A stretch of 64,000 nt of DNA from Longispora fulva (lineage in GTDB: Bacteria; Actinomycetota; Actinomycetes; Mycobacteriales; Micromonosporaceae): contig NZ_JADOUF010000001.1 in NCBI RefSeq assembly GCF_015751905.1, forward strand, positions 5,518,001 to 5,582,000, read 5' to 3'. The notes beneath the pieces were generated by a model, which saw only the letters and a list, made by a program, of their open reading frames with translations, made no database searches and was not told the origin of the DNA. The position numbers were made by a program, and so were the translations under genes. How positions within the stretch are numbered: the stretch's first letter is position 1; every line of letters begins with the position of its first letter. Positions 1-64,000 of the stretch are shown piece by piece.

Positions 1-1056
1 AACGTCAACGTCGGTCACCTTGGTGGTGTTGATGTTGATGTAGTTGTCGTACGGCGTCCGACCGGACAGAACCCGCTTGGTCAGCTCCGGGTCGGCGGCG
101 ACGGTGGCGATGTTCTCCTGCGCGACGTTGGAGGTCATGGTCGCGGTCGCGTCCTCACCCTGGCTCGCGATCAGACGCTGGGTCTGGGTCGCGCGGTTCG
201 GGGTGAAGTCAGCCTTGATGGTGTCCACGTACTGGTGACGGATCGGGTCCGTCTTCGGGTCCCAGTTCGGGTTCCGCTCAAGGATGAGGTAGTTGTCGAT
301 CTTGTATTCCTTGCGCTTGTACGGGCCCGAGGAGATCCACTCGGTCTCGTACTTGTCCTTCGTGTCCTTCGCGGCCGGGACCGGGGTGGTGGTCGGGAAG
401 ACCGCCAGCTCCGGGAACTCCGGGTGCGGGTCCTTCATCGTGAAGATGATGGTCTTGTCGTCCGGGGTGGTGATACCCGGGACGTCGCCGTCACCCTTCT
501 CGTCCGGGCCCTTGTACTTGCGGTCCGGGTCCAGAGCGTTCTGGATGTACTGCGGACCCTGCTCGCCGTACTTGCCCATCGCGCGGGCGACGCCGTGCTT
601 GATGTCCGCGGACTTGATCGGGCTGCCGTCCTCGTACTTGAGGCCGTCGCGCAGGGTGTACTTCCAGGTCTTACCACCGTCGGTGGTCTCACCGGCGTTG
701 ACCGCGAGGTCACCGACGACCTTGAGGGTGCCGCCCTCCTCCGTCGGCTCGATGTAACCGGTGAGCGTCCGGTGGAACAGGTTCGTGCTGAAGCTCAGCG
801 CGTCCCCGACGTATTCCTGACCCGGGTCGAGGTGCTCGAAGTTGCCGTCCGCCAGCCACAGGACCTGGCCACCCTTGCGGGCGTCCTTGACCTCCGGCGC
901 GGGCACCGGGGTGGTGCCCTTGTAGTCGATCGAGATCGACTGCTTCTGGTCCTTGGCGGCTTCCTCGCCCTTGCCATTTCCAGTCTTGCTGCAACCAGCG
1001 GCGGCGAGGCCGATGGCGAGGGCGCTGATGGTCAGCACCCGTACGCGGTGTCGCAC
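1..1056 (-). CDS. Peptide/nickel-type ABC transporter substrate-binding lipoprotein (C-terminus cut by window edge)
   Basis: Extracellular solute-binding protein, family 5 (DppA/OppA-like), which captures peptides or similar ligands outside the cell and delivers them to the permeases. Translation starts at a GTG at 1056, 6 bases after a GAGAGGAGA-type ribosome binding site. A short basic N-terminus and hydrophobic stretch end in the lipobox LAAAGC, so a lipid-anchored protein is predicted. The mature part has the family's early pattern (GGQVLWLADGNFEHLDPG, then the DGLKYEDGSPIKSADIKHG region that in family 5 leads into the conserved VxxS/D motif). 352 codons are visible of an expected 520-600. 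It lies 84 bases downstream of the permease at 1141-2181 and is probably co-transcribed. The exact ligand cannot be told. Confidence 0.88.
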   Translation of the reverse strand, partial: MRHRVRVLTISALAIGLAAAGCSKTGNGKGEEAAKDQKQSISIDYKGTTPVPAPEVKDARKGGQVLWLADGNFEHLDPGQEYVGDALSFSTNLFHRTLTGYIEPTEEGGTLKVVGDLAVNAGETTDGGKTWKYTLRDGLKYEDGSPIKSADIKHGVARAMGKYGEQGPQYIQNALDPDRKYKGPDEKGDGDVPGITTPDDKTIIFTMKDPHPEFPELAVFPTTTPVPAAKDTKDKYETEWISSGPYKRKEYKIDNYLILERNPNWDPKTDPIRHQYVDTIKADFTPNRATQTQRLIASQGEDATATMTSNVAQENIATVAADPELTKRVLSGRTPYDNYININTTKVTDVDV

Positions 1057-1140
1057 GGTATCTCCTCTCTCAGGCCCGACACTCAGGGCTCGCCCGGAAG
1101 GGCCAGTCCAGGTGTGGGACGTCTGTGGGTGGTGCAGCCG

Positions 1141-2181
1141 CTACTTCGTCGACTTGGGGTCGAGCGCGTCGCGGAGTGCGTCGCCGAACAAGTTGAAGGC
1201 GAGCACCAGGATGAAGATCGAAATACCCGGGATGAGCATGTACATCGGCTGCTCGCGGTACCAGGCGACGCTGTCGTTGATCATGCGGCCCCAGTCCGGG
1301 GTCGGCTCCACTACGCCGATGCCCAGGAAGGAGAGCGCCGCCTCACCGGTCACGGTCGCGGGCACCGACAGGGAGAACGTCACCAGGATCGGGGCCCACA
1401 GGTTCGGGAGGAGCTGGCGGAACAGGATGTGGTTGACGCCGGCACCGGCCGCGCGGGCCGCCTCGACGTACTCACGCTCGCGGAGCGAGAGGACCTGGCC
1501 CCGGACGAGTCGCGCGGTGCCCATCCAGCCGAACACCGAGAAGATCACGATGATCGTCCAGATCCGGCTGGTCTCGGAGACCTCGCCCTTCTCGTCCGCC
1601 AGCCAGGTGTTGACGATCGGGATGGCGGCGAAGGCGAAGATCAGGAACGGGAACGCCAGCATGTAGTCGGTGAACCAGTTCAGGAAGGAGTCGATCCAGC
1701 CGCCGACGTACGCGGCGACGATGCCGATCACGACGCCGATGACCAGGGAGATCACGGTCGCCGACAGCGAGATGAGCAGCGAGGTGCGCGCGCCGTAGAC
1801 CAGCTGCATGAACATGTCCCGGCCGGTGCCCGGCTGCACACCGAGGATGTGCATGTGGTTCGACGCATTGTCCGAGCTGAACGTGATGCCGCCGAGGTAG
1901 CCCAGCGGGAGGCTGTCCTCGTTGAGCAGGTGGGAGTTGTTCGTCGTCGGGCCGTACCCGTAGATCAGCTCCACGAGCGGGGCCAGCATCGACACGACGA
2001 AGAACACCAGGACGATGCCCAGCGAGAAGACACCGACCCTGTCGCGCCTGAGTCGCAGCCAGGCCAACTGGCCCGGGGAACGGCCGATGATCGCGGCCTT
2101 CTTCTCCGCGGGCTTGTCCGCCACCAGGGTCGCGCCGGACTCGGGGGCCTGCCCCGTGCCGGTCGACGTCGTATCGCTCAT
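1141..2181 (-). CDS. Oligopeptide/dipeptide ABC transporter permease (DppC/OppC type)
   Basis: Inner-membrane permease of a peptide-type ABC importer, 346 residues. After a soluble N-terminus comes the OppC_N region (RSPGQLAWLRLRRDRVG, then a first membrane helix around 50-72). The binding-protein-dependent transport domain follows, with about five more helices, and the cytoplasmic EAA loop is clear near residues 250-275 (EYVEAARAAGAGVNHILFRQ followed by LLPN), which docks on the ATPase. The ATG at 2181 follows GGAGGAGG at good spacing. The extracellular loop between helices 1 and 2 is long (about 75-120), as is usual for OppC-type partners. The partner OppB-type permease and the ATPases are not in the window; they should lie beyond position 1 or elsewhere. 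Confidence 0.93.
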   Translation of the reverse strand: MSDTTSTGTGQAPESGATLVADKPAEKKAAIIGRSPGQLAWLRLRRDRVGVFSLGIVLVFFVVSMLAPLVELIYGYGPTTNNSHLLNEDSLPLGYLGGITFSSDNASNHMHILGVQPGTGRDMFMQLVYGARTSLLISLSATVISLVIGVVIGIVAAYVGGWIDSFLNWFTDYMLAFPFLIFAFAAIPIVNTWLADEKGEVSETSRIWTIIVIFSVFGWMGTARLVRGQVLSLREREYVEAARAAGAGVNHILFRQLLPNLWAPILVTFSLSVPATVTGEAALSFLGIGVVEPTPDWGRMINDSVAWYREQPMYMLIPGISIFILVLAFNLFGDALRDALDPKSTK

Positions 2182-2621
2182 GAACGTGCCTCCTCCAAGC
2201 GGGTGGGCCCGTCTCGCCCTCCCACGTCGGAAAAGTAGCGGGCGTCACGGACTTCGTGGACGCCGCGCGGCATCGTTCCGATAACAGCTCGGTCACGCGG
2301 GCCCAAATACCCGGTTGATTGGACCGGTTTTACCCGCGAAAGGCAATTATAGGAGCTTTGAAAGAATAGTGGTGTACTGGTGGTTTGTCCTGATTTTGCG
2401 TCACCATCAGTAGTGTTCGCTGTGCGAGGGGTAGCGCAATGCGCTCACGTTGAATCACGAGCTGGCTAGTCGCCACCCCGCCCCGTCGGCTCGCCCCCGC
2501 GTCACCACTTTCTGACAGGAGACTTTGCCGAACTGGAGGGCCCCGCGCAAGGCAATACGGGTACCTGACGGGCTCCCGACCGTGCAACGCTGGTCACAAC
2601 GTCCATGCAGGAGGTTCACAT
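2182..2621. promoter_or_regulatory. Divergent intergenic region between the peptide importer and tldD, with a minus-strand -10 candidate
   Basis: This 440-base gene-free stretch separates two divergent operons. On the minus strand a perfect TATAAT (2346-2351) lies in an unusually AT-rich patch (2330-2400), about 165 bases before the permease start. It is the best -10 candidate for the importer; I see no strong -35. On the plus strand the tldD start is preceded by AGGAGG (2611-2616). No coding sequence is supported; the ORF at 2330-2587 has no recognisable protein features. Confidence 0.4.
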
Positions 2622-4058
2622 ATGGCACTATTCGACGTCGCCACCGCGGCAGTCGAGGCCGCTCTGGCCGCCGGCGCGCGGTACGCCGACGCGCGGGTCA
2701 TGAGTCGGCGTTACGAATCCATGTCCGCACGGAACGGGGAGATCGAGGATCTGACCCAGCAGGCGGACGCCGGGATCGGCGTCCGCGCCCTCGTCGGCTC
2801 GTCCTGGGGCTTCCAGGCCGTGCCCGACCTGACCGAGAAGGCCGCGCGGGAGGCGGGGAGCGCCGCGACCGCCATCGCGAAGGCCAGCGGCCTGGTCGCC
2901 GGCCCGGCGCTCGACCTCGTCCCGACCGAGACCCGCCAGGACGCCTGGACCGGGCCGTGCCAGGTCGACCCGTTCGCCGTTCCGATGTCAGTGAAGGGTG
3001 ACCTGCTCGTCTCGGTCACCCAGACGATGCGGGACCACGGGGCGGACCAGGCCGAGGCGCTCTACCAGCTCTGGGAGCAGCGGTCCTGGTTCGTGTCCAG
3101 CGCAGGGCACCGCATCGAGCAGAAGATCGTGAAGTCCGGGGGCGGGATCAGCGCGACGGCGAACGGGGAGTTCGAGACCCAGCGCCGGTCGTACCCGTGC
3201 TACCGGGGGCAGTACGGCACGGCCGGTTGGGAGCTGGTCGAACAGCTCGACCTGCCGGCGCACGCCGCGCGGGTCGCCGCCGAGGCGCGCGAGCTGCTCA
3301 CGGCGCCGGAGTGCCCGTCGACCACCACGGACCTGATCCTGGGTGGCGAGCAGCTGGCCCTGCAGATCCACGAGTCCGTCGGGCACGCCATCGAGCTGGA
3401 CCGGATCCTCGGCTGGGAGGCTGCGTTCGCCGGCACCTCGTGGCTGGAGCTCGACAAGCTCGGCAGCCTGCGGTACGGCTCGGAGCTGATGAACATCACG
3501 ATCGACCCGACGATCCCCGGCGCGCTGGGTTCGTTCGGCTACGACGACGAGGGCACCCCCGCGGTCGCCCGCGACGCGGTGCGCGACGGGATCTGGGTCG
3601 GCGTGCTCGCCGGCCGGGACTCCGCCGCCGTCGCCGGGCTGGACTACGGCGGCAGCGTCCGGTCCGAGGGCTGGTCCCGGCTGCCCATGGTGCGGATGAC
3701 CAACGTGGGGCTCGAACCCGGGCCGCACACACTGGCGGAGATCATCGCGGCCACGGACGACGGCGTGATGATGGAGACCAACCGGTCGTGGTCGATCGAC
3801 GACAAGCGGCTCAACTTCCAGTTCGGCACGGAGATCGGCTGGGAGGTCAAGAACGGGGCGCTGGGCAGGATGCTGCGCAACCCCACGTACACGGGAATCG
3901 GTCCGCTGTTCTGGCGGTCGATGGACATGCTGTCCTCGGAGTCGGTGCCCTGGGGCACCCCGAACTGCGGCAAGGGGCAGCCGGGCCAGACCGGCCACAC
4001 CGGGCACCCCGCCGCGCCGGCCCGCTTCAAGGGAGTACGAGTAGGAGTGCGCTCATGA
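2622..4058 (+). CDS. tldD: TldD-family metalloprotease subunit
   Basis: TldD/PmbA-family peptidase, 478 residues, the putative catalytic partner of TldE. In E. coli the TldD/TldE heterodimer is a zinc protease that trims unfolded peptides and microcin or CcdA precursors. The zinc motif HExxxH is present in HESVGHAIELD at about residues 247-257, followed by the family's conserved GSxGYDDEGTPA region (about 305) and a C-terminal cysteine-containing stretch (about 445). The ATG at 2622 follows AGGAGG with 8-base spacing. The stop overlaps the ATG of the next gene by four bases (ATGA), so the two are translationally coupled. Native substrates in actinobacteria are unknown to me. Confidence 0.95.
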   Translation: MALFDVATAAVEAALAAGARYADARVMSRRYESMSARNGEIEDLTQQADAGIGVRALVGSSWGFQAVPDLTEKAAREAGSAATAIAKASGLVAGPALDLVPTETRQDAWTGPCQVDPFAVPMSVKGDLLVSVTQTMRDHGADQAEALYQLWEQRSWFVSSAGHRIEQKIVKSGGGISATANGEFETQRRSYPCYRGQYGTAGWELVEQLDLPAHAARVAAEARELLTAPECPSTTTDLILGGEQLALQIHESVGHAIELDRILGWEAAFAGTSWLELDKLGSLRYGSELMNITIDPTIPGALGSFGYDDEGTPAVARDAVRDGIWVGVLAGRDSAAVAGLDYGGSVRSEGWSRLPMVRMTNVGLEPGPHTLAEIIAATDDGVMMETNRSWSIDDKRLNFQFGTEIGWEVKNGALGRMLRNPTYTGIGPLFWRSMDMLSSESVPWGTPNCGKGQPGQTGHTGHPAAPARFKGVRVGVRS

Positions 4059-5416
4059 CGAACCTCCTTGTCGAGCAGGTGCTCGACCTGGTCGGGGGCC
4101 GCGCGGAGGCCGACGTGCACGTCGACGACGCCGTCTTGTCCCTGACCCGGTTCGCGAACTCGTTCATCCACCAGAACGTCTCCGACCGGGCCGTCACCGT
4201 GCGGCTCCGGCTGCACCTGGACGGCCGGACCGCCGGCGGCACCACCACGATCACCGACCCGGCGGCGCTCGCCGAGTTCGTGGAGCGGACCATCGCCGCG
4301 GCCAAGCTGTGCCCGCCGGACCCGACGTGGCCGGGGCTCACCCCGCCGACCGCGCCGACCGGCACCGGCAACTACGACCGGGCCACGGCGGAAGCCGACC
4401 CGGCGAGCCGGGCCGGGGCGGTCCGGGCGTTCGTGGACGCGGCCGGCGGCCTGTCCACCGCCGGGTACTGCCGGACCACCGCCAGCACGGTCACGTACGG
4501 CAACACCGCCGGCCACGTGCTGACCGGGGCCATCTCCTCGGCGGCCATGGACGGCATCGCCCGGGCGCCGGGCTCCGACGGGGTCGCCCGGTGGAGCGGC
4601 GTCTCCCTCGACGGCCTCGACGGTGGCCGGCTCGGTGCGGTCGCCGCGGCCAAGGCCCGCGCCGGCGTGGACCCGGTCGAACTCCCGCCGGGCCGGTACG
4701 AGGTCGTGCTGGAGCGCGGCGCGGTACAGGACCTGCTGTTGTTCCTGTCCACGTACGCGTTCAACGGCAAGGCCGTGGCGGAGGGCCGGTCGTGCCTGCG
4801 CACCGGCGAGGCACAGTTCGATCCGGCGCTGACGCTGCTCGAGGACCCGGTCGGGCCGCTGTCGGTGGGCACGCCGTTCGACCTGGACGGGACGCCGCGC
4901 GACACCCGGTGGCTGATCCGGGAGGGCGTCTCCCAGGGTCCGCTGCACGACCGGCGCACGGCGGCGGCGGCCGGCGCGGCGAGTACCGGCAGCGCCGTCA
5001 CGGACAGCGAGCGCTGGGGCCCGCGCCCCTCGCACCTGTCCCTGGCGACCGGAGCCACCCCCGAGGTGCGCTCGGACGGCCCGGTGTCGGACGACTCGGT
5101 CGGCGGCCTGATCGGCGGGGTGAGCAGGGGTCTGCTGGTCACTGACTTCTGGTACACCCGGGTGCTCGACCCGCGCAGCCTGGTCGTCACGGGCCTGACC
5201 CGCAACGGCGTCTGGCTGATCGAGGACGGCGTGATCACCCGTCCGGTGCGCAACCTCCGGTTCACCCAGTCCTACCCGGAGGCCCTGGCCCCCGGTGCCG
5301 TGCTGGGGATCGGATCGGTCGCCGAGTCCACGCCGGTCAGTTGGTCGTTGGAGTCGGTGACCGCGCCGGGACTGCGCCTCGGGTCCTGGAACTTCACCGG
5401 CGGCGCGTCCGGGTAA
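4055..5416 (+). CDS. tldE: TldE/PmbA-family metalloprotease partner subunit
   Basis: TldE (PmbA) homologue, 453 residues, expected to form the heterodimer with the product at 2622-4058. It lacks the HExxxH zinc motif, as TldE subunits do. It keeps the TldD/PmbA fold pattern: an N-terminal alpha/beta part (1-110), the region ending STVTYGNTAGHV, and the C-terminal barrel with GGLIGGVSRGLLVTDFWYTR near 350-370. The ATG at 4055 overlaps the tldD stop and has its own GTAGGAG site inside the tldD 3' end. A low-complexity Ala/Thr/Ser loop (about 300-320) is an insertion relative to typical members. The gene is followed by a short gap and then the sdh operon. Confidence 0.93.
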   Translation: MTNLLVEQVLDLVGGRAEADVHVDDAVLSLTRFANSFIHQNVSDRAVTVRLRLHLDGRTAGGTTTITDPAALAEFVERTIAAAKLCPPDPTWPGLTPPTAPTGTGNYDRATAEADPASRAGAVRAFVDAAGGLSTAGYCRTTASTVTYGNTAGHVLTGAISSAAMDGIARAPGSDGVARWSGVSLDGLDGGRLGAVAAAKARAGVDPVELPPGRYEVVLERGAVQDLLLFLSTYAFNGKAVAEGRSCLRTGEAQFDPALTLLEDPVGPLSVGTPFDLDGTPRDTRWLIREGVSQGPLHDRRTAAAAGAASTGSAVTDSERWGPRPSHLSLATGATPEVRSDGPVSDDSVGGLIGGVSRGLLVTDFWYTRVLDPRSLVVTGLTRNGVWLIEDGVITRPVRNLRFTQSYPEALAPGAVLGIGSVAESTPVSWSLESVTAPGLRLGSWNFTGGASG

Positions 5417-5543
5417 CCGCTCCCAGCGGCCACGGCGTAACGTGTGCGGGCGCGGGCGACGTGTTGATGATCACTGGGTGATGATCGACACGCCGCCCGA
5501 TCCGAAACACGCCGGAAGCGCTGAATCTCAGGGAGCGCAGGGA

Positions 5544-6344
5544 ATGACGACTACGGCAACGACGCCGCCGCGGCCACGGGCCGCCATCGCGGCCAAGACG
5601 TTGCGGACAGACCGCTGGTGGCTGGCGCCACTGTTGACCGTCCTCGGACTCGTCGCGTGGGTCACCTACGCCACGGTCCGGGTGTTCCAGCAGGACAACT
5701 ACTGGGTGGACAAGTACCACTACCTCACCCCGTTCTACTCGCCGTGCGTGTCGCACGGGTGCGTCAAGGCGTCCTCGGAGTTCGGACAGTTCCTGCCGGA
5801 CCACCCGCTGCTGCCGTACGCGGCGCTCACCCTGCCGTTCCTGCTCCTCTTCCGGCTGACGTGCTACTACTACCGGAAGGCGTACTACCGCAGCTTCTGG
5901 CTGTCGCCGCCAGCCTGCGCGGTGCCGGACGGGCACAAGAACTACAAGGGCGAGACCAAGTTCCCGCTGCTGGGCCAGAACCTGCACCGGTACTTCTTCT
6001 ACGCCGCCGTCGCGATCTCCCTCATCAACACCTGGGACGCCGTCGTCGCGATGCACTCGCCGGACGGTTTCGGTTTCGGCCTCGGCAACGTGGTGCTCTG
6101 GGTCAACGTGATCGCGCTGTGGGCCTACACCGCCTCATGCCACTCCTGCCGGCACATCATGGGCGGCCGGCTCAAGCACTTCTCCAAGCACCCGGTGCGC
6201 TACCGCGCCTGGTCCTTCGTGTCCAAGCTGAACACCCGGCACATGGGCCTGGCCTGGACGACCCTGGCCACGCTGGCGCTCACCGACTTCTACGTGATGG
6301 CCGTCGCCGCCAAGTGGATCACCGACTTCAGGTTCGTGGGATAA
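5544..6344 (+). CDS. sdhC: Succinate dehydrogenase membrane anchor subunit (actinobacterial Sdh1 type)
   Basis: Membrane subunit of succinate:menaquinone oxidoreductase, 266 residues from the ATG at 5544 (GGGAGCGCAGGG just upstream). Five hydrophobic segments are visible (about 35-57, 92-112, 155-175, 190-215, 240-260). The extracellular-side loop has HYLTPFYSPCVSHGC and helix 4-5 has TASCHSCRHIMGGRLKHF, typical of the single-anchor Sdh1-type enzymes of actinobacteria (Rv0249c-like, from memory), not the two-anchor SdhC/SdhD form. Upstream in-frame starts at 5442 and 5481 exist, but they add a hydrophilic tail not expected in the family. Its TAA is directly followed by the ATG of sdhA, so it is the first gene of a tightly packed sdhCAB operon. 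Confidence 0.93.
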   Translation: MTTTATTPPRPRAAIAAKTLRTDRWWLAPLLTVLGLVAWVTYATVRVFQQDNYWVDKYHYLTPFYSPCVSHGCVKASSEFGQFLPDHPLLPYAALTLPFLLLFRLTCYYYRKAYYRSFWLSPPACAVPDGHKNYKGETKFPLLGQNLHRYFFYAAVAISLINTWDAVVAMHSPDGFGFGLGNVVLWVNVIALWAYTASCHSCRHIMGGRLKHFSKHPVRYRAWSFVSKLNTRHMGLAWTTLATLALTDFYVMAVAAKWITDFRFVG

Positions 6345-8225
6345 ATGACCAACATTGAGAAGTACCAATATGACGTGGTCGTGATCGGCGCCGGCGGCGC
6401 GGGTCTGCGCGCGGCCATCGAGGCGCGACTGGCCGGCAAGAAGACGGCGATCATCTCGAAGTCGCTGTTCGGCAAGGCGCACACCGTCATGGCCGAGGGA
6501 GGCGCGGCTGCCTCGATGGGCAACGTGAACTCCAAGGACAACTGGATGGTGCACTTCCGGGACACCATGCGGGGCGGGAAGTTCCTGAACCACTACCGGA
6601 TGGCCGAGCTGCACGCCAAGGAGGCTCCGGCCCGGATCTGGGAACTGGAGACCTACGGCGCGCTGTTCGACCGCACCCCGGACGGCAAGATCTCGCAGCG
6701 CAACTTCGGCGGGCACGAGTACCCGCGGCTCGCGCACGTCGGCGACCGCACCGGCCTGGAGATGATCCGCACCCTGCAGCAGAAGATCGTGTCCCTGCAG
6801 CAGGAGGACTTCGCCGCGACGGGTGACTACGACTCGCACATCCGGGTGTTCCACGAGACCACGATCACCGAGCTGCTGCTGACCGACGGAAAGATCTCGG
6901 GCGCTTTCGGGTACGTCCGCGAGTCCGGCGAGTTCCTGCTCTTCGAGACGCCGGCGGTCATCCTGGCCACCGGCGGGATCGGCCGGTCCTACAAGGTCAC
7001 GTCGAACTCGTGGGAGTACACCGGCGACGGGCACGCGCTCGCGCTGCGGGCCGGCGGCACCCTGGTCAACATGGAGTTCCTCCAGTTCCACCCGACCGGC
7101 ATGGTCTGGCCGCCGTCGGTCAAGGGCATCCTGGTCACCGAGTCGGTGCGCGGTGACGGCGGGATCCTGAAGAACTCCGAGGGCAAGCGGTTCATGTTCG
7201 ACTACGTCCCGGACGTCTTCCGCAAGCAGTACGCGGAGACGCCCGAGGAGGCGGACCGCTGGTACAAGGACCCGGACAACAACCGGCGGCCCCCGGAGCT
7301 GCTGCCCCGCGACGAGGTGGCCCGGGCGATCAACTCCGAGGTCAAGGCCGGGCGCGGCACGAAGGCCGGCGGCGTGTACCTGGACATCGCCAGCCGACTG
7401 CCCGCCGAGGAGATCCGCAAGCGGCTGCCCTCGATGTACCACCAGTTCAAGGAGCTGGCGGACGTCGACATCACGGCCGAGCCGATGGAGGTCGGCCCGA
7501 CCTGCCACTACGTAATGGGTGGCGTCGAGGTCGACCCCGACTCCGCGCAGGCCCGCGTTCCCGGCCTGTTCGCGGCCGGCGAGGTGTCCGGCGGCATGCA
7601 CGGCTCCAACCGGCTCGGCGGCAACTCGCTGTCCGACCTGCTGGTGTTCGGCAAGCGGGCCGGCGAGCACGCCGCGGCGCACGCCACGGCCCACGGCCCC
7701 GCCACGGTCGCGCAGGCCGATGTGGACGCCGCCGTCGCGCACGCCCTGTCGCCGTTCGGCAACGACGGGGAGAACCCCTACGCCCTCCAGCACGAGCTGC
7801 AGGAGGTCATGGGCGACCTGGTCGGCATCATCCGCACCGCCGCGGAGCTGGAGTCGGCGATCGAGCGGCTCGCCGTGATCCGGGAGAAGGTCGGGCGGGT
7901 CAAGGCGACCGGCGGCCGGCGGTACAACCCGGGCTGGCACCTGGCCCTCGACCTGCGCAACATGCTGGTGGTCTCCGAGTGCACGGCCCGCGCGGCCCTC
8001 GAACGCACCGAGAGCCGGGGCGGGCACACCCGCGAGGACTTCGGGAAGATGGACGCCAACTGGCGCAAGGTCAACCTGATCTGCTCGCTCGACGGCGACA
8101 AGGTCGCCCTCAACCCGCAGCCGCTGCCGCCGATGCCGCACGAGCTGCTGAGCCTGTTCGACACGTCCGAGCTGAAGAAGTACATGACCGCCGAGGAACT
8201 GGAGGGGCTCACCGATGGCAACTAA
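6345..8225 (+). CDS. sdhA: Succinate dehydrogenase/fumarate reductase flavoprotein subunit
   Basis: Catalytic FAD subunit, 626 residues, that oxidises succinate to fumarate in the TCA cycle and feeds electrons to SdhB. The N-terminal dinucleotide-binding motif is VVIGAGGAGLRAAIEA (about 10-25). The AHTVMAEGGAAAS segment (about 44-56) holds the histidine that carries covalent FAD. The substrate-site motifs LQFHPTGM (about 246) and the HYVMGGVEVD/GSNRLGGNSLSDLLVFGKR block (about 385-445) are intact. The ATG comes immediately after the sdhC stop, and the 3' end overlaps sdhB by 11 bases. The size matches the long actinobacterial and bacteroidete-type SdhA (about 640). Confidence 0.97.
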   Translation: MTNIEKYQYDVVVIGAGGAGLRAAIEARLAGKKTAIISKSLFGKAHTVMAEGGAAASMGNVNSKDNWMVHFRDTMRGGKFLNHYRMAELHAKEAPARIWELETYGALFDRTPDGKISQRNFGGHEYPRLAHVGDRTGLEMIRTLQQKIVSLQQEDFAATGDYDSHIRVFHETTITELLLTDGKISGAFGYVRESGEFLLFETPAVILATGGIGRSYKVTSNSWEYTGDGHALALRAGGTLVNMEFLQFHPTGMVWPPSVKGILVTESVRGDGGILKNSEGKRFMFDYVPDVFRKQYAETPEEADRWYKDPDNNRRPPELLPRDEVARAINSEVKAGRGTKAGGVYLDIASRLPAEEIRKRLPSMYHQFKELADVDITAEPMEVGPTCHYVMGGVEVDPDSAQARVPGLFAAGEVSGGMHGSNRLGGNSLSDLLVFGKRAGEHAAAHATAHGPATVAQADVDAAVAHALSPFGNDGENPYALQHELQEVMGDLVGIIRTAAELESAIERLAVIREKVGRVKATGGRRYNPGWHLALDLRNMLVVSECTARAALERTESRGGHTREDFGKMDANWRKVNLICSLDGDKVALNPQPLPPMPHELLSLFDTSELKKYMTAEELEGLTDGN

Positions 8226-8979
8226 GCGCCAGTTCCGGGTGTGGCGTGGCGACGACACCGGCGGTCAGCTGGAGGACTTCGAGATCGAGGTCAAGGAGGG
8301 TGAGGTCGTCCTCGACATCATCCACCGCCTCCAGGCCACCGAGGCCCCCGACCTCGCCTGCCGGTGGAACTGCAAGGCCGGCAAGTGCGGCTCGTGCTCC
8401 ATGGAGATCAACGGCTTGCCCCGCCTGGGCTGCATGACCCGGATGTCCACCTTCACCGAGGAGGAGACGGTCACGATCACGCCGCTGCGCACCTTCCCGG
8501 TGATCCGCGACCTCGTGACCGACGTGTCCTTCAACTACGAGAAGGCCCGCGAGACCCCGGCGTTCGCGCCGCCGGTCGGGGTGGCACCGGGTGACTACCG
8601 GATGCAGCAGATCGACGTGGAACGCTCCCAGGAGTTCCGCAAGTGCATCGAGTGCTTCCTGTGCCAGAACACCTGCCACGTGGTCCGCGACCACGAGGAC
8701 AACAAGGAGGCCTTCTCCGGCCCCCGGTACTTCATCCGCGCCGCCGAGCTGGACATGCACCCGCTCGACGCGCGCACCGACCGCAAGGACTACGCGGTCG
8801 AGGAGCAGGGCCTCGGGATGTGCAACATCACGAAGTGCTGCACCGAGGTGTGCCCCGAGCACATCAAGATCACGGACAACGCGATCATTCCGATGAAGGA
8901 ACGCGCCGTGGACCGCAAGTACGACCCGCTGGTGTGGCTGGGTTCGAAGATCTTCCGCAGGTCTGAGGCCAACAGCTAG
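8215..8979 (+). CDS. sdhB: Succinate dehydrogenase iron-sulfur subunit
   Basis: Electron-transfer subunit of succinate dehydrogenase, 254 residues, passing electrons from FAD to menaquinone. The [2Fe-2S] ligands lie in CRWNCKAGKCGSC (about 46-58) with a downstream Cys in RLGCMTR. Two cysteine clusters for the [4Fe-4S]/[3Fe-4S] centres are seen at CIECFLCQNTC (about 144-154) and CNITKCCTEVCPEHIK (about 203-218). The ATG at 8215 overlaps the end of sdhA by 11 bases. A strong hairpin follows 12 bases after the stop, so this is probably the last gene of the operon. Confidence 0.97.
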   Translation: MATKRQFRVWRGDDTGGQLEDFEIEVKEGEVVLDIIHRLQATEAPDLACRWNCKAGKCGSCSMEINGLPRLGCMTRMSTFTEEETVTITPLRTFPVIRDLVTDVSFNYEKARETPAFAPPVGVAPGDYRMQQIDVERSQEFRKCIECFLCQNTCHVVRDHEDNKEAFSGPRYFIRAAELDMHPLDARTDRKDYAVEEQGLGMCNITKCCTEVCPEHIKITDNAIIPMKERAVDRKYDPLVWLGSKIFRRSEANS

Positions 8980-8991
8980 CACCGCACTGTC

Positions 8992-9026
8992 GACGGCCCT
9001 GCCTCCCCAGTGGAGGTGGGGCCGTC
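8992..9026 (+). terminator. Hairpin after sdhB
   Basis: GACGGCCC (8992-8999) pairs with GGGCCGTC (9019-9026), and an inner CCTCC/GGAGG stem (9002-9006 with 9012-9016) extends it, so the stem is long and GC-rich. It begins 12 bases after the sdhB stop. It has no U-tract, which is common for actinobacterial terminators. Confidence 0.6.
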
Positions 9027-9516
9027 GGCGTCCGGGCTCCTCTGATCGGGCGGCGCAGGGAACCGACGCGGAGCCGCTCGCGGTCGGGTGGGATGGGCGA
9101 CAGCCACCTGCCGAGGCACCTCGCGGTCAGGCCGGCCGGCGTTCGCCAGGGGGTCGGGGTGGGCCGCCGTGCCGTTCGGCGAGGGGTCGCCGATGGAACC
9201 CGGGTCGGACCCCTCCGTAATCGGATGATGCGTTTGATCTGTGGCCTCGACCCGGCGCGTCACCCGGCGGCCGGACCGTCGCTACTCCCTGTGAGGTCTG
9301 ACGGCCACCCCGGGCTCCCGTGTCACCGCACCGGGGAGGCTCGGCGCGGCCATCGGTGATGGGCATCGGCGGCACCAGGATGCGCCGGTCGCACCCTCTG
9401 AGCCCGCGCGCGGAACCAGGGCGCGGATGACCTCGCCGGACGGCGAGCGACGTGCGGGGCTGCCCGGAGCCCGACGGACAAGGGCACGCCAGCGGTGGCG
9501 CTACGGTCACGGACGG
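9027..9516. other. Gene-free stretch between sdhB and the NUDIX gene
   Basis: About 490 bases of GC-rich sequence. The open frames here (for example 9127-9510 minus and 9093-9359 plus) are rich in Arg, Pro and Gly with no predicted secondary-structure pattern, no ribosome binding site and no family resemblance. I support no gene. The region may be a decayed coding sequence or plain spacer between the convergent sdh operon and NUDIX gene. Confidence 0.5.
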
Positions 9517-9906
9517 TCAGGGCACCAGGTACCCCCTGAGCGCCTCGACGATCGGCGCGTCCGCCGGCAACCAGTCGACGCTGTCCAGCTCGCCGGCGGC
9601 CAGCCAGCGCAGCTCCTCGTGTTCGACGGCCTGCGGCTCGCCCTCGACCAGACTCGCCAGCCAGACCCGGAGCACGGCCTTGCCGTGCGGGAGCAGCACA
9701 TCGGGGCCGACCCGCTCGCCGACCTCCACCTTGACGGCGAGTTCCTCGTCGATCTCGCGGAGCAGGGCGTCGACCTCGAGTTCCCCGGGTTCGACCTTGC
9801 CACCAGGGAATTCCCACCGGCCGGCCAGCTCCGGAGGCTCGGCGCGGGCACAGGCCAGCACCCGACCATCCCTGACAATTGCCGCACCGACGATCAGCTG
9901 AAGCAC
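9517..9906 (-). CDS. NUDIX (MutT-like) hydrolase
   Basis: Small NUDIX pyrophosphatase, 129 residues from a GTG at 9906 (another GTG at 9921 is possible; neither has a strong ribosome binding site). The Nudix box reads GGKVEPGELEVDALLREIDE followed by E at about residues 38-58 (GX5EX7REUXEEXGU), with its metal-binding glutamates present. The N-terminus LQLIVGAAIVRDGRVLACAR is typical of MutT/8-oxo-dGTPase-like proteins, which cleanse oxidised nucleotides. The C-terminus LRWLAAGELDSVDWLPAD matches the MutT end. In-frame coding continues upstream to 10071 but looks like leader sequence. The exact substrate cannot be fixed by sequence reading. Confidence 0.88.
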   Translation of the reverse strand: MLQLIVGAAIVRDGRVLACARAEPPELAGRWEFPGGKVEPGELEVDALLREIDEELAVKVEVGERVGPDVLLPHGKAVLRVWLASLVEGEPQAVEHEELRWLAAGELDSVDWLPADAPIVEALRGYLVP

Positions 9907-9967
9907 GGGTTCACTCTGCACGGGGCCCAAGAGTGCCAGATCCCGCGAAAGATTGTTGTGCAGCCGC

Positions 9968-10010
9968 GTCCGGAACATCCGGACGTGCCGAATTTGTGTC
10001 CGTAGACACA
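9968..10010. promoter_or_regulatory. Two dyads in the NUDIX / pterin-dehydratase-like divergent region
   Basis: GTCCGGA-ACA-TCCGGAC is a perfect 7-base dyad at 9968-9984, and TGTGTC-CGTA-GACACA is a perfect 6-base dyad at 9995-10010. They sit side by side between two divergent genes, about 60 bases upstream of the NUDIX start. They could be operator sites or RNA hairpins; the sequence does not say which. Confidence 0.35.
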
Positions 10011-10120
10011 GGTGGCCGTGACCTGAAGACTCTAGGCACCGCTGATGTACCTGGGACGTCCCTTGGGTCACGAACCCACAACACCGGAGGTGGACCGTTC
10101 ACCCGCTCGATCGCGCAGCG

Positions 10121-10384
10121 TTGCGTGACGCGCTCTCCCAGCTCGACGGCTGGCGGGGGGACGCCGACCACATCCAGCGCTCACTCCCCCTGAACGAGGC
10201 CCAGCACGCCGACCTCACCGAGCGCGTGAAGGTGTTCGCTGACGCGCTCCAGTTGCGCCCGGAGATCCGGCGCGCCGACGGACAGACGCATATCCGACTC
10301 CGGAGCCCGGACGGCGTGTTGACGACCTCCGAGGTGGCCCTCGCCGCACGCATCGACGTGGCGTACCGAGCGGTCACCGAGTGA
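10121..10384 (+). CDS. Pterin-4a-carbinolamine dehydratase-like protein lacking catalytic histidines
   Basis: 87 residues that follow the PCD/DCoH fold pattern: an N-terminal helix ending in LSQLDGWRGD, a central helix (DLTERVKVFADALQLRPEI), a strand (THIRLRSPDG) and a last helix (LTTSEVALAARIDVAYRAV). In true dehydratases, which recycle tetrahydropterin cofactor, the pocket is made by HHPE and a later STH histidine. Here these positions read LRPE and RSP, so catalysis is doubtful. The start is uncertain: the only standard start codon after the in-frame stop at 10043 is a TTG at 10121, while the reading frame stays open and family-like a little further upstream (HPLDRAALRD). A non-enzymatic, binding or dimerisation role is an inference. 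Confidence 0.6.
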   Translation: MRDALSQLDGWRGDADHIQRSLPLNEAQHADLTERVKVFADALQLRPEIRRADGQTHIRLRSPDGVLTTSEVALAARIDVAYRAVTE

Positions 10385-10510
10385 GGTTCATGCCCTGTTC
10401 ACACGCGGTGTCCCGGGCCTCTGACATGCGCGGCCACAAACCTCACCACTTCGGCTGGGGACGTGCTACCGTTGCCGTGTTACGCATTCAGTTGTCATGA
10501 GATTCATGTG

Positions 10511-10545
10511 CGCCTGTGGGAAGTGACCACAGGCGTTTTGTTTTC
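10511..10545 (+). promoter_or_regulatory. Hairpin with U-rich tail in the cold-shock gene leader
   Basis: CGCCTGTGG (10511-10519) pairs perfectly with CCACAGGCG (10527-10535) around a 7-base loop, followed by TTTTGTTTTC. It lies 75 bases before the cold-shock start codon. By shape it is an intrinsic terminator. Since no gene ends nearby on the plus strand except the small gene ending at 10384, it may instead be a leader element or attenuator of the cold-shock mRNA. Confidence 0.55.
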
Positions 10546-10619
10546 TTATATGGCCGCTGCGGTGCGTGAGTAACCGGGATCCGCGCAGAAGCGGAACCCA
10601 CAAGATTTAGAGGAAAAAC

Positions 10620-10826
10620 ATGGCTGTTCAGGGCACTGTCAAGTGGTTCAACGCGGAGAAGGGCTTCGGCTTCATCTCTCCCGACGACGGCGGCGCCGAC
10701 GTCTTCGCTCACTTCTCCGCCATCGCGACCAGCGGCTACCGTAGCCTGGACGAGAACCAGCGGGTTGAGTTCGAGATCACCCAGGGCCAGAAGGGCCCGC
10801 AGGCGGACAACATCCGCCCGATCTAA
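10620..10826 (+). CDS. Cold-shock protein (CspA family, single CSD domain)
   Basis: Single-domain cold-shock RNA/DNA chaperone, 68 residues, the standard length. Both nucleic-acid-binding motifs are intact: RNP1 KGFGFI (15-20) and RNP2 VFAHFSAI (28-35), with [11 protein letters not shown] at the N-terminus. These proteins melt mRNA secondary structure in the cytosol. The ATG follows AGAGGAAAAAC. A U-rich leader hairpin lies upstream, and a 15-base-pair perfect hairpin terminator lies 11 bases after the stop, so the gene is a single-cistron unit. Whether it is cold-inducible or constitutive cannot be told. Confidence 0.97.
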
Positions 10827-10837
10827 GGGCTTATGAG

Positions 10838-10875
10838 ACTGGCCCGGTTCGCTCACGCGAACCGGGCCAGTTTTG
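10838..10875 (+). terminator. Intrinsic terminator of the cold-shock gene
   Basis: A perfect 15-base stem (10838-10852 with 10857-10871) around the loop TCAC is followed by TTTGTGT. It begins 11 bases after the cold-shock stop codon. The short ORF at 10833-11048 reads straight through the hairpin and is not taken as a gene. Downstream to 11057 there is an imperfect direct repeat (about 10938-10978 and 10985-11020) built on CTGCGGGCGGCGG and CGAGGCTGTG, with no coding value seen. Confidence 0.88.
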
Positions 10876-11057
10876 TGTCTGCGGAGAGGTCGGGGCGCGC
10901 GTCAGACCGGTCCCGGTGGGCCGGACAGGTCGCGGCGGGACTGCGGGCGGCGGTGAGTGGCGGCGAGGCTGTGGTGGCTGAGGAACTGCGGGCGGCGGCG
11001 AGGCTGTGGGTGGTTTCGGGGCTGCGGGTGGCCGACATCCCGGCCTAGGCTCGCCCG

Positions 11058-11687
11058 ATGACCTTCGAAACCGGACAGGACATCCTGCGACGGGACGTGC
11101 ACCGCGACGGCAGGATCGCCTGGGCCCAGACCGCCCGGGTCGTCAGCGACGACGAGCGCGGCGTCCTGACCTGGACGGCGGCGGGCTCCGAGACCATGGT
11201 CCGCACCACGCTGGCCGGGGACCTGATCCGCAGGATGACCCTGGCCGAGCGGTCCGCCGTCCCCACCATGCTGAGCCCCCGACCGTGGCGGGACACCAAC
11301 GTCCTGATCCTCACCCCGCCGGGCGTCGCGCACTCGATCTGGTGGTTCTTCGACCTGGCCGGCACGTTCCTCGGCTGGTACGTGAACCTCGAGTCGCCAG
11401 CCGTCCGCTGGTCCGGCGGACTGGACGCCACCGACTTCGCGCTCGACGTCCGCGTGGAGCCCGACAGGTCCTGGGCGTGGAAGGACGAGGACGAGTTCGC
11501 CGAGCGCACCGGACACCGGGCGTACTGGACCGCGGCCGAGGCCCCCGGGATCCGGGCGGAGGGCGAACGGCTCGTGGCACTCGCCGAGGCGGGGGCCTAT
11601 CCGTTCGACGGGTCCCTGGTCGACTTCAGGCCCGACCCGTCCTGGAAGCCGTCGGTCCTGGCCCCGGACTGGGACATCACCGCCTGA
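11058..11687 (+). CDS. DUF402 domain-containing protein
   Basis: 209-residue cytosolic protein of the DUF402 family. The family core is seen at GVAHSIWWFFDLAGTFLGWY (about 94-113), followed by VNLESPAVRW and a conserved DATDFALDVRVEPDRSWAWKDEDEF stretch (about 125-150) with the acidic residues that bind divalent metal in studied members (some are nucleoside diphosphate or tri/diphosphate phosphatases). The C-terminus (ERLVALAEAGAYPFDG) fits the family. The ATG at 11058 has no clear ribosome binding site. The gene is convergent with ychF and has no functional partner nearby. Confidence 0.85.
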   Translation: MTFETGQDILRRDVHRDGRIAWAQTARVVSDDERGVLTWTAAGSETMVRTTLAGDLIRRMTLAERSAVPTMLSPRPWRDTNVLILTPPGVAHSIWWFFDLAGTFLGWYVNLESPAVRWSGGLDATDFALDVRVEPDRSWAWKDEDEFAERTGHRAYWTAAEAPGIRAEGERLVALAEAGAYPFDGSLVDFRPDPSWKPSVLAPDWDITA

Positions 11688-11732
11688 GGCACCCGGGCCG
11701 CCCTTCCGGCGGACCCGCGTGCCGGGCGCGCC

Positions 11733-12818
11733 CTAGACGTTGAACCGGAAGTCGACCACGTCGCCGTCGGCCATCACATACTCTTTGCCCTCGATGCGCA
11801 CCTTGCCGGCGGCCTTCGCGGCGTTCATCGAGCCGGCGGCCATCAGGTCGTCGTACGACACGATCTCGGCCTTGATGAAGCCGCGCTGGAAGTCAGTGTG
11901 GATCACGCCGGCCGCCTCGGGCGCGGTCGCCCCGATCGGGATCGTCCAGGCGCGGACCTCCTTGGGCCCGGCCGTCAGGTACGTCTGCAGCCCCAGGGTG
12001 GCGAACCCGACCCGGATCAGCTGGTTCAGGCCGGGCTCGTGCTGGCCGACGGACTCGAGCAGCTCGCGCGCCTCCTCCTCGGGCAGGTCGATCAGCTCGG
12101 ACTCGATCTTCGCGTCGAGGAAGATCGCCTCGGCGGGGGCGACCAGGTCGCGGAGCGACTGGAGGAACTCCTCCTCGCCGAGTTCCGTCTCGTCGACGTT
12201 GAACACGTAGAGGAACGGCTTGGCGGTGAGCAGGTGCAGCTCGCGGAGGAGTTCGGTCTCGATGCCCTTGGCCTTCGCGCCCGCGTACAGCGTGGTGCCG
12301 TCGTTGAGCAGCTCGGTCGCGGCCTTGGCGGCGGCGACCACCGGGACCTTGTCCTTCTGCATCCGGGCTTCCTTCTCCAACCGGGGCAGCGCCTTCTCCA
12401 GGGTCTGCAGGTCGGCAAGGATCAGCTCGGTGTTGATGGTCTCGATGTCGTCGGCCGGCGAGACCTTGCCGTCGACGTGCACGACGTTCGGGTCGGAGAA
12501 GGCGCGGACCACCTGGCAGATCGCGGCGGCGTCGCGGATGTTCGCGAGGAACGCGTTGCCCCGGCCCTGGCCCTTCGACGCGCCCCGGACCAGGCCGGCG
12601 ATGTCGACGAAGTCCACGGTCGCCGGCAGCAGCTTCTGCGAGCTATGGATCTTGGCCAGCTCGGCGAGCCGGGGGTCGGGCACGCCGACCACGCCGACAT
12701 TCGGCTCAATCGTGGCAAAAGGGTAGTTCGCGGCGAGGACATTATTCTTCGTCAACGCGTTGAACAGGGTGCTCTTGCCGACGTTGGGCAGGCCGACGAT
12801 CCCGATTTGAAGACTCAC
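11733..12818 (-). CDS. ychF: Redox-regulated ribosome-binding ATPase YchF (Obg family)
   Basis: YchF/OLA1 P-loop NTPase, 361 residues, the standard length. It binds ribosomes and prefers ATP to GTP. G1 is GLPNVGKSTLFNAL (9-22), G3 is DIAGLVRGASKGQGRGNAFL (about 70-89), the coiled-coil arm lies near 125-170, and the TGS-like C-terminal domain (about 275-360) ends DGDVVDFRFNV, the YchF signature ending. The NKxE motif is replaced by FNVDETE-type sequence as in the family, which explains the ATP preference. The start ATG at 12818 is divergent from the Uma2 gene. It is a conserved single-copy housekeeping gene. Confidence 0.97.
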   Translation of the reverse strand: MSLQIGIVGLPNVGKSTLFNALTKNNVLAANYPFATIEPNVGVVGVPDPRLAELAKIHSSQKLLPATVDFVDIAGLVRGASKGQGRGNAFLANIRDAAAICQVVRAFSDPNVVHVDGKVSPADDIETINTELILADLQTLEKALPRLEKEARMQKDKVPVVAAAKAATELLNDGTTLYAGAKAKGIETELLRELHLLTAKPFLYVFNVDETELGEEEFLQSLRDLVAPAEAIFLDAKIESELIDLPEEEARELLESVGQHEPGLNQLIRVGFATLGLQTYLTAGPKEVRAWTIPIGATAPEAAGVIHTDFQRGFIKAEIVSYDDLMAAGSMNAAKAAGKVRIEGKEYVMADGDVVDFRFNV

Positions 12819-12889
12819 GGTGACCGAGTCTACGGGGTGCCACGCCCCGCACTACGGCCGTGTATATACCTTCGGAGGAGGTGTCGTCG

Positions 12890-13465
12890 ATGACGCAACG
12901 CGTGTGGGACTTTGACCGGATCACCCCCGAGGCCGGTAGGGAGGCAGTCGCGTTGATCACTCGACGCTGGCGCCCCGAGGACCTCTCGGCCCTTCCCCGG
13001 ACCGACGACCGGTACGAGATCCTGCGGGGCAAACTGCTCGTGACCAAGGCGGCCTCGGAGGAGCACCAGTCCTGGTGCGCGTGGGCGCACGACGCGCTGC
13101 GGGCCGCCGCCCCGCACGGCTGGCGGGTGCACTGGAGCCTGGGCATCGCCATCGACGACGACCGACTCATCCCGGACCTGCTGGTCCTGTCCCCCGAGGC
13201 TCCCGGCGCCCACCGGGCGTACAACCTCGTCACCCCGGCACTGGTCGTCGAGGTCGAGTCCGACGGGACCAAGGGCGTGGACCGGACCGGCAAGCACGAG
13301 GCCTACGCGTTCGCCGGTATCCGGGCCTACTGGCGGATCGAGCGCACCGGCGTGCTGCACGTCTACCGGCTCCAGGGTTCGGAGTACACAGAGGAGAGGG
13401 TTCTGCGACCCGGCGAGTCCGCCACCCTCGACTGGCCCTTCCCCGTCACGGTCTCGATGCCCTGA
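12890..13465 (+). CDS. Uma2-family (DUF820) restriction-endonuclease-fold protein
   Basis: 191 residues from the ATG at 12890, chosen because GGAGGAGG lies 8 bases upstream; the longer frame from 12860 would start inside that site. The PD-(D/E)XK-like core is visible: RYEILRGKLLVTK (about 42-54), DDRLIPDLLVL (about 92-102, metal-binding Asp) and TPALVVEVESDGTKGVDRTGK (about 117-137, E-x-E then Lys). Uma2 proteins are abundant in actinobacteria and cyanobacteria and are thought to be stand-alone or transposon-derived nucleases, mostly of unknown role. No partner toxin/antitoxin gene is adjacent. Confidence 0.88.
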   Translation: MTQRVWDFDRITPEAGREAVALITRRWRPEDLSALPRTDDRYEILRGKLLVTKAASEEHQSWCAWAHDALRAAAPHGWRVHWSLGIAIDDDRLIPDLLVLSPEAPGAHRAYNLVTPALVVEVESDGTKGVDRTGKHEAYAFAGIRAYWRIERTGVLHVYRLQGSEYTEERVLRPGESATLDWPFPVTVSMP

Positions 13466-13566
13466 CAACCCGACAACCAAAGATCAGACGGTTACACCGT
13501 GTCCCTCCCCCGACGCGCATCGGCACCGCCCAGCGGGGCAGGGCCCCGCAACGTCGAGCCGCCCGG

Positions 13567-13932
13567 TCACCGGGCGATGTAGTGCAGGATCACGTTGTGG
13601 GCGTGCTGGGACTTGTCCGCGCCCCGGAAGTCGATCTCGTAGGTGTGCGTCCCCACGTGCACGGCGATGGAGCCGGTCGAGAAGTACGACCCCGCCCAGG
13701 ACTTGTTGCTGACCACGCTGACGCTGGAGATCTTCGAGTACGGGATCGAGGTGATGGCCACCTTCTTCCCCACGAACGACTTGTCCTGGATGATCACCCG
13801 GCGGTTGGTGAGCCCGATGAAGCCCGTGCCGACGCCGATCGCGTCGTACACCGCGATGATCTCCTCGCCGGGCATCAGCCCGCTCTGGATCTGGGACAGT
13901 TGCTCCTTGCGGTCGTACACGATGTTGGCCAT
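13567..13932 (-). CDS. Bacterial PH domain protein (bPH/DUF1696-like)
   Basis: 121-residue single-domain protein. It begins MANIVYDRKEQLSQIQSGLM and then shows the pleckstrin-homology-like beta pattern: PGEEIIAVYDAIGVGTGFIGLT, TNRRVIIQDKSFVGKKVAIT, SIPYSKISSVSVVSN, SYFSTGSIAVHVG, HTYEIDFRG. The bacterial PH family forms ring-like oligomers in solved members, and its ligands are mostly unknown. A small C-terminal helix (QHAHNVILHYIAR) ends the protein. It is divergent from the ada-alkA gene with a 75-base shared promoter region. Nothing in the sequence gives a specific role. Confidence 0.85.
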   Translation of the reverse strand: MANIVYDRKEQLSQIQSGLMPGEEIIAVYDAIGVGTGFIGLTNRRVIIQDKSFVGKKVAITSIPYSKISSVSVVSNKSWAGSYFSTGSIAVHVGTHTYEIDFRGADKSQHAHNVILHYIAR

Positions 13933-14007
13933 GTCCCAAAAATAACCGGTCACGTCCACGTCCGTTTTCCGCGAGCCGCGGCCCCTGACCGGGGGCATCA
14001 TGGTCAC

Positions 14008-15396
14008 GTGGACCTGGATTTCGAGCAGTGCTACCGGACGATCGAGACGCGCGACGCGCGCTTCGACGGCTGCTTCATCCTGGCCGTGCGCACGACGGGC
14101 ATCTACTGCCGGCCGAGCTGCCCGGCGGTGAAGCCCAAACGGCAGAACGTCTCCTTCTACCCCTCGGCGGCGGCGGCCCAGCGCGGCGGCTACCGGGCGT
14201 GCATGCGCTGCCGCCCGGACGCCTCGCCCGGCTCCCCGGACTGGGACGTCCGGGCCGACCTCGTCGGTCGGGCGCTGCGCCTGATCGGCGACGGCGTGGT
14301 GGACCGCGACGGGGTGCCGGGGCTGGCCCGCCGGCTCGGATACACCGAGCGGCACCTCAACCGGCTGCTCACCACCGAACTGGGCGCCGGCCCGCTCGCG
14401 CTGGCCCGGGCGCAACGGGCCCGCACGGCGCGGACCCTGATCGAGAACACCGACCTGGGCCTGGGCGAGATCGCGTTCGCGGCCGGGTTCGGCAGCATCC
14501 GGCAGTTCAACGACACGATCCGCGAGGTGTACGCGGTGGCGCCCTCCCACCTGCGCCGCGACCAGCGCGCCTCGGGCCCTGGCGGCCTGCGCCTGAAGCT
14601 GCCGTACCGGGAGCCGTTCGACGCGAAGGGCATGTTCGACTTCCTCGTCGGGCACGCCGTCGCGGGGGTGGAGTCCACCGAGGGCACGTACTCCCGGTCG
14701 TTGCGGCTGCCGCACGGTACGGGCCGGGTGGAGCTGGAGCCGGCCGACGGGCACGTGCTGGCGACGCTGACCCTGGCCGACCTGCGGGACCTGGCCCCGG
14801 CCGTGGCCCGCTGCCGCCGGCTGCTCGACCTCGACGCCGACCCGGCCGCCGTGGACGCGGTGCTCGCCGCGGACCCGGTGCTGGCCGGCTCGGTGCGCGA
14901 CAACCCGGGGATCCGGATCCCGCGCGCCGTGGACGGCTTCGAGGTCGCGGTCCGCGCGATCGTCGGCCAGCAGATCTCCGTCGCCGCGGCGTGCGGGGTG
15001 GCGGCGAAGCTGGTCCGCGACGGCCTGTTCCCGGACGCCCCGGCCCTCCTGGAGCTGCCTGACGAGGCGTTCTCGATGCCTGTGAAACGTAGGGAGACCC
15101 TGCGCGCGCTCGCTCAGGCCGTGGTCGACGGCGACGTGGACCTGGAGCCCGGAGCGGACCGTGACGCCGCCGAGAGGGCACTGCTGGCCATCCCTGGCAT
15201 CGGACCGTGGACGGCCGGCTACGTGGCGTTGCGGGCCCTCGGCGCCCCCGACGTACTGCTCGACACCGACCTCGTCATCCGCCGGACCGCCGAGCGGCTC
15301 GGCATCACCGACCTACCGACCCACGCGGAACGGTGGCGCCCCTGGCGCTCCTACGCGATGCTGCACCTCTGGAGGCTGTCATGGACTACACAGTGA
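14008..15396 (+). CDS. alkA: Ada-type methyl-phosphotriester domain + AraC HTH + AlkA 3-methyladenine DNA glycosylase
   Basis: Three-part alkylation-repair protein, 462 residues from the GTG at 14008. Residues about 10-75 are the Ada N-terminal zinc domain with RTTGIYCRPSCPA and ACMRC, giving the four zinc-binding cysteines, the first of which accepts methyl groups from phosphotriesters and switches on DNA binding. Residues about 85-185 are an AraC-type double HTH (LARRLGYTERHLNRLL; IAFAAGFGSIRQFNDTIRE). Residues about 190-460 are the AlkA glycosylase with the helix-hairpin-helix LAIPGIGPWTAGYVAL and catalytic Asp region LLDTDLVIRR. It probably both senses and repairs damage. Its end overlaps the start of ogt by 16 bases. 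Confidence 0.95.
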   Translation: MDLDFEQCYRTIETRDARFDGCFILAVRTTGIYCRPSCPAVKPKRQNVSFYPSAAAAQRGGYRACMRCRPDASPGSPDWDVRADLVGRALRLIGDGVVDRDGVPGLARRLGYTERHLNRLLTTELGAGPLALARAQRARTARTLIENTDLGLGEIAFAAGFGSIRQFNDTIREVYAVAPSHLRRDQRASGPGGLRLKLPYREPFDAKGMFDFLVGHAVAGVESTEGTYSRSLRLPHGTGRVELEPADGHVLATLTLADLRDLAPAVARCRRLLDLDADPAAVDAVLAADPVLAGSVRDNPGIRIPRAVDGFEVAVRAIVGQQISVAAACGVAAKLVRDGLFPDAPALLELPDEAFSMPVKRRETLRALAQAVVDGDVDLEPGADRDAAERALLAIPGIGPWTAGYVALRALGAPDVLLDTDLVIRRTAERLGITDLPTHAERWRPWRSYAMLHLWRLSWTTQ

Positions 15397-15875
15397 TCCC
15401 GACCCCCGCCGGCCCGTTCACCCTCGTCGTCGATGTCGACGGCGTGGTGCTGACCAGCGGGTTCACGACCGATCTCGGCGAGTTGTGGCCGCAGGTACAC
15501 CCGAAGCTCAGACCCTCCGGGGACCTGCGCGAGCGGGCCGACCTCGGCGACCTGAACACGGTCGTGGACCGGTATTTCGAGGGCGAGGTCACCGCGATCG
15601 ACAAGGTCGAGGTGCGCCAGCGCGGCGGCGAGTTCATCGGCGCGGCCTGGGACGTCCTGCGGACGGTCACCACCCCGGTGACGTACTCGGAGTTCGCCGC
15701 CCTGGCCGGCCGGCCGGCGGCGGTGCGGGCGGCGGCGCAGGCGTGCGCCCGCAACGCTGTCGCCCTGTTTGTCCCATGCCACCGCGTGATCCGGACCGAC
15801 GGGAGCCTCGGCGGTTTCCGCTGGGGACTGAAAGTGAAGGAACAGCTACTTCACCACGAGGCTCAGATCAGGTAA
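15381..15875 (+). CDS. ogt: Methylated-DNA--[protein]-cysteine S-methyltransferase (Ogt)
   Basis: O6-alkylguanine repair protein, 164 residues. The acceptor-cysteine motif PCHRVIR is at about residues 131-137, preceded by the HTH-like TPVTYSEFAALAGRPAAVRAAAQACARN (DNA recognition and Arg/Asn finger) and followed by GSLGGFRWGLKVKEQLLHHE. The ATG at 15381 follows GGAGG and lies inside the 3' end of alkA (16-base overlap), so both repair activities are made together, presumably under the Ada domain's control. The N-terminal domain has the usual beta-rich MDYTVIPTPAGPFTLVVD start. Confidence 0.95.
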   Translation: MDYTVIPTPAGPFTLVVDVDGVVLTSGFTTDLGELWPQVHPKLRPSGDLRERADLGDLNTVVDRYFEGEVTAIDKVEVRQRGGEFIGAAWDVLRTVTTPVTYSEFAALAGRPAAVRAAAQACARNAVALFVPCHRVIRTDGSLGGFRWGLKVKEQLLHHEAQIR

Positions 15876-15884
15876 GAAAGTGTC

Positions 15885-16496
15885 GTGTCCAGACTCAGAG
15901 TGGCCGCGCTCACACTCGCGGCGTTGATCCTCGCCGGTGGGGTGGTCGTCACCGCGATGCCGCGGTCGCGCGGCGTCACCCGGCTGTTCCCGGTGACGTT
16001 CGCGGCCGGCGGCGTCGACCAGCGCCGGGTCGCCGAGTCGGACGGGAAGGACTGCCTCGAGATCGCGGGGTACACGCCGGGGGCCCCGGTCTCCGAGCAG
16101 GTCCAGGCCGCGCTGAAGGAATCGGGCTGCCGGCAGGCGCTGCGGGCGGCGTTCACCAGGGACGGCGACGGCATCGTCGTCACCCTGGCCGCCGTCCGGC
16201 TCGCCGATCCGGCCGCTGCCCAGGCGCTGGCCGAGCGGCTCACGCCCCTGCACCCGGCGCTGAAGGGGCTCGCGCTCGGGCCGCGGCGGCTCGGGGCCGA
16301 CGCGGGCAAGTACAAGATCCAGTATTCGGCGGACGGGGACAACGTCGTCGTGCCACCCCAGGCGGTCGGGGCGTGGCTCGTGCTGACCACGGCCACGTAC
16401 GGTGACGGCCAGGACGACGGGGTGTCCACCGAGCCGCTGCGGGCCGCGACCGAGGCCATCACCTCCTACTTCACCCTTGCCATCAACCAAAGTTGA
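15885..16496 (+). CDS. Hypothetical membrane-anchored exported protein
   Basis: 203 residues from a GTG at 15885, 9 bases after ogt and with a GTAAGAAAG-type site before it. One N-terminal hydrophobic segment (VAALTLAALILAGGVVVTAM, about 6-25) predicts a signal anchor, with the rest outside the membrane. The exterior part has two Cys (about 46 and 77: KDCLEIAG, SGCRQAL) that could form a disulfide, and an alternating alpha/beta pattern (RLADPAAAQALAERL; VGAWLVLTTATYGDG). I recognise no family; the Cys-Leu-Glu-Ile-Ala-Gly and Gln-Ala-Leu-Arg-Ala sequences recall hypothetical actinobacterial exported proteins. Its closeness to ogt suggests co-transcription, but no link to repair is evident. Confidence 0.7.
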   Translation: MSRLRVAALTLAALILAGGVVVTAMPRSRGVTRLFPVTFAAGGVDQRRVAESDGKDCLEIAGYTPGAPVSEQVQAALKESGCRQALRAAFTRDGDGIVVTLAAVRLADPAAAQALAERLTPLHPALKGLALGPRRLGADAGKYKIQYSADGDNVVVPPQAVGAWLVLTTATYGDGQDDGVSTEPLRAATEAITSYFTLAINQS

Positions 16497-16514
16497 GGTT
16501 TCACACTCGGAGGC

Positions 16515-18347
16515 GTGAAAAAGGGACAGCGCGGCGCGGCCGGACGGGACTATCGTCGGGCTGTGCCGACTGATGACGTTACTCCCAGGAAACCAGTCCG
16601 CTCCTTACACAATCTGTGGCGCCTCCGGCAGTATGTGCGGCCGTACGTGCCGGTCATGGCGCTCATGGTGCTCGCAGGCCTCCTCGGTGTCGGCACCAGC
16701 ATCATGGTCCCGCTCCTCGTCCGCCGGGTGGTCGACGGTCCCATCCGGCACGGCGACTCCGCCGGCCTGCTCTGGCTCGGCCTGCTGGCCCTGGCGTTCG
16801 GCGTCGTCGAGTCCGCGCTGATCCTGATCCGCCGGTGGACCCAGTCCGGCGTGACCCTGCGGATCGAGGCCGCGATCCGCTCGGACCTCTACCGGCACCT
16901 GCAACGGCTTCCGGTGTCCTTCCACGACCAGTGGCAGTCGGGCCAATTGCTGTCCCGGGCGACGAGCGACCTGGGCATCATCCGCCGGTTCCTCGCCTTC
17001 GGGATCATCTTCCTCGTGGTCAACACGGCCACGTTCGTGACGGTGGTGATACTGCTCCTCCAGCTGTACTGGCCGCTGGGCGTCCTCGTCGCCCTGTCGG
17101 CGATCCCACTGTTCCTGACCAGTCGCCGGTTCAGCCGCACCTACATCACGATGTCGCGCCGGGTCCAGGACCAGGGCGGCGACCTGGCCACCCTGGTCGA
17201 GGAGTCGGCGGTCGGCATCCGGGCGATCAAGTCCTTCGGCCGGCACAGGTTCATGGCCGACCGGTTCGACCAGGCCTCCGGCTCGCTGCGCAACACCGCG
17301 ATCGACCGGGCCAGGATGCTGTCGCGGTTCTCGCCGACGTTCGACTCGGTGTCCGGGGTGACGCTGGGCGTCGTGCTCGTCGCCGGGGTGTACGCGGTGT
17401 CCGCCGGCCACATGACCATCGGCGGCCTGGTCGCGTTCGTGTCCCTGCAGCTCATGCTCGTCTGGCCGATCGAGACGATGGGCTGGATCATCGCGAACGG
17501 CCAGGAGGCGATGACCGGGGCCGACCGGCTCTACGACGTGTTCGACACGGTGCCGACGGTCGTCGACCGCCCCGACGCCCGCGAGGTGTCGCCGGCCGAC
17601 GTCGAGGGGCACCTGCGCTTCGAGGACGTCCGATTCGGCTACCCGGGCGTCGACCAGCAGATCCTGCGCGGCGTGGACCTCGACATCCGGCCCGGGGAGA
17701 CCGTGGCCCTCGTCGGGCTGACCGGCTGCGGCAAGACCACCCTGGTGTCCCTGGTCGGCCGGCTGTACGACGTGTCCGCCGGCCGGATCACCCTGGACGG
17801 CACCGACATCCGCGACCTGACCCTGGACTCGCTGCGCCAGTCGGTGTCGATGGCGTTCGAGGAGCCGACCCTGTTCTCGATGAGCGTCCGGGAGAACGTG
17901 ACCCTCGGCGTGCCGGACGCGACCGACGACGACGTCGCCGAGGCGCTGCGGGTCGCGCAGGCCGAGTTCGTGTTCGACCTGCCCTGGGGCCTGGCCACCC
18001 GGGTCGGCGAGCAGGGGCTGTCCCTGTCCGGCGGCCAGCGCCAGCGCCTCGCCCTGGCCCGCGCCGTGCTCGGCCGGCCCCGGGTCCTGGTGCTCGACGA
18101 CCCGCTGTCGGCGCTCGACGTGCACACCGAGGCCCTGGTCGAGGACGCGCTGCGCCAGGTCCTCACCGGCACGACGGCCCTGCTCGTCGTGCACCGGCCG
18201 TCGACAGTGGCCCTCGCCGACCGGGTCGCGCTGCTGGCCGACGGGCGGATCGTGGCCGTCGGCACCCACTCGGAGCTGCTGGCGACGGTCCCGGAGTACC
18301 GGGCCGTGCTGGCCTCCGCCGCGGACGAGACGGAGAGCGTGCGATGA
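16515..18347 (+). CDS. ABC exporter half-transporter, first subunit of a heterodimer (degenerate Walker B)
   Basis: Type IV ABC exporter half with six predicted helices (about 48-330) and a nucleotide-binding domain (about 360-600), 610 residues from the GTG at 16515. A second GTG at 16563 gives 594 residues and may be the real start, since GGAGG sits only one base before the first. Walker A is GLTGCGKTT, the signature LSGGQRQR, the H-loop VVHRPS. Walker B reads VLVLDDPLSALD, with Asp where the catalytic Glu is expected. Its stop overlaps the next gene's ATG. With 18344-20185 it should form a heterodimeric multidrug- or lipid-type exporter. Substrate unknown. Confidence 0.92.
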   Translation: MKKGQRGAAGRDYRRAVPTDDVTPRKPVRSLHNLWRLRQYVRPYVPVMALMVLAGLLGVGTSIMVPLLVRRVVDGPIRHGDSAGLLWLGLLALAFGVVESALILIRRWTQSGVTLRIEAAIRSDLYRHLQRLPVSFHDQWQSGQLLSRATSDLGIIRRFLAFGIIFLVVNTATFVTVVILLLQLYWPLGVLVALSAIPLFLTSRRFSRTYITMSRRVQDQGGDLATLVEESAVGIRAIKSFGRHRFMADRFDQASGSLRNTAIDRARMLSRFSPTFDSVSGVTLGVVLVAGVYAVSAGHMTIGGLVAFVSLQLMLVWPIETMGWIIANGQEAMTGADRLYDVFDTVPTVVDRPDAREVSPADVEGHLRFEDVRFGYPGVDQQILRGVDLDIRPGETVALVGLTGCGKTTLVSLVGRLYDVSAGRITLDGTDIRDLTLDSLRQSVSMAFEEPTLFSMSVRENVTLGVPDATDDDVAEALRVAQAEFVFDLPWGLATRVGEQGLSLSGGQRQRLALARAVLGRPRVLVLDDPLSALDVHTEALVEDALRQVLTGTTALLVVHRPSTVALADRVALLADGRIVAVGTHSELLATVPEYRAVLASAADETESVR

Positions 18348-20185
18348 GTATCGATGTCACCCAGTGGCGCGGGGTCGCCGCCGAGGAGGACGCGGAGCGC
18401 ACCGCCGCCGAGAGCACCGACCGCGAGTCGGTGCGCAAGCTGCGCCTGCGGAGCAAGCTGCTGCTGCGCTCTCTGGTCCGCCCGCACCGGAGGATGATCG
18501 GGCTGGCCGTCGTGCTGCTGCTCGTGCAGAACTTCGCGGGCATGGCCGGGCCGTACCTGGTGAAGATCGGGATCGACACCGGCATCCCGCCACTGGTCCG
18601 GGGCGAGGGCCCGCAGGCCGTGATCGCGGTCGGGGTGGCGTTCGCGGTGGCCGTGGCGCTGGAGTACGCGACGAAGCGGGGCTTCCTCTTCCTGTCCGGC
18701 AAGATCGGCCAGTCGATCGTCTACGACCTGCGCCGCCGCGTGTACGACCACTTCCAGCGGCTGTCGGTCGGCTTCCACGAGAAGTACACGTCGGGTCGGG
18801 TCATCGCCCGGTCCACCAGCGACATCGACGCGATCTCCGAGCTGGTGTCCGGCGGCATCGACGACCTGGTGCTCGCCGTGCTGTCCGTGGTGAGCGTCGC
18901 CGGCGTGCTGATCTGGATGGACTGGCCGCTGGCCCTGGCCACGCTCGGCTCGTTCCCGTTCCTGCTGCTGCTGTCGGCGTGGTTCCAGCGCCAGTCGGTG
19001 ATCGCCTACCGGCGGACCCGGGAGAAGATCGCCCTGGTCATCGTCCACTTCGTCGAGTCGATGGGCGGGATCCGGGCGGTGCAGGCGTTCCGCCGCGAGC
19101 CGCGCAACCAGCAGATCTTTGACGTGGTGAACGAGGAGTACCGCGACACCAGCAAGAAGGCGTTCCGGCTGATCGCGGTCTACGCGCCCGGCATCCAACT
19201 GATCGGCAACGTGACGACGGCCGTGGTGCTCACCTACGGCGGTTACCGGGTGCTGCACGGCCACGCCGACGTCGGGGTGCTCGCCGCGTTCCTGCTCTAC
19301 CTGCGCCGGTTCTTCGCCCCGATGCAGGAGCTGGCCCAGTTCTACAACTCGCTGCAGTCGGCGACCGCGGCCCTGGAGAAGCTCTCGGGGGTGCTCGACG
19401 AGAAGCCCGGCGTCCCCGAGCCCACCGAGCCCACCCCGCTGCCGGCGGCGCACGGCGCGCTGCGGTTCTCGAAGGTCGAGTTCGCCTACCGCCCCGACCG
19501 CCCGGTGCTACACCGGCTGGAGCTGGACATCCCGGCCGGCCAGACCGTGGCGGTGGTCGGCGCGACCGGAGCCGGCAAGACGACGATCGCCAAGCTCGTG
19601 TCCCGGTTCTACGACCCGACGGCCGGCACGATGACCCTGGACGGCGTCGACCTGCGCCAGATCGGCACGGACGACCTGCGCCGGGCCGTGGTGATGGTGA
19701 CCCAGGAGAACTTCCTGTTCACCGGCTCGATCGCCGACAACATCGCCTTCGGCAAGCCGGACGCGACCCGTGCGGAGATCGAGGAGGCCGCCGCCGCGAT
19801 CGGGGCGGACACGTTCATCCGCGGGCTGCCCGACGGGTACGACACCCAGATCCGCAAGCGCGGCGGCCGACTGTCGGCGGGGCAGCGGCAGCTCGTGGCG
19901 TTCGCGCGGGCGTTCCTCGCCGACCCGGCGGTGCTGATCCTCGACGAGGCGACGAGTTCGTTGGACATCCCGAGCGAGCGGGCCGTGCAGCGGGCGCTGC
20001 GCACCATCCTCGCGGACCGCACGGCGATCGTGATCGCGCACCGGCTGTCGACGGTGGAGATCGCGGACCGGGTGCTGGTGCTGGAGGCGGGGCGGATCGT
20101 GGAGGACGGGTCACCGGCGGAGCTGATCACGGATGGTGGTCGGTACGCCACGCTGCACTCGCAGTGGGCGGATTCCCTGGTGTGA
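18344..20185 (+). CDS. ABC exporter half-transporter, second subunit of the heterodimer
   Basis: Partner of the product at 16515-18347, 613 residues, joined to it by an ATGA overlap. A hydrophilic N-terminus (1-45) precedes six predicted helices (about 50-335) and the nucleotide-binding domain (about 365-605). Walker A is GATGAGKTT. Walker B is the canonical VLILDEATSSLD with catalytic Glu. The H-loop is VIAHRLS. The signature reads LSAGQ instead of LSGGQ. The composite site made from this signature and the partner's Asp-type Walker B is thus the degenerate one, and the other site is canonical, as in TM287/288- or TmrAB-like exporters. The gene is followed by the repeated hairpin element at 20188. 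Confidence 0.93.
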   Translation: MSIDVTQWRGVAAEEDAERTAAESTDRESVRKLRLRSKLLLRSLVRPHRRMIGLAVVLLLVQNFAGMAGPYLVKIGIDTGIPPLVRGEGPQAVIAVGVAFAVAVALEYATKRGFLFLSGKIGQSIVYDLRRRVYDHFQRLSVGFHEKYTSGRVIARSTSDIDAISELVSGGIDDLVLAVLSVVSVAGVLIWMDWPLALATLGSFPFLLLLSAWFQRQSVIAYRRTREKIALVIVHFVESMGGIRAVQAFRREPRNQQIFDVVNEEYRDTSKKAFRLIAVYAPGIQLIGNVTTAVVLTYGGYRVLHGHADVGVLAAFLLYLRRFFAPMQELAQFYNSLQSATAALEKLSGVLDEKPGVPEPTEPTPLPAAHGALRFSKVEFAYRPDRPVLHRLELDIPAGQTVAVVGATGAGKTTIAKLVSRFYDPTAGTMTLDGVDLRQIGTDDLRRAVVMVTQENFLFTGSIADNIAFGKPDATRAEIEEAAAAIGADTFIRGLPDGYDTQIRKRGGRLSAGQRQLVAFARAFLADPAVLILDEATSSLDIPSERAVQRALRTILADRTAIVIAHRLSTVEIADRVLVLEAGRIVEDGSPAELITDGGRYATLHSQWADSLV

Positions 20186-20187
20186 TT

Positions 20188-20291
20188 GGACCCGCTGAGA
20201 GCGACGATGCGCGCGTTGTCGTGCCGGAGGCGTGCCAACATGCACAGCGCCTCCCCGCTCTCAGCGGGCCACTGCGCCTTAGATCAAGTTC
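20188..20291. repeat. Repeated hairpin element, copy 1 (between convergent genes)
   Basis: The outer stem CCCGCTGAGAGCG (20191-20203) pairs with CGCTCTCAGCGGG (20256-20268). An inner stem GGAGGCG/CGCCTCC (20226-20232 with 20248-20254), with GTGC/GCAC inside it, extends it. A second copy lies at 31995-32109. The two share a 30-base 5' block (20191-20220, one mismatch), an identical 24-base 3' block (20248-20271) and the tail TTAGATCAA (20279-20287), while the middle differs. It fills the gap between two convergent genes and probably works as a two-way terminator. Conservation beyond the stems suggests a dispersed repeat family. Confidence 0.75.
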
Positions 20292-21098
20292 TTAGAAGTC
20301 CCCGCCGCCACCGAAGTCGCCCCCGCCGCCCCAGTCCCCGCCGCCGCCCCAGTCGCCACCGCCGCCGGAGTCCGACCACGAGCCGATGTCCTGGCCGCCG
20401 CCGTCGCTGGGGTCGCCGCCCCAGTCGCCCTGGTCCTGGCCGGCTTCGAGGCCCTGCTGGTAGCCGTCGCCGTACCCGTCGCCGTAGGCGCTGTAGCCCG
20501 GGTCCGCGAACGCCGGGCTGAACAGCGCGTCCATGATCAGGATGGTGCCGAGGGTGCCGGCCCCGGCCACGAGGGCCGTCTTCCACCACGGGGTCGAATA
20601 CCACCCGCCCGGGGCCGGCCGGCCGTTGACCATGCCGCCCGGGTAGTAGTAGGGCGTCTGCTGCCCGTACTGCGGCCCCGCGCGCAGCGTCTCACCGGCG
20701 ACCTCGACCTCGCGCTCCTTGGTGATCACGCCGGTGCGCCGCTGGGTGGACAGCTGCGGCAGGTCCGGCCCCGGGTCGTAACCGAGGCCGATCCGGGCGG
20801 CCTTGACGTACATCAGGCCCTCCAGCGCAGTGTCCCCGGCGAGCTCGAACTGGCGGACCGACGTGGCCCGGGACAGCTGGCTGCCCGCCGCGTTGTACCG
20901 CTCGTTGGCGTCGAGCAGCGCCTGACGGGTCGGGTCGTCCGTGCCGGCCAGGTTCATCACCTGGCCACCGAGGCGCTCGTGCCACCTCTGGGCCTCCTCG
21001 CGGGCGTCCGCGAGCTGTTGTTTCTTCCGCTTACCGAAGATCCACACGACGCCCCCTGCTACGACCGCGAGCAACACCAGCGCAATAAGAAGTCCCAC
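20292..21098 (-). CDS. Membrane protein with Gly/Asp-rich aromatic repeat tail
   Basis: 268 residues. One N-terminal helix (LLIALVLLAVVAGGVVWIFG, 3-22) is followed by a cytosolic or exterior helical region (about 30-110: KKQQLADAREEAQRWHERL, RATSVRQFELAGDTALEGL), a linker with Tyr/Pro (QQTPYYYPGG), a second hydrophobic segment (about 174-192) and a low-complexity C-terminus (205-268) that ends in four near-repeats of GGGGDW/F. The helical region resembles DUF1542-type sequences in actinobacterial membrane proteins. The tail resembles those of YgcG/TPM-type envelope proteins with Gly-rich ends, but the TPM domain is absent. Function unknown; an envelope role is inferred from topology only. Confidence 0.78.
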   Translation of the reverse strand: MGLLIALVLLAVVAGGVVWIFGKRKKQQLADAREEAQRWHERLGGQVMNLAGTDDPTRQALLDANERYNAAGSQLSRATSVRQFELAGDTALEGLMYVKAARIGLGYDPGPDLPQLSTQRRTGVITKEREVEVAGETLRAGPQYGQQTPYYYPGGMVNGRPAPGGWYSTPWWKTALVAGAGTLGTILIMDALFSPAFADPGYSAYGDGYGDGYQQGLEAGQDQGDWGGDPSDGGGQDIGSWSDSGGGGDWGGGGDWGGGGDFGGGGDF

Positions 21099-21136
21099 TC
21101 CTCGAAGGTACCCGAGACATGGTGCATCCTCGGTGC

Positions 21137-22282
21137 ATGGAGATTGTGCTGCTTCTGCTGGGTCTCGGCATCGGTGTCGCGTTGGGCTGGTTCGCCGCGC
21201 GGGCCCGGGCCGCAGCCGAGACCGGCCGGCTGGCCGCTGCCCGCGACGGCGAGGGCCGGCTCGAACAGTCGCTGCGGGCGCTGACGGCCGACGCCGCGCG
21301 CGCCCAGCGGGAGAGCTTCGCGCACATCGTCGACCCGCTCCGCGAGAGCCTGGCCCGGTACGAGCAGCGGGTCGCCGAGCTCGAACACGACCGGCTCGAC
21401 GCGTACGCGCAGCTGCGCACCCAGGTCGGCCAGATGGCCGTCGTGTCCGACCAGCTGCGCACCGAGACCAGCCAGCTGGTGGCGGCGCTGCGGGCGCCGC
21501 AGGTCCGGGGCCGGTGGGGCGAGCACCAGCTGCGCCGGATCGTGGAGGCCGCCGGGCTGCTCGAGCACTGCGACTTCTCGGAACAGGTGACGACCAGCAC
21601 CGGTCTGCGGCCGGACATGGTGGTCCGGCTCGCCGGGGACAAGCAGGTGGTGGTGGACGCGAAGGTCCCGTTCAGCGGGTACCTGTCCGCGATGGAGTCC
21701 CGCGACGACGCCGAGCGCGCCGGGCACCTGACCCGGCACGCCCGCCAGCTCCGCGCGCACGTGGACTCCCTCGCCGCGAAGGAGTACTGGTCGGCGTTCG
21801 ACAACTCCCCCGAGTTCGTGGTGCTGTTCGTTCCGGCCGACGCGTTCCTGGACGCGGCGCTGCAGCACGACCCGGTGCTGTTGGAGCACGCGTTCGCCCG
21901 CAACATCGTGCTGGCCACGCCCGCGACGCTGGTGGCGCTGCTCCGCACGATCGCGTACGCCTGGCGGCAGGAGGCCCTGGCCGCGAACGCGATGCACGTG
22001 CACCGGGTGGCCAAGGAGCTCTACAGCCGGCTGGCCACGATGGGCAGCCACCTGGGGAAGGTGGGCGCTTCGCTGGGCGGGGCCGTGACGGCGTACAACA
22101 AAGCGGTCGGGTCTCTGGAGTCCCGGGTCCTGGTGAGCGCGCGCAAGCTGGCCGACCTCGGGGTCTCCGGCGACGTGCTGGAGACCCCGGGCCAGGTGGA
22201 GTCCACCCCGCGCCAGCTCCAGTCCCCCGAGCTGGTGGCCAGCGAGAACGACCACCTCATCCCACTGGAACGCCGGGCCTGA
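21137..22282 (+). CDS. rmuC: DNA recombination protein RmuC
   Basis: RmuC-family protein, 381 residues from the ATG at 21137 (an upstream GTG/ATG at 21119 would add six residues). Layout: a single N-terminal membrane helix (EIVLLLLGLGIGVALGWFAAR), a long coiled coil (about 25-110) and the RmuC nuclease-like core with RGRWGEHQLRRIVEAAGLLEHCDF (about 125-150), ADMVVRLAGDKQVVVDAKVPF (metal/substrate Asp and Lys) and the conserved ATPATLVALLRTIAYAWRQE (about 260-280). In E. coli, RmuC limits recombination at inverted repeats. The gene is convergent with the ABC-F gene; a palindromic GC hairpin separates them. Confidence 0.94.
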   Translation: MEIVLLLLGLGIGVALGWFAARARAAAETGRLAAARDGEGRLEQSLRALTADAARAQRESFAHIVDPLRESLARYEQRVAELEHDRLDAYAQLRTQVGQMAVVSDQLRTETSQLVAALRAPQVRGRWGEHQLRRIVEAAGLLEHCDFSEQVTTSTGLRPDMVVRLAGDKQVVVDAKVPFSGYLSAMESRDDAERAGHLTRHARQLRAHVDSLAAKEYWSAFDNSPEFVVLFVPADAFLDAALQHDPVLLEHAFARNIVLATPATLVALLRTIAYAWRQEALAANAMHVHRVAKELYSRLATMGSHLGKVGASLGGAVTAYNKAVGSLESRVLVSARKLADLGVSGDVLETPGQVESTPRQLQSPELVASENDHLIPLERRA

Positions 22283-22297
22283 GCCGGCCGCCGGGGG

Positions 22298-22319
22298 CGG
22301 GTGCCGGGCCCGGCACCCG
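22298..22319. terminator. Palindromic hairpin between convergent rmuC and ABC-F genes
   Basis: CGGGTGCCGGG directly followed by its complement CCCGGCACCCG forms a perfect 22-base palindrome between stops at 22282 (plus) and 22327 (minus). It has no U-tract. It is probably a shared two-way terminator. Confidence 0.5.
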
Positions 22320-22326
22320 GGCCCGG

Positions 22327-23850
22327 CTAGACCAGCACCGCCCGCCCCGCCCCCAGCTCCAGGCGCCGGGTGACCCCGACCGCCTCCGCGAAGTAGGAGT
22401 CGTGGGTGACCAGCACCAGCGTCCCCTCGAACGCCCGCAACGCCTCCTCGACCACGTCGAGCATGTCGAAGTCGAGGTAGTTCGTCGGCTCGTCGAGCAG
22501 CAGCACCCGCCCCGGCGTGTTCACCATGACGGCCAGCAGCAGCCGCCGCAGCTCCCCCGCCGACAGGGTCCGCAGCGCCGCACCCCACTCGTCGGGCCCG
22601 AACAGGTACCCGGTGAGCAGCGACTCCGCCTCGTCCACATACACCGGCACGTGCGCCCGGAAGTAGTCGAGCACGGCCACGTCGGTGCGCAGCTCGTCGT
22701 GCACCTGGGGCAGCAGCATGGCCCGGTCGGACTCCAACTGCCGCAGCAGCGTCGTCTTGCCCGCGCCGTTCGGCCCGGTGACGAGCAGCCGGTCGCCGGC
22801 CTCCAGCACCAGGTCCAGCCCCTCGAACAGCCCCGGGGCCGCGAGATCCGTGGCGTGCAGCACCGGTCCCTCTTCCGCCGGGAAGGCCAGGGTCAGAGCC
22901 GGTCGGGTCGACGGCTCGGCGATCCACCGGGCCGACGTGAGCTGCCTGGTCAACCGGCGCTGCCGGACGACGGCCTTGCGGGCCACCATCCGGGCGATCC
23001 GCCGCTTGTGCGGGGCCCGCGGGTTGGCGATCTCGTTGGCGAGGGACTTCTCCTTCATCTTCGCGATCTCCTCCTCCAGCTTCACCCGGTACTTCTCCTG
23101 CGCCTCGTAGTCGAGCAGCAGCCGCTGCCAGCGCCGGGACTTCTCGGCGCGGTAGGCGGTGTAGCCGCCCTCGTACACCTGGAGTTCCTCGTGGATGCCG
23201 TCCAGTTCGTAGATCCGGTTGGCGAACGCGTCCAGGAACGCCCGGTCATGGCTGATCACGAGCACCCCGCCAGCGAACGCCGCGAGGAACTCCCCCAGCC
23301 ACGCCGCGCCGTCGGCGTCGAGGTGGTTGGTCGGCTCGTCGAGCACCAGCAGGTCAGGCTCGGTGAGCAGCACCCCGGCCAGCATCAGCCGGGCCTGTTC
23401 GCCGCCGCTGACCCGACCGAGCGGCCGGTCGTCGGGCAGGTGGTCGACGCCGAGCCGCTGGCGGACGTCGGTCAGCCGGGCCTCGAAGCCCCAGCCGTCC
23501 AACGCCTCCCACCGTTCCAGGGCCGCGCCGTAGCTCGCCATGTCCTGGGTCCTCGCGTGCCGGTCGAGCTCCGCCGCCAGCGCACCGAGGTCGCCACGGA
23601 GAAAATCACCCACCCTGAGACCCGGATCCGGTACCTGCTGGGCGAAGTAGCCGAGCCGCAGCCCCGGCGAGTACTCCACCTGCCCGGTCGTCGGCCGTTC
23701 CGCCCCGGTCAGGATCCGCAGCAGAGTGGACTTGCCCGCGCCGTTCGGGCCGACGACGCCGACCCGGTCGCCCCGGCCCAGGGTGAGGTTGAGGTCGGTG
23801 AACAGGGGCTCACCGTCGAAGGTCTTGCTGAGGGAAAGGGTTTTTAACAT
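22327..23850 (-). CDS. ABC-F family ribosome-associated ATPase
   Basis: Soluble twin-ATPase ABC-F protein, 507 residues, without membrane helices. Site 1 has GPNGAGKSTLLR (about 34-45), VSGGEQARL and LLVLDEPTNHLD. Site 2 has GPNGAGKTTLLR (about 335-346), LSAGELRRL and VLLLDEPTNYLDF. The basic linker between them (about 245-315: EEEIAKMKEKSLANEI, PHKRRIARMVARKAVVRQRR) is the P-site tRNA interaction motif of the family. The members are either ribosome-protecting antibiotic-resistance factors or translation factors. The short length (507) and a long structured leader favour, but do not prove, the resistance type. GGAGG lies 6 bases before the ATG. Confidence 0.92.
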   Translation of the reverse strand: MLKTLSLSKTFDGEPLFTDLNLTLGRGDRVGVVGPNGAGKSTLLRILTGAERPTTGQVEYSPGLRLGYFAQQVPDPGLRVGDFLRGDLGALAAELDRHARTQDMASYGAALERWEALDGWGFEARLTDVRQRLGVDHLPDDRPLGRVSGGEQARLMLAGVLLTEPDLLVLDEPTNHLDADGAAWLGEFLAAFAGGVLVISHDRAFLDAFANRIYELDGIHEELQVYEGGYTAYRAEKSRRWQRLLLDYEAQEKYRVKLEEEIAKMKEKSLANEIANPRAPHKRRIARMVARKAVVRQRRLTRQLTSARWIAEPSTRPALTLAFPAEEGPVLHATDLAAPGLFEGLDLVLEAGDRLLVTGPNGAGKTTLLRQLESDRAMLLPQVHDELRTDVAVLDYFRAHVPVYVDEAESLLTGYLFGPDEWGAALRTLSAGELRRLLLAVMVNTPGRVLLLDEPTNYLDFDMLDVVEEALRAFEGTLVLVTHDSYFAEAVGVTRRLELGAGRAVLV

Positions 23851-23893
23851 ACGAGCCTCCGCACACCGGTACCAGAAAATGGACAGACGGCAT
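23810..23893 (-). CDS. Possible leader peptide ahead of and overlapping the ABC-F gene
   Basis: A 27-codon frame starts at the ATG at 23893 and ends at 23810, overlapping the ABC-F start (23850) in another reading frame. It reads MPSVHFLVPVCGGSYV and then hydrophilic residues to the stop. Leader peptides that stall ribosomes in the presence of antibiotics often precede ABC-F and Erm genes, and the sequence and position fit that pattern. No ribosome binding site is seen; the upstream RNA is structured. The call is tentative. Confidence 0.3.
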   Translation of the reverse strand: MPSVHFLVPVCGGSYVKNPFPQQDLRR

Positions 23894-23965
23894 GGATGCG
23901 CCAGAGGCTGAAAAAAGAGACCTCTAATCCGACAACGGGGCGAGCACCAACGGCTCAGCGCATCC
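23894..23965 (-). promoter_or_regulatory. Folded leader region upstream of the ABC-F gene
   Basis: GCGCATCC (23958-23965) pairs with GGATGCGC (23894-23901), and inside it CCTCT (23921-23925) pairs with AGAGG (23903-23907) around a loop that holds six T on the minus strand. This forms a nested stem about 45-115 bases upstream of the ABC-F start codon. It is directly followed by the leader-peptide candidate. An attenuator is an inference from position. Confidence 0.35.
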
Positions 23966-24060
23966 GGCGGATTACAGGATCAACGGGCCACTCCGATCGG
24001 TCGACAACAGGACCCGACGCAACAGTGCCCTGTCCCGGGTGGATCCGCAACTGATTATCG

Positions 24061-24238
24061 GCGGCTGCATGTTCCTGCAATCCGGACCGACAATTCGGGC
24101 ACGGCACTGACTGTGGCCCGCGCCGGTGGTGTGCTGTTCACCGGAAGGCAGCCCGTCGCCAAGTTGTAACGGGGGGCGACGGGCAGCCATCCGAAAGGGC
24201 ATTGCCTATGGGGCTCGCCACCGGCAAGATTCTGAGTC
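24061..24238 (+). promoter_or_regulatory. Upstream region of regulator/secreted cassette A, with 10-base dyad
   Basis: GCCCGTCGCC (24151-24160) and GGCGACGGGC (24175-24184) form a perfect inverted repeat with a 14-base spacer holding AGTTGTAACG, ending exactly 54 bases before the ATG at 24239. The same dyad, spacer length and distance recur before copy B (26075-26108). The conserved block extends upstream to TGCATG.TCCTGCAATC (from 24066) and downstream to the start codon. This is either an operator or a leader hairpin; autoregulation by the LuxR-type product is a plausible guess. Confidence 0.6.
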
Positions 24239-25297
24239 ATGGGGGATCTGAATCGGCTGGTGATGCCACGTGCGGCGGTGCCTCCGCTCACCCGGTGGGG
24301 CGTTTCGCCCACCGCCGACCTGGTGTTCCGCACCCTGACCGAATGTGGACCGAGCGTGATTGGAGTACTCGGCAAATCGCTGGGGTTACCGACCCGCCGG
24401 GTCCGGATAGCCCTCGACGAACTCAACTCTGTCGGGGCCGCCCGACCCGAGCGGATGGCGACGCCGACCGGCCCGGTCCGGGTGTGGCGCGGCGGGCAAC
24501 CCGAGGCGGTGGTGACATCGTTGCGGGAGCGCACGGTGCACGCGGTCAAGGCCCGACACCTGCTCCGCCAGCGGCTCAGCGGGCTGGACCTGTCCGATGT
24601 CATGAACCATCCTGATCTGACGGCCGCCGACGCCGTCCGGCCACTGTACGGACTAGCCCAGGTCCGGGCCCGGTTCGTCGAACTGGCCCCGACGGCGCGC
24701 ACGGAGGAAATGGTCCTCAACCCTGAGCCGGTGCTTCCCGAGAGTGCCGTCCGGGCCGGGGCGCCACTGGAGAGGGCATCCGCGCAGCGTGGCGTCTCGA
24801 CGCTGTCGCTGGGCGTGCCGGCCGGAGTGGGTGACGCCTCGCTGTCGCTGCACTACGAGATGATCGCGCTGGGCACGAAATACCGCGAACTACCACAGCT
24901 TCCCGCCCGGATCCTCATCATCGATCGCCGCACCGCGATCGTCCCCATCGACCCCGCCATCCTCGGCAAGGGGGCGCTCGAAGTGACGGCGCCCGTCGTG
25001 GTGGACCAACTGGTCGGGCTCTTCCTCCAGTACTGGAGCAGGGCCAAGGCTCCGGAGCGGCCCATGCCAGCCAACCTGCCCCTCACACCCCGCGAACAGG
25101 CGATCATCGCGCTGCTGGCCACCGGCCAGACCGACGCGAAGACGGCCGAGCAGCTCGGGGTCAGCGTGCGCACGATCGCGTACACGTTGAGCGACCTGAT
25201 GAGCCGATACGGCGTACAGAACCGATTCCAGCTCGGCATGGTGCTGGGCGCGCAGGGCGCCCGACCGACGACTATCCAGAAGGAACAGCAGAAATGA
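24239..25297 (+). CDS. LuxR-type regulator with N-terminal TrmB-like winged helix, cassette A
   Basis: 352-residue predicted transcription regulator. Residues about 20-75 form an N-terminal winged-helix-like part (TADLVFRTLTECGPSVIGVL, GLPTRRVRIALDELNSVG). The middle (about 100-260) has ARILIIDRRTAIVPIDP and GALEVTAPVVVDQLVGLFLQYW, a pattern I associate with PLD-like/TrmB sensor domains of orphan LuxR regulators. The C-terminal LuxR HTH is LTPREQAIIALLATGQTDAK...QLGVSVRTIAYTLSDLMSRY (about 283-327). No REC domain. Its ATGA overlaps the secreted-protein gene. The paralogue at 26163 is nearly identical in residues 10-75 and less so in the middle, so DNA targets may be shared and signals may differ. 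Confidence 0.82.
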   Translation: MGDLNRLVMPRAAVPPLTRWGVSPTADLVFRTLTECGPSVIGVLGKSLGLPTRRVRIALDELNSVGAARPERMATPTGPVRVWRGGQPEAVVTSLRERTVHAVKARHLLRQRLSGLDLSDVMNHPDLTAADAVRPLYGLAQVRARFVELAPTARTEEMVLNPEPVLPESAVRAGAPLERASAQRGVSTLSLGVPAGVGDASLSLHYEMIALGTKYRELPQLPARILIIDRRTAIVPIDPAILGKGALEVTAPVVVDQLVGLFLQYWSRAKAPERPMPANLPLTPREQAIIALLATGQTDAKTAEQLGVSVRTIAYTLSDLMSRYGVQNRFQLGMVLGAQGARPTTIQKEQQK

Positions 25298-25827
25298 CAG
25301 CACGACTGAGGACACTCTTGGCGGTCGCCGCCGGCTCCTTGCTCGCCGTGAGCATGACGACTCCGGCACACGCGGTGGTCAACCAGCCCGTCGCCGGCTA
25401 CACGGCGTTTCTGGATTGCCCGTCCGGAACCGCCACCACCGGCTCGATGCTCCTCCTCACCCAGGGCACGATCAAGCCCTGCGCCACTCCCAGGTCGTAT
25501 GTCTTCGCTCTCGCCGGCTACGGCAGCCGCACCGACTGGGGTGGCCTGACCGCCTATGGGACGCCGTACCACTTCATCACGGACACCGACCGGTACGGAA
25601 CCGAGTTCACCATCAAGCCGGGCACCACTGTCGTGTGCCTCCTGGCCTCGCAGGACAAGAAGCTCGACTGCATCGAGGTCGTCTGGAACGCCGCCGGCCA
25701 GGCGACCGAGGGCGCACACGTCCCCGGCACCGACCCGCGCGTACAGATGCCGGCGGCGATCGACGGCTCGACCAACCCGACGGACCCGGGCTGCGTCTAC
25801 TGCTGGACTGAGCCGAGCAACGACTAG
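25294..25827 (+). CDS. Secreted six-cysteine protein with CxxCW end, cassette A
   Basis: 177 residues with a classical signal peptide (LRTLLAVAAGSLLAVS, cleavage after PAHA at about 27). The mature part has exactly six cysteines at 42, 63, 115, 126, 167 and 170, ending in GCVYCW near the C-terminus. The paralogue at 27221 has six at equivalent places, with spacing from C2 onward of 52/51, 11/11, 41/42 and 3/3. This indicates a disulfide-stabilised extracellular fold with three bridges possible. I know no named family. The ATG overlaps the regulator stop by four bases, so the two are co-translated. Possible roles: sensor, extracellular signal, toxin or inhibitor; nothing decides. Confidence 0.8.
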   Translation: MTARLRTLLAVAAGSLLAVSMTTPAHAVVNQPVAGYTAFLDCPSGTATTGSMLLLTQGTIKPCATPRSYVFALAGYGSRTDWGGLTAYGTPYHFITDTDRYGTEFTIKPGTTVVCLLASQDKKLDCIEVVWNAAGQATEGAHVPGTDPRVQMPAAIDGSTNPTDPGCVYCWTEPSND

Positions 25828-25901
25828 TAGGCCCGCCGCATTCAGGTTTCCGCGACGGCGGTGTGTCGAACACATAGCTGACCACGGTCGGCCTGGCCTT
25901 C

Positions 25902-25934
25902 AGCGCGTCCATGACCAGCTCGTCTGGCACGGAC
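25902..25934 (-). pseudogene. Remnant of the ispH 3' coding end
   Basis: These 33 bases match 27934-27966 inside ispH at 31 positions. On the minus strand they read [11 protein letters not shown], against [11 protein letters not shown] in the IspH C-terminus. Similarity fades on both sides. It lies downstream of cassette A in the same orientation and order that the real ispH end has after cassette B. The simplest explanation is that the tandem duplication carried a piece of ispH with it, and that the piece then decayed. Confidence 0.7.
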
Positions 25935-25989
25935 CGCCGGGGATCGGGCCGGCCGTGTTCGCGTTTGCCCACCGGCGCGGACCGGCCAC

Positions 25990-26162
25990 TGCATGATCCT
26001 GCAATCTGCGCGGACAAACCGGACCACCCCCTGACCTGGACGCCCCGAGCTGATGTGCTGTTCCCCGGAAGGCAGCCCGTCGCCGAGTTGTTACGGGGGG
26101 CGACGGGCAGCCGACCGAAAGGGCGTTGTCCCCGGGGCTGTTCACCGGCAGGATCCTGAACC
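25990..26162 (+). promoter_or_regulatory. Upstream region of regulator/secreted cassette B, with the same 10-base dyad
   Basis: GCCCGTCGCC (26075-26084) and GGCGACGGGC (26099-26108) are identical to copy A, with the same 14-base spacer (one of the changes is GTTGTTACG) and the same 54 bases to the ATG at 26163. Upstream, TGCATGATCCTGCAATC (from 25991) matches copy A from 24066. Non-coding conservation as high as that of the coding start argues for a functional site. Confidence 0.6.
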
Positions 26163-27224
26163 ATGGGGGATCGGAATGAGCTGGTGGTGCCACGGGTCAC
26201 AGTGCCTCCGTTGACGAGGTGGGGCATTTCTCCCACCGCAGATCTGGTGTTTCGCACCCTGACCGAATGTGGACCGAGCGTGATCGGAGTACTCAGCAGA
26301 TCGCTGGGCCTGCCGGCCAACAGGGTCCGGATCGCGCTCGACGAACTCAACTCCGTCGGGGCGGCCCGGCCCGAACGGACGGCATCGCCCACGGGACCTG
26401 TCCAGATCTGGCGGGGCCGGCGACCGGACGCCGTGGTGACCTCGCTGCGGGACCGGGAACTGCAGGCCGCCCAGGCCCGGCACCTTCTCCGCCGGCAGCT
26501 CACCGGCCTCGACCTGGCCGACATCATGAACCATCCCGACATGTCCGCGCCCCAGGCCGTGGTGACACTCAACGGCTGGCGTCAGGTGCAGGCCCGGCTC
26601 GGCGAGCTCACCCCGCGGACGCGGCAGGAGGCGCTGGCCATCATGCCCGAGGCGGTTCTCGACGCGCAGACCGTCCGGGCGGGAGCCGACAACGACCGCG
26701 ACCTGGCCCGGCGCGGAATCCTGGCGCGGAGAATCGGCGTGCCGTCCGGGGTCGGCGACGCGTCGCGGGCCCTGCACGCCGAAATGGCCGCCCACAGCTT
26801 CAACCACTACCGACAGGTCGCGCACCTGCCCGCCCGGATCATCATCATGGACCGGCGAACAGCGATCCTGCCGATCGATCCGGCCCGGGTCAGCCGTGGC
26901 GCGTTGGAAGTGACCGCGCCCGCCGCCGTGGCACGACTGGTCGAACTGTTCCATACCTATTGGGACAAAGCCCTCCCGCCGGAGCAACCCATGTCCCCTG
27001 ACATCGTCCTCACCCCCCGCGAGGCGGCGATCATCGCGCTGCTCACCGAAGGCCACACCGACGCCAGCGTCTCGGCGGAGCTCGGGATCAGCGTCCGGAC
27101 CATCGCGTACTCGATCAGCGACCTGATGAGTCGGTGCGGGGTCCAGAACCGGTTCCAACTGGGTCTGGTCCTCGGCTCGCAGACCATCACGCCCCGCACC
27201 ACGGAAAAGGAACCAGAACAATGA
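26163..27224 (+). CDS. LuxR-type regulator with N-terminal TrmB-like winged helix, cassette B
   Basis: 353-residue paralogue of the regulator at 24239-25297 with the same architecture: N-terminal winged-helix-like part (PTADLVFRTLTECGPSVIGV is identical in both), middle domain with ARIIIMDRRTAILPIDP and GALEVTAPAAVARLVELF, and C-terminal LuxR HTH (LTPREAAIIALLTEGHTDAS...ELGISVRTIAYSISDLMSRC). The segments least like copy A are about 95-215, the presumed signal-sensing part. The stop overlaps the ATG of the secreted-protein gene as in cassette A. It follows the ispH scrap, so it is one arm of a tandem duplication with the real ispH downstream. Confidence 0.82.
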   Translation: MGDRNELVVPRVTVPPLTRWGISPTADLVFRTLTECGPSVIGVLSRSLGLPANRVRIALDELNSVGAARPERTASPTGPVQIWRGRRPDAVVTSLRDRELQAAQARHLLRRQLTGLDLADIMNHPDMSAPQAVVTLNGWRQVQARLGELTPRTRQEALAIMPEAVLDAQTVRAGADNDRDLARRGILARRIGVPSGVGDASRALHAEMAAHSFNHYRQVAHLPARIIIMDRRTAILPIDPARVSRGALEVTAPAAVARLVELFHTYWDKALPPEQPMSPDIVLTPREAAIIALLTEGHTDASVSAELGISVRTIAYSISDLMSRCGVQNRFQLGLVLGSQTITPRTTEKEPEQ

Positions 27225-27778
27225 CCTGGAAGTCCCGGCTGGTCGGCACTATCGCCGCCCTCTCCCTCGCGATGCTCGGCATGGCGGGCCAGGCCACGGC
27301 GAGCGGGTCCGTCCCTCAACCGCAGTGGATGAAGTGCCCCAGGCCAGTGGTCACCGGCGACGTGTACTCGATCACGGTGGGCCAGCAGGTCTCCGCCGGC
27401 TACTGGGACCTGTCCGTGGCCGGCACCGTGACGCCGTGCCACACGCCGGGCGAACTCGAATCCTTCACCGTCGTCACCTTCAGCAACGGACAGGACACCT
27501 CGGGCTGGGCCGACCATTACGCGGATCTGACGAACGGCAACCAGTTCGCGGGGGTGCACGTCGAGGCTCCCACGACGGCCGACGCGGTCTGCCTGGCCAC
27601 GGCGCCGAGCACCAGGCTCGCGTGCTTCGCCGTCACCTGGCCCAACGGCACCGCGGCCGCACCCGTGATCGGCGACCGGATTCCGTTGGCCGTCACGGAG
27701 CACTGGGGCAACATGACCCTGCGGTGGCAGCCGACCAGCGGCCCGACCTGCGGCTTCTGCTGGCCGGTCAGCGGCTGA
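27221..27778 (+). CDS. Secreted six-cysteine protein with CxxCW end, cassette B
   Basis: 185 residues. The signal peptide (SRLVGTIAALSLAMLGMAG) is likely cleaved after ATA at about 27. Six cysteines at 39, 73, 124, 135, 177 and 180 match those of the cassette A product, with the shared short sequences GT(I/V)(K/T)PC, (V/A)VCLA and CxxCW. Overall identity to copy A is low outside these points, so the cysteine frame is the conserved feature and the surface has changed. This contrasts with the better-conserved regulators and suggests fast or relaxed evolution of the secreted partner. The start ATG at 27221 is chosen because of the ATGA overlap. Confidence 0.8.
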   Translation: MTWKSRLVGTIAALSLAMLGMAGQATASGSVPQPQWMKCPRPVVTGDVYSITVGQQVSAGYWDLSVAGTVTPCHTPGELESFTVVTFSNGQDTSGWADHYADLTNGNQFAGVHVEAPTTADAVCLATAPSTRLACFAVTWPNGTAAAPVIGDRIPLAVTEHWGNMTLRWQPTSGPTCGFCWPVSG

Positions 27779-27815
27779 CAGCGCCTCGGTCAGTGGCGCA
27801 CCGGGCGGGTCGCGG

Positions 27816-28778
27816 TCAGCGGCCCGCCGCGCGCATGTCGCGCTTGAGCTCCTGCGGCAGCGAGAACGTCAGATGCTCCTCGGCCGTCTCGAACTCGGTG
27901 ACGTCCGCGTACCCCCGCTCGGCCAGGAACGCCAGCACGTCCATGACCAGCTCGTCGGGCACGGACGCGCCGGACGTCAGGCCGACCGTGGTCGCGCCCT
28001 CCAGCCACTCCTCGCGGATCTCGTGCGCGTAGTCGACGAGGTAGCCGGCGCGGGCGCCCGCGTCCACGGCCACCTCGACGAGCCGGACGGAGTTCGACGA
28101 GTTGGTCGAGCCGACGACGAGGACGACGTCGCACTCGGGGGCCAGTTCCTTGACGGCGAGCTGGCGGTTCTGGGTGGCGTAGCAGATGTCGTCCGACGGC
28201 GGGGAGACCAGCAGCGGCAGCTTGGTGCGCAGCTTCGCCACGGTCGCCATGGTCTCGTCCACCGACAGCGTGGTCTGGGACAGCCAGACGACCCTGGCCG
28301 GATCGCGGACCTCGACGGCGTCGACGCCGGCCGGGCCGTCGACGAGCTGGATGCTGGCGGGGGCCTCACCCATGGTGCCGATGACCTCTTCGTGGCCTTC
28401 GTGGCCGATGAGCACGATGTCGTACCCCTCGGACGCGAAGCGTTTGGCCTCGTTGTGCACCTTGGTCACGAGCGGGCAGGTGGCGTCGATGGCGCGGAGG
28501 TTGCGCTGCCGGGCCTCCTCGTAGACCACGGGGGCGACGCCGTGCGCGGAGAAGATGACGGTCGCGCCCTCGGGGACCTCGTCGTTCTCCTCCACGAAGA
28601 TCGCGCCCTGGTCCTGCAGCGTCTGCACGACGTGCCGGTTGTGCACGATCTCCTTGCGCACGTAGATCGGCGCCCCGTACAGCGCGAGAGCCTCCTTGAC
28701 CGTCTCCACGGCGCGGTCGACCCCGGCGCAGTAACCACGGGGCTTGGCGAGCAGGACACGCTTCACAGGATCGGACAC
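27816..28778 (-). CDS. ispH: 4-hydroxy-3-methylbut-2-enyl diphosphate reductase
   Basis: Last enzyme of the MEP isoprenoid pathway (LytB), 320 residues from the GTG at 28778; an in-frame ATG at 28802 is an alternative. It reduces HMBPP to IPP and DMAPP with a [4Fe-4S] cluster held by three cysteines. All are present in their motifs: [13 protein letters not shown] (about 12-24), [17 protein letters not shown] (about 99-115) and [11 protein letters not shown] (about 193-203). The substrate motifs AHGVAP and STNSSNS are also intact. It is divergent from xseA across an 81-base gap. The 3' end is the source of the scrap at 25902-25934. Confidence 0.97.
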
Positions 28779-28859
28779 TCCCCCATCGTAGGCTTGCTCC
28801 ATGACCGGACGCAGTGAGGGCATTGACGGCCGCCCCGCCATCGAGCGTAACGAGACGGC

Positions 28860-30071
28860 GTGACCGCGCCCAGGAGCAGCCCGGAGGAGCCGTGGCCGGT
28901 CCGGGTCGTCAGTAGCAAGATCGCGGAGTGGATCGCCCGGTTGGGTGCCGTGTGGGTGGATGGCGAGGTGGCGCAGCTCTCCCGCCGGCCCGGTCAGGGC
29001 ATGGTGTTCCTCACCCTGCGCGACCCGTCCGCCGACGTCAGCCTGCAGGTCACCGCGCGCCGCGCTGTCCTGGACTCCTGTGACCCACCTCTCACCGAGG
29101 GCGCGCGGGTCGTCGTGCACGCCAAGCCCAACTTCTACGCCGCCCGGGGCACGTTCTCCCTCGCCGCCGACGAGATGCGCCAGGTCGGCCTGGGCGAGCT
29201 GCTCGCCCGGCTGGAGAAGCTGAAGAAGCTGCTGGCCGCCGAGGGGCTGTTCGACCGGGCCCGCAAGCGCAGGCTGCCGTTCCTGCCGAACCGGGTCGGG
29301 CTGATCACCGGCCGGGCCAGCGCCGCGGAGCGCGACGTGCACATGGTCGCCGAGCGGCGGTGGCCGGCCGTGGAGTTCGTCACGATCAACACGCCGGTGC
29401 AGGGCGGCAGCGCGGTGCCGGCGATCATCGCGGCGTTGAAGACGCTGGACGACGACCCGACCGTGGACGTGATCATCCTGGCCAGGGGCGGTGGCAGCGT
29501 CGAGGACCTGTTGCCGTTCTCCGACGAGGCGCTGTGCCGGGCGGTGTTCGCGTGCCGTACCCCGGTGATCTCCGCGATCGGCCACGAGCCGGACACCCCG
29601 CTGGTGGACTTCGTGGCCGACGTGCGGGCCGCGACCCCGACCGACGCCGCGAAGCGCGTGGTGCCGGACCTCACCGAGGAGCTGCGCGGCCTGGCGATCG
29701 CCCGGACCCGGCTGGACCGGGGCATCGGCACCATGCTGGAACGCGAGCAGCACCGGATCACCGCCCTGCGGTCCCGGCCGGTCCTGGCCCGGCCGGAGGT
29801 GATCGTCGACGGCCGGCAGTCCGACGTCGACGCGCTGCGGCACCGGGCGGCCCGGGTGGTGGCGCACCGGATCGACAACGCGCGCAACGAACTGGGCCAC
29901 ACCCTGGCGCGCCTGCGGGCGTTGTCCCCGGCGGCGACCCTGCAACGGGGGTACGCGATCGTCCAGCGCGCCGACGGCCACGTGGTCCGGGCGCCCGACG
30001 AGGTGGCGCCCGGCGATACCCTCCGGATCCGACTCAACGAAGGCGAACTGGCCGCGAAGGTGGAGAGATGA
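28860..30071 (+). CDS. xseA: Exodeoxyribonuclease VII large subunit
   Basis: 403-residue catalytic subunit of the ATP-independent single-strand exonuclease that trims DNA in repair. The N-terminal OB-fold (about 15-110, [37 protein letters not shown]) binds ssDNA. The catalytic domain has [19 protein letters not shown], the [21 protein letters not shown] block (about 201-221) and [30 protein letters not shown] (about 230-260), with Asp and His of the active site. A coiled-coil C-terminus follows. The GTG start lacks a strong ribosome binding site. The stop overlaps xseB (ATGA). Confidence 0.96.
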
Positions 30072-30262
30072 GCGCACAGCCCAGCTACGAGGAGGCCCGG
30101 GCCGAGCTGGCCCAGGTCGTGGAGCAGTTGGAGGCCGGCGGGGCGAGCCTGGAGGAGTCGCTGGCCCTGTGGGAGCGGGGCGAGAAGTTGGCGACGGTGT
30201 GCCAGACGTGGCTGGACGGGGCCCGGGAACGCCTGGACGCCGCGCGCCGCACGTCCGACTGA
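30068..30262 (+). CDS. xseB: Exodeoxyribonuclease VII small subunit
   Basis: 64-residue partner of XseA, a two-helix protein of standard length with [19 protein letters not shown] (7-25) and [19 protein letters not shown] (28-46), the family pattern. Several copies coat the XseA coiled coil and are needed for activity. It is translationally coupled to xseA by the ATGA overlap. The plus-strand transcript ends close by, since the convergent DUF4245 gene ends four bases downstream of its stop. Confidence 0.95.
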
Positions 30263-30266
30263 CGCG

Positions 30267-30836
30267 CTACTTCAACGACCGCGCGAACTCCACCATCGTC
30301 GCGTCCGGCGCCTGGCCGGCGAGCACGATCGTCCGGCCGTTCTCGGCGAGCACGACGGCGCTGACGCCCTGGGCCCCGGAGTACCGCTGCCAGGTCCTGC
30401 CGCCGATCTCCGCCGAGCCGAGCAGGGTCGATCCGCCGCCCACCGCGGAGTTCAGCACCCCGTCGAGGGGCGCGCTGGACTCCGTGAGCTGCAGGAACTC
30501 CCCGTCCGGGCCGGCGTACCCGATCCGGAGCACCAGGTGCCCGTCCTGCTGGGCGGTCTTCGCGGTGGACGTCCGCCAACCGGACGGCAGGCCGGACGGC
30601 GCCCACACCTGGTACGACGCGCGGGCCCGGGCGTCGGTCAACGCCGCGCTCGGATCGACGGTCGTCGGGGACTCCCCGCCCAGAAAGCGGTAGAGCACCA
30701 GCATCAGGACAATCGGGATGAGCAGAGCCAGCATGGAGTACGCCAGGTCCTTGGCCCCGCGCGTCTTGCGGGCCTCCTTGACCGGGACGGCCGTCCCGCC
30801 GGAGAAAACGCTCACGGTTTCGCTGGTCTCACTCAC
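30267..30836 (-). CDS. DUF4245 domain membrane protein
   Basis: Actinobacterial DUF4245 protein, 189 residues from the GTG at 30836, chosen because GGAGG lies 9-10 bases upstream (a longer start at 30866 is possible). Residues 1-34 are cytosolic, one helix follows (LAYSMLALLIPIVLMLVLYRFLG, about 33-55), and the exterior part (about 60-189) has the family features YQVWAPSGLPSGWRTSTAKT, a Gly-rich middle and TWQRYSGAQGVSAVVLAENGRTIVLAGQAP. It faces glpX, with which it is a conserved neighbour in mycobacteria (Rv1100 next to Rv1099c, from memory). Function unknown. Confidence 0.88.
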   Translation of the reverse strand: MSETSETVSVFSGGTAVPVKEARKTRGAKDLAYSMLALLIPIVLMLVLYRFLGGESPTTVDPSAALTDARARASYQVWAPSGLPSGWRTSTAKTAQQDGHLVLRIGYAGPDGEFLQLTESSAPLDGVLNSAVGGGSTLLGSAEIGGRTWQRYSGAQGVSAVVLAENGRTIVLAGQAPDATMVEFARSLK

Positions 30837-30979
30837 CCCGCCATCCTCCCCGATGACCCAAGTCACGGCCCGACCAGGGCAACGTGAAAAGATTCAGGTT
30901 GCATCGCTCGGCCGTTCCACCACCCGGCGCTACCCGCCTGGTGATGTAGCGGCTGCACCCGTCGACGAGGAGGACACCG

Positions 30980-31987
30980 ATGTCCGGAGCCCGCCGTACC
31001 GAGGAGCTTGACCGCAACCTCGCCCTGGACCTGGTCCGCGTGACCGAGGCCGCCGCCATGGCCGCCGGCCGCTGGGTCGGACGAGGCGACAAGGAGGGCG
31101 GCGACGGTGCCGCCGTGGACGCGATGCGGCTGCTGATCAATTCGGTGCCGATGCGCGGCGTCGTCGTGATCGGCGAGGGCGAGAAGGACAACGCCCCGAT
31201 GCTGTTCAACGGGGAGCACGTGGGCGACGGCACCGGCGCGGAGGTCGACGTCGCCGTGGACCCGGTCGACGGCACCACCCTGATGGCCAAGGGCATGCCG
31301 AACTCGATCGCCGTACTGGCGGTGACCGAGCGGGGCGCGATGTTCGACCCGTCGGCGGTCTTCTACATGGACAAGATCGCGGTGGGCCCCGACGCGGCCG
31401 ACGTCATCGACATCACGGCGCCCGTGGCGGAGAACCTGCGCCGGATCGCCAAGGCGAAGAAGGGCAGCCTGTCGGACGTGACGGTCTGCATCCTCGACCG
31501 CCCCCGGCACGACAAGCTCGTGCAGGAGGTCCGGGAGACGGGCGCGCGGATCCGGTTCATCTCCGACGGCGACGTGGCCGGCGCGATCAGCGCGGCCCGG
31601 GAGGGCAGCGAGGTCGACGTGCTGCTCGGCATCGGCGGCACCCCGGAGGGCATCATCGCCGCCGTGGCGCTCAAGTGCCTGGGCGGCGCGATGCAGGGCA
31701 TGCTGTGGCCGCGCGACGACGACGAGAAGCAGAAGGCCATCGACGCCGGGCACGACCTGGACCGGGTGCTGGGCCTCGACGACCTGGTCAGCGGGGACAA
31801 CATGTTCTTCTGCGCGACCGGCGTGACGACGGGCGACCTGCTCAAGGGCGTGCGCTACAAGGCCGGCGGCGCTTACACCCAGTCGATCGTGATGCGCTCG
31901 AAGTCGGGCACGACCCGCGTGATCGACTCCTACCACCGCCTGGAGAAGCTCCGCTCCTACTCCCTCGTCGACTTCGACGGCTCTTAG
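30980..31987 (+). CDS. glpX: Fructose-1,6-bisphosphatase class II
   Basis: GlpX, 335 residues, the FBPase of gluconeogenesis in actinobacteria, where no class I enzyme is usual. The metal/phosphate site is seen at [21 protein letters not shown] (about 56-76) and [20 protein letters not shown] (about 88-107), and the second domain at [20 protein letters not shown]. The ATG follows GAGGAGG at 6 bases. With pckG at 37792 the window holds two of the key gluconeogenic steps. The gene is divergent from DUF4245 and is followed by the repeated hairpin element. Confidence 0.97.
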
Positions 31988-31994
31988 TGGGTGG

Positions 31995-32109
31995 GGCCCG
32001 CTGAGAGCGGCGATGCGCGCGTTGTCAGGAACCCGGCATACAACACCGGTATGCCGGAACCCTTCCGCCTTCGCCTCCCCGCTCTCAGCGGGCCAAGACG
32101 TTAGATCAA
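31995..32109. repeat. Repeated hairpin element, copy 2 (between convergent genes)
   Basis: The outer stem GGCCCGCTGAGAGCG (31995-32009) pairs perfectly with 32080-32094, and an inner stem CCGGCATA/TATGCCGG (32033-32040 with 32050-32057) sits in the arm. The 30-base block 31997-32026 matches copy 1 with one difference, and 32072-32095 is identical to copy 1. TTAGATCAA follows at 32101. As with copy 1, it starts just after a plus-strand gene (glpX, stop at 31987) and precedes a convergent gene. Confidence 0.75.
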
Positions 32110-32177
32110 AAGCTAGATCATTATTTGATTACGGCGGGGCCTGATCGACACGCGTCGGCGGGGCCCAGCGGGTCAGT

Positions 32178-32211
32178 AACGGCGGCGACCTTCGAGGAGG
32201 TCGCCGCCGTT
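32178..32211 (-). terminator. Hairpin after the S1 protease gene
   Basis: A perfect 13-base stem (32178-32190 with 32199-32211) around an 8-base loop lies 53 bases beyond the end of the minus-strand protease gene. Together with the repeat element at 31995 it fills the convergent gap. The remaining bases 32110-32263 hold nothing else I can identify. Confidence 0.65.
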
Positions 32212-32263
32212 CCCGTTGGCCCGTGCCGGCGGTCAGCGCCCGCAGTCACCCGGGCGCCAGCGG

Positions 32264-33049
32264 TCACATGGCGGCGGCCGCCCGGGAGATGGCCGCCGCG
32301 AACCGCGACGCCTGGGTGTACACCCCGGGGAATCCGGCCCGCGCGCAGCCCTCGCCCCAGCTCACGATACCGACCTGCCGCCACGCCCCGGCGTCGTCCC
32401 GCCGGACCATCGGGCCGCCGGAGTCGCCCTGGCAGGAGTCGATCCCGCCGGTGTCCATCTTCCCGGCGCAGATCATGTCGCTGGCGACGAACCCGTACCC
32501 GGCCTTGCGGTAGGCGTCCCCGCACACCGCGTCGGACACGAACGGCACCTGCACCTTGCGCAGCGTCGCCGTGCCGGCGCCGCCCTCGCGGGTGGACCCC
32601 CAGCCGACCACCGTGAACAGTCCGCTGTCGGTGGCGGTGTCGGCCGCGACGGGCAGGGTGGCGCCGGTGAGCGGCCGGGCGAGACGGATCAGGGCCCAGT
32701 CGTTGCCCCCGGTGACGTCTGTGAAGCCGTCGGCCCGCTTGACCTGCGCCGACCTGACCCGTTGGGTCGGGTGGAACCGGTCGAGCCCGGTGGTCACCTC
32801 GATCGAGGAGTCCGAGCCGCTCCGCCCGACGCAGTGCGCGGCGGTGAGGACGACGGTGGGGCTGTAGAGCGCGCCGCCGCAGCCGACGGACAGGTGCACC
32901 GTCCAGGGGAACTCGCCGGCCCGCGCCGGGGCTCCCCCGACGATCTCGGGGTCGTCTGCGGACTTGTCGGTACTCGCGGCGGCCGGACCGGCCGGCAGCA
33001 CGAGGCTGGTGGCGAGGACTACCAGGAGCAGGTACCAGCGACGCCGCAT
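32264..33049 (-). CDS. Secreted trypsin-like serine protease (S1 family)
   Basis: 261 residues from the ATG at 33049, which begins the signal peptide MRRRWYLLLVVLATSLVLPAG. A short acidic propeptide ends at EIVGGAPA, the usual activation site of chymotrypsin-fold proteases. The catalytic triad is intact: His in LTAAHCVG, Asp in GGNDWALIRL and Ser in SCQGDSGGP. The Asp six residues before Ser (GGIDSCQGDSGG) predicts trypsin-like cleavage after Arg or Lys. Six cysteines form the standard disulfides. The longer frame to 33118 is leader sequence. A single gene with its own hairpins on both sides. Confidence 0.95.
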   Translation of the reverse strand: MRRRWYLLLVVLATSLVLPAGPAAASTDKSADDPEIVGGAPARAGEFPWTVHLSVGCGGALYSPTVVLTAAHCVGRSGSDSSIEVTTGLDRFHPTQRVRSAQVKRADGFTDVTGGNDWALIRLARPLTGATLPVAADTATDSGLFTVVGWGSTREGGAGTATLRKVQVPFVSDAVCGDAYRKAGYGFVASDMICAGKMDTGGIDSCQGDSGGPMVRRDDAGAWRQVGIVSWGEGCARAGFPGVYTQASRFAAAISRAAAAM

Positions 33050-33147
33050 GAGAAGCCTCCCTTGCCAGACAATCAGGACAAGGCAAAGTCTATGAACATA
33101 TTTCGCCCAGTGCGGCATTCTGGGAAAGTCGAGTCCCCGACAAGGCG

Positions 33148-33177
33148 AAAGGCCCGCTCGACACCGAGCGGGCCTTT
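33148..33177. terminator. Two-way intrinsic terminator
   Basis: AAAGGCCCGCTCG (33148-33160) pairs with CGAGCGGGCCTTT (33165-33177), giving A-tract and T-tract ends on both strands. It lies directly after the end (33188) of the minus-strand exoprotein gene and before the protease start. Confidence 0.88.
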
Positions 33178-33187
33178 TGCAACCGTT

Positions 33188-33871
33188 CTAGTACCAGCCG
33201 GTCGCCTTCGAATGCGACCACGCGCCGCACGGGTTGCCGTACCGGCCCTTGATATAGCCGAGGCCCCAGCGGATCTGGGTTTCCGCGCTGGTCTGCCAGT
33301 CCGGGCCGGCCGAGGCCATCTTGCTGCCCGGCAGCGCCTGCGGAATGCCGTACGCCCCGGAGGAGTTGTTCTTCGCCGCGGTGTTCCAGTGGCTTTCCTT
33401 GGTCCACAGCAGCACCAGGCAGGGCACCTGGTCGAGCCCGAAGCCCATCTCCAGCGTCAGGGCGCACCCGGCGGCCTGGTTGCCCGAGTACTCCGCGCAG
33501 GAGGCCGGGATCGGGCCGTCGTACGGCTTCGTCGGACCGGTGGTCGCGGCGGCCGTACCAGCCTTGGCGGCCTGAGCGTCGGCGTTCTTCACGGCGTCGG
33601 CCATGGCCTTGCCCGCCTCGTCGGCCTTGCCCTTGGCCTCGGTCTCGGCCTGTCGGACCGCCGCGCGGCTGGCCCGGTCGACCTCGCCGGTGCGCTGCCG
33701 CTCGTCCTGCAGCTGCGCCGTGGCGGCCACGAGGCTCTCGTTGGCGGTCTGCTTGCGCTCCCACTCCTGGGTGGCCAGGCCCATGAAGCCGCCACCGATC
33801 AGGGCCAGCACGAGGATGAGGCTCGCGAGGATTCGGATCGCTCCGCGTTGCACGCGCGAACTTCCTTCCAT
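33188..33871 (-). CDS. Membrane-anchored transglycosylase-like exoprotein
   Basis: 227 residues from the ATG at 33871 (AAGGAAGTT upstream); the frame is open to 33922. A signal or anchor helix (IRILASLILVLALIGGGFMGL) is followed by a long coiled coil (about 35-105, TQEWERKQTANESLVAA, AEAKGKADEAGKAMADAV) and a C-terminal lysozyme-like domain (about 145-227): WTKESHWNTAAKNNSSGAYG with the catalytic Glu, IPQALPGSKM, QIRWGLGYIKGRYG and the ending WSHSKATGWY. This is the aggregation-promoting-factor/soluble-transglycosylase type that acts on peptidoglycan during growth. Two Cys pairs sit outside the membrane. Confidence 0.88.
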   Translation of the reverse strand: MEGSSRVQRGAIRILASLILVLALIGGGFMGLATQEWERKQTANESLVAATAQLQDERQRTGEVDRASRAAVRQAETEAKGKADEAGKAMADAVKNADAQAAKAGTAAATTGPTKPYDGPIPASCAEYSGNQAAGCALTLEMGFGLDQVPCLVLLWTKESHWNTAAKNNSSGAYGIPQALPGSKMASAGPDWQTSAETQIRWGLGYIKGRYGNPCGAWSHSKATGWY

Positions 33872-33978
33872 CGGGGACACACCTATCAGTCGCTCACTCT
33901 GACGCACCCCGGCCGCGGACACCAGTCCGCGGCCGGGTAATTGTGCTCCAGGTCACACTACTGTGAGTTACTCATCTA

Positions 33979-35274
33979 TCACCCCGGCAGATCTTCGAGC
34001 AGGTCAGTGACTACCTCAGCAATTTGCGAACGCTCGGACCGCGTGAGCGTGACGTGCGCGAACAGCGGATGTCCCTTGAGGGCCTCGATCACGGCCGTCA
34101 CGCCGTCGTGCCGGCCGACCCGGAGGTTGTCACGCTGCGCCACATCGTGGGTGAGGACGACCTTCGATCCGGTGCCGATCCGGGACAGGACGGTCAGCAG
34201 GACATTGCGCTCCAGGGACTGCGCCTCGTCCACGATCACGAACGCGTCGTGCAACGAACGGCCCCGGATGTGGGTCAGCGGCAGCACCTCGAGCATGCCC
34301 CGCGACATCACCTCGTCGAGCACGTTCTCGTGGCACACGGCGCCGAGGGTGTCGAAGACGGCCTGCGCCCAGGGCGACATCTTCTCCGACTCCGAGCCCG
34401 GCAGATAGCCCAGCTCCTGGCCGCCCACGGCGTAGAGCGGGCGGAACACGATGACCTTCTTGTGCCGGTGCCGCTCCAGGGTCTGCTCCAGGCCGGCGCA
34501 CAGGGCCAGAGCCGACTTCCCGGTACCGGCGCGGCCGCCGAGCGACACGATGCCCACCGACTCGTCCAGCAGCAGGTCGAGCGCGACCCGCTGCTCTGCC
34601 GACCGGCCGTGCAACCCGAACACCTCGCGGTCGCCCCGCACCAGGCGGACCGACTTGTCCGGCTGGACCCGGCCGAGCGCGGAGCCCCTGGGCGAGTGCA
34701 GGACCAGCCCGGTGTGGCAGGGCAGGCCCTGGGCCTCGGCTATGTCGACACTCTCGCCGCCGTACAGCTGCTTGATCTCCTCCTCGGACACGTCAAGGTC
34801 GGACATACCGGTCCATGTTGGATCGGAGGCCTGCCCGTGCCTGTACTCGTCCGCCGGCAGACCGACCGCAGCCGCCTTGACCCGCAGCGGCATGTCCTTC
34901 GTGACCAGCACGACATCCTTCTTCTCCGCGAGCAGGCTGAGCGCCACCGCGAGGATCCGGACGTCGTTGCTGTCTGCCCTCAACCCCGGCGGCAACACCG
35001 TGGGATCGGAGTGGTTCAGCTCGACGACCAGGGTGCCGCCGACGTCGTTGACCGCAAGGGGCTGGTCAAGCCGCGCATGCTGGATGCGCAGGTCGTCGAG
35101 GAACCGCAGGGACTGTCGGGCGAACCAGCCGAGCTCCGGGTGGTGCCGCTTGGCCTCCAGCTCGGAAATGACCACGAGCGGGATGACGACCTCATGCTCG
35201 GCGAAGCGCAGGAACGCCGCCGGGTCAGAGAGCAGAACTGAAGTGTCAAGGACGAAAGTGCGTCGTGTGCTCAC
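33979..35274 (-). CDS. PIN domain-PhoH ATPase fusion (PhoH2 type)
   Basis: 431-residue protein joining an N-terminal PIN ribonuclease domain (about 5-135: [47 protein letters not shown] with acidic residues) to a C-terminal PhoH helicase-type ATPase (about 215-430: [18 protein letters not shown] Walker [16 protein letters not shown] Walker B). PhoH2 proteins unwind and cut RNA. In mycobacteria phoH2 (Rv1095, from memory) has a short upstream antitoxin-like gene; I find no convincing equivalent in 35275-35394. The GTG start at 35274 follows CAGGAGG. The acidic residue set of the PIN part appears complete. Confidence 0.94.
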
Positions 35275-35394
35275 TCAGGCCTCCTGTATGACCCGGGCGC
35301 ACCCCGGAGTCACATTTCGACGGTAGCCCCGAAAGTGGCCGACAGCTAGTCACAACGCGGTCAGGATTGAGTCATTCGCCGGCAGAATTGCAGG

Positions 35395-36165
35395 TCAGCC
35401 GCCAAAACGGCGCTGTCGGTCCGCGTAGGACCGCAGTGCGCGCAAAAAGTCCACATGCCGGAAGTCCGGCCAGTTTGCCTCGTGGAAATAAAACTCGGAA
35501 TAGGCCGACTGCCAGAGAAGAAAGCCCGACATCCGCTGTTCACCGCTCGTACGGATGACGAGGTCGGGGTCCGGCTGGCCCTTCGTGTACATGTGCTCGG
35601 AGATGTGGTCGACGTCGAGCACCTCGGCGAGTTCCTCGATGGTCGTACCCGCCTCGGCGTGCTCCTGGAGCAGGGCCCGCACCGCGTCGGCGATCTCCTG
35701 CCGCCCGCCGTAGCCGACCGCGAGGTTGACCTCCGCCCCGGTGTCCCGGCCGACGGTGCGCTCCTCGGCGGCCTTGAGGGCCTGGGCGAGCTGGGCCGGG
35801 AGGATGTCGCGGTTGCCGACCACCCGCAGCCGCCAGGGGTTGCCCTCGTCGGCGAGGTCGGTGGCGAGGTCCTCGATGATCCGGACCAGGGGGTCGAGCT
35901 CCACCGCCGGCCGGTTGAGGTTGTCCGTCGACAGCAGGAACAGCGTGACGACCTCGATGCCGGCCTCGTCGCACCAGCGGATCAGATTCTCGATCTTGGC
36001 GGCTCCGACCCGGTGGCCGTCGTTGGGGTCGACGTACCCCATCTCCTTGGCCCACCGTCGGTTGCCGTCGACCATGACCCCGACATGGCGGGGGTGCGGC
36101 TTATTGGCGAGTTTGCCGACCAATAGCCGCTCATAGAAGGAATAGACCAGACTCCGTACACCCAC
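35395..36165 (-). CDS. Short-chain cis-prenyl diphosphate synthase (UppS family)
   Basis: 256-residue cis-prenyltransferase. Family motifs are present: HVGVMVDGNRRWAKEMG (catalytic Asp, about 26-42), TLFLLSTDNLNRP, and DLVIRTSGEQRMSGFLLWQS with YSEFYF (about 203-228). Actinobacteria carry a Z-farnesyl diphosphate synthase and a separate long-chain decaprenyl enzyme. The N-terminus (VRSLVYSFYERLLVGKLANKPHPRH) and gene place resemble the short-chain Rv1086 type, so the product is probably Z,E-FPP, feeding cell-wall carrier lipid synthesis. Chain length cannot be read with certainty. It lies downstream of the M36-type peptidase gene and upstream of phoH on the same strand. Confidence 0.92.
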   Translation of the reverse strand: MGVRSLVYSFYERLLVGKLANKPHPRHVGVMVDGNRRWAKEMGYVDPNDGHRVGAAKIENLIRWCDEAGIEVVTLFLLSTDNLNRPAVELDPLVRIIEDLATDLADEGNPWRLRVVGNRDILPAQLAQALKAAEERTVGRDTGAEVNLAVGYGGRQEIADAVRALLQEHAEAGTTIEELAEVLDVDHISEHMYTKGQPDPDLVIRTSGEQRMSGFLLWQSAYSEFYFHEANWPDFRHVDFLRALRSYADRQRRFGG

Positions 36166-36188
36166 GACCGCAGCCTAAACCCGGAAGC

Positions 36189-36212
36189 CCGGCCCGGGTA
36201 CCCCCGGGCCGG
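36189..36212 (-). terminator. Hairpin after the metallopeptidase gene
   Basis: CCGGCCCGGG (36189-36198) pairs perfectly with CCCGGGCCGG (36203-36212) around TACC, 24 bases beyond the end of the minus-strand metallopeptidase gene and before the cis-prenyl synthase start. No U-tract follows. Confidence 0.55.
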
Positions 36213-36235
36213 AACCTCCACGGTTTCTCCTCTTT

Positions 36236-37642
36236 CTAGATGATGCCCCGCGCGTGGAACGCAGCCTTCACCGAGTTGGCGGCCGTGGTCCCGTACAGCG
36301 CCTGGGCCGTCGCGACGGTCTTGTTCGCCGCCGCCGGCATGCTGGTGTCGGGCGCGAACGAGAAGTGCGCCTCGAGGATCACCTTGTTGGCGTTGGTGCG
36401 GCCGAGGGCGATGTTGACGTCCTGGAGCGCCCGGGACCAGATCTCGCCGTCGTCGTGCACCTCGCCGTCGAGGTCACCGGGGTACATCTTGGTGCCGTCG
36501 GTGCGGCGCAGGCAGTGCGGGGTGCCCGAGGTGTAGGAGACCGAGTCCCAGTCGGCGATGCACGCCCACGGGGTCTTGGTCGTGTTCGGGCTGACCGCCT
36601 GGGACATCGTGTAGGCCCAGTAGTCGCCGAAGCCCTCGCCGATCGCGCCGGCCTCCTCGCTCATCCCGAAGTTCGGCACCTGCGAGTCCTGGATCGCGTG
36701 GCCGTACTCGTGCCAGATCACCTCGGCGTCCTCGGCGTCGTCCACGCCACCGGTGCCGAAGGTGATCTTGTCGACCGCCGGGTCGTAGAACGAGTTGTCG
36801 TCCGTCAGACCGGTGGTCTGGTAGTCCTGCGACTCGTTGTTCACGTTGGCGAACCCGAGGCTCTGGATGTACTCCTCGGCCGTCGTGATGTGGAAGTAGC
36901 CCTGGACCTGGGCGAACCCTGCCTGGGTCCGGTTGTAGGAGTACGTGCCGGAACTGGAGGACACCGGCTTCTTGCTCACGTTGTTGGCGTACCCGCCGAC
37001 GAGCTTGTTCTTCGCGTACAGCCCGTTGAGGGTCACCGTGTTGTAGGTGAACGCCGAGTTCGGGCTGCTGTCCGTCAGCGTGTTGTTCTGCTGGGCGACG
37101 ACCGGGTTGGGCAGGAACACCTTCCCGGTACCCGTCTCGTGCTTGACCAGGCTCGTCGAGGAGATGACCGCGCCGCTCGTCGCGTCGACCAGCGTGCTGA
37201 CCGACCCGGTCGCCGGCTCGGTGTGCACCTGCCAGGCGAGCTTGGCCGCGCCACCGGGCACCACGACCAGCCGGGAGCGGTAGGCGCCCCCACCGGTCTG
37301 CTGCACGGCCGAGGCGTCGGCGCGGGCCGCGGTGACCGAAACGCCCCGCAGGCCGCGAGCGAGGCCCTGGACGGCCTTGCGCCCGTCGTCCACGGTGACC
37401 GCACCGCTGGCCTTGTCGACATGCTTGGCGTAGAAGCCGCCGAGGACCGGGTGGCCGTCGAACGTCTGCTCGTACCAGAAGTGGGTGCCGAGGAGGGAGT
37501 CCTGCACCGAGACGAGGGTCAGCCCCTCGGTCGCGTCAGGCTCGGAGTGGGCGGGCGTGGCCGCGAACACCGCGAGGAGCGCGGCGCCCACACCCAGTGT
37601 GCACAGGCGACGGACGGGGATGGCGAAGGACTTCACAGGCAC
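36236..37642 (-). CDS. Secreted zinc metallopeptidase with FTP propeptide (M36/M4-like)
   Basis: 468 residues with a signal peptide (about 1-32, ending PAHS). An FTP-type propeptide follows (about 40-95: SLLGTHFWYEQTFDGHPVLGG). A PepSY-like stretch (about 120-165) leads to the catalytic domain. The zinc motif HEYGHAIQD is at 311-319, with the third ligand Glu in GEGFGDYW (336) 21 residues after it, the gluzincin spacing. Two Cys near 361 and 377 may form a disulfide. It is probably auto-activated outside the cell and degrades protein. The gap 37643-37739 upstream holds only its promoter region, which is AT-rich near 37720. Confidence 0.93.
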   Translation of the reverse strand: MPVKSFAIPVRRLCTLGVGAALLAVFAATPAHSEPDATEGLTLVSVQDSLLGTHFWYEQTFDGHPVLGGFYAKHVDKASGAVTVDDGRKAVQGLARGLRGVSVTAARADASAVQQTGGGAYRSRLVVVPGGAAKLAWQVHTEPATGSVSTLVDATSGAVISSTSLVKHETGTGKVFLPNPVVAQQNNTLTDSSPNSAFTYNTVTLNGLYAKNKLVGGYANNVSKKPVSSSSGTYSYNRTQAGFAQVQGYFHITTAEEYIQSLGFANVNNESQDYQTTGLTDDNSFYDPAVDKITFGTGGVDDAEDAEVIWHEYGHAIQDSQVPNFGMSEEAGAIGEGFGDYWAYTMSQAVSPNTTKTPWACIADWDSVSYTSGTPHCLRRTDGTKMYPGDLDGEVHDDGEIWSRALQDVNIALGRTNANKVILEAHFSFAPDTSMPAAANKTVATAQALYGTTAANSVKAAFHARGII

Positions 37643-37739
37643 CTCCGGCTGAGGGATATATGGCCGGAAGGTTAGTGCCCGATGACCGTTCGGGGGAAGA
37701 GATTATCCGGTGTGAATGCCTGTGGATAACAAAAATTTA

Positions 37740-37771
37740 AGGTGGGGACCCCCGGCCCGGGGTCCCCACCT
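37740..37771 (-). terminator. Intrinsic terminator of pckG
   Basis: A perfect 13-base stem (37740-37752 with 37759-37771) is followed on the minus strand by TAAATTTTTG. It begins 20 bases after the pckG stop codon at 37792. It is one of the few terminators in the window with a real U-tract. Confidence 0.88.
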
Positions 37772-37791
37772 GTCCTGTCGCCTGTGGTCGG

Positions 37792-39624
37792 TTACTCGAC
37801 GCCGAGGCGGGCCTTCAGCGTGTCGAGCTCCGCGCCCAGCACCGCCGGGAGCTTGTCGCCGAACTTGTCGAACCACTCCTGGATCTGCGGGATCTCGGCC
37901 TTCCACTCCTCGACGTCCACCTTGAGGGCGGCCTCGAGGTCAGCGGCGGAGATGTCCAGGCCGGACACGTCGAGCGAGTCCGCGGTCGGCACGTAGCCGA
38001 TCGGGGTCTCCACGGCCTCGGCCTTGCCCTCCAGGCGCTCCACGACCCACTTGAGGACGCGGGAGTTCTCGCCGAATCCGGGCCACAGGAACTGGCCCTC
38101 GTCGCCGCGGCGGAACCAGTTCACGTAGAAGATCTTCGGGAGCTTCGTGGCGTCGCCGTCGGAGCCCTTGCCCATCTCGATCCAGTGCCGGAAGTAGTCA
38201 CCGGCGTTGTAGCCGATGAACGGCAGCATCGCCATCGGGTCACGCCGGACGACGCCGACCGCGCCGACGGCCGCGGCAGTGGTCTCACTCGACAGGGTCG
38301 CGCCCTGGAACACGCCGTGCGCCCAGTCGCGGGACTCGCTGACCAGCGGGATCGTCGTCTTGCGCCGGCCGCCGAACAGGATCGCGTCGATCGGCACGCC
38401 GTTCGGGTTGTCGAACTCCGGCGACAGGATCGGGCACTGCTCGATCGGGGTGCAGAACCGCGAGTTCGGGTGGCTGGAGACGCCCTCGGAGTCCGGGGTC
38501 CAGTCCTTGCCGTGCCAGTCGGTGAGGTGCGCCGGCGGCTCGCCCATGCCCTCCCACCAGATGTCCCCGTCGTCGGTCAGCGCGACGTTGGTGAACAGCG
38601 AGTTGCCCTTGGCGATCGTCTTCATCGCGTTCGGGTTCGTCGTGTGGTCGGTGCCCGGCGCGACGCCGAACAGGCCGAACTCCGGGTTCACCGCGTACAG
38701 CCGGCCGTCCTCGCCGAACCGCATCCACGCGATGTCGTCGCCCAGGGTCTCGACCTTCCAACCCGGGATGGTCGGCTCGAGCATCGCGAGGTTGGTCTTG
38801 CCGCAGGCGCTCGGGAACGCGCCGGTCACGTGGTAGACCTTGCCCTCCGGCGAGGTCAGCTTGAGGATCAGCATGTGCTCGGCGAGCCAGCCCTCGTCGC
38901 GGCCCATGACCGAGCCGATCCGCAGCGAGAAGCACTTCTTGCCGAGCAGCGAGTTGCCGCCGTAGCCGGAGCCGAAGCTCCAGATCAGGCGCTCCTCCGG
39001 GAAGTGGGTGATGTACTTCGTCTCGCTGCACGGCCACGCCACGTCCGCCTGGCCCGGCTGCAGCGGGGCACCGACGGAGTGCAGGGCCGGCACGAAGACC
39101 GCGTCGTCGCCCATCGCCTCGAGGACGTGCGCGCCCATCCGGGTCATGATCCGCATGCTGCACACGACGTAGGCGGAGTCGGTGATCTCGACGCCGAACA
39201 TCGGGTTCTCCGCGGTCAGCGGGCCCATGCAGAACGGGATGACGTACAGGGTGCGGCCGGTCATGCAGCCCCGGTACAGATCCGTCATGAGCTGCTTCAT
39301 GTCCGACGGCGCCATCCAGTTGTTGGTGGGGCCGGCGTCGGCCTCGTCCACCGAACAGATGTAGGTGCGCTCCTCGACCCGGGCCACGTCAGTGGGGTCG
39401 GTACGGGTCCAGAACGAGTTCGGCTTGATCTCGGGGTTGAGGCGGACCATGGTGCCGGCCTCGACGAGCTGGCCGGTCAGCCGCTCCCACTCCTCGTCGG
39501 AGCCGTCAACCCAGACGACCCGGTCGGGAGTGGTGAGCTCGGCGACCTCGCGCACCCAGGCCAGGAGCCGGGGGTGCTGCGTGGGGGCTGCGTCGAGCCC
39601 CGGAATGGTGGCCGGAGCGCTCAT
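37792..39624 (-). CDS. pckG: Phosphoenolpyruvate carboxykinase (GTP)
   Basis: 610-residue GTP-dependent PEPCK, converting oxaloacetate to PEP in gluconeogenesis. The ATG at 39624 follows GAGGAGA. Substrate-binding and kinase motifs are intact: [20 protein letters not shown] (about 231-250), the P-loop [14 protein letters not shown] (about 277-290) with the hyper-reactive Cys, the Mn/Mg-binding GDDIAWMRF and the guanine-binding region near FVNWFRRG-type sequence (here [27 protein letters not shown]). Length is standard. It is divergent from the CGNR/ABATE regulator at 39882. Confidence 0.97.
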
Positions 39625-39711
39625 TCGAAATCTCCTCGTAGACGACAAAGCAGGCGCAAGCCCACTGGGTGGCATGAGCCTAAACCGACTGCTCACGGCG
39701 GTCATCCCGAA

Positions 39712-39735
39712 CGCTTGTGAACAACTGCACAAGCG
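39712..39735. promoter_or_regulatory. 8-base dyad in the pckG / ABATE divergent region
   Basis: CGCTTGTG (39712-39719) and CACAAGCG (39728-39735) form a perfect inverted repeat with an 8-base spacer, 88 bases upstream of pckG. The shape fits a dimeric repressor site. The surrounding 250 bases are richer in A/T than the genes. No other function is visible. Confidence 0.4.
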
Positions 39736-39866
39736 GCCGACAGGTACTGCATCCCTGCAGTTTCCTGCGTTGTCATGTCCGATTTGCGTCAAGTTTGCGC
39801 AGTCCCTGGACTTTTCACGGTCAAAATTGGCCCACGCCGGCGATTCTTTCTCACGCCTATACCCGT

Positions 39867-39872
39867 TATAAA
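39867..39872 (+). promoter_or_regulatory. -10 promoter element giving a possibly leaderless mRNA
   Basis: TATAAA (39867-39872) in an AT-rich patch lies 9 bases before the GTG at 39882. A start site 6-9 bases after this element would fall at the start codon. The gene has no ribosome binding site, which fits a leaderless transcript, common in actinobacteria. Confidence 0.4.
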
Positions 39873-39881
39873 CTGGGTACC

Positions 39882-40460
39882 GTGCGACGGACGGACTACT
39901 CCAGGCTCGGCTGGCTCGGCGGCCCGCTGGCCCTCGACCTGGCGAACACCCTGCCCATGGCCCGCCCCGACACCCCGCTCGACCTGATCGGCACCGAGGA
40001 ACAGTTGGGGCTGTGGCTCGCCCGGCAGGCGTACCGGTTGCCGGTCCCCCCGCCCGGCCTCGCCCGGTTCCACGGCTTCCGCCGGCTGCGGGACGCGTTG
40101 TTCGGGGCCTTCGCGGCCACGAGCGCCGGGCAACCACTGCCGCGCGAGATCATCGGCGCGCTCAACTCGGTCAGCAACCGCACGCCGGCCCAGCCCCGGT
40201 TGCTGGCGTTGCCGGACGGGCTGCAGGTGGAGTACCGGGGGGCGAATCCCGTCGACATCGCCCTCGCGCTGGTCGCGGCCTCCGGTGTGCGGCTGTTGGG
40301 CTCCGGGCTGGGGAATCTGCGCCGGTGCGGCGCGCCGGGATGCGGGCTGTTCTTCCTGGGTACCGCGCGGAAGAGATGGTGCACGGACGCGTGCGGCACC
40401 CGGGCCCGGGCAGCCCGCTACTACGGGCGAAACCAGGAGCCGGCCGGGGATGTCGGTTAG
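39882..40460 (+). CDS. ABATE/CGNR zinc-finger transcriptional regulator
   Basis: 192 residues from the GTG at 39882. The N-terminal ABATE (stress-induced) domain is seen at [25 protein letters not shown] (about 9-33) with a helical bundle (to about 140). The C-terminal zinc finger reads [39 protein letters not shown] (about 147-185), with four Cys. The name-giving CGNR motif is CGTR here. Family members act as small-molecule-linked DNA-binding regulators. It is divergent from pckG and may act on it through the shared intergenic dyad, though nothing beyond position supports this. Confidence 0.9.
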
Positions 40461-40522
40461 GCCTGGACCGTTTCCGGTACGGCGCCGTACGGCTGCGCGT
40501 GGGCCCGTCCCAGGGCAGGGCG

Positions 40523-40966
40523 CTACGTCAGCCACTCGCCGTCGATCATCAGATCCCGTCCTGCGATCTCGTTGACCTCGCGCCAGGCCTGGATCAGTTC
40601 GGGCCGGATCCGGAAGTACGGGTAGTTGCGCAGCTCGCGGGGGTCGAACCCGGTCTTGGCCGCGAACGCGTCGCCGACCTCGTCGGTGATCCCGTCGGCG
40701 ACGACCGCGGATCCTTCGATCAGGACCACGTCGCGGGTCGGCCCGATCGCGAGCCGGACCCGGCCGCCGGCCCGGAGATTGCGGGCCGTGGGGTTGCCGG
40801 CCGCCGTCGAGATCAACAGGGTCTCGCCGTCCCAGAGGAACGACAGCGGCACCAGGTACGGCGTACCTACTCGGTCGGCGGTGGCCACCCAGGCGTCGAC
40901 GTCTTCGTCGAGGCGGCGCCGGGCGTCCTGCGTGCGCTGGGCGAGGCGTCGGGGCGGGGCGGTCAT
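40523..40966 (-). CDS. Pyridoxamine 5'-phosphate oxidase-like flavin/F420-binding protein
   Basis: 147 residues with the split-barrel PNPOx pattern: VDAWVATADRVGTPYLVPLSFLWDG (about 23-47), TLLISTAAGNPTARNLRAGGRVRLAIG (about 49-75) and DVVLIEGSAVVAD. The Thr/Ser and Arg positions near TARNLR bind the cofactor phosphate. Actinobacterial members bind FMN, F420 or biliverdin and reduce diverse substrates. Neither is distinguishable here. The C-terminal segment (FDPRELRNYPYFRIRPELIQAWREVNE) is a helical cap often seen in F420-type members. It runs opposite to the ABATE gene and ends 62 bases from it. Confidence 0.87.
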   Translation of the reverse strand: MTAPPRRLAQRTQDARRRLDEDVDAWVATADRVGTPYLVPLSFLWDGETLLISTAAGNPTARNLRAGGRVRLAIGPTRDVVLIEGSAVVADGITDEVGDAFAAKTGFDPRELRNYPYFRIRPELIQAWREVNEIAGRDLMIDGEWLT

Positions 40967-41053
40967 CCTGTTTCGTCCTTAGAGGAGGTGGTGTGGGCAG
41001 GGTGATTCCTACGGATGGCGATCGCGCCGCAGCCGGAGTCGTGCTGTCAGGGG

Positions 41054-41488
41054 TCAGCCCCGCAGGGTGGCGATGGCCTGCTCGATCCGCCGCTGGCGCG
41101 TCTCGGGCTTCTTCGCGCTCTCGATGGCGCGGACGTGCTCGCGCTTGTGGCTGAACGCGAGGTTGTCGTACGCGGCGCGGGCGACCGGGTCGTCGTTGAG
41201 GGCCTGGGCGAAGTCCGCGGGCTCGACGACGACGCGCGGCTCGGTGTCGAGTTCGAGCTCGACCTCGATCTCCTCGCCGATCTCGACATCGGCGGCCCGC
41301 CGGTTGGCGTTGCTGAGGCCGAGCAGGTGGCGGCCCCGCATGATGGCGACCCGGCTCTTCCAGGAGTGCCCGTTGACGGTGATGGTCACCGGCGGCCGCG
41401 CGCCCCCGCCGAGCGCCTCCACCACCTCGGGCGGGACTTCCAGCCCCCGCATGGGCTCGGGTGGCTCCACGACGGTGCGAAACTTCAC
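41054..41488 (-). CDS. DUF1905 / YdeI (OmdA-like) protein
   Basis: 144 residues from the GTG at 41488, chosen because AAGGAG lies 7 bases upstream and because family members begin with a K(F)RT-type strand (here KFRTVVEPPEPMRGLEVPPE). The N-terminal DUF1905 barrel continues VVEALGGGARPPVTITVNGHSW and GEEIEVELELDTEPR (about 70-85). The C-terminal YdeI/OmpD-associated helix pair is FAQALNDDPVARAAYDNLAFSHKREHV with the conserved AKKPETRQRRIEQAI end. Function unknown; some are linked to stress. The reading frame stays open upstream to 41593 through a fragment that resembles another family (see next entry). Confidence 0.85.
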   Translation of the reverse strand: MKFRTVVEPPEPMRGLEVPPEVVEALGGGARPPVTITVNGHSWKSRVAIMRGRHLLGLSNANRRAADVEIGEEIEVELELDTEPRVVVEPADFAQALNDDPVARAAYDNLAFSHKREHVRAIESAKKPETRQRRIEQAIATLRG

Positions 41489-41593
41489 GGCGTACTCCTT
41501 GTCGATCTTGAAGCTCAGGTTCTCAGCGTAGAACCTCTCGGCGCGGTCCAGATTCTCAACGCCGGGCATGGTGGTGTTCATGGGCAGTGACAC
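41489..41593 (-). pseudogene. VOC (glyoxalase) N-terminal remnant in frame with DUF1905
   Basis: The in-frame sequence before the DUF1905 start includes GVENLDRAERFYAENLSFKI, which is the first strand and helix of a VOC/glyoxalase-fold protein (compare VKDLAVARRFYEGTLGLKVL in the VOC protein at 50385). Nothing else of the domain follows. It is either the stub of a deleted VOC gene or an N-terminal extension translated with DUF1905. The good ribosome binding site at the GTG at 41488 favours the stub. Confidence 0.45.
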
Positions 41594-41787
41594 GGTTCGC
41601 TCAGTGGTCCCGCATCAGACCCTCGGCCTCGCCCACCCGTGACACCCCGCACCTTCGCCGAGTGAACTACGCGCCGCCGGAGCCCAGTGCCGCAAAGGCG
41701 GGCCGGCCGCCATGGAGCCGACACCCTCACCGTAGCCGTCTGATCTTGCTCTGGGGTTCTAGGCTGTCGGCGTAATCGGTCGAACTT

Positions 41788-41813
41788 GCGTTACGGCACT
41801 CACGGTGTAACGC
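41788..41813. promoter_or_regulatory. Dyad just upstream of the RHH-like gene
   Basis: GCGTTAC (41788-41794) and GTAACGC (41807-41813) form a perfect 7-base inverted repeat with a 12-base spacer, ending 7 bases before the ATG at 41821. No ribosome binding site precedes the ATG, so the dyad overlaps the translation start region. The rest of the gap 41594-41787 has no feature I can name. Confidence 0.4.
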
Positions 41814-41820
41814 TGTAATC

Positions 41821-42363
41821 ATGCCTGGACCTTACGGATACCCGCGCACCGAAGCGCCCCCGACCGACGACGCCATCGGCTGGATCACCGGCCGCCTCCC
41901 CGAGGACTGGTTCGTCGGCCTGCAGATCTCGATCGACCGCGACGAGATCCTCATCGTGGGCCAGCTCCCCGAGCCGACCCTCCCCGAAGACGCCACCGAG
42001 ATCGACAAGGCCGCCGCCGAGGCCGGCCGGATCGAACGGTTCCGCGAGCCCACCCGCGACCACCGGATCAAGCTCGCCCAGCAGATCGAGCACCGCTACC
42101 GGCGCAAGTGCAGCTGGGGCGCCACCTGCGGCGACACCAAAGAGCTGTTCACCACGCTGTCCGCGCCGGTGATGAGCCGGCTCAAGCAGAAGGACCGCCT
42201 CGTCCTCGACACCCTCGTCAACGCCGGGGTGGCCCGGTCGCGGTCCGAGGCGCTCGCGTGGTGCGTGCGGCTGGTCGGCGAGCACGCGAACGAGTGGCTC
42301 AGCGACCTGCGGGGCGCGATGGAGTCCGTGGACGAGCTGCGGCGCAAGGGGCCAGACCTGTAG
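41821..42363 (+). CDS. Hypothetical protein with C-terminal ribbon-helix-helix-like segment
   Basis: 180 residues. The N-terminal half (about 15-90) is a small alpha/beta part (DEILIVGQLPEPTLPED; RIERFREPTRDHRIKLAQQIEHRYRRKCSWGATCG) with two Cys near 97 and 103. The C-terminal part (about 117-157), VMSRLKQKDRLVLDTLVNAG followed by VARSRSEALAWCVRLVGEH, follows the ribbon-helix-helix (CopG/Arc) pattern, including the SRSEA turn. It could be a DNA-binding protein. A dyad overlaps its own promoter end, consistent with autoregulation. Similar proteins are common in actinobacteria as hypothetical proteins; no function is known to me. Confidence 0.75.
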   Translation: MPGPYGYPRTEAPPTDDAIGWITGRLPEDWFVGLQISIDRDEILIVGQLPEPTLPEDATEIDKAAAEAGRIERFREPTRDHRIKLAQQIEHRYRRKCSWGATCGDTKELFTTLSAPVMSRLKQKDRLVLDTLVNAGVARSRSEALAWCVRLVGEHANEWLSDLRGAMESVDELRRKGPDL

Positions 42364-42464
42364 GTCGGCGGGCGGGCCCGCACGATCCGGCACACGCCGG
42401 GGTCCGACGACAGTCGTCGCCGAACCCCGGCGTCGCGCGCTTTCGGTCCCGGCGTCGCGGTGTT

Positions 42465-43118
42465 CTACGCCGATTCCAGGCCGCTGGCCGCGCGTCGGCG
42501 GTCGTGGCGGCGGCCCAGTTGGGCGGCGACCGGCATCAGTACCGCGAGGGAGATCCACGACAGGCTGCACACCTTGGCGCTGACCAGGAACGCCAGCGGG
42601 ATCGACAGGGTGAACACCAGCGCCGGCAGGCCGACCCGCTGGCGGAACTCGCGCAGCATCCGCGGCGGGGTGTCGTCGGCGAGGAGCTTGTCGCGGGCCA
42701 CGCCGTTGAGCAGCAGGAGGAAGGCCCAGCCGACCCCGCCGAGGACGGTGGCGTAGATGACCGGGCCGGGCTGGGTGTCGTCGGCGTCGTTGAGGACCTT
42801 GCTCGCCCACGGGATGAGCGTGATGCCCAGCAGGCAGATCAGGTTTCGGAACAGCAGGCCGCGGCTCAGGTGGGTCACGTGCCGGAACAGGCCGTGGTGG
42901 GCCCGCCAGAAGCCGCCGATGATCAGGAAGCTGATCAGGAACATCAGGTACGCGCCGCCGGAGTCGGCCAGGCTGTGCCAGGCGGCTGCGTCGGAGGTGA
43001 GGTGCTCGGGCACCGGCAGTTCCAACGCGAGCAGCGTGATGGCGATCGCGATCACGGCGTCGGAGAAGAACACCAGTCGGTCGAGCTCTTTACGGTCGGG
43101 GGCCTCGGCATCGGTCAC
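42465..43118 (-). CDS. TMEM175-family (DUF1211) potassium channel-like membrane protein
   Basis: 217 residues from a GTG at 43118. The defining motif FSDAVIAIAITLLALELPVP (about 15-34) in helix 1 forms the ion filter in the TMEM175 family. It is followed by five more helices (about 50-70, 80-100, 112-132, 150-170, 180-200). Bacterial members are tetrameric K+ leak channels with one six-helix repeat each. The Phe-Ser-Asp motif is intact. No ribosome binding site is clear. It lies downstream of the fusion gene at 43205-45532 on the same strand, 86 bases away, and may be transcribed with it. Confidence 0.9.
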   Translation of the reverse strand: MTDAEAPDRKELDRLVFFSDAVIAIAITLLALELPVPEHLTSDAAAWHSLADSGGAYLMFLISFLIIGGFWRAHHGLFRHVTHLSRGLLFRNLICLLGITLIPWASKVLNDADDTQPGPVIYATVLGGVGWAFLLLLNGVARDKLLADDTPPRMLREFRQRVGLPALVFTLSIPLAFLVSAKVCSLSWISLAVLMPVAAQLGRRHDRRRAASGLESA

Positions 43119-43204
43119 CGGGGCATCATGCCTGATCTTGGCAAGCCAGCCCAGCGGTCGGGGCCAGTCGGGAACCGGCGCCGGCGGCCGGGCGGACGCT
43201 GGGG

Positions 43205-45532
43205 CTAGCGGCGGGCTCCCGACGGTACCCCTCGACGGGTTTTGTCCTTTTTGGTGGGTCTGGTGGTGGGCGGCAGGGTCACCAGCGCCAGTGGGGTCAG
43301 CTCCCGGGCCGAGCCCAGCGGGTCGTCGCCGAGCGCCTCCGCCGGGAACTCCCCCGTGCCGGCCCAGCCCAGCACCCGCGCCCCGGAGACGATCGCGCAT
43401 CCGCCCAGGGTCGCGTACGCGTCGGCGGGCAGGCCGGTTCGCAGCGCGCCGAGCAGCGCGGCGGCCACGGCGTCCGGGTCGTCCGGCGGCGCGATCACGG
43501 CGACGTCGGCCGGGAACACCGCGTCCTCGCGCGGGACGGCCACCGCCCGCAGCGCGGGTCCGCCCACCTTGTAGGCGAGCGTGCGCAGGCCCATCACCCG
43601 CAGGCCGCCCGCGCACACCACCCGGCCCAGGCCGGTCGCCTCGATCGCGAGCTGGGTCCGCCACGGGCCCCGGCGCACGCCGTCGCCGCGCGCGGTCAGC
43701 ACCCGGGCGAACAGGCCGGGGACGATCTCCCACAGGTACCGGGCCCGGCCCTGCGCGACGGCCACCGGCTTGGCGGCGACCACCACGAACCACGGCGTGC
43801 CCAGCACCTTGCGGTAGTACTTGTCGGCGGCGAGGTGGCCGACGAACTCCGCGATGTGGTAGCGGATGTTGTCGGCGATCCGGTCGCCGGCCCCGATCAT
43901 CGGGGTACGCACCGGGAACCGCAACCAGCCGCCCGACTCCAGCAGGTGTCCCGGATTGGGTTCGAGCGGGCCCCTGGGCATCGGGGCGGCCGTCGGGGCC
44001 TCCAGGAGGCGGAGCCAGCGTTCGACCAGGTAGAGCCGCCAGAAGTACTCGGCGTCGTTGCGGCGGCCGGCCAGCAGGGCCCCGAAGCCGGCGAGGGCCG
44101 CGCGCTGGTCGGCCCACGGCCGGGACGCGAACCGCTCCGACAGCAGGGTCGCGTAGATCCGGCCCCGGGACGCCGTCAGCAGTTCCCTGGTCGGGGCCGG
44201 GTGCCGGAGCTGGTCGGCCCCGGTCAGCTCCGCGGCGCGGGTCAGGCGGGCGAGCTCCCTGCGCAGGATGTCGCCGGAGCCGACGGCCTCCACGTACGGG
44301 GTGCGGACCGCCACGCCGAACCGGGCGGCGCACCGGTCGGCGACCCGGGCCAGGTACGCCGTCGCCGCGTGCCGGTGCGCGTTCGCCGGCATCCGGTCCC
44401 CCGCCATGAGCAGCAGGTTCGCGCCGGCCGGGTCGAGCAGCGCGTCGACCTCGCCGGCCGCGGAGCGGGCGGTCGCCCACACGAGGTAGCCGGTCGGGTC
44501 GGGCACCGGCTCTCCGAGGTCGGCGAGGAACGCGTCGAGGTCCCGCTCGAACTGGTCGGGGCCGGCGGTGACGGTCCGGTGGGTGGTGCGGTCGTCGGCG
44601 AGGCGGGACGCGTAGGCCTCCTCGCCGGTGTCGAGGGGGGCGAAGGTCGCGGAGTAGACCGGGATCGGGGCACCGCGATCCCGGCCCGCTCCCAGGTGGA
44701 AGGCACCGCCGGGCCGGTCGACCTCCGCTGGGTAGACGCCGGACTCCCGCCCGAAGAGGCCGGGCTCCTGATCGAAGGCACCGGAGTCCTGGACGAAGGG
44801 CCCGGGCTCCTGGGCGAAGGGGCCGGCCGCCGCTGGCCGCGCCGCCTCCAGCGCGACCGCGAGGACCGCCGCCCCGGCCACCCCCTCCGCGAGCCGCACC
44901 CCGATCCGGCCGGTCCGGGCAGCCGCCGTCAGGGTCGCCGTGGCCGGGGCGACGGCGCGCATCGGGGCCGGGCGGACCATGACCGGCTCGACCCCGTCGC
45001 GGGTGACGGTGATGACCTGGCCGGGGAGTACCCGTCGAATGGCGGTGTGGAAAGTGGCCTCGGTGTCGTCGCAGGCCCCGGTGGCCAGGAACCGGGCGAC
45101 CGTCGCCGGGTCCGGGGTGGACGGCACCCCGGCGGCGAGCAGCGCGCCCGGCTCGGAGGCGACGAGCACGGTGTCGGGGAGGACTGCGTAGTACAGCGGC
45201 GCGCCGTCGCCGTTGCGGGCGAGGACCAGCACGCCCCGGGCGGGGTCGGCGAGGGCCATCGCGTACGGGTCGGTGCCGAGCAGGAGGGCGCGGGGGCCGT
45301 GGGCGGCGTACCGGCCGAGGAGCGTCGTCGCCTCCGCGATCCCGTCCAGGACGATCGCCGTGCCCGCCAGCACCTTGATCTCGGGCACGGCCGCGCGCAG
45401 CCCGAGGCCCAGCGCCGGCTGGCCGGGGGCGGAGTGCCAGGCGTTCGGGTCGCCGCCCCGGGGCGCGAGGGCGCGGGTGAGGTCGTCGAGGACAGCGGGC
45501 ACTGACCCGAAGTACGCGGCAATTCCTGCCAT
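43205..45532 (-). CDS. Degenerate asparagine-synthetase-like protein fused to F420-0:glutamate-ligase-like domain
   Basis: 775 residues from the ATG at 45532, preferred over 45541 because GCAGGAG then has normal spacing. The N-terminus MAGIAAYFG aligns with AsnB MCGIAG, with the catalytic Cys replaced by Ala. The middle (about 205-510) follows AsnB, but the PP-loop SGGxDS is LAEGVAGA. Between them lie four 7-residue repeats (about 237-264). The C-terminal part (about 537-755) fits the long-form F420-0:gamma-glutamyl ligases: FPVRTPMIGAGDRI, VVVAAKPVAVAQGR, QLAIEATGLGRVV, APPDDPDAV and a late DDPLGSARELTPLALV; the IDGP motif is not kept. Asparagine synthesis is unlikely. A binding or ligase role is a guess. 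Confidence 0.75.
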   Translation of the reverse strand: MAGIAAYFGSVPAVLDDLTRALAPRGGDPNAWHSAPGQPALGLGLRAAVPEIKVLAGTAIVLDGIAEATTLLGRYAAHGPRALLLGTDPYAMALADPARGVLVLARNGDGAPLYYAVLPDTVLVASEPGALLAAGVPSTPDPATVARFLATGACDDTEATFHTAIRRVLPGQVITVTRDGVEPVMVRPAPMRAVAPATATLTAAARTGRIGVRLAEGVAGAAVLAVALEAARPAAAGPFAQEPGPFVQDSGAFDQEPGLFGRESGVYPAEVDRPGGAFHLGAGRDRGAPIPVYSATFAPLDTGEEAYASRLADDRTTHRTVTAGPDQFERDLDAFLADLGEPVPDPTGYLVWATARSAAGEVDALLDPAGANLLLMAGDRMPANAHRHAATAYLARVADRCAARFGVAVRTPYVEAVGSGDILRRELARLTRAAELTGADQLRHPAPTRELLTASRGRIYATLLSERFASRPWADQRAALAGFGALLAGRRNDAEYFWRLYLVERWLRLLEAPTAAPMPRGPLEPNPGHLLESGGWLRFPVRTPMIGAGDRIADNIRYHIAEFVGHLAADKYYRKVLGTPWFVVVAAKPVAVAQGRARYLWEIVPGLFARVLTARGDGVRRGPWRTQLAIEATGLGRVVCAGGLRVMGLRTLAYKVGGPALRAVAVPREDAVFPADVAVIAPPDDPDAVAAALLGALRTGLPADAYATLGGCAIVSGARVLGWAGTGEFPAEALGDDPLGSARELTPLALVTLPPTTRPTKKDKTRRGVPSGARR
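44741..44824 (-). repeat. Four 21-base tandem repeats in the fusion gene
   Basis: On the minus strand these bases encode GPFAQEP, GPFVQDS, GAFDQEP and GLFGRES, that is G-x-F-x-(Q/R)-(E/D)-(P/S) four times. They sit in a low-complexity linker inside the AsnB-like part. The DNA copies differ at several bases, so the array is not brand new. Confidence 0.7.
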
Positions 45533-45676
45533 CTCAGTCATCTCCTGCGGGCGGGATGACCGATCTTAGCGCTTCGTCTGAATTGCCCTGAAGGCACCCT
45601 GAAAAGGTGGCGGCCGGACCGGCGACCACCTCTCCACAGTCGACGATCGTTCCGTCGGATTCGCCCCGCCCGCGCT

Positions 45677-47674
45677 CTATCTCCCGGTCAGTCGGCGCAC
45701 CAGGTCCGCCGGGTCGGTCACCGGCAGGTCACAGACAAAATCCTTACACGTGTACGCCGTCGCGACCCCGCCCAGCACCGGCCGGTCCGCCAACAACGGC
45801 ACGCCCTCCTGATCCGGCACGCCGGCCACGATCACCGACCCGCCGGGCGCGTGCCGCCAGGCAGTCCTCAGCAGGTCACCCCCGCCGACGACGGCCACCT
45901 CCCACGGGCCGACCAGGTGCGACTCGGCCACGGCCGCGGCCCAGCCGGCGAACCGGGGGTACTTCGCGATCAGCGGCGCGGTCGTGGCCAGCGCGGCCTC
46001 CGCGGCCTCCCGGTACCGGCTCTCCCCGGTCAGCGCCGCGTACGCCGTCAACGCCCCGCACAGCGCCGTCACCCCGGACGGGCTCGCGTTGTCCGACGGG
46101 TCGCGCGGCCGGACGACCAGCGCCTCCCCGTCGGCGGCGGTGTCGAAGAAGCCGCCGTCGCCGTCGGTGAACTGCTCCAGGGCCACGTCGAGGAGCTGAC
46201 CGGCCAGGGTGAGCCAGCGGCCCTCTCCCGTGAGCTGGTGCATCGCGCAGAAGGCCTCGGCGACGCAGCCGTAGTCGTCGAGGACGCCGGCCGGTGCGCC
46301 GACGACGCCGTCCCGGGACACCCTGCGCAGGCGGCCGTCGACGATGTGTCCGACCAGGTTCTCTGCGGCGGCCCAGATGTCGAGGGCGTTCCAGCCATGC
46401 TCGGTGAGGCCGCCTTGGGGGCCATGGTCCTCGACGATCGAGACGTATTCGATCAGCGCGGTGAGCGCGAGACCGTTCCAGGCCGCCACCACCTTGTCGT
46501 CCCGGGCGGGCTGCGGCCGGGCACTCCGCGCCGCCAGCAGCCTGGCCCGCGCGGACCGCCAGCGCGCCACGACCTCCGGGCCCGCCCCGTCGACGTCCAT
46601 GCCGAGTTGGAGCACGCTCGTCCCGTGCTCGAAGGTGCCCTCCTTGGTGACCTTGAACAGATCGGCCGCCCAGGCCCCGTCGTCCGCGCCCAGGACCTCG
46701 ACGAGCTGTTCCGGCGTCCACGCGTAGGTCAGGCCCTCGACGCCGTCGGTGTCGGCGTCCAGCGCGGCGGCGAACCCCCGCTGTGCCCACAGGCCGGTGG
46801 TCAGGAACTCGGCGGTCTCCTTGGCGACCCGCAGGGCGAGCTGGTCGCCGGTCACCTTCCACAGCTGGGTGTACACCCGCAGCAGCAGCGCGTTGTCGTA
46901 CAGCATCTTCTCGAAGTGCGGGACCACCCACTCGGCGTCCACGGAGTAGCGCGCGAAGCCCCCGGCGAGTTGGTCGTACATCCCGCCCCTGGCCATCTGC
47001 TCGCAGGTGTGCCGGACCATCTCCAGCGCCTCGGCCGAGCCGGTGCGCTCGTGGTGCCGGAGCAGGAACGACAGCACCATGGACGGCGGGAACTTCGGGG
47101 CGCCGCCGAAACCGCCGCGCAGGTCGTCGTACCCGTCGCGGAGTTGACCCACGGCGGCGTCGAGCAGGCCGGCGGTGATCTCGCCCCGCCCGGAGGCCGC
47201 CGGCGCCAGCACCTCCACGATCGCGCGACCCTGGGCGAGGAGGTCGTCGCGCTGCTCCGACCAGGCCTTGCCGACGGCTTCGACGAGGGCGACGAAATGG
47301 TCGCGGGGGAAGTAGGTGCCGCAGTAGAACGGCTCGCCGTCCGGGGTGGCGAACGCCGTCATCGGCCAGCCGCCCTGGCCGGTGGTCGCCTGGGTGGCGG
47401 CCATGTACACGGCGTCGACGTCGGGGCGTTCCTCGCGGTCGACCTTGACGGGGACGGTGAGGGCGTTGACGACGGCCGCCACGTCCGGGTCCTCGAACGA
47501 CTGGTGTGCCATGACGTGGCACCAGTGGCAGGCGCTGTAGCCGACGCTGATCAGGAGGGGGACGTCCCGGCGCTTCGCCTCGGCGAAGGCCTCCGGACCC
47601 CACTCCCACCAGTCGACCGGGTTCCCGGCGTGTTGCTGGAGATATGGCGACGTCGCGTTACCGAGCCGGTTCAT
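45677..47674 (-). CDS. Thioredoxin-domain protein of the YyaL/DUF255 family
   Basis: 665 residues from the ATG at 47674 ([20 protein letters not shown], the family's standard start). The N-terminal DUF255/thioredoxin-like domain has [19 protein letters not shown] (about 45-63) with CHWC, then [15 protein letters not shown] and [16 protein letters not shown]. The rest is an alpha/alpha-barrel like N-acylglucosamine 2-epimerases (about 215-660), with [16 protein letters not shown]. Human and bacterial homologues (spermatogenesis-associated protein 20, YyaL) have unknown activity. It corresponds to Rv1084 in the conserved block, next to mca in mycobacteria; here 13 kb of other genes separate them. 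Confidence 0.94.
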
Positions 47675-47828
47675 GAGGCCACTCTCCCACACCCGCCGAT
47701 TCCGACCCGATGGAGACACTCCAGGTGACCGGGCCACCCGTTCCGACAAGTACCCGATTGCAGCGGCCCGCCGACGCCCCTACTCTCGGCATTGATTTGC
47801 GTGAGTCACGCGGATGAAACGGGGAGAA

Positions 47829-49727
47829 ATGTCCATTAAGGCTAGATCTATTGCCGTGCGCGGAGGTATCGCCGCGCTCGCGGTCACTCTGGGCGTCACC
47901 GGGCTGGCGGTGTTCGGCACCGCCGGGGCGGCCTCGGCCGCGCCGTACTACGAGTACGCGCCGGTCACGCAGTCCGGATACACCGACTCCAAGGACCCGC
48001 AGGCGACCTTTGACGGCGCCTCCGGGCAGGGGATGCCGATCGGCGGCTGGACCGACGCCGCCGGTGCCGTGCACAAGTCCCGGGCCTACATCACCTTCGA
48101 CCTCGCGTCGTTCGGCAGCCGGAAGGTCAGCGGCGCGACGCTCTACTTCCGCGAGAAGAACGCGGCCGACTGCTCCAAGAGGGCCATCGAGATCTGGCGG
48201 ACCAAGCCGATCGACGCCAACCCGAGCTGGTTCCGCTCGCCGGTGTCGATGACCAAGCTCGACGAGTCGCTGACTCCGGAGTACTGCCCGGCGCGGTTCT
48301 CCTCCGACGTGTCCGCCGCCGTCAACGACGCCCTCGCGACCCGGCAGAAGAAGATCACCATCAAGATCAAGGTGCCGGACAACCTCGAGGGCGACGTCAG
48401 CTACGGGCGTACGGTGGCCGACCCGATCCTGTCGGTGAAGTACAACTCGCTGCCGGTCGTCGACGAGACGCACCTGTTCAACGGCGGGCGTCCCTGCGCG
48501 ACCAAGGCGCCGTTCCCCATCCTCGGCGGCTTCGGAAACATGCTCCAGGCCGTCGGGACCGACGCCGACGCGTGGGACTCGCTGCACCACGACTTCGCCG
48601 TGTGGCCGGTCGACAACCCGGCCGCGCGGACGGAGGTCGGGGCCGACTACGGCAGGTCCGGCCGGGTGAACACCGTCAACCTCCCCGCCAACGTGCTGGT
48701 CAGCGGCAAGACGTACGCGTGGCAGGTCCGGGTCTCCGACGGCACGGACACCTCGGCCTGGTCGAAGACGTGCACCTTCGCGTACGACAACGTGGCGCCG
48801 GCCACGACGCCCACCGTGACGTCCTCGAACTACCCCGCCGGTGGAGAGGAGTGGACGCCGCAGGGCGTTCCGGGCGAATTCACGTTCTCCGGTGGGGGCG
48901 ACGCCGACGTCGCGGGCTTCGAGTACACCTGGGGATCGATCTTCGGCGTGCCCGGCTGCTCCTACAGCGGGGACGCCGGCCAGCTCGAGTGCGCGGCCGA
49001 CCCGTTCGCCGGGCAGGGCATGGTCCGCGCCACCACGCCCGGCGGCACGGCGAAGGTCTCCCTGAGCCCGGTCGGGGACGGCCCGCAGCGCCTGATGGTG
49101 CGTTCCGTGGACCGGGCGGGCAACCGGTCCACCGGGCAGGCGGAGTACGAGGTGTTCGTGCGGGGCAGCGAACCGCAGGTCACGCCGGTCGGTACGCCCG
49201 AGTGGGGACAGCAGCTGACGCTGAAGTTCGCGCCGAGGGACGGGGTCGTGGGGGTCACCTCCTACGAGTACCAGCTCAACTGGGGTGAGGCGCGGCACGT
49301 GGCCGCCGGTCCGGACGGCACGGCGACTGTCTCCTTCCTCGCGGACAACGAGAACGGCTACACCGTCGCGGTGCGTTCGCACAGCGCGAACGGCTTCGTG
49401 TCCACCCAGGCGACGTGGGTGCACTACTTCGACCCGTGGCCGGGCGTCCGCTCGGACGTCTACCAGGCGACCGGGGAGCCGGTTGGGGGCGTCGGCGTGG
49501 CCGGCACCTTCACCTTCTCCCGGCCGGCCGGCTGGACGGCGGTGAAGGAGTACAGGTACTCGGTCAACGGCGAGGCGATGATCACGGTTCCGGCCGGCGC
49601 GGACGGGCGGGCCACCTTCACGTGGACGCCGACCGCCAGCGGTGACACCTACTTCGAGGTGTGGGCCGTGCGGCCGGACGGCACGGTGAGCGACTACTCG
49701 AACTCCTACGGGTTCACTGTCGCCTGA
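47829..49727 (+). CDS. Secreted DNRLRE-domain protein
   Basis: 632 residues from the ATG at 47829 (GGGGAGA site); an ATG at 47814 is 5 codons earlier. The signal peptide (AVRGGIAALAVTLGVTGLAVFG) ends at ASAAP. A DNRLRE-type beta domain follows (about 45-215: SGYTDSKDPQATFDGASGQG, RAYITFDLASFG, GATLYFREKNAADC, then VSAAVNDALA). The rest (about 220-632) is a chain of Fn3/Ig-like strands (TYAWQVRVSDGTDTSAWSK, YTVAVRSHSANGFVS, TYFEVWAVRPDGTVSDYS). Such proteins are surface or secreted adhesin-like or carbohydrate-associated; no catalytic motif is visible. A hairpin terminator follows. It is a stand-alone gene. Confidence 0.88.
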   Translation: MSIKARSIAVRGGIAALAVTLGVTGLAVFGTAGAASAAPYYEYAPVTQSGYTDSKDPQATFDGASGQGMPIGGWTDAAGAVHKSRAYITFDLASFGSRKVSGATLYFREKNAADCSKRAIEIWRTKPIDANPSWFRSPVSMTKLDESLTPEYCPARFSSDVSAAVNDALATRQKKITIKIKVPDNLEGDVSYGRTVADPILSVKYNSLPVVDETHLFNGGRPCATKAPFPILGGFGNMLQAVGTDADAWDSLHHDFAVWPVDNPAARTEVGADYGRSGRVNTVNLPANVLVSGKTYAWQVRVSDGTDTSAWSKTCTFAYDNVAPATTPTVTSSNYPAGGEEWTPQGVPGEFTFSGGGDADVAGFEYTWGSIFGVPGCSYSGDAGQLECAADPFAGQGMVRATTPGGTAKVSLSPVGDGPQRLMVRSVDRAGNRSTGQAEYEVFVRGSEPQVTPVGTPEWGQQLTLKFAPRDGVVGVTSYEYQLNWGEARHVAAGPDGTATVSFLADNENGYTVAVRSHSANGFVSTQATWVHYFDPWPGVRSDVYQATGEPVGGVGVAGTFTFSRPAGWTAVKEYRYSVNGEAMITVPAGADGRATFTWTPTASGDTYFEVWAVRPDGTVSDYSNSYGFTVA

Positions 49728-49739
49728 CCAGCGAAAACG

Positions 49740-49767
49740 AGGGTGGGCTGAGACTTCGGCCCACCCT
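49740..49767 (+). terminator. Hairpin after the DNRLRE gene
   Basis: AGGGTGGGC (49740-49748) pairs with GCCCACCCT (49759-49767), 13 bases after the stop codon. The tail is TCGCC without a U-tract. Confidence 0.6.
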
Positions 49768-49876
49768 TCGCCGTCGGCGCGCGCAGGCGGCGCGGAGTGA
49801 CGCCGGCCACAGTGGTCACATTCCCGGGACGGGGTTCGTCAGTGCTGTGTCGAACGAACTCCCGAGGAGAACAGTC

Positions 49877-50335
49877 ATGCAGGCACGGATGAAGAACCCG
49901 GCGATGGTCCTGGCCGACGCTGGCAAGGCGATCAACGGGCTGTACAAGGTGGCCCACAGTTCCGGTGTCGCCCCGTCCACCCTGGAGCTGGTGCACCTGC
50001 GCGCCAGCCAGATCAACGGATGCAGCGCGTGCGTGTACGGCGGAACGCACAGCGCGAAGAAGAACGGCGAGACCGACGAGCGGCTGTTCACCGTCGCCGC
50101 CTGGCGCGAGGCCCCCTACTTCACGGACGCCGAGCGCGCGGCCCTGGCGCTGGCCGAGTACGCGACCCGGCTCGCCGACAACCCCGAAGGCGTCCCGGAC
50201 GCGGTGTGGAACGAGGCCGCCGCGCACTACGACGAGCAGCAGCTGGCCGGGCTGGTGATGTGGATCGCCACCACCAACTTCTTCAACCGGCTCAACGCGA
50301 CCACCCGGCAGCCCGCCGGTCAGACCTGGGGCTGA
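49877..50335 (+). CDS. Carboxymuconolactone decarboxylase-family peroxidase-like protein (AhpD-like)
   Basis: 152 residues. The family motif is HLRASQINGCSACVYGGTHSAKKNG (about 39-63), with CSAC as the redox pair and the His six residues later. YATRLADNPEGVPDAVWNEA and LVMWIATTNFFNRLNATTR form the C-terminal helices. AhpD-like proteins work as alkylhydroperoxidase helpers through a Cys pair, and this spacing (CxxC...H) is the active form. The ATG at 49877 follows CCGAGGAGA. It is convergent with the VOC gene and separated from it by a hairpin. Confidence 0.93.
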   Translation: MQARMKNPAMVLADAGKAINGLYKVAHSSGVAPSTLELVHLRASQINGCSACVYGGTHSAKKNGETDERLFTVAAWREAPYFTDAERAALALAEYATRLADNPEGVPDAVWNEAAAHYDEQQLAGLVMWIATTNFFNRLNATTRQPAGQTWG

Positions 50336-50345
50336 GCCCCTCCGA

Positions 50346-50374
50346 CGGGTGGCGGCAGTCGCTGTCGCCACCCG
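50346..50374. terminator. Hairpin between convergent AhpD-like and VOC genes
   Basis: CGGGTGGCG (50346-50354) pairs with CGCCACCCG (50366-50374). It lies in the 49-base gap between two converging stops and probably ends both transcripts. Confidence 0.55.
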
Positions 50375-50384
50375 GGTCGGGCCC

Positions 50385-50774
50385 TCAGGTGGGCAGCGAG
50401 CCCACGTTGATGATGTTGCCGTCCGGATCGGCGAACCACACGCCCCGCATGCCGTCCGTGATCGCGACGTCGTCCTTCCACGTGATGCCCTCGTACTCGA
50501 AGGTCATGAAGGAAACGCCCTTCTCGCGCAGTGCGTCGATCTCCGCGTCGAACTTCGCGTCGTCGACGCCGAAGGTGACCGCCGTGGCCTTGTTCGTGCC
50601 GGCGAAACCGGACACGTACACGAAGAGCATGCCGTCGCCGCAGGAGTAGAAGAGGCCACCGCCTTCCATCTCCTCGCGGAGGACCTTCAGGCCCAGCGTG
50701 CCCTCGTAGAACCGGCGTGCAACGGCCAGGTCCTTGACCGGCAGCGTGGCGGCCGGCATGAGCTCAGAAAACAT
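50385..50774 (-). CDS. VOC (glyoxalase/bleomycin-resistance-fold) family protein
   Basis: 129-residue VOC-fold protein, one beta-alpha-beta-beta-beta module pair: ATLPVKDLAVARRFYEGTLG (about 9-28), GLFYSCGDGMLFVYVS, ATAVTFGVDDAKFDAEIDALREKG, ITWKDDVAITDGMRGVWFADPDGNIINVG. The end (WFADPDGNIINV) is the usual metal-site Glu/His region, but the Glu is replaced by Asn, so an enzymatic metal site is uncertain. Family roles include glyoxalase, dioxygenase and drug binding. No clue to the ligand. A single gene on the minus strand. Confidence 0.88.
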   Translation of the reverse strand: MFSELMPAATLPVKDLAVARRFYEGTLGLKVLREEMEGGGLFYSCGDGMLFVYVSGFAGTNKATAVTFGVDDAKFDAEIDALREKGVSFMTFEYEGITWKDDVAITDGMRGVWFADPDGNIINVGSLPT

Positions 50775-50850
50775 GGCTTCGCCCCCTCTTGCTCATCTCC
50801 GACGCTACGCCTCGGTGCCCTCCACCGGACCGGATTCGCCGGGTACGCGG

Positions 50851-51438
50851 CTACTCGCAGCCGATGCCGTCGTGGTCGCCGTCGAGGCCGTAGATGTCCG
50901 TGCCGATCACGTAGACCGGGCCCCTGACGTATGCGGGGCCGTTGCCCTTGCCGCCCGCGCAGTCCACGTCACTGGCGATCGGGACGCAGGCCCCGCTGTA
51001 GTTCGGGTCGCACCGCTGGGCCGCGACCCTGGTGCCCACCGCCGTCACCTCAGCGACCGCCGGTGTCGTCACCACGTCACTGATCAGCTTTCGGCTCAGC
51101 TCGTGGCCGCCCGCGACTGTCACCGCATACGTGAGGGTCCGTTTCCCTTTCACGCCGGGGACCGTCACCAGGGTTGTGCCCTGGTCCAGCGACGGGTCGT
51201 CCACCGTAGTCCTCGCGAACGGGATGTCCTCGACCTCCCTGACGAGCACACAGGATGTGCCGCCGCGCGAAGGCGTGGGTCCCGCCGACGGGGACGCCGA
51301 CGGTGCCGGGGCGCACGTTTCCGCCACGGACGGGGTGGGGGTGGGGGTTGGCTGCGCCAGGGCTGCCGACCAGAAACCCAGCACAAGCGCCGTCGCGGCA
51401 GCCGGAACTCCAAGCACACGAGCGGTGATCGACTGCAT
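50851..51438 (-). CDS. Secreted G5-domain protein with C-terminal excalibur motif
   Basis: 195 residues with a signal peptide (AAATALVLGFWSAALAQ, cleaved after about 28). A Pro/Ser/Thr-rich linker is followed by a G5 domain (about 67-140: EVEDIPFARTTVDDPSLDQG, TLVTVPGVKGKRTLTYAVTV, GGHELSRKLISDVVTTPA). The C-terminus (about 143-195) has paired Cys (QRCDPNYSGACVPI, DVDCAGG) and the excalibur calcium loop DGDHDGIGCE. G5 domains bind N-acetylglucosamine polymers, and excalibur motifs bind Ca2+ outside cells. A cell-wall-associated role is likely. No catalytic module is attached. Confidence 0.9.
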   Translation of the reverse strand: MQSITARVLGVPAAATALVLGFWSAALAQPTPTPTPSVAETCAPAPSASPSAGPTPSRGGTSCVLVREVEDIPFARTTVDDPSLDQGTTLVTVPGVKGKRTLTYAVTVAGGHELSRKLISDVVTTPAVAEVTAVGTRVAAQRCDPNYSGACVPIASDVDCAGGKGNGPAYVRGPVYVIGTDIYGLDGDHDGIGCE

Positions 51439-51492
51439 GGAGAGCCTCCCCCACAGCCTAACCCCGCAGCCCTCTCCCCAGACCGGTCCGAA

Positions 51493-52341
51493 TCAGGCCG
51501 TTCCGGCGGGTTCCATCCGGATCGAGCCGTCGTCGAGCATCTCCACCCGCAGCAGCGTCCCCGGCACCACCTCGCGGAGGATGTCCGGCGGCAGGTGCAC
51601 GGCCCCGTCGCGCGCGACGACCGCGAAGTCCTGCCCGTGCCGGCCCTCGGCTCCGACCCGGCCGTCGCGGATCGTGACCGTCCGGCCGAGGATCGCCCCG
51701 ACGTCGGGGTCGTGGGTGACGGCGATGACCGTGGTGCCGGCCCGGTTGACGGCGGTGAAAGCCGCCAGGACCTCGTCGCGGGCGTCGTGGTCGAGCTGGC
51801 TGGTCGGCTCGTCGGCGAGCAGCAGGCCAGGGTTGGTGGCCATCGCGACGGCCACGGCGAGGCGCTGGCGTTCGCCCGGGGCCAGTTCGGCCGGTTTGGA
51901 CCGGGCGATCCGGGACTCGTCGAGGCCGACGAGCGCGAGGACGTCGGCGGGGGCGAGCAGCTCGGAGCGCCGGTGCCGGGGCACGTCACTCTGCGCGAAC
52001 GCGATGTTCTTCTCGGCCGTCAGGTACGGCAGCAGGTTGCGCGACGCGCCCTGCAGCACGACGCCCACGTCGAGCCCCCGCATCCGCTGCAGTTCGGCGT
52101 CGCTGGCCTTGGCCACGTCGTGCTCGCCGACCGTCAGCCGGCCGGCGGAGGGCTGGAGCAGGCCCGCCATCAGGGACAACAGGGTGGACTTGCCGGAGCC
52201 GGACGGGCCGACGAGCGCGACGGCCTCGCCGGGTTCGATGTCGAGGTCGACGCCGGAGAGGGCGACGACGTCGTAGCCCTCCAGCCGGTAGATGTAGACC
52301 AGGCCTCGGCAGGTGACCCGGATCCCCTTGCTGTCCGTCAC
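51493..52341 (-). CDS. ABC transporter ATPase (MacB/LolD-like), partner of two large permeases
   Basis: 282-residue ATPase from a GTG at 52341, reached after GGAAGGAAC. Walker A is GPSGSGKSTLLS (about 45-56), Walker B LLLADEPTSQLD and H-loop VTHDPD. The signature reads LAPGE where LSGGQ is usual. The Q-loop is GVVLQGASRNLL. After the ATPase core (to about 230) a C-terminal extension (to 282) reads as a regulatory or permease-contact tail (AVHLPPDILREVVPGTLLRVEMLDDG). The GTG overlaps the stop of the upstream permease by four bases, so it ends a coupled three-gene operon: permease, permease, ATPase. Confidence 0.9.
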   Translation of the reverse strand: MTDSKGIRVTCRGLVYIYRLEGYDVVALSGVDLDIEPGEAVALVGPSGSGKSTLLSLMAGLLQPSAGRLTVGEHDVAKASDAELQRMRGLDVGVVLQGASRNLLPYLTAEKNIAFAQSDVPRHRRSELLAPADVLALVGLDESRIARSKPAELAPGERQRLAVAVAMATNPGLLLADEPTSQLDHDARDEVLAAFTAVNRAGTTVIAVTHDPDVGAILGRTVTIRDGRVGAEGRHGQDFAVVARDGAVHLPPDILREVVPGTLLRVEMLDDGSIRMEPAGTA

Positions 52342-55300
52342 GACGTTCCTTCCCGTAGACGCTGCGCGTGGCCGCGCCGCATCGTGGTTCGCATGGCGGT
52401 GACGGCGACCAGGCCGTACACCAGGATGATCGTTGCCAGGGCGACCGCGGCCTGGGCCGGGCCCGGCCAGTAGTCGACGGGCACCGCCGCCATCTGTCCG
52501 GCCGCCGGCAGCAGGTGCGGCAGGGTGAGCACGCCGGTCACCGTACCCGCGGCGATGCCGACCGCGACGGCGATCACGAGCAGCAGGGTGTACTCGCGCA
52601 GCACCGCCCGGCGCACCTGCCGCCCCGACAGACCGGCGACCCGCAGCGCCGCGGCCTCGTAGGCGCGGTCCTGGGCACCGGGGCGCGCGGTGAGCGGCAC
52701 CCCGAGCATGCCGAGGAGCAGCGCCCCGACGGCGGCGATGACGTACAGCCGCAGGGCCACGGCCGAACCCTGTTCGTCGAGGGCCGACTGCCGGACCCCG
52801 AGCCGGTCGACGTCCATGACGACCAGCCCGACCGCGGTCAGCCGGGCCGCCAGGTCGGCGGGCGCGTCGGCACGGGCCCACACCATCGGGGTGGTGTCGG
52901 CGTCGATGGCGTACGTGGGCGCCGACCGGTCGCCGTAGGCCAGGTCGACGAGGATGCCCTGGCCGACGCCCGGCAGCACGGGGGCGGCCAGGACGCCGCG
53001 GTAGGGCTGTTCGACGCCGTACAGGCCGGTGCCGCGGAAGTCGCCGACCTTGTGGCGCGGGTCGGAGACGACGGCCGGCACCGGGTACGGCGCGTCGACG
53101 TGCAGCACCGACAGGTCCTCCCCCGGCGGGGCCGTGAACGTGATCCGCACCCCGCTCTCGCCGGCCACGACGGTGGCCACGGGCTGATCCGCCAGGATCG
53201 GCTCCGCGCCACGCCAGGCGGTGGCCGTCCGCAGTCGGTCGCCGAGGTCACCGGACGCGTCGCGCAGACCGGTGACCAGCAGGTCGCCCTGGAGCGTGGC
53301 GGTGGACGCGGCGCCGCCGGCCCGGTACACGTTGAATCCGACCAGGCGGCAGCTCGACCCGCAGTCGGGCACGTCGGCGGCGAACCGGTTGGGCCCGGAC
53401 CCGATCTTCGTGAACGACACGGTCCGCCGCCCGGCCGGGGTGACCAGCTGCGCCCCGAACGTCAGCGACCCGGCGGGCTCCATGACCAGGGCGGTCACGT
53501 CGACCTCGATGTGCGGGCCGTGCAGCGTGATGGGCGCGTCGGCCGGCGGCCGGAGCAGGTCGGCGACGGTCGACACGTCGCTGCCGGCGGTGGCGGCGTT
53601 CCAGTAGCCCACGGCCGCCAGCCGGGTGGCGTCGACGCCGACGACGTGGGCGGTGTCGTCGCCGACGCCGATCATGGTGTCGACGGCGGCCATGGCGTAC
53701 CGGCCCTGGGGGTCGACCTTCGCCACGGCGGCGAGCAGCTTGTCCGTGGAGACCGGTTCGAGGCGGTAGACGACGGGCGCTCCGGTGACGAAGCCGGCCC
53801 GGACCTCGCGGTTGTGCGCGGCCATCCCCCAGGAGAACAGCCCGTAGGCGCTCAGCGCCGTGGCGACCACGACCAGGGCGACCAGGCGTGGCCCGCCCTG
53901 CCTGCGACCGACGGCCGACCAGGCCAGCAGCGGCACCGGCCGGCCCCGGCGAATGGCCGCCGGTCCGCGCCGCCGGGCCAGCAGCGCGACGACCCGGCCG
54001 GCCAGCCCACCGGCGGCGAGCGCAGCCAGGCTGCCGGCGACCAGCGCGACATCGCTGTCCCCGGACCGGGTGACCAGCGCCCAGACGGAGAACCCGGCCA
54101 CGACGAGCAGCAGCGCGTCGAGGAACCCGAACCGGCGGCGCAGCCCGGTGGAGACCCGCCGCAGCAGGCCCAGCACCGGGCGGCGCAGCGGGGCCGCGCT
54201 GGCGAGGACGGCCACGAGCAGCGCGCCGGCGAAGACAGCGCCCCCGGTGACGAGCATCGGCATCCGGTACTCGGCGCGCACGTCCAGCTCGCGCAGCTGC
54301 GCCCAGATCCCGCCCCGCACGGCCAGCCAGCCCAGCCCGGCGCCCACCGGCCCGGCGACGGCCACGAGCAGCACGGACTCGACCAGCCCGAACCGCAGTA
54401 CCCGGGCGGCCCGGAAGCCGCGCAGCTTGGCGACGGCCAGCTCGGTGGAGCGGCTCTCGGCGAGGTTGGCCAGCACGAGGTAGACGACGAGCCAGCACAG
54501 CACCACGAGCTGGACGGCGACGAACAGCACCGAGCGCACGGCCACGGCCCGCTGCGCCGCGACGTCGAGCAGCACGTTGGACAGGTTGGTCTTCGCGGTC
54601 ACCGTGGACAGCCGGTACTTGCGGTCGCACTCGGCGGCGGCCTCGGGACTCGGCTGCTGCCCCTGGCCGAGGAGCACCCGCGGACACGGGGTGTACCGCA
54701 GTCCGACCGGCCGCTTCAGCGCCGCGGTCAGGGCGTCGATCGTGGTGAGGTCGACCCTGGGCACGACCATCGGGTAGTCGAAGCTGGTCTCGGCGCCCTC
54801 CCTGCCCGCGGTCATCGGCGAGTACCTGGCGGCGCGCAGGGTGTCCTCTGCGGCGAACACCGAGCCGAAGTAGTCGCTGCTGCCTTGCTGGCCGACGGTG
54901 GCGTCGAAGTAGGATCTGGCCCCCCAGAAGGCCCGGTCGTTGGTGCCCTTGTACAGCCCGACGACCGTGCCGGTGGTGCTCAGCGCCCGGGACGCCACGG
55001 TGACCTTCGCGCCCAGGGCCAACCCGGATCCGACGGGTACCGCGAGCTCGCCGGCGACCTGCGGGCACCTGCCCACGGTGAGGACCAGTCGGGTGCACTG
55101 CCCCTCGCGGTACACGACCCGGCCGGTCACCGGATCGCCGCCGAAGTCGACCTTGCCCTCGAACCGGATCTCGCGGACGGGCGTGCCGTAGTACCGGTCG
55201 ATGGGGTAGAACTCGCGGACCGCCCGGTCGATCTCCGCCGGGTCGGCGCCCTGGTTGTAGAACTGCGGGGCCGTCACGGTCAGCGTGGTCTGGGCGGGCA

Positions 55301-55463
55301 GGGCCGTGCGCAGCCCGTCCCGCAGCGACCACTGCTCCACGGCCCGGCTGTAGGCGGGCGCGAACACCGCGGCCGCCACCGAAATCGCGACGAGGAGTAC
55401 CACAAGCAGCGAACTCGCCCTGCGGTGCCAGATCCCCGCGCAGGCCATCCGCAGCGTTCCCAT
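52338..55463 (-). CDS. Large FtsX-type ABC permease, second of pair
   Basis: 1041 residues. An N-terminal helix (SSLLVVLLVAISVAAAVFAP, about 16-36) precedes a large exterior domain (about 45-300). A group of helices (about 310-455, FtsX/MacB-type core: LVLANLAESRSTELAVAKLR) follows, then four more helices (about 470-600), a second exterior domain (about 610-890) with CxxxCR (VPDCGSSCRLVGF) and a second FtsX core (about 900-1020: ALRLYVIAAVGALLLGMLG, YEAAALRVAGLSGRQVRRAV). The double FtsX layout makes it a fused pair of units. The ATG at 55463 overlaps the upstream stop (TGATG). No substrate is evident; lipoprotein or antibiotic-peptide transport are possibilities. Confidence 0.88.
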   Translation of the reverse strand: MGTLRMACAGIWHRRASSLLVVLLVAISVAAAVFAPAYSRAVEQWSLRDGLRTALPAQTTLTVTAPQFYNQGADPAEIDRAVREFYPIDRYYGTPVREIRFEGKVDFGGDPVTGRVVYREGQCTRLVLTVGRCPQVAGELAVPVGSGLALGAKVTVASRALSTTGTVVGLYKGTNDRAFWGARSYFDATVGQQGSSDYFGSVFAAEDTLRAARYSPMTAGREGAETSFDYPMVVPRVDLTTIDALTAALKRPVGLRYTPCPRVLLGQGQQPSPEAAAECDRKYRLSTVTAKTNLSNVLLDVAAQRAVAVRSVLFVAVQLVVLCWLVVYLVLANLAESRSTELAVAKLRGFRAARVLRFGLVESVLLVAVAGPVGAGLGWLAVRGGIWAQLRELDVRAEYRMPMLVTGGAVFAGALLVAVLASAAPLRRPVLGLLRRVSTGLRRRFGFLDALLLVVAGFSVWALVTRSGDSDVALVAGSLAALAAGGLAGRVVALLARRRGPAAIRRGRPVPLLAWSAVGRRQGGPRLVALVVVATALSAYGLFSWGMAAHNREVRAGFVTGAPVVYRLEPVSTDKLLAAVAKVDPQGRYAMAAVDTMIGVGDDTAHVVGVDATRLAAVGYWNAATAGSDVSTVADLLRPPADAPITLHGPHIEVDVTALVMEPAGSLTFGAQLVTPAGRRTVSFTKIGSGPNRFAADVPDCGSSCRLVGFNVYRAGGAASTATLQGDLLVTGLRDASGDLGDRLRTATAWRGAEPILADQPVATVVAGESGVRITFTAPPGEDLSVLHVDAPYPVPAVVSDPRHKVGDFRGTGLYGVEQPYRGVLAAPVLPGVGQGILVDLAYGDRSAPTYAIDADTTPMVWARADAPADLAARLTAVGLVVMDVDRLGVRQSALDEQGSAVALRLYVIAAVGALLLGMLGVPLTARPGAQDRAYEAAALRVAGLSGRQVRRAVLREYTLLLVIAVAVGIAAGTVTGVLTLPHLLPAAGQMAAVPVDYWPGPAQAAVALATIILVYGLVAVTAMRTTMRRGHAQRLREGTS

Positions 55464-58400
55464 CACTGGCCGCCGGTGCGCAGCAGCGCCGGGTCGGCCC
55501 GCCGGACGAGGCCCAGCACGAGCCAGACCACCCCGGCGAAGCCGAGCAGAGTGAGCGCCCCGGCGGTGCCCAGCTGGTACGGCGCCAGCTTGTAGACCGG
55601 CGTGATCGCGTCCTTCGCGGCACTGACCAGGGGAATCGCCGACACCATCAGCCCGGCGGACAGCAGCCCGACCACGCCGCCGACGACGAGCGGCACCCCG
55701 AGCAGGGTCGCGTACTCCCGCCGCACCCCGGCCCGCAGCGTGCCGGCCGGCAGACCGGCGATCCGCAGCGCCACCAGCTCGTACTGCCGGGCCCGCACCC
55801 CGATGTAGGCGTTGAGCAGCACCGCGCCCACGGCGAGCAGCACTGCGAGCACCCCGGCGGCCAGGTACAGCCACAGGGCGAGCGCCGGTGCCGCCCGGCT
55901 CAACCGCTCCAGCCGAGTGTCGCGGGACTGCACCTCCACGACCTGCACCCCGGCGGCGGCGAGCGCGGCGCGCAGGGTGTCCGGCGCGCCGGCCGCGACC
56001 CACACCTCGTAGGAGACGCTGCTGGAAGCGCTGAGGTTCGCGTCCACGGCGGCGGTCCACACCTCGGCCCGCAGGTCGACAAGGATGCCGTGCTCGCCGA
56101 CCCGGGGCGCGAGCCCGGCCCGCTGGGCGACGTCGAACGGCTGCGGGTTGGCGCCGAGCGCGACGATGGAGAACTCGTCGCCCTTGCGGTTGGCGTCCGG
56201 GGTGGCCCCGGCGAGGACGGCGGGCAGCCGGTCGGGCAGGTCGGTGTAGCGCACCCGGTAGTCCTCCGAGCCGGAGCCCCGCACCGACACGGTCAGGCCG
56301 GGGGCGACGGTGCCCGCCGTCGAGTCGGCCGGCTTGACCTCCTGCCAGGCGCCGGCGAGGTCCAGGTGCGCGTCGACCGGCCTGGTGCCGTCGAGCAGCT
56401 TCGTGACGGTCAGGTCCACGGCGTACGGGGCCGACCGGCCCGGGAACCGCTGCACGATCAGGCCAAGGAGCCGGCAGCCGGCGGCACAGTCGGGCACTGC
56501 GGCCCGGTAGGTGCCGGTCCCGGTGCGCAGCGCGCCCATCGGCACCTCGCGCGGACCCTTGCCCGGGGTGGTGACCCACGCGGCGAGCTGCATCGGGTCG
56601 GTGCTCTCGACCTTCGTGGCGGTGACCTCGGCCGCGAACTCAGGCCCCTTGACCGTGATCGCCCGGGACTGGTCGACGGCGACCTTGTCCGCGACCTCCT
56701 GGGCGGTGCCGGGCTCGCCGTGCGGCCACAGTGCGACGTTCGGGAACCGGGTCGGGTCGATGCCGACGATGGTCAGGTTGTCGCCGGCGTAGAACTGGGA
56801 GACCCGGATCGCCGCCATCGCGTACGTGCCCGTCGGGTCGGCGCGCGCCACCCCGTCCATGAGGACCTGCGGGTCGGTGGCCAGCACCCGGTAGACGGTG
56901 GGCGCGCCGGCGTACGCGTCGGCGACCCGGACCCGGTTGTAGTCGGCCACGCTCCAGATCGCCGTGGAGAACCCCAGCAGCGACAACGCGACGGTGAGCA
57001 CCATGCTCAACCGGACGGTGGACTGCCGCCGGCCCAGCTGGGCGCTGGCGAGCATCGCCGGCACCCGGCCGGAGCGCAGGGCCGCACCGACCCGGCGACG
57101 GCTCCACATCGCCAGGCCGCGGGCCACGCCGAGCCCGGCGAGCAGGGCCAGCAGCGGGGCGGCGAGCAGCGCCAGGGACGAGGTCCGGTCGCCCGCCGCG
57201 AGCACCTGGTACAGCGCGACGGCGGTGAGCGCGACGACGATCCCCTCGCCCACGGCGGCCTTGAACCGGGCGCGCGGCGGCACCCGGCGCAGCAGGGCCA
57301 GAGCCGGGGTGAGCAGGGTCCGCCGGGACGCCAGCCACACCGTGCCCATCCCGGCGACGACGGCGATCAGCGCGGCGGCGAGCAGCTCCCAGCGCAGCTC
57401 GACGATCACCCCGTCGGCGAGGATCGCCCCGGCGGCCAGCCAGGTGAAGCCGAGTCCGAGGAGCAGGCCGAGCGGGGTGGCGAGGGCCACCAGCACGAGG
57501 GCCTCGCCGAGCCCGAACCTCACGGTCCGGCCGGTGCCGAAGCCGCGCAGCTTGGCCAGCGCGATCTCCGGGCCGCGTTCCTCGGTGACGGACGCGACCG
57601 CCAGGTACAGCACGAACAGGCACAGCAGCAGGAGCGGCAGGGCGACCAGCGGGATACTGGCGGTCAGGGCGTCCTGCTCGGCGCGGATGTCGTCGAGCAT
57701 CCCCGGCAGCAGGGAACCCCCGGCCTGGCGGGCGAGATCCTTGATGTCGGAGCCCAGCTGTCCGGTGTCGGAGAGGGCGACGGATCCACCCTTCAGCGGG
57801 TACTCCACGGTCACGCGCCGGTCCAGCGCCGTCACCTCCGCCGGGTTGCTCGTCAGCACCGGCGCGTCGAGCTTGTCGGTAGCCTCGGTGCCCGTACCCC
57901 CGAAGTAGTTGCTCCGGCCCCAGAACGGCGACAGCGTGTCGGTCGGGGTGTAGGTCCCGACCACGGTGCCGGTCCGGTCGACGGTCGTCCCGTTCACCAC
58001 GACCTGGTACCCGAACGGCTGTCCCACCTTCGCGCCGACCAGCTCCGCGGCCTTGACCCCGAGCAGGATCTCGCCACCCCTGGTCGGGTCGGTGCAGGTG
58101 CCGGCCACGATCGTGACGTGGGCGCACACGCCCTGCCGGTAGACGTGCAGGGCCAGCGCGTGGTGCGGCCCGATCACGATCTTCTCCGAGGACCCGTCCA
58201 CCCCGGTCGCGAAGTGCCGGCCGACCGCCGGACGTTCGGTCAGAATCCGGTCGGCGGCGGCGTGCAGGTCCGCGGGGCCCACCCCGCCCTGGGCCGCGGC
58301 GTCGAACCACAGCTCCGTCTGCCAGGACGCCGCGGTACTCAGCCCGTCCCGCAGCACCGAGTCCTGAGCCGCGCGGGTGTACGCGGGCACGAGCACCGCA

Positions 58401-58489
58401 GCGGCGGCTGCGAACACCGCGAGCACCAGGACGACCACGGAGAGTCCTCGCCGGTACCGGATGCCCTGCAGCGTGACGGAACTGGCCAC
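55463..58489 (-). CDS. Large FtsX-type ABC permease, first of pair
   Basis: 1008 residues from the GTG at 58489, preferred over one at 58513 because GAGGGGA lies 6 bases upstream. Same architecture as the product at 52338-55463: N-terminal helix (SVVVLVLAVFAAAAAVLVPA), exterior domain (about 45-265), first FtsX core (about 270-400, EERGPEIALAKLRGFGTGRT), middle helices, second exterior domain with CxxxCR (VPDCAAGCRLLGL) and second FtsX core (about 855-990, QYELVALRIAGLPAGTLRAG). The two share short lines such as PTVYRV/PVVYRL and TYAMAAI/RYAMAAV, so they are paralogues. It starts the operon, with an AT-poor 120-base upstream gap after the EAL gene. Confidence 0.88.
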   Translation of the reverse strand: MASSVTLQGIRYRRGLSVVVLVLAVFAAAAAVLVPAYTRAAQDSVLRDGLSTAASWQTELWFDAAAQGGVGPADLHAAADRILTERPAVGRHFATGVDGSSEKIVIGPHHALALHVYRQGVCAHVTIVAGTCTDPTRGGEILLGVKAAELVGAKVGQPFGYQVVVNGTTVDRTGTVVGTYTPTDTLSPFWGRSNYFGGTGTEATDKLDAPVLTSNPAEVTALDRRVTVEYPLKGGSVALSDTGQLGSDIKDLARQAGGSLLPGMLDDIRAEQDALTASIPLVALPLLLLCLFVLYLAVASVTEERGPEIALAKLRGFGTGRTVRFGLGEALVLVALATPLGLLLGLGFTWLAAGAILADGVIVELRWELLAAALIAVVAGMGTVWLASRRTLLTPALALLRRVPPRARFKAAVGEGIVVALTAVALYQVLAAGDRTSSLALLAAPLLALLAGLGVARGLAMWSRRRVGAALRSGRVPAMLASAQLGRRQSTVRLSMVLTVALSLLGFSTAIWSVADYNRVRVADAYAGAPTVYRVLATDPQVLMDGVARADPTGTYAMAAIRVSQFYAGDNLTIVGIDPTRFPNVALWPHGEPGTAQEVADKVAVDQSRAITVKGPEFAAEVTATKVESTDPMQLAAWVTTPGKGPREVPMGALRTGTGTYRAAVPDCAAGCRLLGLIVQRFPGRSAPYAVDLTVTKLLDGTRPVDAHLDLAGAWQEVKPADSTAGTVAPGLTVSVRGSGSEDYRVRYTDLPDRLPAVLAGATPDANRKGDEFSIVALGANPQPFDVAQRAGLAPRVGEHGILVDLRAEVWTAAVDANLSASSSVSYEVWVAAGAPDTLRAALAAAGVQVVEVQSRDTRLERLSRAAPALALWLYLAAGVLAVLLAVGAVLLNAYIGVRARQYELVALRIAGLPAGTLRAGVRREYATLLGVPLVVGGVVGLLSAGLMVSAIPLVSAAKDAITPVYKLAPYQLGTAGALTLLGFAGVVWLVLGLVRRADPALLRTGGQ

Positions 58490-58607
58490 GAAATGTCCCC
58501 TCGGGAGCGTCACTGGTGTCCCCGCACGCTACTGATCACGATGTCTATGGTTAGGCACCGCGAGGTTGCGGTTACGTCTCAGCGGTGTGGCCGGTCACAT
58601 CCCGGCG

Positions 58608-59975
58608 TCACATCTCGGCGGCGCGCGCCAGTCCCACGAGAGCCGCGTTGGCCTTGTCCGGGAACAGCGGCGGGGAGAAATGGTAGCCCTGGGCCGCCGT
58701 GCAGCCCATCCCGATCAGGGTGGCCCGCTGCTCCGCGGTCTCCACCCCCTCGGCGACCACCCGCAGCCCGAGCGCCCGGCCCAGGTCCACAGTGGTCTTC
58801 ACGATCGCCATCGCCTCCGGGGAATGCCCCATCTGCGACACGAACGCCCGGTCGACCTTGACCTCGTCCACCTGGAACCGGGTCAGCAGGGTCAACGACG
58901 AGTACCCGGTGCCGAAGTCGTCCACGGCGATCCGCACCCCGAGGGCGCGCAGGCCGATCAGCACCTCCTCGATCACCGGCGACTCGTCCATCATCACCGT
59001 CTCAGTGATCTCCAGGACCAGCCGGTCGGCCGGCACCCCGTACCGCGCGAGGGCCGCGGCCACCATCTGGGGCAGCTCCGGCTCCAACAGGTTGCGGGCC
59101 GACAGGTTGACCGCGACCGGCATGATCAGCCCGCCGCGCGCCCAGTCGGAGACGATCCGCAGCGCCAGGTCCAGGATGTAGCGCGAGAACGGCCCCACCA
59201 GGTCGCTGTGCTCGACCACCTCGATGAACGCGTCCGGCGCGAGCAGCCCACGACTCGGGTGGTGCCATCGGACCAGCGCCTCCGCGCCGATCGGGGCTCC
59301 CGTCGACAGCTCGACGGCCGGCTGCATCGCCAGGACCAGCTGGTCCTCGACCAACAGCGCCTCGCGCAGCTCCGCGAGCAGGATCATCCGCTCCGAGCCC
59401 ACCGGCCCCTTGCGCGCGCCGGTCGGGTCGCCCTGGTGCAGCGCGTCGATCAGCTCGCGCAGCCGGCGGTGGGCCGCGACGTTGAGCAGCGCGGCGCCCA
59501 GCGTCCCCGCGTACGCCGACAGGGCCAGGTCCTCGCGCTCCGACATCGGCCCCGGGGACCGCAGCCACAGCCGCAGCTCGCCGATCCGGTGCGCGCCGAC
59601 CCGGAGCGGGCGGGCCACTCCCCTGCCGCGCGGGCCCGCCGGGCCACTCGCGTAGACCCGCTCGGCGCCGTCGCCGGACCGGATGGCGATCTCCACCCGC
59701 TCCGGGGCGAACAGCCGACCCAGGCCGTGCAGCGCGGCGTCGACGACCTCGCGCTCGTCGAGCCGGAGCAGCCGGTGCGGGGCGGTGGCCAGCTCGCGCC
59801 AGATCCGGCGCTCCTCGAGAATCCTCAGCCAGTACCGGTAGGCCTGGTAGCACAGCCACAGGGCCGGGGCGGCGGCCAGCACCAGCCGCCACCAGGCCGG
59901 CCAGGCCGCGAGGGCCAGGCCGAGCACAGCGGCAGGTGCGGCGAAGCCGGTGAGCAACCAGCGACGACCCAACAC
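58608..59975 (-). CDS. EAL-domain c-di-GMP phosphodiesterase with membrane and GAF-like N-terminus
   Basis: 455 residues from a GTG at 59975 (GAGGGGGGTTGG upstream); a longer frame to 60044 exists. Two N-terminal hydrophobic segments (about 10-30 and 35-50) precede a cytosolic region (about 65-190, GAF-like pattern: EVVDAALHGLGRLFAPERVE, ALSAYAGTLGAALLNVAAHRR). The EAL domain (about 200-450) has all key residues: GAEALVRWHHP, NLSARNL, LEITETVMM, VDDFGTGYSSLTLL, VDEVKVDRAFV, VAEGVETAEQ and QGYHFSPP. It should hydrolyse c-di-GMP. No GGDEF domain is present. The signal for the sensor part is unknown. Confidence 0.92.
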   Translation of the reverse strand: MLGRRWLLTGFAAPAAVLGLALAAWPAWWRLVLAAAPALWLCYQAYRYWLRILEERRIWRELATAPHRLLRLDEREVVDAALHGLGRLFAPERVEIAIRSGDGAERVYASGPAGPRGRGVARPLRVGAHRIGELRLWLRSPGPMSEREDLALSAYAGTLGAALLNVAAHRRLRELIDALHQGDPTGARKGPVGSERMILLAELREALLVEDQLVLAMQPAVELSTGAPIGAEALVRWHHPSRGLLAPDAFIEVVEHSDLVGPFSRYILDLALRIVSDWARGGLIMPVAVNLSARNLLEPELPQMVAAALARYGVPADRLVLEITETVMMDESPVIEEVLIGLRALGVRIAVDDFGTGYSSLTLLTRFQVDEVKVDRAFVSQMGHSPEAMAIVKTTVDLGRALGLRVVAEGVETAEQRATLIGMGCTAAQGYHFSPPLFPDKANAALVGLARAAEM

Positions 59976-60120
59976 CCAACCCCCCTCGCACAGCGAGCAG
60001 GGGACGCCCGGTGGCGGCCCCCTGAAGGCAAGGTTATGGGACATACCCAGGCCGCAACAGCCCTAAATGTGCGCTAGGTGCTCTACAACCGGTAGTCGAG
60101 AATTTCAAAAGCCGCGAAAA

Positions 60121-60306
60121 CTACCGAGCGTTATCGTGCGGGCTCGGCGGAAAACGGTCGGGAAGCTTGCGGAGGTGGCGATTCATGCTCCGGTACAGGA
60201 AAAAGGTCGCCACGCCCAGCAACACGATGAGCAGCAACGCGAGCGGACCGGCGAGGCCGGGTCCCCGGGTGTCGCCGAAGTTGTTCTCCGCGAGGTACTG
60301 AAGCAT
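60121..60306 (-). CDS. Small single-helix membrane protein
   Basis: 61 residues from the ATG at 60306 (a longer frame from 60336 lacks a site; TAGAGG precedes this one). A short N-terminus (LQYLAENNFGDTRG) is followed by one helix (GPLALLLIVLLGVATFFLYRS, about 20-40) and a basic cytosolic tail (MNRHLRKLPDRFPPS). The gene lies 4 bases after the stop of mca and ends 145 bases before the EAL gene start. Its place next to mca matches Rv1083 in mycobacteria, from memory. Function unknown; its conserved position hints at a link to Mca or the envelope. Confidence 0.75.
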   Translation of the reverse strand: MLQYLAENNFGDTRGPGLAGPLALLLIVLLGVATFFLYRSMNRHLRKLPDRFPPSPHDNAR

Positions 60307-60310
60307 GCCT

Positions 60311-61195
60311 CTACCGTACGCCAGCGAAGAGGTCACTCTCCGGCAGCGTGGTCGGAACGTTCGCCCGGACCAACTGGAAGTCCTCCGTGGGCCAGATCCG
60401 CAACTGGATCTCCATCGGGATCCCGAACCAGAAACCCTCCGGGTCCACCTGGGTCGCGTGCGCCCGCAGCGCGTCGTCGCGCACCCCGAAGAACTCGCCC
60501 GCGTCGACCGAGGTGGTGACGCGGTCGCCCTTGTCCTTCATCCACGCGCGGCCGCTGTCGATCCAGTCGGCGAAGGGCGACTCGAGGCCCTCGGCGAGCA
60601 TCGCCTCGTGCAGCGCGAGCAGGCGCTTCTTGAAGAAGCCCATGTTGTAGTAGAGCTTCGCCGGGGTCCACGGCTCGCCGGCCTCCGGGTAACGCTCCGG
60701 GTCGCCGGCGGCGTCGAAGGCCACCATCGAAATCTTGTGGGTCATGATGTGGTCCGGGTGCGGATACCCGCCGTCCTCGTCGTACGTCGTCACGACGTGC
60801 GGGCGGAACTCGCGGATCAGCTTGACCAGGCGCTCGGCCGCCACCTCGGGGTCGACCACGCCGAAGCTGTCCTCGGGCAGCGCCGGGCGCTCCTCCTCCG
60901 AGGCCTCCAGGTAGCCGTCCGGCAGGCCCGAGTCGATGAACCCGAGCCACTCCTGGCGGATGCCGAGGATCTCGCGGGCGGCGTCCATCTCGGCCCGACG
61001 GATCTCGGTGATGTTCTCCCAGACCTCTGGCCGGTCGAGCTTCGGGTTCAGCACGCTGCCGCGCTCGCCACCCGTGCAGGTGACAACGAGGACGTCCACG
61101 CCCTCTTTCACATATTTCGCCATCACGGCGGCACCCTTGCTCGACTCGTCGTCGGGGTGTGCGTGTACCGCCATCATTCGGAGCCGCTCGGCCAC
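60311..61195 (-). CDS. mca: Mycothiol S-conjugate amidase
   Basis: 294-residue zinc amidase that cleaves mycothiol conjugates of drugs and toxins, releasing a mercapturate for export. The LmbE-fold metal motif AVHAHPDDES (about 9-18) and the later YPHPDHIMTH (about 142-151) provide His and Asp ligands. GFIDSGLPDGYL and FGIPMEIQLRIWPTEDFQLV (about 262-281) distinguish Mca from the deacetylase MshB. The GTG start at 61195 follows CGAGGAG. Presence of Mca implies the organism makes mycothiol. It is divergent from DUF4307-greA, as in mycobacteria. Confidence 0.96.
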   Translation of the reverse strand: MAERLRMMAVHAHPDDESSKGAAVMAKYVKEGVDVLVVTCTGGERGSVLNPKLDRPEVWENITEIRRAEMDAAREILGIRQEWLGFIDSGLPDGYLEASEEERPALPEDSFGVVDPEVAAERLVKLIREFRPHVVTTYDEDGGYPHPDHIMTHKISMVAFDAAGDPERYPEAGEPWTPAKLYYNMGFFKKRLLALHEAMLAEGLESPFADWIDSGRAWMKDKGDRVTTSVDAGEFFGVRDDALRAHATQVDPEGFWFGIPMEIQLRIWPTEDFQLVRANVPTTLPESDLFAGVR

Positions 61196-61274
61196 CGTGA
61201 CACTCCTCGTTCGGGTCCGGGATAATCGAATTCTTGCTGATGCCTATGACAAGAACACCGGAGTCCGACCGATC

Positions 61275-61685
61275 GTGACCGAGACCCACGCCACAATTTT
61301 CCCACCGGACCGCTACGGCCGGCGGCGGCAACCACGTCGTGCGCGACGGTGGCTACCCTTCGTGTTGGCCGCCGCGCTCGGACTGGGCGTAACGGGCATC
61401 GCGGTCAAGCTCTATCTGGCATACGGCGTCACGGACTACGCGGTGAATCTCACCTCGTACCACGACATCACGGACAATCAGGTTGTGCTCCAGTTCACGG
61501 TCACGAAACCCGAAGGCTCCCCGGCCGTGTGCGTGGTCCGGGCCCGGAACCGGGCCGGCGCGGAGGTCGGGCGGGCGGAGGTCGTGGTCCCCGAGCCTCC
61601 CAAACGGGTGGACGTCAGTTACACACTGTCAACAACCGGGCTCCCCGTCAGCGGCGAGACCGTAGGTTGCCGGGCCCAGCGCTGA
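61275..61685 (+). CDS. DUF4307 membrane protein
   Basis: 136 residues from a GTG at 61275. A basic N-terminus (PPDRYGRRRQPRRARR) is followed by one helix (WLPFVLAAALGLGVTGIAV, about 26-44) and an exterior beta-sandwich-like part (about 55-136: DYAVNLTSYHDITDNQVVLQ, AVCVVRARNRAGAEVGRAEV, SYTLSTTGLPVSGETVGC). Two Cys (about 86 and 133) could pair. DUF4307 proteins occur between mca and greA in many actinobacteria (Rv1081c, from memory) and have no assigned function. There is no clear ribosome binding site. greA follows 55 bases later on the same strand, probably in one transcript. Confidence 0.88.
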   Translation: MTETHATIFPPDRYGRRRQPRRARRWLPFVLAAALGLGVTGIAVKLYLAYGVTDYAVNLTSYHDITDNQVVLQFTVTKPEGSPAVCVVRARNRAGAEVGRAEVVVPEPPKRVDVSYTLSTTGLPVSGETVGCRAQR

Positions 61686-61740
61686 TATTCTCGTAGTTTC
61701 GCTTTTCTTAACCCTTGACCCGCCGTCTGAAGGAGTCGCC

Positions 61741-62235
61741 GTGCCCAACACCGACAGCAAGGCCGCGTGGCTGTCCCAGGACGCGTTCGACCGCCTGCAG
61801 GCCGAGCTGGAGAAGGCGATCGCCGACCGGCCCGCCGTCGCCGCCGAGATCAACGCCCGCCGCGAGGAGGGCGACCTCAAGGAGAACGGGGGCTACCACG
61901 CCGCCCGCGAGGAGCAGGGCAAGGCGGAGGCCCGCATCCGCTACCTCCAGGAGTTCCTGCGCACCGCCCGGGTCGGCGAGGCCCCGTCGAGCACGGTCGT
62001 CTCGCCCGGCATGGTCGTCACGATCCAGTTCGACGACGACCCGGACGACACCGAGACGTTCCTGCTCGGCTCCCGGGAGATCGCCGCGACCACGGACTAC
62101 ACCGTGTACAGCCCCGAGTCGGCGCTGGGCACGGCCATCCTGGGCTCCGAGGCCGGCAAGACCGTGACCTACGCGGCCCCGACCGGCGCGCAGATCACCG
62201 TGACCGTGGTCAAGTTCGAGCCGTTCTCCGGCTGA
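61741..62235 (+). CDS. greA: Transcription elongation factor GreA
   Basis: 164-residue transcript-cleavage factor from the GTG at 61741 (GAAGGAG upstream). The N-terminal coiled coil reads WLSQDAFDRLQAELEKAIAD, then EINARREEGDLKENGGYHAA with the Asp-Leu-Lys-Glu-Asn tip residues that enter the RNA polymerase channel, and EEQGKAEARIRYLQEFL. The C-terminal FKBP-like domain has VVSPGMVVTIQFDDDPDDTE, SPESALGTAILGSEAGKTVTY and a YAAPTGAQITVTV end. In actinobacteria the spacing DLKEN is conserved. A GC-rich hairpin follows. Confidence 0.96.
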   Translation: MPNTDSKAAWLSQDAFDRLQAELEKAIADRPAVAAEINARREEGDLKENGGYHAAREEQGKAEARIRYLQEFLRTARVGEAPSSTVVSPGMVVTIQFDDDPDDTETFLLGSREIAATTDYTVYSPESALGTAILGSEAGKTVTYAAPTGAQITVTVVKFEPFSG

Positions 62236-62258
62236 CGCCCGCTACTCGAATCACGCCC

Positions 62259-62284
62259 ACCGGGCCGCCTGCGGGCGGCCCGGT
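62259..62284 (+). terminator. Hairpin after greA
   Basis: ACCGGGCCGCC (62259-62269) pairs with GGCGGCCCGGT (62274-62284), 24 bases after the greA stop. No U-tract. The following 75 bases to 62362 carry repeated GGTTCCGGG-type runs between convergent greA and the M48 gene, with no coding value. Confidence 0.6.
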
Positions 62285-62362
62285 TCCGTGACCGGGGCCA
62301 TGTCTCGGTTCCGGGCCCGGGTGGCCCGGTTCCTTGTCTGGGTTCCGGGTCTCGGTCTCGGT

Positions 62363-63613
62363 TCAGTGCTCGACCCAGCCGATGTCGCGGGCCTTTCGGC
62401 GGTAGAACCCGGCGAGTTCCTGGTCGATCCGGTCCGACTCCGCCTCCGACAACGCCACCCGGGGCTCCAGCCACGGACGCGACTCGACAAGCCGGGCCCG
62501 CATACCCGCCGGCGGGTGGCTGGCCAGGATCGACGTCTCGGTGCGGATGCTCAACTGGCGGAACCACGCCATCCTCGGGCGCATCGATACGCGCGCCTCG
62601 TCGGCGGCGGCCCGCCAGTCCCGGGGCTCGTCGCCGTTGCGGGCCGCCCGCCGGACCACCACGTCCAGGCCGGCCGCGCTCGCCAGCGAGTCGGTCAGGT
62701 CCCGGGCGGCCGAGCTGCCGGCGACCAGAACGGCGAGTTCGTCAGCGTGGTATTCGGCCCGCTGCGAACTGCGCTCGCCCACCATCGACATGCCGATGTG
62801 CACGAGCAGCAGGCTCCGACTGATCACCCACATGACCGGCCGCGCGATGAAGTCGACGAGCATGCTGAGGAAGCCGTAGACGTCACGGGGGCCCATCCTG
62901 GTCAGAGCCGCCAGGTTCCCGAACGTGGTCAGCGCCGGATAGGTCAGCAGACGGGTACGCGGGTCACCGTTCACGAAGTGGCCGAGTTCGTGGCCGAGGA
63001 GCGCGACCCGTTGCTGGGGCGGGAGGGCCGCCCACATCGGCAGCCCGAGGCACAGGACGCGGCGGCGTCGGAGCCCGTACGTCCGGGCGAACGCATTGAA
63101 GTCGGTGTCGACCGCGACGTGGTCGGGCACGGGCGCGGCGGCAGCGGCGGCCACCCGTTCGATCAGCGCGAACAGCGTCGGCGCCTGAGCCCGGTCCAGC
63201 AGCTCGAGGTCATCCGGCAGGCCGGGGAACTTGGGCAGCAGCACCCAGACCACACCGAGGGCGAGCAGGGCCACCGGCACGGTCACCCACGACGGATGCG
63301 CGACGACGAGCCAGCCGGCCAGGGCCAGTAGTCCGAGCATGCCAGCGAGCAGCAGAAGGGACACCGCGATCAGGAACACGCCGGCCAGCCCGAGCACCGG
63401 CCGGCCGATCGGGCGGCCGAAGAACTCCGTGAGCTGGGCGCGGTTGAGGCGGAACGCCGCCCGGTAGAGCAGCCGGTCGATCCAGCCGACGCCCGTCACG
63501 CTGTGGTCGGTGGGCTCGTCGATGCCCCACTCGCAGCTCGGACACCAGGGTTCGCCGGTGTCGGCCGAGGTCAGGGGGGTGTGGCAGTGGGGGCAGGCGG
63601 TTGCGAGGGACAC
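62363..63613 (-). CDS. M48-family zinc metallopeptidase with N-terminal zinc ribbon
   Basis: 416-residue integral membrane protease. An N-terminal zinc ribbon (CPHCHTPL at about 7-10, WCPSC at about 23-27) precedes two helices (about 73-122). The catalytic domain has the HExxH motif GHELGHFVNGDP (about 206-218) and a third ligand region QRAEYHADELA (about 287-297), the usual M48 spacing. Hydrophobic segments near 225-275 fit membrane association. M48 members (HtpX, Oma1 type) degrade damaged membrane proteins. The zinc ribbon fusion is an extra that might bind substrate or RNA. It is downstream of ilvA on the same strand. Confidence 0.9.
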   Translation of the reverse strand: MSLATACPHCHTPLTSADTGEPWCPSCEWGIDEPTDHSVTGVGWIDRLLYRAAFRLNRAQLTEFFGRPIGRPVLGLAGVFLIAVSLLLLAGMLGLLALAGWLVVAHPSWVTVPVALLALGVVWVLLPKFPGLPDDLELLDRAQAPTLFALIERVAAAAAAPVPDHVAVDTDFNAFARTYGLRRRRVLCLGLPMWAALPPQQRVALLGHELGHFVNGDPRTRLLTYPALTTFGNLAALTRMGPRDVYGFLSMLVDFIARPVMWVISRSLLLVHIGMSMVGERSSQRAEYHADELAVLVAGSSAARDLTDSLASAAGLDVVVRRAARNGDEPRDWRAAADEARVSMRPRMAWFRQLSIRTETSILASHPPAGMRARLVESRPWLEPRVALSEAESDRIDQELAGFYRRKARDIGWVEH

Positions 63614-63751
63614 GGTCGGGCATCCTGCCGGCGGACGGAGTGCCCGTCAACCGGGTTCCCCACAACGGTCCCGGACCGAGCCGTCCGAGGTCAGCTCCCC
63701 CAGACGCCACCCGGCGGTGGACCGTGCCGCCACGGCACGACGCGCGATCAG

Positions 63752-64000
63752 TCAGTCGAAGGTCACCGTGTGGCCGGCGGCGCGCAGCGCCGCGACCATC
63801 CGCTCCGCGTGGTCCTTGCCCCGGGTCTCCACGGAGAACGCCACCACCACCTCGCCCAGCGGCAGCCGCGCGTCGTAGCGCTCGTGCGCCACGTCGAGGA
63901 CGTTGGCCCCGTTCTCCGCGATCAGGGCGAGCAGCCGGACCAGCTGGCCGGGGCGGTCGGCGCACCGGACCGTGAACCGCTGGTAACGACCGGCGGCGGC
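63752..64000 (-). CDS. ilvA: Threonine ammonia-lyase, C-terminal ACT domain (N-terminus outside window)
   Basis: Only the last 82 codons are visible. They read RYQRFTVRCADRPGQLVRLL, then ALIAENGANVLDVAHERYDA, GEVVVAFSVETRGKDHAERM and VAALRAAGHTVTFD, which is an ACT-type regulatory domain as found at the end of catabolic-type threonine ammonia-lyases (TdcB/IlvA, about 400 residues). Such enzymes convert threonine to 2-oxobutyrate and ammonia, with PLP. The ACT domain binds a regulatory amino acid. The gene position near greA and mca is usual in actinobacteria. Assignment rests on the ACT pattern and neighbourhood, since the PLP domain is not seen. Confidence 0.72.
   Translation of the reverse strand, partial: AAAGRYQRFTVRCADRPGQLVRLLALIAENGANVLDVAHERYDARLPLGEVVVAFSVETRGKDHAERMVAALRAAGHTVTFD

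Follow-up and report, generated by a model that had tools for sequence, protein, structure and literature searches.

Two tandem units in the window

The window, that is, the whole 64,000-nucleotide stretch of Longispora fulva DNA analysed here, contains two tandem units, each consisting of a palindrome, a leader, a regulator of 352 or 353 residues, and a predicted secreted six-cysteine protein whose start codon overlaps the regulator stop by four bases (ATGA). Regulator 1 (24239..25297, + strand; 352 residues) is followed by partner 1 (25294..25827, +; 177 residues), and regulator 2 (26163..27224, +; 353 residues) by partner 2 (27221..27778, +; 185 residues), both partners being members of alignment A9. 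The gene order, regulator lengths and ATGA overlap reported in the preliminary description all hold on recheck of the coordinates and anatomy, and the upstream block that it called conserved is identical between the units at 139 of 176 aligned bases. Export of the partners is predicted from hydropathy only, the Sec-type signs comprising hydropathy and AxA-like ends.

The regulators are 64% identical to each other and the partners about 26-28%. Regulator identity is 82% at residues 1-95, 52% at 96-215, 62% at 216-275, and 68% at 276-340, bearing out the earlier remark that divergence is greatest in mid-protein; dN between the window regulators is 0.11 in the winged helix and 0.39 at 96-215, while partner dN reaches 0.90 against a regulator dS of 0.71. 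The cysteines lie at positions 42, 63, 115, 126, 167, and 170 of partner 1 and at 39, 73, 124, 135, 177, and 180 of partner 2, in agreement with the spacings originally noted for these two widely differing proteins. The C-terminal pentapeptides, CVYCW in partner 1 (25792..25806, +) and CGFCW in partner 2 (27749..27763, +), are followed by TEPSND and PVSG, respectively, and thus stop short of the extreme C-terminus. Neither secreted protein matched Pfam or NCBIfam, whereas a match to a family of known role would have spoken against the preliminary interpretation.

Between the units, on the minus strand (25882..25963), lies a remnant of what we take, from its protein sequence, to be the 3′ end of ispH; in an alignment with 27913-27996 it is identical at 68 of 84 bases. 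This tandem duplication scar points to a segmental duplication. The 84-base remnant had escaped the preliminary description, as had the palindromes and, among relatives, the optional nature of the six-cysteine domain before a retained tail.

The 20-bp palindromic, operator-like sites are GGCTGCATGTTCCTGCAATC in unit 1 (24063..24082, no strand assigned) and CACTGCATGATCCTGCAATC in unit 2 (25987..26006, no strand assigned), each centred 166 bp upstream of the regulator ATG. Two zero-mismatch copies of CTGCATGWTCCTGCAATC occur in the genome, only at the two units. With three mismatches allowed, the window palindrome has four further genome sites versus two for the reversed pattern, and a general palindrome with one mismatch gives two sites versus two in the control; no further operator that would point to a wider regulon stood out in this genome. 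Of the suggestion that the copies diverged in signal or in target, the signal part fits, whereas the target part does not, because almost the same palindrome is kept in both copies.

Downstream of each palindrome, the leader can be folded into a hairpin, with arms at 24142-24160 and 24175-24193 in unit 1 (24142..24193, +) and at 26066-26084 and 26099-26117 in unit 2 (26066..26117, +). The fold z ranges from -4.1 to -0.4 by unit and length: -4.1 for 24135-24210, -2.5 for 26059-26134, and -0.4 for the longer unit 2 stretch 26054-26166. No Rfam family matches the hairpin, the only hit being a chance miRNA match (E 0.32).

A regulator subfamily and its secreted partners

Pfam matches and structural modelling describe a regulator built from a TrmB-like winged helix, a sensor of phospholipase-D (PLD)/TrmB fold, and a GerE/LuxR helix-turn-helix (HTH). 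The model of regulator 2 (pLDDT 87.6) places the winged helix at residues 10-117, the PLD-like fold, which corresponds to the effector domain of the TrmB family, at 125-275, and the LuxR HTH at 279-345; the fold of regulator 1 is assigned through this 64% identical paralogue. All 62 members examined match PF00196 (GerE HTH), with the window proteins at 36 and 38 bits (cut-off 23.5). PF01978 (TrmB winged helix) is found in 54 of the 62 with E<=0.1, the strongest match having E 2.5e-9; of the window proteins, the second falls short of the 25.6 cut-off with 12.4 bits, and the first is absent from the matches listed.

The pairing recurs. A secreted partner adjoins 60 of 68 non-redundant regulator relatives with readable surroundings, a sample of loci found through two short regulator motifs together with loci found earlier, as against 2 of 2289 other open reading frames of the same loci that pass the partner test and 1 of 25 loci whose regulators are related but fall outside the subfamily. 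The window units are therefore not a chance arrangement, and the proposed coupling of a regulator to its own secreted protein is supported. The partner lies mostly downstream of the regulator and upstream in five loci (L061, L062, L063, L069, and L079). L032, where the contig ends, is excluded from the partner counts, L080 and L093 enter the tree as 345-residue truncations, and a few loci share one genome. Of 59 named loci, 55 belong to Micromonosporaceae, and the relatives cluster by genus. At the subfamily score level the regulator was found in none of 393 other genomes in a class-wide search, with one outlier at 212 bits, and a genome contig scan with regulator 2 as the sole query gave no match. 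A six-cysteine profile searched against 394 genomes of the order hit 12 places, 11 of them beside such a regulator. Ten of these 12 are members of the query alignment or near-copies, which leaves two new matches, one next to a regulator and the other an orphan. When 1925 flanking frames were roughly clustered, no transporter, protease, or modifying enzyme was recognised as a common neighbour; the largest cluster spans nine loci, and the next ones reflect shared gene order within one clade.

The six-cysteine domain is dispensable, and the constant part of the partner is its C-terminal tail. Large partners span 155-370 residues, and 20 of the 60 have 46-96 residues, made up of signal peptide, spacer, and tail (one of these, L098, is frameshifted and was counted as partner-bearing). 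Six cysteines and a CxxCW end, offered at first as the hallmark of the secreted proteins, thus describe the window pair and fail as a definition of the partner, the domain being optional and CxxCW too narrow. The tail consensus is C-[GA]-[TSN]-C-[VWLF]: in the 60 tails the second residue is G in 33, A in 11, and V in six, the third is T in 30, S in 14, and N in seven, and the residue after CxxC is V in 17, W in 14, L in 14, and F in five, with a few others. It forms the protein end in 40 of 60, and elsewhere up to 20 residues follow the pentapeptide. The same tail can occur in proteins of very different size, namely CGNCW in L094 (51 residues) and L044 (186), CGTCF in L086 (68) and L090 (242), and CGTCV in L073 (155) and L065/L066 (67/63). 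Tandem partners share a tail at the L041 locus (37% identical, CANCV) and L100 (45% identical, CGHCW), and differ at L055 (CASCV/CAGCV) and L059 (CASCG/CAGCV). Pfam on 30 long partners gave one match (DUF7374, E 0.076), and a partner profile against solved-structure sequences gave two weak ones (E 0.077 and 0.43).

Upstream regions of the relatives were scanned with a left-out matrix, a dinucleotide-shuffle control, and longer upstream regions. The operator beats at least 99 of 100 shuffles in 48 of 60 partner-bearing loci and has no clear counterpart in the other 12. An early count (33 of 52 versus 0 of 13) had suggested that partner-less regulators have no operator; this claim was dropped because the upstream partners of five regulators and the longer regions changed the counts to 48 of 60 versus 5 of 8. 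Since five of the eight partner-less regulators keep it, the association of operator with partner is not a strict one.

Covariation of tail and operator with the regulator

The three variable tail residues track the 125-195 stretch of the sensor (beta 0.565, p 0.0002) and, to a lesser degree, the 196-275 stretch (beta 0.193, p 0.016; n=60 for both; R2 0.42), and show no association with the winged helix, linker, or HTH in the same 60. The 125-195 effect holds separately in 20 short and 36 medium partners. Among 21 independent pairs, the ratio of sensor to winged-helix distance is 0.55 for the same tail versus 1.19 for different tails (p 0.003); the LuxR HTH, too, gives p 0.02 in this comparison. 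As controls, the three residues preceding the tail weakly track sensor 196-275 (beta 0.177, p 0.002, R2 0.05), and the signal peptide tracks the linker (beta 0.27, p 0.0002). Operator variation (n=53) follows the LuxR HTH only (beta 0.353, p 0.0002). Column-wise mutual information neither singles out the sensor nor localises a recognition surface; for tail residue 5, the 30 highest-ranking columns include 15 from the winged helix and 13 from the sensor.

The covarying tail and sensor across this wider actinomycete family point to an undescribed peptide-signalling system. The best explanation, which we regard as probable, is a one-component peptide-signal module in which the sensor reads the tail and the HTH reads the palindrome. 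In the mechanism that we infer, including the disulfide, release, re-entry, direct binding, and direction of regulation, the regulator would use its C-terminal LuxR HTH to bind the 20-bp palindrome before its own operon and thereby control itself; that operon encodes both the regulator and its partner, a predicted Sec-type secreted protein. What is read would be the C-terminal C-x-x-C-hydrophobic pentapeptide, which a protective six-cysteine domain may or may not precede and which probably closes into a small disulfide ring outside the cell. A C-terminal fragment would most likely be released and then re-enter, as in RRNPP quorum sensing, with the degenerate PLD/TrmB-fold domain as its reader. 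In the window, one such module would have been duplicated in tandem; the copies retain operator and DNA-binding parts while differing in sensor and partner, a pattern to be expected if two channels divide their signals between them.

Re-entry would be dispensable if the sensor bound the tail of unexported precursor in the cytoplasm and so gauged secretion capacity or back-pressure, in analogy to FlgM-type secreted anti-factors. Such export-coupled feedback, which we hold to be unlikely, accounts for the tail-sensor covariation and the overlapping genes without release and re-entry, and it accommodates both tails with up to 20 further residues and partners of 155-370 residues, unusual as pheromone precursors. 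However, signal-peptide variation does not track sensor 125-195 (beta -0.126), a cytoplasmic read-out leaves the strict cysteine pair unexplained, and the short precursors of 46-68 residues resemble propeptides rather than secretion cargo. The partner might instead be a secreted effector (an inhibitor, binding protein, or antimicrobial) beside a regulator that senses something else, for example, a sugar as in TrmB. We find this improbable: it explains neither the tracking of the sensor by the three tail residues, nor the coming and going of the globular domain before a constant tail, nor partners as small as 46-60 residues. Nothing found supports the toxin or inhibitor option that was entertained at first, and the alternative of a sensing or signalling pair is supported.

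Two invariant cysteines with a two-residue gap in the counted tails would suit a switch that responds to redox state or metal, or else a label recognised by a modifying enzyme, linked to the regulator only indirectly; yet the variation that tracks the sensor sits in the non-cysteine residues, and rough clustering recognised no modifying enzyme beside the cassettes, which makes this reading very improbable. That co-inherited neighbours merely look correlated through shared ancestry, without recognition, is scarcely credible, as neither the genus-wise clustering nor the failure of column-level mutual information to single out the sensor, both of which it would explain, outweighs the agreement of independent pairs, the absence of association with other domains of the same ancestry, and tail simulations on the regulator tree or a sensor-only tree, in which 0 of 500 on either reach the observed value.

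The peptide-signal module may belong to a signalling class of its own, a proposal that we judge evenly balanced. Centred on Micromonosporaceae, this class would combine degenerate PLD-fold receptors with a disulfide-ring C-x-x-C-hydrophobic pentapeptide cut from the precursor C-terminus, several private channels per genome, four in the present one, being set by three tail residues and the HTH-read palindrome. Should the tail prove to be the signal, these filamentous, antibiotic-rich bacteria would possess a genome-readable peptide code of three variable letters, placed between the two cysteines and at the end. With receptor domain, operator, and cognate tail all named, the proposal is directly testable with short synthetic peptides; if true, it would offer handles for silent gene clusters and reveal a peptide-ligand use of the phospholipase-D fold.

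Relation to known signalling systems

A full-text literature search, with most subscription journals and bioRxiv outside its scope, returned no paper on this regulator and partner pairing. LuxR-type regulators, which carry the GerE HTH, bind 20-bp lux-box palindromes. Unlike them, the cassette has no visible autoinducer-binding domain and no LuxI-type partner; the domains listed for the window proteins include none of this type, and the sensor region (125-275) is modelled as another fold, PLD-like. Agr systems employ AgrD thiolactone peptides and resemble the cassette in that a short C-terminal peptide with cysteine and a hydrophobic end is the candidate signal, but neither the reading frames around the window cassette nor the rough neighbour clustering showed a recognisable AgrB protease, histidine kinase, or response regulator. 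TrmB and TrmBL2 likewise place a winged helix before a PLD-like effector domain; the cassette regulator differs by its added C-terminal GerE HTH and secreted neighbour, and no evidence of a sugar ligand was found. The word TrmB is absent from the available portion of PMC3466318, and the signals tabulated for Actinobacteria in the accessible part of a 2016 review are mainly gamma-butyrolactones, AI-2, and nucleotides.

Peptide quorum sensing through cytoplasmic receptors is best documented in Bacillota, with tetratricopeptide repeat (TPR) receptors. As given in the available part of PMC10075063, the RRNPP criteria are a receptor of 250-500 residues, a precursor gene at -60 to 400 bp, a propeptide of 10-100 residues, Sec export, and TPRs in the receptor. 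The cassette regulators have 352 and 353 residues, with a 4-base overlap, and 60 of 68 relatives are adjacent to a partner; the window partners, at 177 and 185 residues, exceed the propeptide range, within which 20 of 60 in the family fall. In place of TPRs, the cassette regulator has a sensor of PLD/TrmB fold, with a LuxR HTH as DNA reader: no TPR appears among the 25 commonest of the 62 Pfam families recorded for the 62 members, or in the regulator 2 model, which is filled by the winged helix, PLD-like fold, and LuxR HTH. The cassette further differs from RRNPP in precursors of up to 370 residues, an optional six-cysteine domain, an invariant CxxC, and its Actinomycetota host. Nevertheless, as described in the accessible parts of two sources, the RRNPP systems (Rap-Phr, PlcR-PapR, Rgg-SHP, AimR, and relatives) share with the cassette a one-component cytoplasmic regulator beside a secreted-precursor gene, a signal (in the cassette a candidate one) close to the precursor's C-terminal end, joint change of receptor and signal, and propeptide duplications (PMC10075063, PMC11343458).

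The tandem cassettes and their divergence

As the preliminary description had it, two tandem units are present, each comprising a leader, a regulator (24239-25297 and 26163-27224, plus strand) and a secreted partner protein. Its further particulars likewise hold: regulators of 352 and 353 residues, a partner ATG that overlaps the regulator stop in an ATGA, six cysteines per partner in the spacing it gave, and a conserved upstream block (79% identity between units). A 20-bp palindrome lies at 24063-24082 in unit 1 and at 25987-26006 in unit 2, centred in both cases 166 bases upstream of the regulator. The two copies differ at a single inner base across 18 positions, and a whole-genome search returned zero-mismatch copies only at these two units. 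Each leader also carries a strong hairpin (24142-24193 and 26066-26117) with no T-run downstream; the 19-base left arms are identical, and identity is ~88% over the 85-base region versus 70% in the leader's first part.

Between the units, at 25882-25963, lies a remnant with 81% identity over 84 aligned bases to 27913-27996, the 3′ end of the minus-strand gene downstream of unit 2, which we take from its protein sequence to be ispH. The resulting order of unit, ispH end, unit and ispH records a segmental duplication in tandem, the unit of which is fixed by the intervening remnant.

The two regulators retain 64% identity (dS 0.71, dN 0.27), with regional dN of 0.11 (residues 1-95), 0.39 (96-215), 0.29 (216-275) and 0.24 (276-340); they are the extreme case, with a sensor distance of 0.58 versus 0.15 for the winged helix. 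The partners share 26-28% identity (47% at the nucleotide level), with dN 0.90 and dS 0.92 from an alignment that is uncertain at such distance. With partner dN at 0.90 and regulator dS at 0.71, partner amino acids have changed faster than the silent sites of the neighboring regulator, although replacement by recombination may account for the difference instead.

A regulator subfamily and its secreted partners

A seven-regulator profile, searched against 397 genomes of the order, identified 14 members scoring at least 345 bits, spread over 8 genomes, and one more match at 207 bits. L. fulva itself holds four members at or above 468 bits, clearly separated from the next-best regulator, which scores 194 bits. 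Across the class, 394 sampled genomes yielded the subfamily only in L. fulva, plus one outlier at 212 bits. A scan of named genomes turned up 75 loci, including 59 full-length members (55 Micromonosporaceae, 2 Pseudonocardiaceae, 1 Streptomycetaceae, 1 unassigned). The further L. fulva cassettes, at 2266791-2268358 (L044) and 1190778-1191815 (L043), encode partners of 186 aa, ending CGNCWGGPDAPPVGGGKG, and 46 aa, MTSTKRRI...WWKWCAGCIPSTSN.

Partners were sought as ORFs whose N-terminus is hydrophobic and whose final 35 residues include a CxxC, with a start no more than 260 bases from the regulator stop; 45 of 59 loci passed, versus 2 of 2289 other ORFs in the same loci. Manual reading of the misses showed that the partner precedes the regulator in L061, L062, L063, L069 and L079, that L093 has an intact one, and that the one in L098 is frameshifted. 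Among 68 non-redundant regulators (from a set of 69, leaving out L032, where the contig ends), 60 have a partner beside them; no partner accompanies L036, L056, L080, L082, L096, L099, L104 or L122. In 25 loci of regulators that are related but fall outside the subfamily, only one ORF passed; it ends CPQCLHSLASI and is probably due to chance. In L098 (Phytohabitans flavus) a signal-peptide frame and a frame ending FCGTCV no longer join; this cassette is decaying, and the species has others that are intact.

Three builds occur among the 60 partners: medium in 36 (155-242 aa, with exactly six cysteines in 31), short in 20 (46-96 aa) and long in 4 (361-370 aa). In the long partners (L058, L064, L075, L083) the six-cysteine domain is doubled and a cysteine-pair tail follows each copy, CxxxCL inside and CASCL at the end. 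The tail is the partner's constant part: C, G/A/V, T/S/N, C, then V (17), W (14), L (14), F (5), A (3), T (2), G (2) or a single I, M or Y, with the protein ending there in 40 of 60. Tails are kept even where the build has switched, as with CGNCW in L094 (51 aa) and L044 (186 aa), CGTCF in L086 and L090, and CGTCV in L073 and L065/L066. Tandem partners share CANCV at the L041 locus (37% identity) and CGHCW at L100 (45%); their tails are unlike at L055 (CASCV/CAGCV) and L059 (CASCG/CAGCV).

Whether partner homologues adjoin such regulators was examined with a six-cysteine profile, which matched 12 places when run on 394 genomes of the order; 11 of these adjoin one. Since 10 of the 12 were in the query alignment or near-copies of it, the search shows mainly the scarcity of stray copies in that sample. 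Orphan L134 (G055:C220:3066-3584), which ends DPRCGACF (tail CGACF), had no regulator within 1.5 kb on either side. A match to a known family with an assigned role had been named as possible counterevidence; no relative of the six-cysteine domain was found in Pfam, NCBIfam or PDB.

A small HTH-only LuxR-type gene (~80-90 aa, GerE-like) adjoins the regulator in L052, L054, L058, L059, L060, L064, L067, L075, L076, L078, L079, L081, L083, L085, L097 and L103. It usually lies between palindrome and regulator (in at least 12 named loci, most of them in the CVxCT and long-partner clades), and downstream in L097 and L103. Within the CVxCT/CLTCA clade (L060, L067, L076, L078, L081, L085), cassettes have neighbors in common, including a gene whose start resembles a GH9 cellulase.

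Covariation of tail and palindrome with the regulator

Across 60 pairs, multiple matrix regression of tail difference (three non-cysteine positions) tracks sensor residues 125-195 (beta 0.565, p 0.0002) and 196-275 (0.193, p 0.016; R2 0.42), and does not track the winged helix (-0.096), linker (-0.089) or LuxR HTH (-0.059). The 125-195 effect is kept within short (n=20, p 0.003) and medium partners (n=36, p 0.001) separately. As a control for ancestry, tails were simulated on the regulator tree and on a sensor-only tree; none of the 500 runs per tree equalled the real data in the sensor coefficient, its correlation or R2. Independent nearest pairs agree, with a sensor/winged-helix distance ratio of 0.55 for same-tail (11) versus 1.19 for different-tail pairs (10; p 0.0034), and 0.57 versus 1.21 for 25 pairs from a DNA-binding-domain tree (p 0.0025).

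Some results count against this link: the sensor does not stand out when mutual information is taken column by column, and the controls are quieter than the tail, yet not silent. The three residues before the tail gave R2 0.05 with a weak link to sensor 196-275, five residues R2 0.05, and the signal peptide R2 0.14, linked to the regulator linker; in the pair test, p was 0.02 for the LuxR HTH, and 0.096 and 0.047 for the five-residue control.

The palindrome, approximately GRTTGCGnGATnnCGCAAYC, precedes most members. With a matrix trained without the tested locus and its relatives at 50% identity or above, 800-base upstream regions were matched by at most 1 in 100 dinucleotide shuffles for 48 of 60 regulators with a partner and 5 of 8 without; when 500-base regions were scored against genomic background, those ranking in the best 1% of 1080 windows numbered 42 of 55 with a partner and 4 of 13 without (old partner grouping). 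Palindrome difference (53 sites) tracks the LuxR HTH only (0.353, p 0.0002; R2 0.11), the linker giving 0.102 (p 0.07). Operator-like palindromes, as background matches, also precede other secreted-looking ORFs near cassettes (L065 6624, L072 5566, L077 5528, L122 5104), which may be targets; in L122 (Kitasatospora) the palindrome directly follows the partner-less regulator. A search of the L. fulva genome for further operator sites found no wider regulon, which also counts against the reading set out below.

A proposed closed loop and its relation to known systems

The evidence supports a closed loop from palindrome to regulator to secreted tail and back. The regulator would bind the palindrome before its own operon with its LuxR HTH, and the secreted tail would act back on the regulator; the persistence of operators without partners counts against it. 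Once the anatomy itself is set aside, the step with the strongest support is the sensor's reading of the tail. By analogy with RRNPP quorum sensing, the tail may be read as a released, re-imported peptide; no conserved transporter or protease was recognized beside the cassettes, which counts against such a route, and the main rival is that the sensor reads the unexported precursor.

The RRNPP signature, as outlined in PMC10075063, comprises adjacent genes, Sec export, a TPR receptor of 250-500 aa and a propeptide of 10-100 aa. The cassette family shares this signature in part but departs from it on TPR, and the window precursors depart on propeptide size. Searches of an open-access paper library did not turn up a receptor with a PLD fold, a CxxC-hydrophobic tail or precursors whose six-cysteine domain is removable; the pairing of a regulator with its cognate secreted peptide is of a known kind.
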